Virus record (IMG/VR): IMGVR_UViG_3300037189_004056
Coordinates: 1-22,918 of that record
Length of the DNA: 22,918 nucleotides
DNA from: a virus
Reading direction: 5' to 3' (one strand)
Part shown: in pieces, positions 1 through 22,918 of the stretch
Layout: each line of letters starts with the position of its first letter
Numbering within the stretch: the first letter of the stretch is position 1
The notes under the pieces: model-generated
What the model saw: the letters and a program-made list of their open reading frames with translations, nothing else
Told to the model about the DNA's origin: nothing
Database searches by the model: none
Position numbers and translations under genes: made by a program

Positions 1-33
1 GCGGTTCAAGGTATGATCAGAGGGGCTTTGTAA
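1..33 (+). CDS. 3' end of upstream gene (partial)
   Basis: Frame 1 is open from the left edge to a TAA at 31-33 and encodes only ten residues (AVQGMIRGAL). It ends one base before the ATG of the distal tail gene, the tight spacing used throughout this region, so it is most likely the C-terminus of a tail gene, perhaps the tape measure. Too little is present to identify it. Confidence 0.55.
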   Translation, partial: AVQGMIRGAL

Positions 34-34
34 G

Positions 35-1147
35 ATGACCGTTACCTCATTAACCAACTATTCCTTTGCTTGGAACGATTACGTATTTGGCGCGGGATCT
101 GCTCACCCAATATCAGATGTTCAAGGGCTTGAGGCTTTACCTGCAATTCGTAATCAAGACGACAACAGAGGCTACTCAGACGGTATGTTTTCTGGTAACG
201 ATTTCTTGGCTGGTCGCACGATCACCATGGCTATCGTCACCTTGTCTAGCAGCAGTACCGCTTCTATCTCATCTGCGTCTGCAACTGGTACAAGCGTAAT
301 CACCTACGACACTTCAACGGCGCACGGGCTTGTAACTGGTCAATTAGTCACAATCACTGGCGTTCTATCTACGGGCAACCCTTCGGGAACGGCAGGAGTA
401 GCGTTCAACCAGACAAACGTGGCTTGCACCGTAACATCTACCACCCAATTTACGGTTGCTGTTGTATTGACGGATACTCGGACTTCTGGCGGCGCTATGA
501 ACATGAGTTCAAGCGCGCAATTCAATTACAACTTGCTTCAGCGCGCACTCCTACCTCAGACGACAGGAACTACGCCACTCCAATTTCAGTTAAGCGGATC
601 TAACGTGCTTCAGAGAGTTAATGCTCGCGTTCGCGCCAACATGTCCTCAATAGATCCTGACTACACCTTTGGTTACATCAAGTCAAGCGTTACTTTCTTT
701 TGTCCAGATCCGCGCGTGTATGACGACACCCTTCAAACCGCTTCAATGGGCGTGTCTAATGCTTTGGGTCGTATCTACAACCGCACGTACAATTTGGTTT
801 ACGGCTTTGGTTCATCGGGCGCTGCGACAAATGTATTAAACAGCGGTTGGGCGACAACCTACCCGACAATTACCGTCAATGGTCCAATCGTGAACCCAAC
901 CGTAGGTAACACGACAACAGGCAATTACATTACGGTCACAGGATCGTACTCAAACACCGACATTGTATTTATTGACCTTGACTCCAAGTTGATTACCGTC
1001 AACGGCGTGGCTGCTCGTAACCTAGTCTCAGGCACATCCACTTGGTTTGGGGCTGTTCCAGGAAACAACGCTTTCTATCTAACTGGCGCTGGTACACTTG
1101 CAGGCACAACGGCTGCTACAGTATCTTGGCGTTCGGCATACATCTAA
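35..1147 (+). CDS. Distal tail (Dit-like) minor tail protein
   Basis: A 370-residue structural protein that probably forms the hub between the tail tube and the tip. Residues 1-72 and 155-235 look like the N-terminal domain of siphovirus Dit-like tail components, including the stretch FFCPDPRVYDD (221-231). Residues 265-370 match the C-terminal galectin-like domain of actinophage minor tail proteins (PTYPTI..GP..NP.., ITVNGVAARNL, WFGAVPGNN). Residues about 84-152 interrupt the first domain with a Thr/Ser-rich module (AHGLVTGQLVTITG) that recurs twice in the protein at 1702-2505. The ATG lies one base after the previous stop, with GAGGGG upstream. Family assignment is from recalled motifs. 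Confidence 0.75.
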   Translation: MTVTSLTNYSFAWNDYVFGAGSAHPISDVQGLEALPAIRNQDDNRGYSDGMFSGNDFLAGRTITMAIVTLSSSSTASISSASATGTSVITYDTSTAHGLVTGQLVTITGVLSTGNPSGTAGVAFNQTNVACTVTSTTQFTVAVVLTDTRTSGGAMNMSSSAQFNYNLLQRALLPQTTGTTPLQFQLSGSNVLQRVNARVRANMSSIDPDYTFGYIKSSVTFFCPDPRVYDDTLQTASMGVSNALGRIYNRTYNLVYGFGSSGAATNVLNSGWATTYPTITVNGPIVNPTVGNTTTGNYITVTGSYSNTDIVFIDLDSKLITVNGVAARNLVSGTSTWFGAVPGNNAFYLTGAGTLAGTTAATVSWRSAYI

Positions 1148-1156
1148 GGAGAGACA

Positions 1157-1702
1157 ATGGCATTACGCACACCCCCTAGTTGGCAGCAAAACGCCTCACA
1201 CCCTGCTGAAAATGATCGCCTGTCCACTCAAGGCTTATGGCGCAACACAGGCGTGCTTAACGCGGCTGATTTAGTCACAACTCAAAACGGAACGCCAAAC
1301 ATGAGCGTAAACGTATCTAGTGGCTGGGCATCTATTGTCGGAAACTACACAACCAACATGGGCGCGTACGTAGCCTACAATGACGCTACTCAGAATCTAG
1401 TTATCTCTACAGCCAGCGGATCAAACCCGCGTATTGATCTTATCTGCATGACCGTATCTGACTCTTACTACACAGGCGCTCTTAACCAAGTTGCTTTTCA
1501 GGTAATCGCAGGAACGCCTGCTGGATCGCCAGTAGCCCCAGCGCTACCAATCAACTCAATTTCACTCGCTACCGTATATGTCGGGGCAGGCGCAACGCAG
1601 ATCCTTACCGCTAACATTACAGATACTAGAACGGTCACAACAAGCGCAATTACGGTAGATTTATCCTCAGTTGAAGTCGCAATTTACATGGGAGCATACT
1701 AA
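1157..1702 (+). CDS. Baseplate/minor tail protein, receptor-binding adaptor type
   Basis: A 181-residue protein with the pattern common to actinophage and lactococcal-type baseplate proteins: MSVNVSSGWASIVG (about 49-62), then YVAYNDATQ, NPRIDLICMTVSD (90-102) and a C-terminal ANITDTRT motif (152-159). Such proteins usually attach the receptor-binding part to the tail tip. The start is well supported by AAGGAGA about six bases upstream. The stop shares one base with the next ATG, so translation is probably coupled. Confidence 0.65.
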   Translation: MALRTPPSWQQNASHPAENDRLSTQGLWRNTGVLNAADLVTTQNGTPNMSVNVSSGWASIVGNYTTNMGAYVAYNDATQNLVISTASGSNPRIDLICMTVSDSYYTGALNQVAFQVIAGTPAGSPVAPALPINSISLATVYVGAGATQILTANITDTRTVTTSAITVDLSSVEVAIYMGAY

Positions 1703-2505
1703 TGCCAACAAATACAGCCGCACTCTTAGCCCGCTTATATCCAGTTCAGGGCGCAACAGCAACTAGATTTAACATTAGCAACAAGGCGATTACTACCAAC
1801 CTTGCGACAATAACTACTTCGGCGCTTCACGGTATAACTCAGGTGGGAACGCTTGTTACTATTCAAGGCGTGGATACAACGCATGACGGCACTTACACAA
1901 TCCACTCAATACCAACAACATCTACTTTTACTTATGTATCAACTACGGCTACTCAGGCTTCAACAGCAGTATCTCCTGTCGGTATTGCTACTTTCAACAC
2001 AGGCGCTTCTGGCGTTACAAACGGCTTCACGATCACCAACAAGGTGGTTCAAAATACCGTTGCTACATTAACATCTTCAGCGGCGCATAACCTCACTGTT
2101 GGCGATATGGTTGCAGTTACTATTGGTGACACAATCTATGACGGTACGCAGATCCTTGTTATTGCTACGCCAACAACATCTACTTTCTCTTATTTTGTAA
2201 CCACTACAACGGCTGCAACTACTGCGGTGTCTCAAGGTTCTTTCTGTAAATTGCCTGTTGTCTATACCGTACCTGCTTCTACAAACACTATTGCTACAAA
2301 TATCGTCATGACTAACGCTTCAGCGGCAGCGGCTACTTTTTCAATCACGATTGATCGTACTGCTCTTGCTTGGCAGCAATCTATTGCGGCTAACTCATCT
2401 GCGTACTTTGATCTTAAACAAGATGTTGATACAACCAAAACGATTGTGGTAGCAAGTTCATCTCCACGCGTTGCTTGCCAGATTAGCGGAATGACGGTTG
2501 TATAA
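1702..2505 (+). CDS. Tail protein with two repeated beta modules
   Basis: A 267-residue Thr/Ser/Ala-rich protein. It has two copies of a module of about 73 residues (22-94 and 107-179). Each contains a pattern of the form ATLTSSAAHNLTVGD, a central DGT and a (T)STF(T/S)Y strand. The same module sits inside the Dit-like protein at 35-1147. The C-terminal 85 residues (VVYTVPASTNTIATNIVMTN, then ITIDRTALAWQ, IAANSSAYFDLKQ) resemble a small beta domain seen in phage tail or head decoration proteins. It is probably exposed at the tail tip; exact role unknown. Confidence 0.6.
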   Translation: MPTNTAALLARLYPVQGATATRFNISNKAITTNLATITTSALHGITQVGTLVTIQGVDTTHDGTYTIHSIPTTSTFTYVSTTATQASTAVSPVGIATFNTGASGVTNGFTITNKVVQNTVATLTSSAAHNLTVGDMVAVTIGDTIYDGTQILVIATPTTSTFSYFVTTTTAATTAVSQGSFCKLPVVYTVPASTNTIATNIVMTNASAAAATFSITIDRTALAWQQSIAANSSAYFDLKQDVDTTKTIVVASSSPRVACQISGMTVV

Positions 2506-2507
2506 CC

Positions 2508-3401
2508 GTGGGTCAAAGTACCTTTCCTGCTCCAGCATCAACTACTAATCCGCTTAGTGGTGTAACTCTTCAGCAAACAATTACTTCAACGGGCGCTGTA
2601 ACCATACCTTCAGGTATAACTCAGGTGTACGCTATTCTTATCGGTGGCGGCGCTGGCGGATCTTCAGCGGTGGTAAACGCAGGCGGTGTCGGTGGCGGCG
2701 CTGGTGGATACACTGCTGGTTGGACTGCTGTTTCTACAACTTGCACTATTGGCGCAGGCGGATCAGCCTCTTCCGCTGGCGGAAACACTATTTTTGGAAT
2801 TTTGATTGCAGGCGGCGGTGCTACAGAAAACTTTGGCGCTGGCGGTAGAGGTGGACTCACAGGTGGCGGCGGATATTTTGGCGGCACTGGTGGCCCTGCT
2901 GGCGCAAGCGGCGGTTCAGGTGTGGCGGGAAGCGCAGGTTACATTGGAATTGGCGGTGGCGGCGGCGGAAACGGCGGCGGCAACACAGGTGCAAGCCAAC
3001 CAGGTTGGGCTGGCGGTGCAGGTGGTCGCGGCGTAAGCGGCGGTGGCGGCGGTCAAGGTTCAACAGGCGCTTCTGGGGCTGGTACAAACGGAAACGGCGG
3101 CGCTGGCGGCGCTGGACAAATTGCAGGCGGCGGCGGCGGTAGTTTGGTAGCAACAAGCGGTAACTCAGGAACTGGTACTCCAGGCGCTGGCGGTAGCGGC
3201 AATTATGGATTAAATGCAGGCGGTAACGCTGCTGGTACAGGAACAGGCGGATTGGGTGCAGGCGGCGGTGGTGGATTTATTTCAGCAGGTTCAAATGGTT
3301 CAGGAACAACAGGCGGGGCTGGCGGTAACGGCGGCGGTGGCGGCGGCGGCGGAACAACTGGCGGCGTAGGCGGCAACGGCGTGTTGTACCTTTATTACTA
3401 G
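2508..3401 (+). CDS. Glycine-rich tail fibre/adhesin-like protein (copy 1)
   Basis: A 297-residue protein. After a 40-residue head (MGQSTFPAP) and a beta segment (GAVTIPSGITQVYAILIGG) it is almost entirely glycine runs broken by A, N, S and T up to a short hydrophobic end (GVLYLYY). Similar Gly-rich proteins occur at phage tail tips, and in the S16 gp38 adhesin Gly-rich segments pack as polyglycine II helices. The start is GTG, chosen because the paralogue at 3764 begins MGQSTYPAP in the same way. No good ribosome site precedes it and the preceding stop is two bases away, so it is probably translated by coupling. Confidence 0.65.
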   Translation: MGQSTFPAPASTTNPLSGVTLQQTITSTGAVTIPSGITQVYAILIGGGAGGSSAVVNAGGVGGGAGGYTAGWTAVSTTCTIGAGGSASSAGGNTIFGILIAGGGATENFGAGGRGGLTGGGGYFGGTGGPAGASGGSGVAGSAGYIGIGGGGGGNGGGNTGASQPGWAGGAGGRGVSGGGGGQGSTGASGAGTNGNGGAGGAGQIAGGGGGSLVATSGNSGTGTPGAGGSGNYGLNAGGNAAGTGTGGLGAGGGGGFISAGSNGSGTTGGAGGNGGGGGGGGTTGGVGGNGVLYLYY

Positions 3402-3410
3402 GAGATAAAA

Positions 3411-3764
3411 ATGGCTTTATTTGCTTCAATAGAACACGGCAAGATTTCTAATGTCGTAGTGGCTAACTCTCTTGCTGACGCTGAATTAGGAACAGGCTTG
3501 ACTTGTTTTGAGTTTGAACACACAGACGGAATTGTTGTTGGCGACCCTGTTGATGATAAAAAATTGGCTAAAATTAAAGCCGCAAAAGCCAAACAAGAAG
3601 CAGAGGCAAAAGCGGCAGCAGATAAAGCAGAAGCAGATCGTGTCAAGTCTATAGAATTAGAATTAGAACGCGCTCGTCAAGCGGAAGCGGAAAGACTTGC
3701 GGCTGAAGAAGCGGCTAAGCCTAAGCCTGTTACGGGCATTTTTGTGAAGGTGGAGAATAACTAA
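3411..3764 (+). CDS. Small tail-associated protein with coiled coil (paralogue of 4636-4806)
   Basis: 117 residues. The first 45 (MALFASIEHGKISNVVVANS, then TGLTCFEF and a GD) align with the 56-residue protein at 4636-4806. The rest is an Ala/Glu/Lys-rich helix, residues about 49-107, with strong coiled-coil character, ending GIFVKVENN. Small proteins of this pattern often follow tail fibre genes, where they may act as assembly chaperones or minor tail subunits; that role is inferred from position. AGGAG precedes the ATG. The stop overlaps the next ATG by one base. Confidence 0.6.
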   Translation: MALFASIEHGKISNVVVANSLADAELGTGLTCFEFEHTDGIVVGDPVDDKKLAKIKAAKAKQEAEAKAAADKAEADRVKSIELELERARQAEAERLAAEEAAKPKPVTGIFVKVENN

Positions 3765-4627
3765 TGGGTCAATCAACTTATCCCGCGCCTTCCGCTGGCG
3801 GATTTACTCGTATAGCAACACTCACTACAACTCAAACTTGGACTCACCCTGATAACCCTTCAGCATCAAACCCAAAACAAGTTCAAGTTATTTTGTACGG
3901 CGGCGGCGGTGGTGGCGGTGGCGGTGGCTGTAATCAAAACGGCTCTCCAAGCGGTTCAATAGGTTCAGCAAACGGCGGCGGTGGCGGCGGTTCGGGAATG
4001 ATGAACACTTTTACAACTTTAGTAACTGGCTCTGTCTCTGTTGTTATAGGCGCAGGCGGAACTGGCGCTACCGCTGTTTCTAGATCAACCGCAGGAAATA
4101 CAACAGGCGGTACTGGAGTTGCAGGCGGAATTACTTTTTTTGGCACTTTTGCAGCAAGCGGCGGGCTTGGCGGAACTGGCGGAACTTCATCAGACGGAAC
4201 TAACGGTACTTCGGCTGCTGGCGGCGGTGGCGGAATGTTTAACGGAACAACTTATTTATCAAGCGGCGGAAACGGCGCTAACAATACTACCGCTGCTGTT
4301 GCACCTACTCCTGCCGCTAATTTTCAAGCAGGATACGGAAACAATTTTTCTGGCGGCGGCGGTGGCGGTGGCTCAGCGTTGAATGTAAGCAGCACTACAA
4401 CTCGCGCTGCGGCTGCTGGATATGCAGGGTACGCAACTGGAGGAACAGGTGGTGGCGGCGATGTAGTGAACGGCGGTAACGCAACAGGCGGTACTGGTAC
4501 TGTTGGATCAACAGGCGGCGGTGGCGGTGGCGGCGGCGGTGGCGCTATTTCTTACAATGCGCTTTTAACATCTACTGGTGGCGCAGGCGGTACAGGCGGC
4601 GTTGGAACTGTTATTATTTTCTTTTAG
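3764..4627 (+). CDS. Glycine-rich tail fibre/adhesin-like protein (copy 2)
   Basis: A 287-residue paralogue of the protein at 2508-3401: same head (MGQSTYPAPSAGG), a beta segment with KQVQVILYGG in place of TQVYAILIGG, then glycine-rich blocks separated by short Thr/Asn/Ala stretches, ending GTVIIFF. It differs mainly in the longer non-glycine inserts (for example MMNTFTTLVTG and AGYAGYATGG), which are the likely variable, surface-exposed parts. Probably a receptor-binding or tail-tip decoration protein; function inferred from composition and position. Confidence 0.65.
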   Translation: MGQSTYPAPSAGGFTRIATLTTTQTWTHPDNPSASNPKQVQVILYGGGGGGGGGGCNQNGSPSGSIGSANGGGGGGSGMMNTFTTLVTGSVSVVIGAGGTGATAVSRSTAGNTTGGTGVAGGITFFGTFAASGGLGGTGGTSSDGTNGTSAAGGGGGMFNGTTYLSSGGNGANNTTAAVAPTPAANFQAGYGNNFSGGGGGGGSALNVSSTTTRAAAAGYAGYATGGTGGGGDVVNGGNATGGTGTVGSTGGGGGGGGGGAISYNALLTSTGGAGGTGGVGTVIIFF

Positions 4628-4635
4628 GAGACTCA

Positions 4636-4806
4636 ATGGCTAACTTTGCTGTAATTAAAGACAATGCAGTTATTAACATTATTACCGCTAATTCTTTACA
4701 AATTGCTCAAGAAGTTACAGGGCTAACTTGCATTGAATATACAGACGACAACCCTGCTGCCATTGGCGACAAGTTTGAGGAAACACCGACAAAGAAAGTA
4801 AAGTAA
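4636..4806 (+). CDS. Small tail-associated protein (56 aa)
   Basis: A 56-residue protein starting MANFAVIKDNAVINIITANS and containing TGLTCIEY and IGDKFEE. It is the short paralogue of the N-terminus of the protein at 3411-3764 and sits in the same place relative to a Gly-rich gene. The start has TAGGAG six bases upstream. It resembles the small proteins that follow many phage fibre genes; a chaperone or tip-subunit role is inference. Confidence 0.65.
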   Translation: MANFAVIKDNAVINIITANSLQIAQEVTGLTCIEYTDDNPAAIGDKFEETPTKKVK

Positions 4807-4810
4807 CGGT

Positions 4811-5911
4811 ATGCCTACAACAACATACCGATACCTGTTTGCTGATTTACTGACCAACAGTATTCTTGCCGAACTTCCAATCACAGGCGTAAATTTCACG
4901 CAGCAACTCAACTCTGCGGGTACTTTCACAGGTCACTTGCTATTGTCGGGCGTAAATGCGTCTGGACTCAACGTAGATAACGGAACAATCCCAGGGCGCA
5001 CCGCAGTGTATGTGGATCGTAACGGCGTATTGGTTTGGGGTGGAGTGCTTTGGGGGCGCGAGTACGACAGCACAGGACAGACACTCACCTTTCAAGCAAG
5101 AGAGTTTGAGTCATACTTTGAGCGCAGACGCATTACAACTACGCGCGTATTTAACAACACCGACCAACTCACTATTGCTCAAACCCTAGTCAATGACGCT
5201 CAATCAACGGCGGCGGGCAATATTGGCGTTGTTGTTCCGTCAAACACGTCAGGCGTTCTAGTCAGCCGCACTTACTACGCGTATGAATTGAAGGGCGTGT
5301 ACCCAGCGTTGCAGGATCTTTCACGCCAAACAAACGGCTTTGATATGAACATTGAAGTGTCTTACAACGGCGGCGGAAATCCAATCAAGACGCTTAACTT
5401 GTCTTATCCGCGCGCTGGTGTTGCTTATACATCCTCAAGTTACATTGTACCAACCTTTGAGTTCCCTGCGGGTAACGTGGTTGAATACTATTATCCTGAA
5501 GATGGGTCTATTGCAGCCAATACAATTTACGCGCTAGGCGCTGGATCAAACGAAGGCAAGTTGATAGCAACAGCAACGGACACTTCCAAGACAAGTACTG
5601 GTTGGCCGCTTCTTGAGGATCAGGCTAACTACTCAGATGTAACAGACGCAACAATGTTGGCTGGACTAGCAAGCGGTCAGGTTGCAGCCGTATCGTATCC
5701 ACCAACTACCTTGAAGGTTACAGTTCCGCCGTATGAAAATCCAACTTTTGGTACATACAAGATTGGTGATGACGCGCGAGTTATTATCCAAGACAGCCGC
5801 TTCCCAACAGGGCTAAACGCGATTTACCGCATTGTTGCTTTCAATGTAGCCCCAGGTGAAAATGGTCCAGAACGCGTAACATTGACCTTGACTACTGGAA
5901 CAGGTGCGTAA
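4811..5911 (+). CDS. Tail hub/minor tail protein (ReqiPepy6 Gp37-like)
   Basis: A 366-residue protein. Residues 1-115 carry the pattern of actinophage minor tail proteins related to ReqiPepy6 Gp37: LPITGVNFTQQLNSAGTFTG, then PGRTAVYVDRNG, GVLVWGGVLWGREYD, and an FQAREFESYFERRRI stretch. The C-terminal part has NPTFGTYKIGDDARVII and a closing beta region. These proteins usually form the baseplate hub (Tal-like) beneath the tail tube. ATG lies four bases after the previous stop with little Shine-Dalgarno sequence. Its stop shares one base with the next gene. Confidence 0.7.
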   Translation: MPTTTYRYLFADLLTNSILAELPITGVNFTQQLNSAGTFTGHLLLSGVNASGLNVDNGTIPGRTAVYVDRNGVLVWGGVLWGREYDSTGQTLTFQAREFESYFERRRITTTRVFNNTDQLTIAQTLVNDAQSTAAGNIGVVVPSNTSGVLVSRTYYAYELKGVYPALQDLSRQTNGFDMNIEVSYNGGGNPIKTLNLSYPRAGVAYTSSSYIVPTFEFPAGNVVEYYYPEDGSIAANTIYALGAGSNEGKLIATATDTSKTSTGWPLLEDQANYSDVTDATMLAGLASGQVAAVSYPPTTLKVTVPPYENPTFGTYKIGDDARVIIQDSRFPTGLNAIYRIVAFNVAPGENGPERVTLTLTTGTGA

Positions 5912-6126
5912 TGGGATATATAAATCAAACACCCAACCTCAAGGATATGTTCACGGATCTTGATACACGCCTGCGCAAGTTAGAAACAGCCGTAAGATTT
6001 ACATTCCCTGCTGTAACATCAGATCCTAGTAATCCACGTATTGGTGACGCGTGGCTGAACACAACTACTAATCAAGCCAAGATCGTAGACGCAAGCGGCG
6101 CTGTTCGCATATTGACTTGGACGTAA
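5911..6126 (+). CDS. Small tail-tip protein (71 aa)
   Basis: 71 residues: an N-terminal helix (PNLKDMFTDLDTRLRKLETA) suited to oligomerise, then a short beta domain (PRIGDAWLNTTTNQAKIVDA). The combination of a short coiled coil and a GDAWLNT motif is frequent in small proteins encoded between tail hub and lysis genes of actinophages. Its exact role is unknown; a minor virion component is likely. Confidence 0.6.
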   Translation: MGYINQTPNLKDMFTDLDTRLRKLETAVRFTFPAVTSDPSNPRIGDAWLNTTTNQAKIVDASGAVRILTWT

Positions 6127-6135
6127 AGGGAACTA

Positions 6136-6354
6136 ATGAACGCATCAGATTGGGCTGGTTTAGCCGTAGCAATAACAACGCTGTTGGGTGCGTTATCAAT
6201 AACAGTCAGATTTCTAACCAAGCATTACTTGTCCGAACTCAAGCCCAACGGCGGATCTAGTCTGCGCGATGAACAGACCCGACAAGGCGACACAATCAAG
6301 CGCTTAGAGCAACGCGTGGACTCAATATACGAACTGCTATTGGAGCGCAAATGA
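6136..6354 (+). CDS. Small membrane protein, holin-like or lysis accessory
   Basis: 72 residues with one N-terminal membrane helix (about 6-27, WAGLAVAITTLLGALSITVR), a polar linker (KPNGGSSLRDEQ) and a C-terminal helix (IKRLEQRVDSIYELL) predicted to be coiled coil. It overlaps the endolysin gene by four bases (ATGA), so the two are translated together. Small one-helix proteins in this position are often holins or holin regulators; here it may work with the holin-like protein at 6822. Confidence 0.6.
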   Translation: MNASDWAGLAVAITTLLGALSITVRFLTKHYLSELKPNGGSSLRDEQTRQGDTIKRLEQRVDSIYELLLERK

Positions 6355-6806
6355 TAGATGTAGTAGCAATCGCAAAGTCTCAACTGGGTTATCAGGAGAC
6401 AGGCAACAACGACACAATGTACGGCAAGTGGTACGGACTTAACAATCAGCCTTGGTGCGCTATGTTCGTATCTTGGTGTTTCAATCAAGCGGGATACAGC
6501 CGCCTAGTTGCAGCCTCAACCAAAAAAGGATTTGCCTCATGTGACGCAGGTTTGAAGTGGTTTTCTAAAAACAACAAACTTGTACCAGTTGGTCAGGCTA
6601 AAGCGGGCGATATTGCTTTCTTTCAATTTGATACAGACGCTCAACCCGATCATGTAGGGATTGTCGCCAAAAATGACGGCAAGAAGTATCTTTGGGTTTA
6701 TGAAGGCAATACGTCAGGCGACAATAAAGGCTCTCAATCTAACGGTGACGGTGTATATTTGAAGAAACGCGCCTACTCGCTCATCATGGGCGTAGCGCGA
6801 CCATAA
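6351..6806 (+). CDS. CHAP-domain endolysin
   Basis: A 151-residue peptidoglycan hydrolase, essentially a single CHAP (NlpC/P60-type cysteine amidase/peptidase) domain. The catalytic cysteine is C36 in PWCAMFVSW, the histidine H101 in PDHVGIV and the third polar residue probably E118 in VYEGNTS. There is no signal peptide and no separate cell-wall-binding domain, so export should depend on the neighbouring holin-like proteins. It lies between two small membrane protein genes in a lysis cassette. Confidence 0.85.
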   Translation: MIDVVAIAKSQLGYQETGNNDTMYGKWYGLNNQPWCAMFVSWCFNQAGYSRLVAASTKKGFASCDAGLKWFSKNNKLVPVGQAKAGDIAFFQFDTDAQPDHVGIVAKNDGKKYLWVYEGNTSGDNKGSQSNGDGVYLKKRAYSLIMGVARP

Positions 6807-6821
6807 CAGGAAGGATAGAAC

Positions 6822-7079
6822 ATGGACACTATGTTGAAATCAGTAATCAAGTCATACCTTCGCGGCGTTATTGTTGCGGTCATACCTTTGCTAGCAATGG
6901 GAGTTACCAATCAATGGGCTTATGTAGCGGCAATCGGCGCTGGAGTCGTTAGCCCTGCTTTGCGCGCCATGGACAAGAAAGATCCTGCGTTTGGTCTTGT
7001 AGCAGATGTTGTTGATCTTGAAATCAATAAGTTGGTCAAGAAGTCAGCAAAGAAAGCGCCAACCAAGAAAACAAAATAA
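6822..7079 (+). CDS. Holin-like protein
   Basis: 85 residues with two hydrophobic segments (about 13-28, LRGVIVAVIPLLAMGV; and 31-46, QWAYVAAIGAGVVSPA), then RAMDKKDPAFG and a very basic tail (KKSAKKAPTKKTK). This architecture matches class II holins of actinophages. AGGAAGGATAG precedes the ATG; a second in-frame ATG three codons later could give a dual start, which is known to regulate other holins. It is the last gene before a strong terminator. Confidence 0.7.
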   Translation: MDTMLKSVIKSYLRGVIVAVIPLLAMGVTNQWAYVAAIGAGVVSPALRAMDKKDPAFGLVADVVDLEINKLVKKSAKKAPTKKTK

Positions 7080-7089
7080 GTCTTAACAC

Positions 7090-7126
7090 AAAAGCCTTCA
7101 TTGACGGGGAAACAATGAAGGCTTTT
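7090..7126 (+). terminator. Rho-independent terminator after the lysis cassette
   Basis: A perfect 14-bp stem (7090-7103 AAAAGCCTTCATTG with 7113-7126 CAATGAAGGCTTTT) and a 9-base loop, ending in TTTT. It follows the holin stop by 10 bases and ends the structural/lysis transcript. The A-run on the left arm means it could also stop leftward transcription. Confidence 0.85.
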
Positions 7127-7178
7127 GCGTTGGCGCTTACTTGTATTTTTCTTGCTATCATTACGGCAAGGAGGCAAC

Positions 7179-7409
7179 ATGTCGCTAAAAGACAAAATCA
7201 AGAAACACTCGTTTGTTATTGAAAAATGCCCACTTGGGCGGCTAATAGAAAGACTAACTCCAGACGATCAAAACACCTTGCTAGAAGCAATCAAAAAGGG
7301 AACGCCAACAATGACCTTGGTTGCTGCGCTTCGTGAGGAAGGCTACGCAATAGGCGAACCTTCTTTCAATCTACACAGACAAGGCAAGTGCAGATGTACG
7401 ACAGAGTAA
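7179..7409 (+). CDS. Small helix-turn-helix protein ending in a Cys motif
   Basis: 76 residues. It resembles a small actinophage family with a conserved CPLGRLIERLTPDD start (from residue 17), a middle helix-turn-helix-like region (TMTLVAALREEGYAIGEPSF) and a C-terminal NLHRQGKCRC signature. The start is set by AAGGAGG at 7169-7175; an upstream TTG in frame lies within the terminator and is not credible. These proteins are thought to bind DNA; a regulatory or terminase-related role is possible but unproven. Confidence 0.6.
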   Translation: MSLKDKIKKHSFVIEKCPLGRLIERLTPDDQNTLLEAIKKGTPTMTLVAALREEGYAIGEPSFNLHRQGKCRCTTE

Positions 7410-7651
7410 CGGAGATCCTGAACAACAGGGATAACGAGTACGGCAGCGCTCATGCTAACTTTGCCCAGACAGGGCGCGGCTGGGGCGCAATTTTAGGTAT
7501 TGACGACATACCCGCTTGGAAAGTTGCTTTGATGTTGGACTTCTTCAAAACCATTAGATGTTCCGTAAATCCTGCGCATGAAGATAGTTGGTTAGACAAA
7601 CAGGGCTATACGCGACACGGACAAGAGATTGCGATGACCGATGAGCCTTAA
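7394..7651 (+). CDS. DUF6378-like protein
   Basis: 85 residues: YDRVTEILNNRDNEYGSAHA, then a middle WKVALMLDFFKTIRC and a C-terminal SWLDKQGYTRHGQE. This helical pattern (R..eYG, K..R, DxxGY) matches the phage family I recall as DUF6378, which looks distantly like MazG-type all-alpha nucleotide pyrophosphatases, though no function is established. ATG at 7394 was chosen over GTG at 7388 because AAGG at 7381-7384 is better spaced. It overlaps both neighbours. Confidence 0.6.
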   Translation: MYDRVTEILNNRDNEYGSAHANFAQTGRGWGAILGIDDIPAWKVALMLDFFKTIRCSVNPAHEDSWLDKQGYTRHGQEIAMTDEP

Positions 7652-8672
7652 AGATCAACTAGACAGTATGCCTGAACCTGAAAGCCAAGATGTAAAAGAA
7701 CTGCGTCAAGCGCTTATGCGTATGCAGAAGCAACTACGCCAAGCAAAAGAACGCACCCAAGATTTGGTTGAAACAACGCAACAGGCGGCGTATGACGCGA
7801 TGCTAACTATGGGCGCAATTCAACCAGTACACATACCGGCACAGGATAAGCGCAAGACAAAAGGCGAAGTTGCTTTGTGGCACATGACCGATTGGCAGGG
7901 CGCAAAACAAACTACGTCATACAACAGCAACGTCATGCGCAGACGCGTCATGGAGTTTGCGGAGAAGGCTGTACGCATAACGGAGATCCAGAGAGCAGAT
8001 CACCCAGTAAAAGATGTAACAATATGTTTTGGCGGGGATATGGTTGAAGGCTTATTCAACTTCCCAACGCAGGCGTTTGAAATAGATGCAACGCTGTTTG
8101 AGCAGTATGTAAATGTTTCAAGACTTTGCGTAGATGTAGTGCGATTTGCGCTCGCCAACTACGAAAAGGTAACGGTGATCGCTGAGTGGGGTAATCACGG
8201 CAGAATAGGATCTAAGCGCGACAATGTGCCGCGGTCAGACAACTTTGACCGTATGTGCTACGAGTTGGCTAGACAGTTGCTAGCAGGCGAGAAACGGCTT
8301 GTCTGGCAGGATTGTCCTGAAGATATACAGCGAATTGAAATTGGCTCATATCGGGCGCTCCTTATTCATGGAGATGAAGTAGGGCGCAACGGATTTGCTA
8401 GCCCAGGTGCTATTGTGCAACACGCAAACAAATGGAGATCAGGTTCATATCCTTGGGAGTTCAGAGATGTTTACATTGGACACTATCACACGCACTCTGA
8501 GTGGGCTATGGCTAACGGACAAGGCTCTGTTTATCAAACAGGATCAACGGAGTCAGACAACCGTTATGCAGGAGTTATGCTCGCCGCCAGTGCAACACCT
8601 TCTCAAAGGCTTCACTTTATTGATCCAGTAAAAGGGAGAGTCACTGCTGTCTATAAAGTGTGGCTTGACTAA
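7641..8672 (+). CDS. Calcineurin-like metallophosphoesterase
   Basis: 343 residues. An N-terminal coiled coil (about 15-55) precedes a metallophosphoesterase domain with motifs in order: WHMTDWQGA (D84), GGDMVEG (D133), WGNHGR (N185, H186), LIHGDE (H243) and GHYHTH (H281, H283). These are the metal ligands of the Mre11/SbcD and YfcE superfamily; many phages carry such an enzyme, presumed to act on DNA ends or nucleotides. Motif I reads D-x-Q rather than the usual D-x-H. It overlaps the previous gene by 11 bases and ends its operon. Confidence 0.8.
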   Translation: MSLKDQLDSMPEPESQDVKELRQALMRMQKQLRQAKERTQDLVETTQQAAYDAMLTMGAIQPVHIPAQDKRKTKGEVALWHMTDWQGAKQTTSYNSNVMRRRVMEFAEKAVRITEIQRADHPVKDVTICFGGDMVEGLFNFPTQAFEIDATLFEQYVNVSRLCVDVVRFALANYEKVTVIAEWGNHGRIGSKRDNVPRSDNFDRMCYELARQLLAGEKRLVWQDCPEDIQRIEIGSYRALLIHGDEVGRNGFASPGAIVQHANKWRSGSYPWEFRDVYIGHYHTHSEWAMANGQGSVYQTGSTESDNRYAGVMLAASATPSQRLHFIDPVKGRVTAVYKVWLD

Positions 8673-8702
8673 AATCCAGAAAACCCAAAAAAATTAAAAA
8701 AA

Positions 8703-8727
8703 TCGTGGCGAGTCGTGGCGAGTCGCG
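8703..8727. repeat. Tandem 10-base repeat, with inverted copy at 9694-9705
   Basis: TCGTGGCGAG is repeated twice back to back (8703-8722) and continues TCGCG. The 12-mer TGGCGAGTCGCG (8716-8727) recurs as a perfect inverted copy at 9694-9705. Both copies lie in AT-rich upstream regions in the same orientation relative to the gene they precede. Possible operator; no known protein can be named. Confidence 0.5.
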
Positions 8728-8781
8728 CAAAACTTAAACAGGACAAACCAAATTTTCAAAAATCGCAAAAACCCAATCCGC

Positions 8782-8813
8782 TAAAATAGTCTTAGATCCT
8801 GAAAGTATCAGGA
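8782..8813 (+). promoter_or_regulatory. Candidate promoter -10 and leader hairpin
   Basis: TAAAAT at 8782-8787 is a plausible -10 box; no convincing -35 was found at the right distance. A perfect inverted repeat TCCTGA-AAGTA-TCAGGA (8797-8813) follows and would lie at the very start of the transcript, just ahead of the ribosome site AGGAAGG. It may be an operator or an mRNA 5' stabiliser. Confidence 0.4.
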
Positions 8814-8827
8814 CAGGAAGGCTAAAA

Positions 8828-9304
8828 ATGAGCGACACAATCCTCTGGTGCAGCAAGTCATCGCACCTACGTTTGCCAAACGATACTTACGAGCAAGGCA
8901 GAAAGCGTTATCTCAAGTCAGAGCAGTATAAGATTGCAGCAAGATCCCGCATTGAATTTATCAAGTGGGCTAGATCAAAGCGGTACTGCTTCCCTTGCGA
9001 AGGTACTCAACAAAGCAGTAATTACGGTTTTGGTATATCTTGGCACGATCATTGCTGTGATCAGATGCAGAAATGGCGCAAGCCGATTTTGGAGTGTCTA
9101 AAGATTTGGGCTGTTGAAGTAGCCACGCTTGAAGAATTAGAAATTCAAGCCGAACACGCACTCAGACTTTATCAACGGATCAAGGCTGAAGAAATACCGT
9201 ACTCAAAAGAATACGGAAAGAACAGAACAGCCAAGTGGCGCAAAGACCGCCAGTTGTGGCTAGACATGATTGCGCTTCACAAGCAAGCAAAGACCCAACA
9301 GTAG
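8828..9304 (+). CDS. Hypothetical protein with Cys/His cluster
   Basis: 158 residues, not recognised. It is rich in Lys, Arg, Trp and Tyr. A likely metal site consists of C54 and C57 (CFPC) with H73, H75, C76 and C77 (WHDHCC). The C-terminal half is helical (residues 85-155). It has its own leader with repeats and a hairpin and its own terminator, so it is a single-gene transcription unit, suggesting a separately timed early protein. AGGAAGG supports the ATG. Confidence 0.6.
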   Translation: MSDTILWCSKSSHLRLPNDTYEQGRKRYLKSEQYKIAARSRIEFIKWARSKRYCFPCEGTQQSSNYGFGISWHDHCCDQMQKWRKPILECLKIWAVEVATLEELEIQAEHALRLYQRIKAEEIPYSKEYGKNRTAKWRKDRQLWLDMIALHKQAKTQQ

Positions 9305-9306
9305 GC

Positions 9307-9435
9307 TCAAAAGCCGTAGGAACTGTCTCCTGCGGCTTTTTTGCTGCCGCGAAAACCAGAGTCAATCACCGCGTCAACCGCGTCATCTATTGTGCGTGAG
9401 TGTTCAGCCGCGCAGTTACCGCAGGACAGACACAT
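9307..9435 (-). CDS. Cys-rich microprotein (42 aa), leftward
   Basis: Reads leftward from ATG at 9435 to TGA at 9309-9307. The product starts MCLSCGNCAAEHS, giving a CxxCxxC cluster plus a histidine, then a short acidic/Ala helix (TIDDAVDAVIDSG). The start overlaps the stop of the upstream leftward gene as TGATG, the usual sign of coupled translation, which supports reality. Short MCL-C-G-type metal-binding peptides are common in actinophages; function unknown. Its 3' end lies within a terminator hairpin. Confidence 0.5.
   Translation of the reverse strand: MCLSCGNCAAEHSRTIDDAVDAVIDSGFRGSKKAAGDSSYGF
9309..9342. terminator. Bidirectional terminator between convergent units
   Basis: A 13-bp stem with one G-U wobble (9309-9321 with 9328-9340), six-base loop and a T-run at 9337-9342. 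It ends the rightward gene at 8828-9304. It also overlaps the last codons of the leftward gene at 9307-9435, and the A-run on the left arm makes it usable in that direction too. Confidence 0.8.
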
Positions 9436-9659
9436 CAATCTTCATCTTCATAATCTTCATACTCTTCATAGCCTCTGGCGCGTATGTCCATGCCTAGATC
9501 CTTGGCGTGCTGCATTGCTGATGTAAACAGTTCAAACGCGCGATTGCCCAAGTCAGATAGTTGATCTGGATACGATCCTTCGTGTTCTATCTCAACATAC
9601 AAATTGTGCAGGCTGAGTACCACGCGGGCAACGGGCGGGAGTATGGGTTCATTAGCCAT
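9435..9659 (-). CDS. Leftward hypothetical acidic protein (74 aa)
   Basis: 74 residues, one of only two leftward genes in the window. A helical body (PPVARVVLSLHNLYVEIEHE, then LGNRAFELFTSAMQHAKDLG) ends in a strongly acidic tail, residues 64-74 (YEEYEDYEDED). No family is recognised. It is divergent from the recombination operon at 9795 and shares a 135-base control region with inverted repeats. GAGG lies very close to the ATG. A regulator or DNA mimic could look like this, but that is speculation. Confidence 0.6.
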   Translation of the reverse strand: MANEPILPPVARVVLSLHNLYVEIEHEGSYPDQLSDLGNRAFELFTSAMQHAKDLGMDIRARGYEEYEDYEDED

Positions 9660-9794
9660 ACCTCAAGTTTGGCAGGATTACGGAAAAAAATCACGCGACT
9701 CGCCAAGCCAAATCCCCCACTTTTGTAATCCTTGGGGGGATACTTTCGGTCAACAGGGGCAATCCTGCCCCCCAAACATGAAAGAAGGCAACAC
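9660..9794. promoter_or_regulatory. Divergent control region with nested inverted repeats
   Basis: Between the leftward gene (start 9659) and the rightward gene (start 9795) lie several mirrored elements: GGCAGGATT at 9671-9679 with AATCCTGCC at 9761-9769 (perfect, 9 bases); GGATTAC at 9675-9681 with GTAATCC at 9725-9731; hairpins ATCCCCC/GGGGGAT (9712-9718/9735-9741) and GGGGCA-ATCC-TGCCCC (9756-9771); and the inverted copy of the 8716-8727 element at 9694-9705. This fits a shared operator for two opposing promoters. Exact promoters cannot be fixed by eye. GAAAGAAGG serves the rightward gene. Confidence 0.55.
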
Positions 9795-10361
9795 ATGGCT
9801 AAATTTGACCTGTCTGATTACGAGACAGTAGAGCAACGCCTCACCCGCTTCTGGGCGGCACACCCTGAAGGCAGGGTACTAACTGATCTGGTGTTTCACG
9901 ATGAGCGTAGGTTCATCGTCAAGGCTGAGATCTACTTTGACCGCGATGACATGACCCCAGTTGCTCACGGCTACGCTGAAGAGATCGTAGGCGCGTCACC
10001 CGTCAACCGCACGTCAGCCCTAGAAAACTGCGAGACCAGCGCCATTGGTCGCAGCCTAGCAAATTGCGGCTTTGCGTCAGAAGGCAAGCGCCCAAGCCGA
10101 TCCGAAATGGAGAAGGTGCAGCGCTACCAAGATGAGCCGCGCCAACCAATCGCGCCAAAAGTCAAGCCACGCGAATACTCGCCAGCCGAAGTCAGTTTGG
10201 TTGAGTCAATGATTGTTGGTGTTAGCGCCAGCAACAAAGATGAACTCAAGTTGATGTGGGAAGGCTACAAAGATCTGCTTGACCTGCCTATTGAGGGTTC
10301 TACCCTGCGCGACACGATCACCAAGCGCGTGGCAGACATTAACGAGAACGAGCAAGCATGA
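9795..10361 (+). CDS. Putative ssDNA-annealing/recombination protein
   Basis: 188 residues. The core (about 25-95) has VLTDLVFHDERRFIVKAEIY, then GYAEEIVGASPVNRTSALE and the signature SALENCETSAIGRSLANCGF (74-93). That signature is common in actinophage proteins encoded with exonucleases and resembles the end of the core of Rad52/Erf-type annealing proteins (AETxAIGRAL). The C-terminal half is a linker plus a helical tail. It starts an operon with a wHTH protein and a Cas4-like exonuclease. The ATG at 9795 has GAAGG upstream. Annealing activity is inferred. Confidence 0.5.
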   Translation: MAKFDLSDYETVEQRLTRFWAAHPEGRVLTDLVFHDERRFIVKAEIYFDRDDMTPVAHGYAEEIVGASPVNRTSALENCETSAIGRSLANCGFASEGKRPSRSEMEKVQRYQDEPRQPIAPKVKPREYSPAEVSLVESMIVGVSASNKDELKLMWEGYKDLLDLPIEGSTLRDTITKRVADINENEQA

Positions 10362-10789
10362 GCCACCAACCGATACTTCCGTACGCAGGCACAATGGGTT
10401 GGTCAGGCGTTGGCGCAACCACCCTTGCTCAATCACTCGCACTCAATCACGTCAGGGCGCAAGGCGAGCGCGGTTTGACTTGGTTTGAACTAGCAGAAAT
10501 TATGAACTGGCATCACGGCACAGCGTCAGGTCAGTTATCTCTACTGGACAAAGGCGGTTTAATTAAGCGCTTGAAAGAACGGCGCGGCAAATCATCTGTG
10601 TACGTGCAAACACAGTTTGTAAATGGCAGGGAGTTAGCCAAGCCAAGAAAGCGTGGACTCACCTTGATCTTGGAAGTATCTGAGGGCGTGAGCGCTGAAG
10701 ATGTGAAGGATTACCTTAACGCTCAAGCGCTGTGTGCGGCGCAAGAGGATCATAAGTTGATTGACGGTTGGAGGTGGAAAAGGTGGTAA
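10358..10789 (+). CDS. Winged helix-turn-helix protein
   Basis: 143 residues. Begins with SHQPILPYAGTMGWSGVGAT, a start typical of an actinophage wHTH family, followed by a winged HTH (about 38-88: TWFELAEIMNWHHGTASGQL, LLDKGGLIKRLKERR, SSVYV) resembling MarR-like domains. The tail is helical. It overlaps the previous gene by four bases (ATGA). It probably binds DNA; the target is unknown. Confidence 0.7.
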   Translation: MSHQPILPYAGTMGWSGVGATTLAQSLALNHVRAQGERGLTWFELAEIMNWHHGTASGQLSLLDKGGLIKRLKERRGKSSVYVQTQFVNGRELAKPRKRGLTLILEVSEGVSAEDVKDYLNAQALCAAQEDHKLIDGWRWKRW

Positions 10790-10977
10790 GCAAATTAGAG
10801 TTGCTGGATAAAATCGTAAATGTAAACAAGGCTGTTCAATCAGGCGAACTATCTGCTATTGCGCTTGCGCTAGGGATTACGCCTGAGATGACAGAGACCA
10901 TGTCTATTCAAGACATTATGCAAGCCATGACGGTACGCCTAGCGGATCTCAACAAACTAATGGAGACAGAACTATGA
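10783..10977 (+). CDS. Hypothetical small helical protein
   Basis: 64 residues from GTG at 10783, chosen because GGAGG at 10770-10774 is ideally placed; upstream TTG and GTG in frame overlap that site. All-helical (LELLDKIVNVNKAVQSGELS, then LADLNKLMETEL). Not recognised. It overlaps both neighbours and belongs to the 9795 operon. Confidence 0.55.
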   Translation: MVSKLELLDKIVNVNKAVQSGELSAIALALGITPEMTETMSIQDIMQAMTVRLADLNKLMETEL

Positions 10978-11243
10978 GCAATCAAAAGAAATTCAAAGCA
11001 CCGCAGGGCTGGGTAACTGCGGTTCACATCAACGCTATTGGGATCACAGAAACAGCCAAACATTTAGGCATTGAGTCGCATATCTTGGCTCAGGCGTTGG
11101 AAGAAACAGGATTTCAAATGGTCGCTGATCCAATGGACATTAGTGCGGACACAGCAAAGGTGTTGAAGGTTGAAAAAGCAAAACAAGCCAACCAACCAGA
11201 GAAGCCTGATCTACAGGTAGTGGAGACACCAGATGAGCAATAG
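10974..11243 (+). CDS. Hypothetical protein with HTH-like core
   Basis: 89 residues. The middle (GITETAKHLGIESHILAQAL) has the rhythm of a small helix-turn-helix; the C-terminus is Lys/Glu/Pro-rich and probably flexible. GGAG upstream and an ATGA overlap support the start. No family recognised. Confidence 0.55.
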   Translation: MSNQKKFKAPQGWVTAVHINAIGITETAKHLGIESHILAQALEETGFQMVADPMDISADTAKVLKVEKAKQANQPEKPDLQVVETPDEQ

Positions 11244-11595
11244 TGTTGTTACGCCTCAGATGATTGAGACACGGTTGCGCGATTTGTCGCGTGAAGTAGA
11301 TCAATCACACAAAGACTTGGCTGACGCTGAGACTCAATACTTCAAGATCAAAGCGCAATATGAATTGGCGCTGGCTCACGGGCGCTTGTCGCTGGCGGGC
11401 AAGCAAGATATGAAATTGACCGTATCCGATAAGGCGGACATGGCTCTTGTATCGGCTGAGGAACTGCACATGAAAATGGCTACTGTTGAAGCGTTGGTGC
11501 GGGCAGCAAGGGCTAACGCCTCACGCATACGCACCCAAGTTGATATTGCTCGCTCAATCGGTACATCTGTCCGTACCAGTATGGATCTTTCATGA
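11233..11595 (+). CDS. Conserved phage coiled-coil protein, unknown function
   Basis: 120 residues, helical throughout (TRLRDLSREVDQSHKDLADA; AETQYFKIKAQYELALAHG) with a C-terminal signature ARANASRIRTQVDIARSIGT followed by SVRTSMD. I recall this pattern from actinophages, where it lies near recombination genes; no function is established. Probably oligomeric and perhaps a recombination accessory, judging by its neighbours. Confidence 0.6.
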   Translation: MSNSVVTPQMIETRLRDLSREVDQSHKDLADAETQYFKIKAQYELALAHGRLSLAGKQDMKLTVSDKADMALVSAEELHMKMATVEALVRAARANASRIRTQVDIARSIGTSVRTSMDLS

Positions 11596-11732
11596 ACGAT
11601 GAAACTAGATTTGTATTAACACCGTTGGGTCAATCAGTTTATTTCGCATACGTTGAGGCATACGCTAAAAAGCACAACATTACGCACGATGAGGCAATCA
11701 TAAGATTGAGCAAGGAGAAAATAGATGATTGA
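11592..11732 (+). CDS. Hypothetical small protein (46 aa)
   Basis: A 46-residue gene filling the gap between the coiled-coil protein and the exonuclease. It starts with ATG in an ATGA overlap and ends eight bases inside the exonuclease gene. Sequence MNDETRFVLTPLGQSVYFAY then a short helical end (THDEAIIRLSKEK). Its overlaps on both sides and protein-like composition support it; unknown function. Confidence 0.5.
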   Translation: MNDETRFVLTPLGQSVYFAYVEAYAKKHNITHDEAIIRLSKEKIDD

Positions 11733-12396
11733 CTTAAACAACATGCTCACCAAGTCATTGAAAGGCTACGACAAGCAGCGGGATCGCAGCCAACAGGTTG
11801 AGGTTGGTCCAAGCAGTATTGGCGGCTGCCGCAGGCAAGTGTGGCATGAACTCAAGCGCACGCCAGAGACAAATCCTGATACTGAGTCATTGGCAGCAAT
11901 ACTTGGTACGTTTATTCACTCAGGGATTGAGAAAGCGGTCAAGCGTGAAGATCCGTTTGGAGACAACTTCATGACCGAAGTTACCGTTGAGTATGACGGG
12001 CTAAAAGGTCATTGTGATTTGTTCATCAAAGATCAAGGCATTGTTGTTGATTGGAAAACAACCAAAGTCAAATCACTACGCTACTTCCCGTCAAAGCAGC
12101 AGCGGATGCAGGTGCAGATTTACGGTTGGTTGCTCACCAAAATGGGTCACACCGTCAACTACGTATCGCTGGTTGCGATCCCGCGTGACGGTGAAATGGC
12201 TGAGATCAAATCGCACATTGAACCCTACGACCCGCCAACGGCGGAAGCGGGCATTGCTTGGCTTGAGGAACTAAAGTTGATTGTCGCCAACAATGACCCA
12301 GCACCAGCGCCAGAGGAAAGTGTTTTCTTTTGCTCGCGGTACTGTAACTACTATGACCCGACAGGAGAAATAGGTTGCCCAAGTATGCGGAAGTAG
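11725..12396 (+). CDS. Cas4/RecB-like PD-(D/E)XK exonuclease with Fe-S cysteines
   Basis: 223 residues. Nuclease motifs in order: GTFIHSGIE (H65), GHCDLF (D98), VVDWKTTK (D109, K111) and QVQIYGWL (Q129, Y133), the complete RecB/Cas4 set. Four cysteines bracket the domain (C35, then C203, C207 and C218 at the C-terminus), the arrangement that holds a [4Fe-4S] cluster in Cas4 and AddB-type nucleases. With the annealing-like protein at 9795 it likely forms a phage recombination pair that resects DNA ends. AAGGAG supports the ATG. Confidence 0.8.
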   Translation: MIDLNNMLTKSLKGYDKQRDRSQQVEVGPSSIGGCRRQVWHELKRTPETNPDTESLAAILGTFIHSGIEKAVKREDPFGDNFMTEVTVEYDGLKGHCDLFIKDQGIVVDWKTTKVKSLRYFPSKQQRMQVQIYGWLLTKMGHTVNYVSLVAIPRDGEMAEIKSHIEPYDPPTAEAGIAWLEELKLIVANNDPAPAPEESVFFCSRYCNYYDPTGEIGCPSMRK

Positions 12397-12719
12397 ATTG
12401 GGAGAAGGCTGAGTGCAAGGGGATTGAGACAGATACTTTCTATTGGGTTGAAGAGTCACGGAACAAAAGCGCCTACGCCTACATTGATGCGGTGCGTTCA
12501 GTTTGCGCTCGCTGCCCGATATGGAGTCAATGTCTGGAGTATGCGTTGGAGAACGAGCAGTATGGAGTTTGGGGTGGCATGACTAGCCTTGAGCGCAAGT
12601 CTTTTCTTGAACCCAACAAGTATCCCGCCCAGCAACAGCGGGCGATTACTTCTTTCAATGAGAACGGTATATCTATTGAACAGGTGAGGCAGGTTTATGA
12701 GCATACGGCTGATGAGTGA
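12375..12719 (+). CDS. WhiB-family Fe-S transcription factor
   Basis: 114 residues. The four conserved cysteines are C14, C44, C47 and C53 (AECKG; CARCPIWSQC), followed by the G-V-W-G-G turn (YGVWGGMTSLER), the full WhiB signature. WhiB proteins are confined to Actinobacteria and their phages, which fixes the host phylum. Phage versions such as that of mycobacteriophage TM4 act on host WhiB-dependent transcription. The start is TTG with AGGAGAAATAGG upstream, overlapping the exonuclease gene by 22 bases. A helical C-terminal tail follows the domain. Confidence 0.85.
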   Translation: MPKYAEVDWEKAECKGIETDTFYWVEESRNKSAYAYIDAVRSVCARCPIWSQCLEYALENEQYGVWGGMTSLERKSFLEPNKYPAQQQRAITSFNENGISIEQVRQVYEHTADE

Positions 12720-13530
12720 GGTTTGGCGTACGAAGTTACCCACGGTTGAAAAAATGGTGCTGCTGGTTATAGCGGATCATGCTAACGATGAAGGCACAGA
12801 GGCTTGGCCGTCACAGGCGACCATTGCTACGAAGGCTAGTATTAGTGTGAGAACCGTCCAGCGTGCGGTCAATTCGTTGGTCAGTGCTGGGTTTCTGCGG
12901 CTTGAAAAACACGCAGGCGGATCTGCTAATTGTAGAGAGGATCGCAGACCGCATAGGTACACGATGATCCTTTCTGCGCTACGGGGCGACTCTGCGACCA
13001 CTCGTACAGTACGGGGCGACTCTGACGGCGATGACGGGGCGACTATCACGCCTGATGCGGGGCGACTCTTACGCCCTAAGAACCTTTCTTTAGATCCTTC
13101 CTTAGAAACACCCAGCGGTGTTGTTGTAGCCAATACCGACTTCAATGAATTCTGGAGTGTGTATCCGACTAGGGTGGGAAAGCAGGCGGCGATCAAGGCT
13201 TGGGAGAAGGCAATCCTTCAGGCGGATGCTGCAACCATAGTTGAAGGGGCGCGCAGGTATGCACAAGATCCAAACCGTCACCCGTCATATACTGCGCACC
13301 CTTCAACATGGCTCAACGCTGGCAGGTGGGCTGACGATCCACTCCCACCCAGAGAGTTGAACCCTGCTGAGAAAAGGGCGCAGGAAGCCGCAGAAGCCGC
13401 TAGAAAGGCTGAATACGAGCGCACTAGAAGCGCTGAGTTGTCTCGGCTTGACGCTGAGGCGCGAGCGCGAGCAGTACCTATGCCCGACAACATTAAGGAG
13501 ACGCTGCGGAAGGTGCTTGGCTCAAGGTAG
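12697..13530 (+). CDS. Helix-turn-helix replication initiator (O/DnaD-like)
   Basis: 277 residues. N-terminal winged HTH (about 15-75: KMVLLVIADHANDEGTEAWP, SISVRTVQRAVNSLVSAGFL), a low-complexity linker (95-140), a C-terminal segment FNEFWSVYPTRVGKQAAIKA (149-168) with HPSTWLNAGRW as in phage replication proteins, and a charged helical tail. This layout resembles lambda O-type initiators. The linker DNA carries four iteron-like repeats. ATG at 12697 has TGAGGCAGG upstream; ATG at 12712 is an alternative. No helicase, primase or polymerase gene is visible in the window, so host replication enzymes may be recruited. Confidence 0.7.
   Translation: MSIRLMSEVWRTKLPTVEKMVLLVIADHANDEGTEAWPSQATIATKASISVRTVQRAVNSLVSAGFLRLEKHAGGSANCREDRRPHRYTMILSALRGDSATTRTVRGDSDGDDGATITPDAGRLLRPKNLSLDPSLETPSGVVVANTDFNEFWSVYPTRVGKQAAIKAWEKAILQADAATIVEGARRYAQDPNRHPSYTAHPSTWLNAGRWADDPLPPRELNPAEKRAQEAAEAARKAEYERTRSAELSRLDAEARARAVPMPDNIKETLRKVLGSR
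12981..13069. repeat. Four iteron-like repeats, candidate replication origin
   Basis: CGGGGCGACT occurs exactly four times, at 12982, 13012, 13035 and 13058 (spacings 30, 23, 23), three of them extended to CGGGGCGACTCT. The copies fall in three different codon frames (encoding RGDS, RGDS, DGAT and AGRL), so the repetition is conserved at DNA level. Direct repeats within the initiator gene are the hallmark of lambda-type origins, where the O protein binds. The initiator encoded here is the natural ligand. Confidence 0.65.
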
Positions 13531-13542
13531 CGCAGATCACTT

Positions 13543-13571
13543 GTAACCATTACACTTATTGTAATGATTAC
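13543..13571. promoter_or_regulatory. Imperfect palindrome upstream of 13589
   Basis: GTAACCATTAC (13543-13553) and GTAATGATTAC (13561-13571) form an 11-bp inverted repeat with one mismatch and a seven-base spacer, in the 58-base gap after the initiator gene. It has no following T-run, so an operator is more likely than a terminator. Ribosome site AAAAGGAG follows. Confidence 0.4.
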
Positions 13572-13588
13572 GCCCTAAAAGGAGTGAT

Positions 13589-13777
13589 ATGTCTAAAGTT
13601 GAAGTTCAGCCCGAACTGCTGCAACTTGGCGACCATGTTGTGATCAACAACCAAGAGTGCGTGTTAAAGTACGTGGACACACCAGACGCTCGCGGTACTG
13701 TTGATCTTTATGTTACCGATCAGCAAGGGCGCGACCAACACGCAATCGTCACAGGTGCAGTTACAATCGTAGTGTGA
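13589..13777 (+). CDS. Hypothetical small beta-rich protein
   Basis: 62 residues with alternating hydrophobic pattern typical of a small beta barrel (LQLGDHVVINNQECVLKYVD; VDLYVTDQQGR). AAAAGGAG gives a strong start. It ends with a GTGA overlap onto the RusA gene, so it is co-translated with it. Not recognised. Confidence 0.6.
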   Translation: MSKVEVQPELLQLGDHVVINNQECVLKYVDTPDARGTVDLYVTDQQGRDQHAIVTGAVTIVV

Positions 13778-14151
13778 TCCAATTCCGCGTTGACGGCAAG
13801 CCTGTGCCGCAAGGTTCAATGTCTGTCGTCAATGGACATATATTTCACTCGCAAGGCTCGGCGCTCGCTGTCTGGCGATCTGCTATCGGATTAGCAGCAA
13901 GACAAGCAGGCGCAAAACCGACACTCAAGCCTGTCGCAATAACAATGGTGTTTGTATTCGCAAAACCAAAGACCGTCACGCGCGCAGAACCTACTGTGCC
14001 GCCTGATCTGGATAAATTGATACGCGCAGTATTAGACGCGTTGACGGCTATTGCTTACAAAGATGACTCACAAGTAACTGAAATACGATCTGTGAAAATA
14101 TACGGAGATGCACCTTGCCTTGAAGTGCAGTTGAGTGAAAAAGCCGTATAA
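13774..14151 (+). CDS. rusA: RusA-family Holliday junction resolvase
   Basis: 125 residues. It has the RusA start (FRVDGKPVPQGSM), and the acidic catalytic block PPDLDKLIRAVLDALTAIAY (76-95; D78, D80) followed by KDDSQV (D97/D98), which carries the carboxylates that bind magnesium. RusA enzymes cut four-way junctions made during recombination and replication so that DNA can be packaged. GTG start, overlapping the previous stop. Length fits the family. Confidence 0.85.
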   Translation: MIQFRVDGKPVPQGSMSVVNGHIFHSQGSALAVWRSAIGLAARQAGAKPTLKPVAITMVFVFAKPKTVTRAEPTVPPDLDKLIRAVLDALTAIAYKDDSQVTEIRSVKIYGDAPCLEVQLSEKAV

Positions 14152-14188
14152 AAAAGTTATCAAAAAGATATAAAAAAAGTCAAAATAA

Positions 14189-14235
14189 ACTAGGTTTTTC
14201 TACAATTCACATCTAGATTTTAGTTATTGAAATCA
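14189..14235 (+). promoter_or_regulatory. Conserved upstream element, copy 1
   Basis: In the AT-rich 115-base gap after rusA, a block of about 47 bases matches 15837-15883 without gaps. The best part is CTAGATTTTAGTTATTGA at 14213-14230, followed by AATCA. A second CTAG lies exactly 23 bases upstream in both copies. It precedes the gene at 14267, whose first codons are also repeated downstream of copy 2. Likely a promoter or operator shared by two transcripts; box assignments are uncertain. Confidence 0.5.
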
Positions 14236-14266
14236 CCGCGGTTTCAAAACGATCTAGGAGTCAAAA

Positions 14267-14404
14267 GTGAAAACTAGCCAAAAAAACCCACTAAATACAA
14301 GCGATTATCACGTTGTAACTTGCTACAACTGCCAAGTTAAGTTTTGGGCGTTTGTATCTGATATCAAGTCTCTTAACTTTTGCGCGACTTGCTGGAGCAA
14401 GTAA
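14267..14404 (+). CDS. Zinc-ribbon microprotein (45 aa)
   Basis: 45 residues from GTG with TAGGAG upstream. Starts MKTSQKNPLNTSDYH and holds two CxxC pairs (CYNC, CATC) 18 residues apart, a minimal zinc ribbon. The N-terminus (TSQKNPLNTSD) is identical to that of the protein at 15914, and 28 bases of coding DNA are identical. Function unknown. Confidence 0.6.
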   Translation: MKTSQKNPLNTSDYHVVTCYNCQVKFWAFVSDIKSLNFCATCWSK

Positions 14405-14406
14405 AA

Positions 14407-14631
14407 ATGTCCAAGTTAGTTCCTACAACTGAAAAAATCCAGATCAAGTGGTTCGTCTGGTCAATGGGTCAAAAAATGCCTTATGAAAGTTCAATGCGCG
14501 GCACTTGGGGCTACGATGCAGAATGTTCATGCGGTTGGGGATCTCACACAGGTGGCGCAGTTTATTCAAGCGTTGAAGAGGATGTTAGATTTCACAAGAT
14601 TTACGATCACAACTACGAGCGGAAGGCGTAA
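14407..14631 (+). CDS. Small zinc-binding protein (74 aa)
   Basis: 74 residues. The C-terminal half has ECSCGWGSHTGGAVY then VRFHKIYDHNY, with C40, C42, H63 and H68 as likely zinc ligands; this CSCGW...HK..H pattern is common in small actinobacterial and actinophage proteins. GGAG upstream supports ATG 14407 rather than the in-frame start further left. Function unknown. Confidence 0.6.
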   Translation: MSKLVPTTEKIQIKWFVWSMGQKMPYESSMRGTWGYDAECSCGWGSHTGGAVYSSVEEDVRFHKIYDHNYERKA

Positions 14632-14633
14632 CA

Positions 14634-15077
14634 ATGGAACGCGAGATTACACTACCGATTGAACTATATGACTCAATCCAAGGCAAAACAATTACACGCG
14701 ATGTGACCTTTATACTTTCAGGAACTTACGCGGCAACAGAGGATGTTCCATATTTTGACGTACGGCAGCAATCATCAGGGCGCTATTACTCACAAGACAA
14801 GCAGTTTGCGGCGCAGATTGGTCAAGGCGAAAAGTTACACAGCGCAGACGGCTCAATTATATTTTTCAAAGATCCAGAGCAAGCCAGAAAATGCGGCTGG
14901 CTCAACTTCGGCAAAAAGCCACTATTTACAGACGCAGACGGCGTGATGTACTTTTTTGACCGCAATACATCAATACGCAACCGTCAAGCGCACATCAAGA
15001 CTTGGTCGGATCTATACGTTGATTCACCAATAGCAACAAAGCAGGAATACTACGGATCAATCAAGGGGGCAAAGTAA
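14634..15077 (+). CDS. Hypothetical protein (147 aa)
   Basis: 147 residues, mixed alpha/beta, no recognised family. Notable segments: REITLPIELYDSIQGKTITR, FILSGTYAATEDVPYFDVR, and ADGVMYFFDRNTSIRNRQAH. It starts two bases after the previous stop and lies in the small-gene early operon. Cytoplasmic, no membrane or signal segment. Confidence 0.55.
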   Translation: MEREITLPIELYDSIQGKTITRDVTFILSGTYAATEDVPYFDVRQQSSGRYYSQDKQFAAQIGQGEKLHSADGSIIFFKDPEQARKCGWLNFGKKPLFTDADGVMYFFDRNTSIRNRQAHIKTWSDLYVDSPIATKQEYYGSIKGAK

Positions 15078-15248
15078 ATGGAATTTCACTTCAGCGATTG
15101 GATTGACGGCTACTCAAACTGCGGCACAAAAATCAAGACACATGCTATTAAATCTGCACTACGCAAATTTCAAGCCAAGTATCCAGAGCGCGACTATGAC
15201 CTTATTCAACATAAGGGGCTTTGGTACATAGCCACTTGGGGGTCATAA
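15078..15248 (+). CDS. Hypothetical small protein (56 aa)
   Basis: 56 residues: MEFHFSDWIDGYSNCGTKIK then a helix (ALRKFQAKYPERDYDL) and GLWYIATWGS. It begins immediately after the previous stop (TAA ATG) and its TAA shares a base with the next ATG. Unknown function; a small folded alpha/beta unit. Confidence 0.55.
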   Translation: MEFHFSDWIDGYSNCGTKIKTHAIKSALRKFQAKYPERDYDLIQHKGLWYIATWGS

Positions 15249-15406
15249 TGAGTTACAAATACGGAACAAATATCATTGCTACAAAAGGCAACTGCGGAGT
15301 TTGCTACACAAAGAAGTATTTATTTACTTTTATCAAAGACGGCAACGACATACTTGCTTGCTCGGATTGCGCAACAGAGTTGATGCTTACTGGTTGGAGT
15401 AGATAA
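15248..15406 (+). CDS. Zinc-ribbon microprotein (52 aa)
   Basis: 52 residues with two CxxC pairs (GNCGVCYTKK and ACSDCATEL), a typical zinc ribbon. The start at 15248 overlaps the preceding stop by one base; its own TAA overlaps the next ATG. Function unknown. Confidence 0.6.
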   Translation: MSYKYGTNIIATKGNCGVCYTKKYLFTFIKDGNDILACSDCATELMLTGWSR

Positions 15407-15537
15407 TGGCTGATTACAAGCACCCAAAAACCAACGCAATCAAATGCGTGATTTGCAGCGAGATGCTTGACCGCATGGAACACGATTGCGATTACTGCGA
15501 GAATTGCTGCTACGAAAGGCTGACGACAAGACGATGA
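15406..15537 (+). CDS. Zinc-ribbon microprotein (43 aa)
   Basis: 43 residues with IKCVICSEM and HDCDYCENCCYER, giving six cysteines and at least one CxxC/CxxC metal site. One-base overlap upstream and ATGA overlap downstream support it. Function unknown. Confidence 0.55.
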   Translation: MADYKHPKTNAIKCVICSEMLDRMEHDCDYCENCCYERLTTRR

Positions 15538-15806
15538 ATATATCTGAAACAGATTTTGAATTGCTCTGGACTTCATCAATGGGTTGGGGCGTTCAATGGC
15601 TGCCTCAGATACATCGGTTTAGTAGCAAAGAACCAATCCACTATGACCACGCTTGGGCGTACTGGTTTGTTTCATACTCATCATATTTACTTGCTCGGAC
15701 TTTTCTAGAAAACATTGGCGCTGACTATCAAGAGTTGGCTGATGAAGTTGGCGGTGAGTTTATGTTGGTTACAAGTTATACATCTATTTGTTGGCGAAAA
15801 GATTAA
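15534..15806 (+). CDS. Hypothetical protein (90 aa)
   Basis: 90 residues starting MNISETDFELLWTSSMGWGV; aromatic-rich, with a helical middle (HAWAYWFVSYSSYLLARTFL) and ELADEVGGEFMLV. The middle is amphipathic rather than a clear membrane span. Ends just before an AT-rich gap with a regulatory element. Unknown function. Confidence 0.55.
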   Translation: MNISETDFELLWTSSMGWGVQWLPQIHRFSSKEPIHYDHAWAYWFVSYSSYLLARTFLENIGADYQELADEVGGEFMLVTSYTSICWRKD

Positions 15807-15836
15807 AAAAAAATATTCAAAAAAAGTCGCGGAAAT

Positions 15837-15883
15837 CCTAGACTTCGCACAATTTCACCACTAGATTTTAGTTATTGAGATCA
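15837..15883 (+). promoter_or_regulatory. Conserved upstream element, copy 2
   Basis: Gap-free match to 14189-14235: CTAGATTTTAGTTATTGA at 15861-15878 is identical, the following five bases are ATCA-type with one mismatch over the 23-base core, and an upstream CTAG keeps the 23-base spacing. It lies in a 107-base AT-rich gap before the gene at 15914. Presumed promoter/operator. Confidence 0.5.
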
Positions 15884-15913
15884 ATCCAGATCTTTCTTAA
15901 CTTGGAGGCAAAG

Positions 15914-16240
15914 ATGAATACAAGTCAAAAAAACCCACTAAATACAAGCGATTTTAACTGGATTTGCGAGCGCTGCCAATCCGATTTTATCGTTCCAGAA
16001 AATTACCGCAACTCACTTGTTACCGCGGCAACACACTGCGCAATCTGCACTAGCGCACTATCAGCGTTGTTTTCGGCTTCATTGTTTTGTAACTGTAACC
16101 AATATTGCTTAGATAGCAAATGCGTATCTAGCGATAGTGGATTGAAAGTTGCTAAGTGTTGGTGCGCTGACTGCAAAGAAATGCGCAAAGAAGTAAAAGC
16201 AAACGCATACAAAACTACTACAACAAAGGCAGGTAAGTAA
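15914..16240 (+). CDS. Cys-rich zinc-binding protein (108 aa)
   Basis: 108 residues with eleven cysteines in three groups: CERC (C18, C21) with CAIC (C42, C45); CNCNQYC (C59, C61, C65) with C70; and CWCADC (C82, C84, C87). The first ribbon corresponds to the whole microprotein at 14267, with which it shares its N-terminus; the rest looks like added metal-binding sequence. TTGGAGG upstream. Probably binds two or more zinc ions; partner unknown. Confidence 0.6.
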   Translation: MNTSQKNPLNTSDFNWICERCQSDFIVPENYRNSLVTAATHCAICTSALSALFSASLFCNCNQYCLDSKCVSSDSGLKVAKCWCADCKEMRKEVKANAYKTTTTKAGK

Positions 16241-16242
16241 AA

Positions 16243-16518
16243 ATGACTTCAACAACTCCAACGGTAAATCACGAAATGCGTTTTGACCTAGTAACAGCAG
16301 TAACCAAGATGAGCAAGCGCCAAGCCGCTTCATTGGTGCGCTTTCTTACTGACGCAATCGCAGAGTCACCAGAGTATCTAATTGACGTGCGCATTGACTT
16401 ACGCAACGAGTATGACGGCGCTCAGGCGCTCATCTCAGTAGGCAACAACACGCTTTTCGGATCTAGCGCAGTAATCACCGACTCACGCATAATCAACAAA
16501 GACGCAAACAATGGCTGA
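16243..16518 (+). CDS. Hypothetical protein (91 aa)
   Basis: 91 residues, alpha/beta: RFDLVTAVTKMSKRQAASLV, LTDAIAESPEYLIDVRIDL, then a beta stretch. No cysteine. It begins two bases after the previous stop and overlaps the next gene by eight bases. Not recognised. Confidence 0.55.
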   Translation: MTSTTPTVNHEMRFDLVTAVTKMSKRQAASLVRFLTDAIAESPEYLIDVRIDLRNEYDGAQALISVGNNTLFGSSAVITDSRIINKDANNG

Positions 16519-16666
16519 GCAAAACCCTCAAAATTGCCCGATGTGCGGACACGTCACATTCGTGTTGCAGGGCAAGTGGTACAAATACGATAACGGCGAG
16601 ATGTTTTTCAACGGCGTGTGTCCACCATGCGCTGCACTACACGATCAACTACTGGAGGCAAAATGA
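16511..16666 (+). CDS. Zinc-ribbon microprotein (51 aa)
   Basis: 51 residues with CPMCGHVTF near the start and VCPPCAALH near the end, a zinc ribbon of two CPxC pairs about 28 residues apart. Overlaps the previous gene by eight bases and the next by four (ATGA). Function unknown. Confidence 0.6.
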   Translation: MAEQNPQNCPMCGHVTFVLQGKWYKYDNGEMFFNGVCPPCAALHDQLLEAK

Positions 16667-16833
16667 ACATGAAACAAAAGTACATAGTCAGACGCAGGGT
16701 TGCAGCCGCAATCTTGCTGCTGGCTGTTGTAAGCGCTATCACCTACGCAACGCGCGATGTTTGCTACGTGGGTCAGCCTGACGGCAACTGGCTTGGTTAC
16801 GGATCTTGCCACAAGATGATTTGGGGGAACTAA
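16663..16833 (+). CDS. Single-span membrane microprotein (56 aa)
   Basis: 56 residues: basic N-terminus (KQKYIVRRR), one hydrophobic helix (about 13-29, VAAAILLLAVVSAITYA) and an outer segment with two cysteines (C34, C49) that could form a disulphide outside the membrane. GGAGG upstream. Possibly anchored or secreted; a superinfection-exclusion or envelope role is speculative. Confidence 0.55.
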   Translation: MNMKQKYIVRRRVAAAILLLAVVSAITYATRDVCYVGQPDGNWLGYGSCHKMIWGN

Positions 16834-16994
16834 TGTCTATTCACAATCATTGCGTTGAGCATAACTACACAGGCTCAATATGTAGCGAGTGTTTGCTCAA
16901 AGATGCTGTTTGCGTTATATGCCAGCAAAAAGCGTTCAAAGTTTTCTTTCGCAAGGCTTTATGCGATCACCACTACGAAGTGTCGGCTCACTAA
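16833..16994 (+). CDS. Double zinc-finger microprotein (53 aa)
   Basis: 53 residues with potential ligands in two sets: C7, H10, C17, C20 (CVEHNYTGSICSEC) and C27, C30, C44, H47 (CVIC ... CDHH). Such dense spacing suggests a compact two-zinc fold. One-base overlaps on both sides. Unknown function. Confidence 0.6.
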   Translation: MSIHNHCVEHNYTGSICSECLLKDAVCVICQQKAFKVFFRKALCDHHYEVSAH

Positions 16995-17191
16995 TGGCTA
17001 AATTCAGAGTAGAACTTGAAATTGACCTTGACGGCGATCTTGCTCAGTATGTAAACCGACAAGGGCAAGCGTTGTCTCAATCCATGCTTAACGGTCACGT
17101 TAAGGATCAAATATCACTAGATGTAGCAGACGCGCTACGGCTTTACGGCGTGAACGCTCAAATTCAATACGTATCAAAAATCAACCGATAG
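16994..17191 (+). CDS. Hypothetical small protein (65 aa)
   Basis: 65 residues from ATG 16994, in the usual one-base overlap with the previous stop. Begins MAKFRVELEIDLDGDLAQYV, contains a helix (ISLDVADALRLYG) and ends with a beta strand (VNAQIQYVSKI). Beta-alpha-beta-like, unrecognised. Confidence 0.55.
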   Translation: MAKFRVELEIDLDGDLAQYVNRQGQALSQSMLNGHVKDQISLDVADALRLYGVNAQIQYVSKINR

Positions 17192-17203
17192 AAAGGCAAA
17201 CAA

Positions 17204-17479
17204 ATGACCGCAATATATCCAAGATCAAAAAAAGTTGAGACATACGAAGGCTGGGCTAATCGTTCAACTTGGAACGTGGCTTTATGGATCAACAACGATT
17301 ACAACCTGTATAACGCAGCGTGTAGTTTTATGCAGTTTAACCCAGATCCAAAAAATCCGTACAAGGCTTTTATTTGGTCTCAAAACCTAATAGGCGAGCG
17401 CACTCCAGACGGGATTTCTTACTGGAGTACTATGCTTAATTACAAAGAACTCAACGAGATGATGAGGGATCTAGCATGA
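17204..17479 (+). CDS. DUF7249-like phage protein
   Basis: 91 residues. The segment YEGWANRSTWNVALWINNDY (19-38) is a conserved signature I recall in small phage and plasmid proteins (named DUF7249, from memory), sometimes next to antirestriction genes. The remainder is helical. AGAAAGG upstream supports the ATG and it overlaps the next gene by four bases. Function unestablished. Confidence 0.6.
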   Translation: MTAIYPRSKKVETYEGWANRSTWNVALWINNDYNLYNAACSFMQFNPDPKNPYKAFIWSQNLIGERTPDGISYWSTMLNYKELNEMMRDLA

Positions 17480-17694
17480 GTTACTGGTACGGATCAGGCA
17501 CGCTGTCTGTAGATGTAGATGTTGAAGTTGTCTGCGCTCAAGAGTGTTCAGAGTGCGATCGCAAGCACGTTACTTGTGACGCAGTATTTACTGAAACGAT
17601 ACCCACCGATGACGCGGGCAGTATTGATTGCGATGTGGAGTGTCCAAAATGCAAGCACCAAATCAACGTCAAGCAAAGCAAGTATGACCGATGA
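17476..17694 (+). CDS. Cys-rich zinc-binding protein (72 aa)
   Basis: 72 residues with CAQECSECDRKHVTC (C20, C24, C27, C34) and CDVECPKC (C52, C56, C59). It has an acidic N-terminus (SVDVDVEVV). Overlaps by four bases at both ends. Probably a zinc-binding adaptor; unknown role. Confidence 0.6.
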   Translation: MSYWYGSGTLSVDVDVEVVCAQECSECDRKHVTCDAVFTETIPTDDAGSIDCDVECPKCKHQINVKQSKYDR

Positions 17695-17894
17695 AAGAAT
17701 ACGTATTTACTCTGCGCGTTTGGACAGACGGGTTGTTGGACTTTCACGCTGTTTATCACGATGCTATGTCGGCTATTCACGAATACGACAAGTTCAAAGA
17801 TTACGGTGCAGCCAAGTCCACGCGGGAAATCCTGCTTATTGAACCCAACGGCGTAAGTCACGCTAAGCAATTTGACGCGCCAACCGCGTCATAG
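17691..17894 (+). CDS. Hypothetical small protein (67 aa)
   Basis: 67 residues starting MKEYVFTLRVWTDGLLDFHA, with a helix (HDAMSAIHEYDKFKDYG) and a closing strand (EILLIEPNG). Beta-alpha-beta-like. It is the last gene of this overlapping block. Unknown function. Confidence 0.55.
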   Translation: MKEYVFTLRVWTDGLLDFHAVYHDAMSAIHEYDKFKDYGAAKSTREILLIEPNGVSHAKQFDAPTAS

Positions 17895-17902
17895 TCTAAA
17901 AT
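17872..17902 (+). promoter_or_regulatory. Candidate promoter before 17937
   Basis: TTGACG (17872-17877) and TAAAAT (17897-17902) are separated by 19 bases, two more than ideal. The pair overlaps the 3' end of the previous gene and precedes a gene with a strong ribosome site (AAAGGGGAG). The -10 resembles the one proposed at 8782. Confidence 0.35.
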
Positions 17903-17936
17903 ATGTATGTCCGATAACCACCTGAAAGGGGAGATA

Positions 17937-18026
17937 ATGGACAATCAACTATCACGCTGCGCGTATGGCGCATGGCACTACGGTGAACAAATTTGCGAAG
18001 CCTGTCGTAAGGGGCGAAACGAGTAA
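17937..18026 (+). CDS. Microprotein with C-H-CxxC pattern (29 aa)
   Basis: 29 residues: MDNQLSRCAYGAWHYGEQIC then EACRKGRNE. C8, H14, C20 and C23 could bind one zinc. AAAGGGGAG is well placed. Its stop at 18024 is in the same frame as the signal-peptide-like segment that follows. Confidence 0.5.
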   Translation: MDNQLSRCAYGAWHYGEQICEACRKGRNE

Positions 18027-18029
18027 CGC

Positions 18030-18128
18030 ATACGCCGCTATGCACAAATCCTCATAGCAGCCGCTTTAGCGGTTGGATTTGCGCTCGCCACTCCAGCCAC
18101 AGCCTCATCACCGCCGATAACCGATCAC
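18030..18128 (+). other. Signal-peptide-like segment without a standard start codon
   Basis: In frame with the gene at 18129 and open back to the TAA at 18024, this stretch encodes RRYAQILIAAALAVGFALA followed by TPATASS: a basic n-region, hydrophobic core and ATA-like cleavage site. No ATG, GTG or TTG occurs in frame before 18129. It probably belongs to the secreted form of the next protein, from an unusual start such as ATA at 18030, or by readthrough of the TAA. Confidence 0.5.
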
Positions 18129-18434
18129 ATGCGGTTTTCTGTGCTAGAGCCTAAACACTACGCCAAGATCAAAGTCAAAGATCCGAAGCAGTTTGCTTGT
18201 TTGAACATGCTCTGGACTAAAGAAAGCAACTGGCGACCAAGGGCTCATAACAAAACTCTGGTGAACGGGAAACGCGCTGGCGGCATCCCCCAAATACTTG
18301 GATTGTCGCCTAAACTACCTGCATATAAACAGATAGACAGAGGCTTGAAGTACATCAAACACAGGTACGGATCTCCCTGCGCCGCTTGGCAGTTCTGGCA
18401 GAGACAAGACATGAAGGGAACGGGCTGGTACTAA
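18129..18434 (+). CDS. Lytic transglycosylase-like protein, probably secreted
   Basis: 101 residues from the first standard start. The pattern FACLNMLWTKESNW (E32 as the likely catalytic acid), AGGIPQILGLS, QIDRGLKYIKHRYGSPCAAW and the terminal GTGWY matches SLT/lysozyme-like domains of actinobacterial secreted cell-wall hydrolases. No ribosome site precedes this ATG, while a clear signal peptide lies directly upstream in frame, so the true protein is probably longer at its N-terminus. It lies far from the lysis cassette; it may remodel host wall or be a horizontally acquired host-type gene. Confidence 0.65.
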   Translation: MRFSVLEPKHYAKIKVKDPKQFACLNMLWTKESNWRPRAHNKTLVNGKRAGGIPQILGLSPKLPAYKQIDRGLKYIKHRYGSPCAAWQFWQRQDMKGTGWY

Positions 18435-18520
18435 TGACTACATCACCTTTTGGATTACCACTTACAGTTGAACATCCAAGCGTAGATCCTGATGAGTGGA
18501 TTGACGATGACGATGATTGA
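18434..18520 (+). CDS. Acidic microprotein (28 aa)
   Basis: 28 residues, MTTSPFGLPLTVEHPSVDPD then EWIDDDDD. It starts on the preceding stop (TAATG) and overlaps the HNH gene. The acidic end is notable but the evidence is only position and overlap. Confidence 0.4.
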   Translation: MTTSPFGLPLTVEHPSVDPDEWIDDDDD

Positions 18521-18848
18521 CCGCAAAATTGTTGCGCTTGTTGAGGAACGGGCTGGCGGATACTGCGAAATCTGCGGATCTCCAGAGCAGGAGTCAATGG
18601 CGCTACACCACCGCAAATTAAAATCACGCGGCGGAAAAGACAGCGTGGCTAACCTTATACGGGTTCATCACGGCTGCCACAACCTCAATACGACAAGTAT
18701 TCACATGCAGCCAGAGTTATCTGAACGCAAGGGATACATGGTTGGGTCTTGGCAAGAGCCAACAGATTGCCCGCTGGAACGCCCAGACGGCTCAGTTGTA
18801 TTGTTACAAGAAAATGGTACGATGATTACATTACAGGAAGGCACATAA
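18507..18848 (+). CDS. HNH endonuclease
   Basis: 113 residues from ATG 18507 (GAGTGG upstream; 18492 and 18513 are alternatives). HNH motif: zinc cysteines CEIC (C20, C23), HH at 34-35 (ALHHRKLKSRGGKDSVANLI), N49 and HHGCHN (H54, H55, C57, H58). This is the McrA-like, zinc-stabilised form. It may help with packaging, act as a homing-type nuclease, or cut host DNA; the phage's own DNA could be shielded if it is modified by the downstream operon. Ends in a one-base overlap with ssb. Confidence 0.75.
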   Translation: MTMIDRKIVALVEERAGGYCEICGSPEQESMALHHRKLKSRGGKDSVANLIRVHHGCHNLNTTSIHMQPELSERKGYMVGSWQEPTDCPLERPDGSVVLLQENGTMITLQEGT

Positions 18849-19204
18849 TGAACGTAACAGTAGTAGGCAATATCGGATCTGATCCTGAACTCAAGTTCAC
18901 TAAGACCAACACACCGTTTGTTTCTTTCAGTTTGGCTTACACGCCACGCCAAAAGCAGGGCGATGATTGGGTGGACGGCGAGACAATGTGGTTCAGAGTG
19001 ACTCAATGGGGCGAGAAGTCCGAAGCGCTAATGGATGTAATATCTAAAGGCAACAAGGTAATGATCTCTGGATCTCTTAAACAATCCACCTACAAGGCTA
19101 AAGACGGCTCAGAGAAGGTTGGACTTGAGATAAACGCTCAAGAGATTGGCGTTGTCTCCAAAGTTGCTCAGAACCCACGTAGAAACGATTTACCAGCGTG
19201 GTAG
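18848..19204 (+). CDS. ssb: Single-stranded DNA-binding protein
   Basis: 118 residues forming one OB-fold domain of the bacterial SSB type: MNVTVVGNIGSDPELKFT, then VSFSLAYTPR, MWFRVTQWGEKSEAL, and VMISGSLKQSTYKAKDG. It protects single strands during replication and recombination. The C-terminus is very short and ends NDLPAW rather than the usual acidic D-D-x-P-F tip, so recruitment of partner proteins may be altered. Confidence 0.85.
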   Translation: MNVTVVGNIGSDPELKFTKTNTPFVSFSLAYTPRQKQGDDWVDGETMWFRVTQWGEKSEALMDVISKGNKVMISGSLKQSTYKAKDGSEKVGLEINAQEIGVVSKVAQNPRRNDLPAW

Positions 19205-19413
19205 ATGAAGGCTGGCTAAGCGCCGATGAGGTAGTTCACTTTCTAGACATTACGCTTAACAACCTGCGTCAGATACAATTCCGCAAGCAGTTGGTCTGGA
19301 GTAAAAAGCAGGGGCGCAGCGTTTTCTATCGCGCTGAAGATGTAGAAGCGTATGCGGAAAGAAAGCGAGCAAAACTTGAAATTAGACAAGCCAAGAGTAC
19401 AAGAAGCGCTTAA
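19198..19413 (+). CDS. Excisionase/MerR-like helix-turn-helix protein
   Basis: 71 residues from GTG overlapping the ssb stop. The pattern WLSADEVVHFLDITLNNLRQ then GRSVFYRAEDVEAYAERKR is the classic HTH_17/excisionase-type fold, with the wing residues SVFYR and the last helix. As no integrase is seen, a transcriptional role is more likely than excision. Confidence 0.65.
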   Translation: MVDEGWLSADEVVHFLDITLNNLRQIQFRKQLVWSKKQGRSVFYRAEDVEAYAERKRAKLEIRQAKSTRSA

Positions 19414-19552
19414 CCTGTTTGCTGACTCTCTGCGCTCGCGCGGCAAAGAGGATCTGGCGTTGATGATTGAAAATTACGAAGCACTGCTGCTTGAAGAGAT
19501 CCAAGCGGCTGCACCTGCGGCGAAACCGAAAAGAGCGCGTAAGCAGTTGTAG
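19352..19552 (+). CDS. Hypothetical small helical protein (66 aa)
   Basis: 66 residues if it starts at ATG 19352, 62 bases inside the previous gene; an in-frame TTG at 19376 is a shorter option. The body is helical (VQEALNLFADSLRSRGKEDL) with a basic Ala/Pro/Lys tail (AAKPKRARKQL) that could touch DNA. Unrecognised; start uncertain. Confidence 0.45.
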   Translation: MRKESEQNLKLDKPRVQEALNLFADSLRSRGKEDLALMIENYEALLLEEIQAAAPAAKPKRARKQL

Positions 19553-19562
19553 CATATCCCGC

Positions 19563-19733
19563 ATGAAGATTGATGAAGCGACAGTCGCGGACATTGATGA
19601 AGCGATTGCGCATATCTACAAAATGCTCAAGACCGATGAGTACGGCAACCGCATGGATTGGCGCAAGCGCGAAATACTGAGTGCTAGCATTGACGATCTA
19701 CTTGACGCAAGGTTACAACTGAGCGTACAGTAA
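19563..19733 (+). CDS. Hypothetical small helical protein (56 aa)
   Basis: 56 residues, MKIDEATVADIDEAIAHIYK then ILSASIDDLLDARLQ. It is acidic and helical, ten bases after the previous stop and five before the ParB-like gene. Unrecognised. Its position makes it the possible first gene of the modification operon. Confidence 0.5.
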   Translation: MKIDEATVADIDEAIAHIYKMLKTDEYGNRMDWRKREILSASIDDLLDARLQLSVQ

Positions 19734-19738
19734 TCTAT

Positions 19739-20410
19739 ATGGAAATCATAAAGGCGTCAGTATCGGATCTCAAGGAGTATCACAACAACCCGCGTAAAGG
19801 CAACGTGGATCTTATTGCTGAGTCATTAAGCAAGTACGGTCAATACAAGCCGATTACCGTTAGCAAACAAACAGGCGAGATCCTTGCAGGCAATCACACT
19901 TATCGCGCAGCCAAGAAACTAGGTTGGTCTGAAATTGATGTTGTTTACGTAGATGTAGATAACGTAACAGCAGCCAAGATTGTCGCAATAGATAACAGAG
20001 CGTCAGATATGGGCGAGTACGACAAGCAAGTGTTGGCGGATCTCTTGGACAGCATGAACAACCTTGACGGATCTGGTTACACTTTTGACGAGTATGACGA
20101 CTTGAAGGCTGAAATACAAGAAGCGTCTATGCCCGAACTTGAACATAAAACATACTTTTCATCTCTTGAAGTAGGCGAAACAGGTCAATCTGGTACGCGG
20201 TTTATCCCCTCACTTGGAGATTACGCTGAGCGATACATCAACAAGGCTACCCGTATGTTGATGTGCGATTATCATAACGATACGTATGTATGGATCGTAG
20301 AAGCGCTGATTGAATATCGGACAGCCAACGACATATCTAGCAACGCTGAAGCAATTTTGCGCCTTGTAGAGAACGCAGTAGGGAGAAAGTCTGAGCATGA
20401 AACTATCTGA
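19739..20410 (+). CDS. ParB/Srx-fold protein
   Basis: 223 residues. Residues 1-75 are a ParB N-terminal-like domain: NNPRKGNVDLIAESLSKYG, KPITV, and the loop GNHTYRAAKKLG (G51-R56). Phages often carry such stand-alone domains; relatives are nucleases, NTPases or DNA-binding proteins. Residues 135-215 form a separate C-terminal domain (FIPSLGDYAERYINKATRML, WIVEALIEYRTAND) unlike plasmid partition proteins. It overlaps the oxygenase gene by 14 bases, so a role in the modification system, such as target recognition, is plausible but inferred. Confidence 0.7.
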   Translation: MEIIKASVSDLKEYHNNPRKGNVDLIAESLSKYGQYKPITVSKQTGEILAGNHTYRAAKKLGWSEIDVVYVDVDNVTAAKIVAIDNRASDMGEYDKQVLADLLDSMNNLDGSGYTFDEYDDLKAEIQEASMPELEHKTYFSSLEVGETGQSGTRFIPSLGDYAERYINKATRMLMCDYHNDTYVWIVEALIEYRTANDISSNAEAILRLVENAVGRKSEHETI

Positions 20411-21272
20411 ATTACCCGTACACAAAATCAAGCGTGTTATGTCTGAAGAGGATGCAACAGCGCTAGTTGGTACAACAGTTCCCGATTATGAGCCAAATTG
20501 CACTGACGCTGGGATCTGGGTTGATGAAGATACAGATGAAATCGTGTTTGTTTACTTCCCAATGGAGCAAGAAGTTGATCTGTTGCGCGCTTCTGTATTG
20601 AATATAAATTACGGCGAGACGATCCGCCAATCAACTGGGCTAAAAAACAAATCACGCACTTTTGGTATGGCTCCACGCAAAGTATTTCAGCGCAGAGAAA
20701 GTTGTCGCCCAACATCATTAGCCTACGAGCATCCATATGAACACGCTGTCTTGATTGCTTTTGCGGAGAAGTTTGCCTTGATGTACAAAGAGTTTGCGCC
20801 TGATCTGTATGAAGCAGACAAAAAGAACCTTGCTGACGCAGGGCTACAAGACGAGTGGCGCATGACCGATGACGCGCTATGGACTTCTGGCGTAGTAAAC
20901 AAGGCTTCAACCCTGCCTTATCATCGTGACGGGTTCAATTTTGCTACTTGGTCAGCCATGCCTGTTATCCGCAGGGAGATGAAAGGCGGATACTTGACGC
21001 TACCTGAGTACAATTTCACTTGCTCATGTCGTGACGGCTGGGTAACTTTTTTTGCGGGATACAAGTATGTTCACGGCGTAACACCTATGTCTCCAAAGAC
21101 CAAAGACGCATACCGATACTCAATTGTTTATTACGCGCTACGCGGCTTGAAAGACTGCTTCACCTATGCGGTTGAGACAGCCAAAGCCAGAGACAGCCGC
21201 ACAATGCGTGAGGATCGTATGGCGCGGGCGCTTAAAGGCGATGAAGCACATCAGGTGCTAGGCAAGGGCTAA
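20397..21272 (+). CDS. JBP/TET-like 2-oxoglutarate/Fe(II) DNA base oxygenase
   Basis: 291 residues. Iron ligands are H176 and D178 in LPYHRDGFN and H226 in YVHGVTPM; R240 in YRYSIVYYAL is the expected 2-oxoglutarate anchor. Preceding stretches SRTFGMAPRK and TSGVVNKAST, and GGYLTLPEY between the motifs, are as I recall for phage TET/JBP proteins. These enzymes hydroxylate the 5-methyl of thymine or 5-methylcytosine in DNA. It is the first committed enzyme of the operon; the following genes would process the hydroxymethyl base. GGGAG is upstream of the ATG. Alternative: a protein-acting oxygenase, less likely in this context. Confidence 0.75.
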   Translation: MKLSELPVHKIKRVMSEEDATALVGTTVPDYEPNCTDAGIWVDEDTDEIVFVYFPMEQEVDLLRASVLNINYGETIRQSTGLKNKSRTFGMAPRKVFQRRESCRPTSLAYEHPYEHAVLIAFAEKFALMYKEFAPDLYEADKKNLADAGLQDEWRMTDDALWTSGVVNKASTLPYHRDGFNFATWSAMPVIRREMKGGYLTLPEYNFTCSCRDGWVTFFAGYKYVHGVTPMSPKTKDAYRYSIVYYALRGLKDCFTYAVETAKARDSRTMREDRMARALKGDEAHQVLGKG

Positions 21273-22159
21273 TGTCCTTACTAGACGATTACGCAACAAT
21301 GCACAGGCTTATAGTGCAGACCGAAAGCATGGATACTGAAGCAACAGTATTGGCTGAAGTCTCCAACCTGCTGCACTTAGACAAAAATCAAGCGGCGTGG
21401 ATGTGTTTTGTGTATCTTGCTTACTACGACATGGGATCTTTCTTGCGTTGTTTTGAGTTCACGCGCAATCCAGAGATCCCTGCCGACAAGTACCTGCGCT
21501 TATCTTGCGACACAGAAAGACGCGTTCACAGAGTACCCGCCAAAATGGAGAGACACTTTGGAGATGTTGTGTCAATAGCAGATAGCAACGGCGGCTTATA
21601 CAACTGGTTGTCTAGTTACGTTGAAAAATCCCCACAGCAGTCTTGGGTCAATATGATAAATCCCGTTGAAACCATATTCGGTAATGGGCGTTGGGCTTCA
21701 TATCGCACGATTGAAATGATTGGACAAGTCTGCGGGCTACCTGTTGAAGCGCCAGATATGGGTCACGCCAACAGCAGTGGTCCAAGGCGCGGGCTTGAAT
21801 TCTTATACTCAGATCTACCGCAGGGTAACAAGCCAGCCGACATAGCCTACTTGGATCAGGTATCTCTGGATCTTAACCGCAAGTTGGCTGAACGCGGCAT
21901 TAGTGCTAAATTACAAGATACAGAGACAGGCTTGTGCGGGTTCAAATCAATGGTGAAAGGCGACTACTATGTTGGAGAGGATCTTGACTCAATGCTTGAA
22001 GAGATCCTTAAACAACCAAGCGGGCTAACTCAAACCATATTTGAAGCGCGCAAAAATATATTCCCCCATGAGTATCTAGGGGAACTGAACGGTTGGACAG
22101 GCATGGATAGGGCTAGAAAAAAGATATACAAAGAGACAGGACAGATTGTTACTAGGTAG
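21272..22159 (+). CDS. Alpha-glutamyl/putrescinyl thymine pyrophosphorylase-like (amino acid:DNA transferase-like) protein
   Basis: 295 residues, mainly helical. Two blocks match what I recall of this phage family, which has a DNA-glycosylase-like helical fold: GNGRWASYRTIEMIGQVCGL (137-156) with a following DMGHANSSGPRRGL, and ETGLCGFKSMVKGDYYVGED (218-237). Members are thought to bind phosphorylated hydroxymethyl bases in DNA and replace the phosphate with an amino acid or polyamine, or to form the helical partner of the hydroxymethyluracil DNA kinase. Its position between oxygenase and kinase supports the assignment. The donor molecule cannot be told from sequence. Confidence 0.65.
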   Translation: MSLLDDYATMHRLIVQTESMDTEATVLAEVSNLLHLDKNQAAWMCFVYLAYYDMGSFLRCFEFTRNPEIPADKYLRLSCDTERRVHRVPAKMERHFGDVVSIADSNGGLYNWLSSYVEKSPQQSWVNMINPVETIFGNGRWASYRTIEMIGQVCGLPVEAPDMGHANSSGPRRGLEFLYSDLPQGNKPADIAYLDQVSLDLNRKLAERGISAKLQDTETGLCGFKSMVKGDYYVGEDLDSMLEEILKQPSGLTQTIFEARKNIFPHEYLGELNGWTGMDRARKKIYKETGQIVTR

Positions 22160-22169
22160 GAGAAGGCAA

Positions 22170-22703
22170 ATGAAGGTTATTTACTTGATTGGCGCACCAG
22201 GCGCAGGCAAGACAACACTTACTGAGGCTTTCACAAGAGATTGGGTGGATACAGCGCAACATGAAAACCCTATTAAGTTCAGAAGTCATCATACGCCGCA
22301 CGGAGACGCGTTATCGCTCGGTTGGCTCAGACCAGCCTTCGGTGGAACAGACACGCTCGGTAATACGGCGATATTACAAATTGAACCATGGCTCCCAAAT
22401 ATCGCCAAAGACTATTCAATCATCTACGGAGAAGGCGACAGACTAGCCAACTCACGTTTCTTTGAACTAGCAAAGAGCGTAGGAGACTTTCATCTGTTTT
22501 ACTTGAACACAGATCCAATGATTAGCGCTGAACGGCGCGCAAAAAGATCCGCTGAAACAGGTAAAACACAAAACCCAACTTGGGTTAAAGGCAGAGAGAC
22601 AAAACACAAAAACCTTGCTTTTAACTACAACGCATACGAGATCCCTGACGGACTTACACCAGAGCAAGGCGCAAATCTCATGCGTACTGTAATCTTTTCT
22701 TGA
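22170..22703 (+). CDS. P-loop kinase resembling 5-hydroxymethyluracil DNA kinase
   Basis: 177 residues. Walker A is GAPGAGKTT (G8-T16) at the N-terminus. Further motifs are FGGTDTLGN (57-65), YGEGDRLANSRFF (86-98, Walker B-like with a base-binding look), an arginine-rich lid AERRAKRSAETGK (120-132) and WVKGRETKHKNLA. GGTD plus EGDRL is as I recall for phage kinases that phosphorylate hydroxymethyl bases within DNA. GGAGAAGG supports ATG 22170; an upstream in-frame start is unlikely. A nucleotide-pool kinase is the main alternative. Confidence 0.7.
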   Translation: MKVIYLIGAPGAGKTTLTEAFTRDWVDTAQHENPIKFRSHHTPHGDALSLGWLRPAFGGTDTLGNTAILQIEPWLPNIAKDYSIIYGEGDRLANSRFFELAKSVGDFHLFYLNTDPMISAERRAKRSAETGKTQNPTWVKGRETKHKNLAFNYNAYEIPDGLTPEQGANLMRTVIFS

Positions 22704-22715
22704 TTGCGGGGAAAT

Positions 22716-22918
22716 ATGATGAGTAAAAGAGCGCCGAAGCCTGAAGTCATAGACAAAGAGCGACAGGTACTAGAACTACGCCGTACAGGTGCAGGTTGGG
22801 AAGCAATCGCAGATGTGGTTGGCTTCAGTAACGCTAGTGGGGCGTACAAGGCGTACCAGCGAGCCATAGCGCGTGTATTGGTTCAACCCGCTGAAGAGTT
22901 AAGAACGCAAGAACTTGA
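22716..22918 (+). CDS. HTH protein, possibly small terminase subunit (partial, 3' cut)
   Basis: 67 codons to the right edge, with no stop. Starts MMSKRAPKPEVIDKERQVLE; residues 17-52 form a helix-turn-helix (VLELRRTGAGWEAIADVVGF, then SGAYKAYQRAIARVL). Small DNA-binding proteins of this type often precede the large terminase gene in actinophages. GGGGAAAT is upstream. A regulator of the modification operon is an alternative. Confidence 0.55.
   Translation, partial: MMSKRAPKPEVIDKERQVLELRRTGAGWEAIADVVGFSNASGAYKAYQRAIARVLVQPAEELRTQEL

Follow-up and report, generated by a model that had tools for sequence, protein, structure and literature searches.

A Probable Lambda-Like Replication Origin within a Phage Initiator Gene and a Box Array That Recurs beside Different Iterons

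Within the gene of its replication initiator, the viral DNA analysed here (the window; 22,918 nt, positions 1 to 22,918 of IMG/VR record IMGVR_UViG_3300037189_004056) carries an element of about 140 bp that most probably is a lambda-like replication origin embedded in its own initiator gene; the probability of this reading, which includes initiator binding, melting of the tail, and helicase loading as proposed below, is put at roughly 0.8. The element consists of four iterons and a downstream tail of GAACC-type boxes. Origins inside initiator genes have long been known from lambda, SPP1, and P1 repL, so that the window represents a further case. Apparently new is the box array, which, unlike the iterons, can still be recognised in phages from different host phyla; no description of such a shared array was found in the open-licence literature, and an earlier one may exist elsewhere. 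With this layout, sequence alone would suffice to pinpoint, with a resolution of about 140 bp, the origins of large numbers of uncultured phages in their initiator genes. The near-constancy of the boxes beside iterons that have changed beyond recognition suggests that actinobacterial and proteobacterial phages have in common a still unnamed reader of melted origin DNA.

The Initiator Gene and Its Product

The gene had been taken for a replication initiator in a preliminary description made from the letters of the window, and profile searches agree: residues 1-242 match phrog_270, “replication initiation protein” (E 2.6e-41), and a HTH_36 winged helix is found with an E value of 1.4e-17. Families of the “replication initiation O-like” type match the N-terminal half (phrog_391, E 4.3e-16; phrog_8540, E 1.1e-16). 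The protein thus combines the winged-helix N-terminal domain and the conserved C-terminal domain of the HTH_36 initiator family (phrog_270). In the AlphaFold2 model, built with 43 sequences, the winged helix is followed by a disordered linker (pLDDT ~42) and a helical C-terminal domain (Table 1). Residues 1-99 resemble winged helices of the MarR/CRP/TFE type (VIA Z 8-10). The C-terminal domain gave no convincing fold match, the best (VIA Z 4.3) being to one long helix; a missing match is in itself no argument against a family. A solved structure similar by sequence to the initiator was not found. The C-terminal domain is probably the contact to the replicative helicase or its loader. No helicase or P-like loader gene was seen among the window proteins scanned, which were part of the ORFs of a partial record.

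The end of a WhiB-like gene (12375-12719) overlaps the start of the initiator gene by 23 bp, which suggests coupled expression, and the WhiB-like gene itself points to an actinobacterial host; one relative (L109) lies in a metagenome-assembled genome labelled Actinomycetota. Neighbouring genes encode a Cas4-like exonuclease, a RusA resolvase, a single-strand binding protein, and a ParB-like protein, the last at 19739-20410 (phrog_723, E 1.2e-46). The genes in the first 5 kb of the window include two very glycine-rich ORFs (2508-3401 and 3764-4627).

Table 1: Features of the initiator gene and of the proposed origin (positions in the window).
Feature	Position	Strand	Remarks
Replication initiator gene, 277 aa	12697..13530	+	HTH_36, phrog_270, AlphaFold2
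Winged-helix DNA-binding domain, residues 1-97	12697..12987	+	pLDDT mostly 75-94
Disordered linker, residues 98-145; its DNA is the proposed origin	12988..13131	+	pLDDT ~40-47 over most
C-terminal helical domain	13132..13530	+	phrog_9327/9474 primosomal/initiation matches, residues 143-242
DNA-constrained block, proposed origin	12975..13113	.	synonymous codons frozen
Iteron 1	12981..12991	+	ACGGGGCGACT
Iteron 2	13011..13021	+	ACGGGGCGACT
Iteron 3	13034..13044	+	ACGGGGCGACT
Iteron 4	13057..13067	+	GCGGGGCGACT; most relatives: ACGGGGCGACT
Interrupted dyad, 19 bp, at iteron 4	13059..13077	+	GGGGCG-N7-CGCCCT
Least stable 35-bp window of gene, probable unwinding element	13076..13110	.	nearest-neighbour energy, rank 1/799
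Tail box 1	13080..13088	+	GAACCTTTC; family consensus GAACCA(T/C)CC
Tail box 2	13093..13101	+	GATCCTTCC; family consensus GAACCA(T/C)CC; 13 nt after box 1
Tail box 3	13105..13112	+	GAAACACC, as in the family consensus; 12 nt after box 2

The Iterons

The 10-mer CGGGGCGACT occurs in four exact copies in the window (12982-12991, 13012-13021, 13035-13044, and 13058-13067; 0.01 expected from shuffled sequences) with spacings of 30, 23, and 23 bp, in every detail as first described; a fifth copy is absent from the window, even when one mismatch is allowed. The longest stretch common to a pair of copies is TACGGGGCGACTCTG. The copies stand in codon phases 1, 1, 0, and 2 and are read as LRGDSA, VRGDSD, DGATIT, and DAGRLL; three phases are therefore used, with the readings given previously. 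Their place between the DNA-binding and the C-terminal domain matches that of the lambda origin in gene O, to which it had been likened.

A good interrupted dyad is formed only at the fourth, tract-proximal iteron. Family means for paired positions at a gap of 7 are 4.7 of 6 at iteron 4, and 3.3, 2.2, and 1.9 at iterons 3, 2, and 1, respectively, corresponding to a strong dyad at iteron 4 and a moderate one at iteron 3. Across the family, the arm CG(C/A)CC hardly varies (conserved columns 13072-13076). From this distribution, strength or the number of subunits bound may vary from copy to copy.

Selection on the DNA

Relatives were collected from viral contigs in two overlapping sets of 17 and then 80. 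In up to 71 of them the repeats hold their places and change together. The closest relatives have the four repeats at gene positions 287, 317, 340, and 363, whatever amino acids are encoded. The preliminary description had named two findings that would speak against an origin, namely, a 10-mer scattered over the genome and repeats absent from close relatives with the same initiator. Neither was found: the close relatives keep the repeats, the 10-mer forms a single cluster in the window, and in 12 records of relatives (23-43 kb) the 9-mer CGGGGCGAC is present only as a cluster of at most four copies, except for a single remote copy in one of the records. CGGGGCGAC is missing from two divergent relatives because their iterons differ. 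Concerted change is evident from the variants: L099 carries CGAGGCGAAA in three copies and CGGGGCGAAA in the fourth, with GGCGAAA in all four; L092 and L105 have ACGACCCG in two or three copies, and L017-L021 have ACGACACGACT in two. Identity of the iteron core within a genome is 0.872 versus 0.810 (sd 0.005) when copies are shuffled among genomes; none of 2000 shuffles reached 0.872. The most different iteron of all relatives, GGGCGGACG, is that of L086, in which the recognition-helix region differs as well (RQVRRHVNE versus RTVQRAVNS). Such a paired change, although a single case, is as would be expected of a protein that reads the repeat.

Synonymous conservation was measured per codon as the use of the same codon among relatives sharing the amino acid, relative to what codon usage would predict. 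For most of the gene this excess stays near 0.05; it rises abruptly at residue 94 and declines again after residue ~140. Its average is 0.405 over the iteron codons (95-126), 0.454 over the next twelve (127-138), and 0.055 elsewhere in the gene; 20,000 random draws from that remainder gave maxima of 0.104 for the iteron comparison and 0.161 for the tail comparison. The earlier claim that selection acts on the DNA is borne out by these values. According to this profile, the constrained element extends over about 140 bp, of which the span reported earlier (12981-13069) had taken in the iterons, that is, the first two thirds; the remainder, 13070-13113, had been missed, and the interpretation was incomplete because it left out the downstream GAACC box array. 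The constrained DNA nearly coincides with the disordered stretch of the protein. Being disordered, the linker can take almost any sequence, so that the protein tolerates an embedded origin. GC skew, which had been suggested as a check, shows no sign change near 13.0 kb and hence lends no support to an origin.

The Tail and the Proposed Course of Initiation

The tail consensus was derived from column counts in 53 sequences; the boxes of the window itself are degenerate (GAACC, GATCC, and GAAAC). The AT content is 63% in the tail, where G makes up 9%, and 35% in the iterons. By computed duplex stability the tail ranks lowest in the gene, which makes it the natural place for strand opening. The weak AT-rich tract lies next to the last iteron, starting at 13076, and contains tandem short repeats about 11-13 nt apart (13080, 13093, and 13105), as is the case in origins of the oriC/RK2 type.

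By analogy with lambda and plasmid RK2, initiation could proceed as follows. The winged-helix domains of the initiator would bind the four iterons and form a nucleoprotein complex, the iteron period of 23 bp corresponding to about two helical turns and the first gap being 30 bp. The resulting strain would melt the weak duplex directly downstream (13076-13112), where the boxes lie. One strand, poor in G and carrying the GAACC boxes, would thereby be exposed as a landing site, probably held single-stranded by the initiator or a partner, and the replicative helicase would be loaded there with the help of the C-terminal domain. The sequence data show the element itself and the constraint on both its iterons and its tail; binding, strand opening, single-strand docking, and helicase loading are inferred.

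Comparison with Known Origins

The closest parallel is gene O of lambda and related O genes (PMC7466680), where the origin likewise lies inside the initiator gene, with four iterons about 20-24 bp apart (annotated spacings in lambda, 20/24/23), copies in different codon phases, and a weak tract on the same side; an O-like N-terminal domain is recognised by profile in the window as well. There, O attaches to the iterons and the AT-rich tract next to them opens; O is also able to bind single strands rich in A/T, and two iterons together with the tract are enough for unwinding (PMC7466680). Differences concern the iteron sequence, the A-rich tract of lambda in place of the GAACC box array, and the C-terminal domain. 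Moreover, lambda iterons are dyads, whereas those of the window are for the most part direct repeats, only the copy next to the tract forming a clear dyad. The window thus has an initiator of the O-like/HTH_36 class and at least three linker iterons about two helical turns apart that are kept in relatives, but not every iteron is an interrupted dyad; the site is therefore called lambda-like and is kept apart from the lambda origin family proper.

In SPP1, oriL within gene 38 combines initiator-bound repeats and an AT-rich unwinding element (PMC6316719). SPP1 belongs to another phage group and possesses, in addition to oriL, the origin oriR, which lies outside the gene, whereas no second repeat cluster was seen in the window. 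The 13-mers of oriC and of plasmid RK2 (PMC4980987) resemble the tail in being repeats of about 11-13 nt beside the double-strand sites of the initiator. TrfA, the RK2 initiator, binds a single strand of the four 13-mers in the unwinding element and requires all four of them (PMC4980987). Those 13-mers are T-rich or A-rich, in contrast to GAACC(A/G)TC, for which single-strand binding would be the corresponding role. The P1 repL origin also resides in coding sequence, where its function was revealed by synonymous changes; an AT-rich region was the required element, and the abstract mentions no iteron array comparable to that of the window (PMC9948254).

Recurrence of the Layout in Other Phages

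Iterons followed by GAACC-type boxes are also found in named phages; in the Arthrobacter phages and in JBD68, the initiators belong to the same protein family and the iterons lie in the linker. The Arthrobacter phages (PhluffyCoco, Kuleana, and Abidatro) carry the iterons GGGGTGCAC, GGGGTGAAC, and GGGGTGCCA at the same place in the gene and with spacings of 30/22/22/22, and thereafter GAACCGTCCTT repeats that recur every 11 nt and use all three frames. Pseudomonas phage JBD68 has five copies of CGGGGTGCAA and then AACCACCAAAG repeats, as compared with GGGGCGACT in the window phage. The feature tables consulted for these four phages contain no origin annotation at the sites. In the JBD68 family, with its different iterons, the block of synonymous conservation again spans iterons and tail. 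Phage MD8 has seven copies of ACCCCCGCAG followed by four GAACC boxes, and E. coli phage mEp013 has four of AGTGTCACAG followed by AACCAGTC.

Independently of any gene, the viral collection was scanned for three boxes AACC[A/G]TC (AACCRTC) spaced 10-13 nt apart. This yielded at least 120 stretches, which are those found first and not a random sample. Among the matches listed, 99 of 115 evaluable hits had at least three chained 9-mer iterons within 200 nt upstream, compared with 16 of 484 positions drawn at random from those loci; with near-duplicates removed, this applied to 76 of the 91 distinct sites among the matches listed, the iteron sequences there being of many unrelated kinds. The permuted control ACACRTC, of identical composition, gave 33 stretches in a complete scan, and such iterons accompanied 2 of 34 matches. 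A looser pattern, two copies of GAACCAGTC, is less specific and also catches coding repeats (at least three iterons at 18 of 38 distinct sites).

At two sites, iterons and tail occur in the absence of a sense ORF of 60 codons (L188/L231 and L140), so that no initiator peptide could be under selection there. In L231 (8944 bp; the same in L188), the intergenic region at ~4950-5320 contains about five palindromic iterons GGTGACAG(G/A)TTGTCACC and then three AACCGTC boxes. A Pfam scan of five neighbouring ORFs revealed no initiator; DUF932 and DUF1281 proteins are encoded nearby. This array is a possible origin outside a gene, and a plasmid relative of the site was not found. In L140, intergenic AAAGGGTGACA iterons at 2400-2620 are followed by three AACCGTC boxes, between a long minus-strand ORF and a terminase region.

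The scan bears on several other explanations of the element. One is that the repeats code for a peptide under selection, such as an RGD or EPS motif; two copies do encode RGDS. Among the matches listed, spacings of 10, 11, 12, and 13 nt between neighbouring boxes occurred in 35, 68, 52, and 10 cases (mode 11; the pattern allowed 10-13), which means that 68% of them, being 10, 11, or 13 nt, shift the reading frame. The peptide stretch is, moreover, disordered, and the three codon phases together with the frozen synonymous codons rule this explanation out. Selection might instead concern the mRNA, through structure, translation control, or Rho loading, the last being favoured by the sense strand of the tail, some 40 nt of which are rich in C and poor in G. 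A fixed box core is, to our knowledge, not a Rho feature. Exact direct repeats every ~22-23 nt fit two turns of the DNA helix, and the layout persists at the loci without a sense ORF described above, which renders selection on mRNA very improbable.

Winged-helix proteins are often repressors, and a site inside a gene could conceivably act as a roadblock. The repeats might accordingly form a regulatory site other than an origin, be it an operator through which the initiator operon regulates itself, a site used in partition by the ParB-like protein, whose gene the phage does possess, or a packaging site. This is improbable in view of the recurrence of iterons and weak boxes inside initiator genes: among the matches listed, 83 of 99 ORFs over the blind hits match phrog_270 and 79 of 99 match HTH_36. 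Also, the repeat has no further copy in the window or, apart from the one exception, in the records of relatives, and the arrangement of iterons and weak tract is that of the proven origins of lambda and SPP1 (PMC7466680, PMC6316719).

More weight has to be given to the question of whether the tail is read by a protein. It could be a passive unwinding element of weak duplex in which GAACC arises incidentally from codon usage and a scarcity of G. The tail is indeed the least stable part of the gene, distinct tail loci are G-poor (G 0.15, among the matches listed), lambda has at this place an A-rich tract without GAACC, and the boxes drift in the window itself to GATCC and GAAAC. A purely passive tail is nevertheless unlikely, because phages from several host groups have the AACC(A/G)TC core next to iterons that are unrelated, the permuted motif is found in far fewer stretches of the whole collection and lacks the iteron context, and the positions of the boxes vary little or not at all in the 53 sequences, though AT-only DNA would melt better. 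Tentatively, and at somewhat below even odds, the GAACC(A/G)TC array may be a sequence-specific docking site for single strands, a counterpart of the oriC 13-mers that is common to phages of several bacterial phyla whose initiators are of the HTH_36 type. It would be read by a host replication protein or by a conserved segment of the initiator; the neighbouring iterons would be free to diverge and would give each phage an initiator specificity of its own.

The generality of the tail was assessed in a sample drawn without regard to it, comprising 31 phrog_270 matches from bacterial genomes, nearly all of Pseudomonadota and including initiators with other N-terminal domains. A search of 197 actinobacterial genomes with phrog_270 returned only the seed, at E 1e-18. 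Iterons were present in 16 of the 31 unselected initiators (9% in synonymous shuffles) and chained GAACC boxes in 12, versus 4.0 expected from synonymous shuffling; nine of these 12 had iterons as well. A universal tail is rejected on these numbers. Two or more AACCRTC-like boxes were seen in only four of the 31, and several initiators carry GAACCAGTCA in place of the AACCRTC-type box. The tail is hence frequent but not universal, and its common core is GAACC.

Some of the hits with three AACCRTC boxes were set aside as not being origins, namely, those in tandem AACCGTCACCG repeats (L192, L197, and L249). These loci and L169 carry tandem AACCGTCACCG(G/T), in places with periods of 18 to 24 nt, and are unrelated to initiators.

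Follow-up and report, generated by a model that had tools for sequence, protein, structure and literature searches.

What do the four closely packed genes near the end of this viral DNA do for the phage that carries them? The window analyzed here spans an entire IMG/VR record (22,918 bases), which is probably a fragment. Its positions 19739-22703 contain, all on the plus strand, genes for a ParB_N protein (19739-20410; 223 amino acids [aa]), a TET/JBP Fe(II)/2-oxoglutarate dioxygenase (20397-21272; 291 aa), an amino acid:DNA transferase (ADDT) of the aGPT-Pplase2 type (21272-22159; 295 aa), and a P-loop kinase, Ploopntkinase3 (22170-22703; 177 aa). The genes overlap or are separated by a few bases. 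The four open reading frames (ORFs) of the initial annotation were recovered at these coordinates, and its domain assignments (ParB, JBP/TET, transferase, and P-loop kinase) all held in a Pfam search, in which each protein scored above the curated cut-off. For the kinase, a start at ATG 22170, preceded by GGAGAAGG, was preferred over the upstream TTG 22146. Scans with PADLOC and NCBIfam yielded no further information on the three enzymes, and the window gave no matches in Rfam and tRNA scans. In databases, the kinase is labeled as a terminase small subunit and the oxygenase as a queuine tRNA-ribosyltransferase.

Downstream, the module is bordered by the 5' part of a probable small terminase subunit gene (22719-22918, plus strand), which is cut by the contig end. 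Most related modules have this gene as well. It is complete in a 39-kb relative, L006, whose ADDT is 93% identical to that of the window: there the kinase gene (6898-7431) is followed by a gene for a small-terminase-like protein (7434-7922; 162 aa) and then by a terminase-like ORF (7795-9159). Thus, the kinase is the last gene of the module. A WhiB protein encoded at 12375-12719 of the window (2.5e-16), together with the named phage relatives described below, points to an actinobacterial host. When phage records were searched with the window at the nucleotide level, a single match of 119 bp was obtained.

The four adjacent genes very probably decorate thymine in phage DNA. More specifically, we consider it likely that they represent a post-replicative thymidine hypermodification module of an actinobacteriophage, in which TET, kinase, and ADDT act together, which belongs to a clade without a flavin lyase, and which has been subject to cassette exchange. 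We infer three steps, in this order. The TET/JBP dioxygenase would hydroxylate the methyl group of thymine in phage DNA, yielding 5-hydroxymethyl-dU; the Ploopntkinase3 protein would phosphorylate this base to 5-phosphomethyl-dU; and ADDT would swap the phosphate for an amino acid, giving an amino-acid-methyl-dU. The modification would probably serve resistance to host nucleases.

The last of these steps is strongly suggested by the fold and the conserved residues of the transferase. It matched the ADDT family (PF18724) with an E value of 5.5e-22 and 79.1 bits (cut-off, 26.2); a second Pfam match, to aGPT-Pplase3, was weak (E 0.025). The structural model of the protein (pLDDT 95.5) had a clearly best match in the PDB, namely 8z2m (Z 19.7, rmsd 3.0, 242 aligned residues), which is the 5-phosphomethyl-2'-deoxyuridine (5-PmdU) glycinyltransferase gp46/PUGT of the Pseudomonas phage PaMx11. 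The next folds were a queuosine salvage enzyme (Z 10.5) and helix-hairpin-helix glycosylases (approximately 9). A profile of 39 ADDT homologues retrieved the M6 transferase 25qc (1.4e-17) and 8z2m (1e-7) from the PDB, and 13 residues were identical in these homologues, M6, and PaMx11 (D21, Y52, R83, R84, G139, W141, E218, T219, L221, C222, G230, Y232, and D237). We therefore propose with some force that ADDT replaces the phosphate of 5-phosphomethyl-dU by an amino acid, which would most simply be glycine. The earlier prediction that the second of the three enzymes is of the alpha-glutamyl/putrescinyl thymine pyrophosphorylase type, which hinged on a match to the transferase family, was borne out by that match and by the PaMx11 fold. 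ADDT also fits its neighbor, since a hydroxymethyl-dU kinase would make the very substrate after which 8z2m is named, and the kinase is encoded by the next gene. The suggested order of kinase before transferase agrees with this structural match as well.

The kinase matched Ploopntkinase3 (PF18751) with an E value of 1.9e-27. Its P-loop GAPGAGKTT and the GGTD and EGDRL motifs, the latter two already noticed in the initial annotation, are all conserved, and G59, T60, D61, E88, G89, R91, and L92 were invariant in six homologues. The protein belongs to another family than the kinase of M6: M6 gp54 matched HMUDK_HMUD1 (7.7e-18), no PF18751 match was found in M6, and a comparison of the profiles of the window-type and M6 kinases showed a match around the P-loop only. 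In one IMG/VR locus, L081, a PF18751 kinase occurs together with ADDT and a thymidylate-synthase-like protein (PF00303), which links this kinase family indirectly to a source of 5-hydroxymethyl-dU. We propose that the window kinase acts as a 5-hydroxymethyl-dU DNA kinase.

The oxygenase matched Tet_JBP (PF12851) with an E value of 5.6e-11 and 42.4 bits (cut-off, 34.9). The HxD...H...R residues noted earlier are H176, D178, and H226 as ligands of the iron and R240 as the arginine for 2-oxoglutarate; all four were invariant in 37 homologues. An AlphaFold2 model (pLDDT 89.5) resembled CMD1, TET2, and NgTET1 most (Z 18.3-19.6), followed by CcTet (16-17), with FTO and AlkB at 15.3 or below. Searches of the PDB with the single oxygenase and kinase sequences gave no informative match and profiles were needed; the oxygenase profile retrieved TET2 at 6e-5. 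According to the model, the fold is of the TET type and not of the AlkB/FTO type. The asparagine located five positions beyond the HxD histidine was discarded as a possible clue to the substrate, because TET2 also has an asparagine there. Homologues of the window TET were found in 94 phage records, one of which is annotated as a thymidine hydroxylase. We know of no phage TET with demonstrated activity on thymine; for the window protein, we propose a function as a thymine-in-DNA hydroxylase.

The main support for thymine as the substrate comes from gene content. Thirteen records with ADDT were tested. Nine of them carry Tet_JBP, and none of these nine has PF00303. In contrast, the four without TET (M6, ViI, PaMx11, and L081) all have PF00303. 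Among 50 related IMG/VR records, PF00303 was found in L081 only, which is also the only ADDT locus whose lack of TET is not explained by truncation. In the PF00303 search, which covered relatives of the window, no such enzyme was detected in those with TET. The simplest reading of this reciprocal pattern is that TET replaces the thymidylate-synthase-like enzyme, a putative dUMP hydroxymethylase working at the nucleotide level, in which case TET would work on thymine in DNA. The pattern also supports the earlier suggestion that the oxygenase supplies the hydroxymethyl base after replication. Two alternative sources of the methyl or hydroxymethyl group were covered, PF00303 and the C5-cytosine methyltransferase PF00145; the IMG/VR records, including the window, are mostly fragments, so absences from them carry little weight.

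The same gene content bears on a cytosine route, in which TET would oxidize 5-methylcytosine, and kinase and transferase would act on 5-hydroxymethylcytosine. The phage TET enzymes that have been characterized act on 5-methylcytosine, which a C5-methyltransferase of the phage generates (Burke 2021, cited in PMC12730594); this is the only experimentally demonstrated phage TET activity known to us. In addition, 8 of the 50 related IMG/VR records have a PF00145 match. However, PF00145 was absent from the eight complete genomes of module-bearing actinophages that were searched and from the contigs of the window's clade. Moreover, ADDT is accompanied by a thymidylate-synthase-like enzyme in M6, ViI, and PaMx11, and in the case of PaMx11 the ADDT is a glycinyltransferase for 5-phosphomethyl-dU. 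We consider the cytosine route improbable and retain thymine as the proposed substrate.

The role of the first gene raises another alternative. The ParB protein matched PF02195 (E 8.2e-7 in Pfam) and phrog_723 (1.2e-46). A ParB homologue is encoded directly upstream of TET (51 cases) or ADDT (18 cases) in 69 modules, and the modules outside this set begin at a contig edge or at the start of the record. Since known ParB proteins of actinophages go undetected by the ParB_N family model, the lack of a ParB_N match in M6, ViI, and PaMx11 is uninformative. We regard ParB as a constant module partner that may bind DNA or load the modification enzymes. Such a protein could instead guide the three enzymes to a small number of positions near the packaging site, where a site-specific mark would serve packaging or late transcription and not genome-wide protection. 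The constancy of ParB would suit this idea, as would the fact that, in the window's clade and most of the named actinophages examined, the module lies directly upstream of the terminase genes. Yet a conserved gene position need not mean a function, approximately 30-40% of the thymidines are modified in M6 and ViI (PMC9599517), and an arms race would account better than a packaging signal for tailoring genes being gained, lost, and exchanged. A role confined to the packaging region thus appears quite unlikely, and protection from restriction is the purpose we favor.

The module genes recur together in many genomes. Among 80 IMG/VR loci found through ADDT, TET and kinase accompany it in 79 wherever the length of the contig permits a decision, the exception being L081, which lacks TET. 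This recurrence argues against a chance association. Three gene orders were observed: TET-ADDT-kinase, ADDT-kinase-TET, and, in one case, kinase-TET-ADDT. The TET protein of the second order is divergent (20-22% identical to that of the window). The named phages form a ladder of growing module content: Stinger and Cinna contain ParB-TET-kinase alone, Prince has in addition an ADDT (annotated as a DNA glycosylase), and Wooper, Tonitrus, Phelemich, Kozie, and LilMcDreamy have ParB-TET-ADDT-kinase plus a further gene. That the four are unrelated nucleotide-metabolism or packaging genes adjacent by chance, as annotations such as phrog_800 and phrog_6059 might suggest, is highly implausible in light of the specific families, the invariant catalytic residues, the TET and glycinyltransferase folds, and approximately 80 recurrent loci, and with respect to the families it is refuted by the family matches.

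Relatives differ in the genes that would tailor the amino-acid adduct. In most of them, an FAD-dependent protein is encoded between ADDT and kinase, with a homologue in 63 of 87 loci. The best PDB matches of its profile were 8z2o and 8z79, described as "Flavin-dependent lyase" (5.6e-9), and in PaMx11 the flavin-lyase homologue adjoins ADDT. An acetyltransferase is additionally present in some relatives. In most of these phages, the adduct would then be processed by the flavin-dependent lyase, and in some also by the acetyltransferase. No flavin lyase was found in nine contigs of the window's clade, three of which are 37-39 kb long, by a profile search that recovered its positive controls; an acetyltransferase was likewise not found in this clade. 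Since the lyase is absent, the product of the window's clade most likely ends at the amino-acid adduct. Among the named phages, Phelemich carries the flavin lyase. For Wooper and Tonitrus, a comparison of their fifth gene with the flavin lyase did not identify it as one (hhalign probability, 3.8).

The lyase-free group does not have the same history in all module genes. In the ADDT tree, this group (the window, L008, L010, and L012-L015) forms one clade with support 100/99, and the lyase-bearing group of L022 and L028 forms another (95/94). In the TET and kinase trees, members of the two groups are intermixed. In AU tests, TET rejected the lyase-free group held together (p 0.001), and ADDT rejected a kinase-like grouping (p 7e-6). 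Monophyly of the lyase-free group was not rejected by the kinase (p 0.07), and the incongruence is therefore based on TET, ADDT, and DNA breakpoints.

These breakpoints lie at the edges of ADDT. Lyase-free L010 and lyase-bearing L028 share 96% identity in TET (only half of which is present in L010) and 86% in the kinase, compared with 41% in ADDT. Their DNA similarity ends at the ADDT start and returns just before the kinase, continuing through the next 2.8 kb, with one short conserved patch within ADDT. Between the window and L028, ParB and most of TET are 77% identical at the DNA level, up to approximately position 21241; nothing aligns from there to approximately 22168, after which 73% identity extends through the kinase. 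ADDT evolves faster than its neighbors, and rapid divergence alone was considered as an explanation. It accounts for part of the low identity but neither for the comparison of L010 with L028 nor for how abruptly the similarity stops and resumes at the gene edges. The tree conflict and the DNA boundaries together are what one would expect if ADDT had been swapped as a cassette, alone or together with the lyase, between near-identical homologous flanks.

From here, a broader proposal can be made, whose chances we judge to be evenly balanced: the TET/JBP proteins of this group may be true thymine-in-DNA hydroxylases that feed a swappable amino-acid-transfer cassette, related phages would change the side chain through ADDT with or without the lyase, and the window's product would be an amino-acid-methyl-dU whose amino acid may not be glycine. 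Provided that the cassettes are indeed exchanged, actinophages would be able to switch their side-chain chemistry, much as T4-like phages vary in their glycosyltransferases, which bears on modification-dependent restriction; swapping of ADDT could make phage DNA chemistry a quick-change defense. The likeness of the downstream enzyme to a solved 5-phosphomethyl-dU glycinyltransferase makes thymine hydroxylation by a phage TET directly testable, and a programmable route from T via 5-hmU and 5-phosphomethyl-U to an amino-acid-U would serve DNA labeling.

The initial annotation had called the combined route largely uncharacterised, which has to be corrected. The combination is annotated in several actinophages, and for the Rhodococcus phage Tonitrus a five-gene predicted thymidine hypermodification system was published in 2025 (PMC11955845). 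In view of this system and the phage records with TET homologues, the parts of the module and their combination are known as predictions. New here are the clade without flavin lyase and the exchange of the ADDT cassette, neither of which the initial annotation could see. In the part of the literature covered, we found no description of these two or of the reciprocal pattern of TET and thymidylate-synthase-like enzymes, and we claim no priority.

The closest known systems share parts of the proposed pathway. Tonitrus, Wooper (Gordonia), and Phelemich and Reprobate (Mycobacterium) have ParB, TET, ADDT, and kinase in the same order as the window and near the terminase, with 38-40% identity to the window in ADDT and 41-47% in TET. 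They contain a fifth gene of the Rossmann or FAD type, which the window module lacks, as judged by its relative L006. The thymidine hypermodification systems of the Pseudomonas phages PaMx11 and M6 share with the window the ADDT fold with its invariant residues and the logic of kinase followed by transferase. However, M6 and PaMx11 use a thymidylate-synthase-like enzyme and no TET, whereas the window has TET; the kinase of M6 is HMUDK_HMUD1 instead of Ploopntkinase3; and PaMx11 has the flavin lyase homologue in common with most relatives of the window, in contrast to the window's own clade. The phage systems of TET, C5-methyltransferase, and glycosyltransferases reported in Burke 2021 resemble the window module in the TET/JBP family and in post-replicative oxidation, but their TET enzymes act on 5-methylcytosine, and the window module lacks a C5-methyltransferase. 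Finally, JBP1 and JBP2 of kinetoplastids, which make base J, share with the window a TET/JBP oxygenase for which thymine in DNA is the proposed substrate. To form base J, a glucose is added to the hydroxymethyl group, whereas in the window module kinase and transferase would follow instead.

The module of the related locus L081 (IMGVR_UViG_3300049048_000108) is a hybrid, in which a thymidylate-synthase-like protein replaces the TET/JBP dioxygenase (TET), together with the amino acid:DNA transferase (ADDT) and the Ploopntkinase3 protein. Among named phages, Cinna (L110:1-2179) and Stinger (L112:1-2376) carry minimal ParB-TET-kinase modules, with ADDT absent between TET and kinase; their predicted end product is 5-hydroxymethyl- or 5-phosphomethyl-dU. 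Mycobacterium phage Prince gp3 (L111:1852-2826), annotated as a DNA glycosylase, is in fact a divergent ADDT (PF18724, 1.4e-8; hhalign, 97%).

Longer modules were also found. At four loci, amidoligase-like and low-molecular-weight phosphatase-like proteins adjoin the flavin lyase between ADDT and kinase (L062:2253-4290; L063, L070 and L073), and L070 has a methyltransferase in addition. These extended modules may lead to more complex side chains. In phage LilMcDreamy, gp4 (L005:2656-3759), likewise between ADDT and kinase, is aspartyl/asparaginyl beta-hydroxylase-like (1.5e-10).

ADDT relatives were detected in Streptomyces africanus, Brevibacterium sp. and an Actinomycetes MAG (L107, L108 and L109), and these are probably proviral. 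The window itself encodes a WhiB transcription factor (12375-12719; PF02467, 2.5e-16), an actinobacterial hallmark. Two glycine-rich proteins of the window (2508-3401 and 3764-4627) start alike (MGQSTFPAP and MGQSTYPAP), and their surroundings look like structural genes.

The public labels of two families in the module look wrong: queuine tRNA-ribosyltransferase for the TET/JBP family phrog_6059 (window 20397-21272) and terminase small subunit for the kinase family phrog_800 (window 22170-22703). Pseudomonas phage M6 gp54 is a 5-hmdU DNA kinase by Pfam, yet it too is labeled terminase small subunit.

Follow-up and report, generated by a model that had tools for sequence, protein, structure and literature searches.

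A phage TET/JBP dioxygenase encoded beside a kinase and an amino acid:DNA transferase as a probable hydroxylase of thymine in DNA

The virus fragment analysed here (22,918 bases, hereafter the window) carries a run of genes in which a member of the TET/JBP superfamily with intact iron- and 2-oxoglutarate-binding residues is followed by an amino acid:DNA transferase (ADDT) and a P-loop kinase (Table 1). The best explanation of this locus, and one that we hold to be probable, is direct oxidation of thymine in DNA to 5-hydroxymethyluracil, on which the kinase and then ADDT act. We infer the following order of steps: the TET protein would hydroxylate the methyl group of thymine already present in phage DNA, the P-loop kinase would phosphorylate the hydroxyl of the resulting 5-hydroxymethyluracil, and ADDT would swap the phosphate for an amino acid, leaving a fraction of the thymines amino-acid-modified. 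The benefit would likely be resistance to host restriction or bacterial defences.

Table 1. Coordinates of the genes around the window TET and of the residues discussed in the text.
Feature	Positions	Strand	Evidence
ParB-like protein, first in the overlapping run	19739..20410	+	PF02195 ParB_N, E 8.2e-07; phrog_723, E 1.2e-46
TET/JBP 2-oxoglutarate/Fe(II) dioxygenase, proposed thymine-in-DNA hydroxylase	20397..21272	+	PF12851; TET fold; 60-row alignment A1
HxD iron-binding motif H176-R-D178	20922..20930	+	Opposite the TET2 "HRD" segment
Asn181, base-reading position, iron Asp +3 residues	20937..20939	+	Equivalents Asn1387 in TET2, Asp234 in NgTet1, Asp350 in CMD1
H226, second iron-binding histidine	21072..21074	+	Invariant 60/60
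Arg240, 2-oxoglutarate-binding arginine by position	21114..21116	+	Invariant 60/60; opposite the arginines of TET2 and NgTet1
Leu248	21138..21140	+	Opposite cytosine-reading His1904 in TET2, His297 in NgTet1, Arg418 in CMD1, Arg393 in CcTet
ADDT, amino acid:DNA transferase (aGPT-Pplase-type)	21272..22159	+	PF18724, E 5.5e-22; phrog_6364
P-loop kinase, proposed 5-hydroxymethyluracil DNA kinase	22170..22703	+	PF18751 Ploopntkinase3, E 1.4e-27; phrog_800, E 3.4e-18
Helix-turn-helix protein, truncated at the window end	22704..22918	+	phrog_645, E 4.3e-13

The genes stand in the order ParB-like, TET, ADDT and P-loop kinase, overlap or abut one another, and are all open and intact. The ParB-like and TET reading frames overlap by 14 bases, the TET stop codon and the ADDT ATG have one base in common (TAATG), and the kinase, whose ATG comes after a GGAGAAGG stretch, starts 10 bases past ADDT. 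The two downstream proteins, the main source of functional information at the locus, match their Pfam families above the cut-offs: 79.1 bits against 26.2 for ADDT and PF18724, covering profile positions 84–231 of 232, and 96.8 bits against 27 for the kinase and PF18751. In relatives, the helix-turn-helix gene is followed by that for the terminase large subunit, and its position is small-terminase-like. A WhiB protein, also recognised by Pfam in the window, suggests that the host is an actinobacterium. Pfam and PHROG scans, each of 19 window proteins, revealed no glycosyltransferase.

The TET reading frame starts with ATG and encodes 291 amino acids, matching PF12851 (Tet_JBP) with E 5.6e-11 and 42.4 bits, above the curated cut-off of 34.9. 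Its predicted model has a mean pLDDT of 89.5 and a pTM of 0.84, and a VIA-align comparison of this model with the PDB placed TET2 first (Z 19.9, rmsd 5.2, 264 aligned), with CMD1 at Z 19.7, NgTET1 at 18.5 and CcTet at 16.2. All of the top 16 entries are TET2, CMD1, NgTET1 or CcTet (Z 19.9 to 15.9), and ALKBH3/FTO/AlkB-type enzymes rank lower (Z ≤ 15.2). The four residues H176, D178, H226 and R240 are invariant in every one of the 60 rows of the alignment of phage TETs (A1). The PHROG label of this family, "queuine tRNA-ribosyltransferase", is contradicted by both the fold and Pfam. It should be noted that 13 of 15 TET-bearing isolates fall below the PF12851 cut-off, all of them with E ≤ 2.7e-05.

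The initial annotation had described an oxygenase with neither a synthase nor a methyltransferase visible in these 22.9 kb, and every scan that we ran on the window bore this out. No thymidylate synthase or C5-methyltransferase was found among 19 window proteins by Pfam or among 19 by PHROGs (nine proteins being in both scans). Local profiles were built from four phage synthases and from three phage C5-methyltransferases, three more of the latter being left out with no ORF past the motif filter; on 289 window ORFs, their best E values were 1.3 for the synthase and 0.38 for the C5-methyltransferase.

Since the window is a fragment, the test of absence was extended to its relatives, as the initial annotation had proposed for the rest of the genome. 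We kept 80 of 99 relatives and searched the IMG/VR records of 68 of those 80 loci with the profiles PF00303 (synthase) and PF00145 (C5-methyltransferase). For the synthase the outcome was uniform: PF00303 matched none of the 68 records found with the window TET (0/18 and 0/50), and none of 15 isolates (14 TET isolates, 13 of them N/L-type, and Mycobacterium phage Boehler), and it recovered all three 5hmdU phages taken as positive controls (Vi01, M6 and SPO1). A dUMP hydroxymethylase elsewhere in the relatives was accordingly rejected, as PF00303 matched solely Vi01, M6, SPO1 and Cr30 in searches of 18, 18, 50 and 22 records.

For the C5-methyltransferase the picture is more mixed. PF00145 matched six of the 68 IMG/VR records (3/18 and 3/50; G008, G009, G010, G032, G052 and G060) and, in a set of 22, two records of cyanophage type (G081 and G086); there was no match in the 15 isolates (14 TET and Boehler), which include 13 actinophage/cyanophage TET isolates. 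The matches in G009 and G010 are partial, lie in short frames about 2 kb upstream of TET and share their genome with a kinase and ADDT; those in G032 and G060 sit at contig ends. With PF00145 in 6/68 records, several of the matches being partial or at contig ends, we reject a linked C5-methyltransferase as a rule for the TET relatives, and the earlier generalisation that TET-type phages usually have one nearby fails for the clade of the window TET.

The closest relative, G001, has 39,210 bases and a TET 95% identical to that of the window, and its DNA is about 88% identical in the main blocks over most of the window (80–89% in the longest). Exact 123-base direct terminal repeats occur in G001, G004 and G012, and both ends of G001 cover one gene; the three records therefore most plausibly represent complete genomes that are circularly permuted. 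Neither PF00303 nor PF00145 matched any of them. Ten G001 ORFs from outside the counterpart of the window were scanned: six match families of head, tail, connector or packaging proteins, a seventh matches an unnamed family, and three have no match.

In the 5-methylcytosine (5mC) enzymes, as described in two papers (PMC7854593, PMC11040006), the residue three past the iron-binding Asp reads the cytosine N4, and cytosine N3 or O2 is contacted by His1904, His297 or Arg418, or by Arg393 in CcTet. On the HMMER alignment, this His/Arg contact is found eight residues past the 2-oxoglutarate arginine, and phage Asn181 and Leu248 fall opposite the base-reading positions of TET2 and NgTet1. TET2, NgTet1, CMD1 and CcTet are like the window TET in fold, in the HxD...H motif and in the layout of the arginine, but where they have a cytosine-contacting His or Arg the window TET has Leu248. 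At these two positions, 68 of 77 aligned phage TETs have Asn/Leu, two have Asn/Ile and seven have Asp/Arg; Leu or Ile thus replaces the cytosine-reading His/Arg of all four solved 5mC enzymes in 70 of them. The N3 of cytosine is an acceptor, which suits a donor such as His or Arg; the N3 of thymine bears a hydrogen, and Leu at 248 should therefore suit thymine better. On these chemical grounds, the Leu248 pocket would fit thymine better than cytosine. Asn181 alone was rejected as a thymine signature because TET2, a 5mC enzyme, also has Asn there.

The seven Asp/Arg phage TETs form one supported clade in the TET tree, and their pocket looks like that of CMD1. Phages with TETs of this type are likewise without a C5-methyltransferase (PF00145 in 0/9 IMG/VR records and in neither P12024L nor Cr30), an observation that weakens the pocket argument and means that gene absence alone is no proof of a thymine substrate. 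For the same reason, the Asp/Arg-type TETs of P12024L, Cr30 and their relatives were rejected as a 5mC control. The methyltransferase adjoining the P12024L TET matches PF01555, of the N6/N4 type.

Alternatively, the TET may oxidise 5mC made by a host methyltransferase or by an undetected phage one (for example, outside PF00145), the kinase and ADDT then acting on 5-hydroxymethylcytosine. We consider this unlikely. Of the 22 records that contain both TET and a PF18751 kinase (10 isolates, W01–W04, W06, W08–W11 and W14, and 12 IMG/VR records, G001–G007 and G009–G013), two, G009 and G010, combine a PF00145 match in the profile search with a kinase and ADDT, as this alternative would have it, and the remaining 20, G001 included, have no PF00145. 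The four TET-fold relatives of solved structure are all active on 5mC, but the residue with which they contact N3 or O2 is Leu or Ile in the 70 phage TETs mentioned above. Modification of cytosine by a TET with a C5-methyltransferase and glycosyltransferases is described for other phages (PMC12730594, citing Burke 2021), and the kinase/transferase chemistry itself is known on 5hmdU (PMC6449724). Thymine as the direct substrate, suggested in the initial annotation, thus keeps the support of the neighbouring ADDT and kinase, of relatives free of PF00303 and of the rarity of PF00145, with the C5-methyltransferase fragments near TET in G009 and G010 telling the other way.

The preferred reading, thymine oxidation, draws on the likeness of the two neighbouring genes to those of phages M6 and ViI, in which, according to PMC6449724, a 5hmdU DNA kinase phosphorylates 5hmdU in DNA and transferases then modify it. 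M6 gp51 and the window ADDT have both PF18724 and phrog_6364 in common. The kinases, M6 gp54 and that of the window, share phrog_800 but differ in Pfam family: M6 gp54 belongs to PF18748 ("5-hmdU DNA kinase") and the window kinase to PF18751, with no PF18748 match in Pfam at E up to 0.1. In BLASTP, essentially the P-loop alone aligns between the window kinase and M6 gp54, and the homology of the kinases therefore rests on profile comparison (hhalign against kinases of the M6 type, with a probability of 90.6% and E 1.3e-06 over 126 columns, the P-loop being the strongest part). Searched against PDB sequences, the kinase profile mostly matched the P-loop alone. 5-Hydroxymethyluracil as the substrate of the window kinase is thus a prediction that is not certain. 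As neighbours, however, ADDT and the kinase point to a 5-hydroxymethyluracil product, which makes thymine the likely TET substrate.

A PF18751 kinase can also occur without a visible source of 5-hydroxymethyluracil, as indicated by Boehler, in which it stands beside the terminase with no TET, ADDT, PF00303 or PF00145, and by tblastn searches of Mycobacterium phage records, which found the kinase in 362 and TET in 55. The persistence of such kinases beside the terminase in the absence of TET and ADDT would be in keeping with a cassette that has ceased to yield a hypermodified base in the window lineage, either because it stops at 5-hydroxymethyluracil or because the system has decayed; given four open and intact window genes, catalytic TET residues that are invariant in 60/60 rows, and the retention of ParB, TET, ADDT and kinase in the nearest records (L002–L005), we regard this as very improbable.

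M6 and ViI encode a homologue of thymidylate synthase but no TET, and the window has the reverse. In 11 of 13 M6-type kinase loci, a synthase homologue lies downstream of the kinase within a 3-kb flank; the two loci that have none, L225 and L228, break off no more than about 570 bases from the kinase. TET occurs in 0/13 of these loci within the same flank, and PF12851 matched none of the nine of their records tested, nor Vi01, M6 or SPO1. Conversely, PF00303 is found in none of the 22 records with TET and a PF18751 kinase. TET and synthase are thus complementary beside the kinase and ADDT, and the source of 5-hydroxymethyluracil therefore appears to switch, the simplest reading being that TET provides within DNA the base that the synthase homologue provides in the nucleotide pool. 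A pool-made 5-hydroxymethyluracil from a dUMP hydroxymethylase outside the window, leaving TET with another role, would match the known M6/ViI route with its common downstream ADDT and the fragmentary state of the window, but it is hardly credible in view of the uniform absence of PF00303 from the 68 IMG/VR records and the 13 N/L-type TET isolates with all three controls positive, and from G001 with its exact end repeats.

Direct oxidation of thymine by a phage is not unprecedented as a proposal. A link of phage TET/JBP proteins to thymine modification was reportedly predicted by Iyer et al. in 2013. Mycobacterium phage Prince carries a TET homologue annotated "thymidine hydroxylase", and Rhodococcus phage Tonitrus (PP978825) was described in 2025 as having a thymidine hypermodification system of five genes, in a paper that cites Lee 2018 and 2022 (PMC11955845). 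The initial annotation's view that such a reaction would be unusual in a phage is not borne out by these two cases. Tonitrus shares with the window the gene order ParB-like, TET-like, aGPT-Pplase2/ADDT, kinase, with 48.2% identity for TET and 39.3% for ADDT, and its complete genome, like the window, contains neither PF00303 nor PF00145; unlike the window, it carries additional small genes that separate ParB, TET and ADDT, and one more gene past the kinase. Among open-licence PMC papers, we found no assay of thymine oxidation by a phage TET.

JBP1 and JBP2 of base J synthesis, which convert thymine to 5-hydroxymethyluracil in DNA (PMC11065319 and PMC6449724), belong to the same superfamily and carry out the reaction proposed for the window TET, the comparison being one of description; their partner is a glycosyltransferase, whereas the window has no such neighbour and has the kinase and ADDT instead. 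The phage TET of cytosine hypermodification, reportedly the subject of Burke et al. in 2021, resembles that of the window in feeding a base-decorating enzyme, but it works with a C5-methyltransferase and glycosyltransferases, and neither kind of enzyme was found in the window.

New here are the searches of complete relatives, the swap of synthase and TET with its controls, the pocket signature, and the relatives in which glycosyltransferases replace the kinase. If the proposed reaction is true, phages have two routes to 5-hydroxymethyluracil, one making the nucleotide before replication and the other oxidising thymine in finished DNA. The latter would need no specialised nucleotide pool and would fit small phages like G001, among whose scanned proteins no DNA polymerase was recognised. 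It would also offer simple phage enzymes that write 5-hydroxymethyluracil into ordinary DNA, provide a tractable model in which to study the biochemistry of base J, and predict the residues that separate thymine-oxidising from 5mC-oxidising TETs.

The genes that would decorate the base vary among the relatives. We tallied 80 IMG/VR loci with one query per gene, and as several of these loci are incomplete, the absence counts that follow are upper limits. A ParB homologue is present in 76 of the 80. ADDT occurs with a FAD-like oxidoreductase and the kinase in 23 loci, with the kinase in 8, and with the oxidoreductase but without the kinase in 4; the ADDT-like Hang3 accompanies the kinase in 5 and stands alone in 1; the kinase is alone among the queried modification genes in 5; 13 loci have a glycosyltransferase homologue and 21 only ParB. 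These contents are scattered over the TET tree, where, for example, L043 and L046 (ADDT and kinase) group with L056 (kinase) and L049–L051 (other genes), and TET is therefore the constant step, with decorating enzymes that change. On balance the case is evenly poised for a broader proposal, namely that the Asn181/Leu-or-Ile248 clade (70/77) consists of dedicated thymine-in-DNA hydroxylases that replace the M6/ViI pool hydroxymethylase and feed interchangeable decorators, be they kinase with ADDT, kinase with other ADDT-like transferases, or glycosyltransferases.

The genes in the kinase/ADDT place of L042, L045 and L049 have no Pfam or PHROG match. For that of L045, a glycosyltransferase is our guess; for that of L042, the same assignment is unsupported. 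The glycosyltransferase of Arthrobacter phage Lilmac1015 and the gene of L074 match PF20691, the profile of TET-associated glycosyltransferases, below its cut-off.

A TET gene is followed by a TET-associated-glycosyltransferase-like gene in loci L060, L070, L072–L081, and L099, and neither the thymidylate synthase/dUMP hydroxymethylase profile PF00303 nor the C5-methyltransferase profile PF00145 was found in the whole records searched for this group. On gene content, these phages are candidates for carrying glycosylated hydroxymethyluracil in their DNA. Fragments of C5-methyltransferases are present at two other loci, as listed in the table with two further cassette neighbors.

Genes near TET cassettes at the compared loci
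Feature	Coordinates	Position and reading
C5-methyltransferase fragments	L043:6699-7891	separate short frames, ~2 kb upstream of TET+ADDT+kinase cassette
C5-methyltransferase fragments	L046:6216-7901	separate short frames, ~2 kb upstream of TET+ADDT+kinase cassette
P-loop gene resembling cassette kinase	L131:11733-12287	downstream of D/R-type TET; likeness judged by eye
355-aa gene, phrog_3650 (no function given)	L025:6218-7282	between ADDT-like gene and kinase

The TET family of the window (20397-21272) is labeled "queuine tRNA-ribosyltransferase" in PHROG 6059 and many RefSeq phage records, and "DpdA-like tRNA-guanine transglycosylase" in one phage record. The label looks like an error passed between records, because both fold and Pfam give a TET/JBP dioxygenase.

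For the family of the window kinase (22170-22703), PHROG 800 gives the name "terminase small subunit", and many actinophage records call it "adenylate kinase", although its member gp54 of phage M6 (L214:8686-9249) matches the 5-hmdU DNA kinase profile PF18748. This kinase is retained in many Mycobacterium phages, TET in far fewer. In Mycobacterium phage Boehler (L093; Boehler 16-564) the kinase adjoins the terminase, and a search there for TET, ADDT, synthase, and C5-methyltransferase found none of them.

Upstream of the L131 P-loop gene, reading by eye also gives an ORF with a glycosyltransferase-like beginning and one similar to the inositol-1-phosphate synthase annotated near TET in phage Cr30. 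At L042, two genes of ~311 and ~148 aa (10887-12262) fill the kinase/ADDT slot after TET; scanning them gave no Pfam or PHROG match, and similar genes occur in L032–L041 and L047. The 355-aa gene of L025 looks, from its motifs only, like a PLP enzyme, reminiscent of the "threonine dehydratase" beside ADDT in M6.
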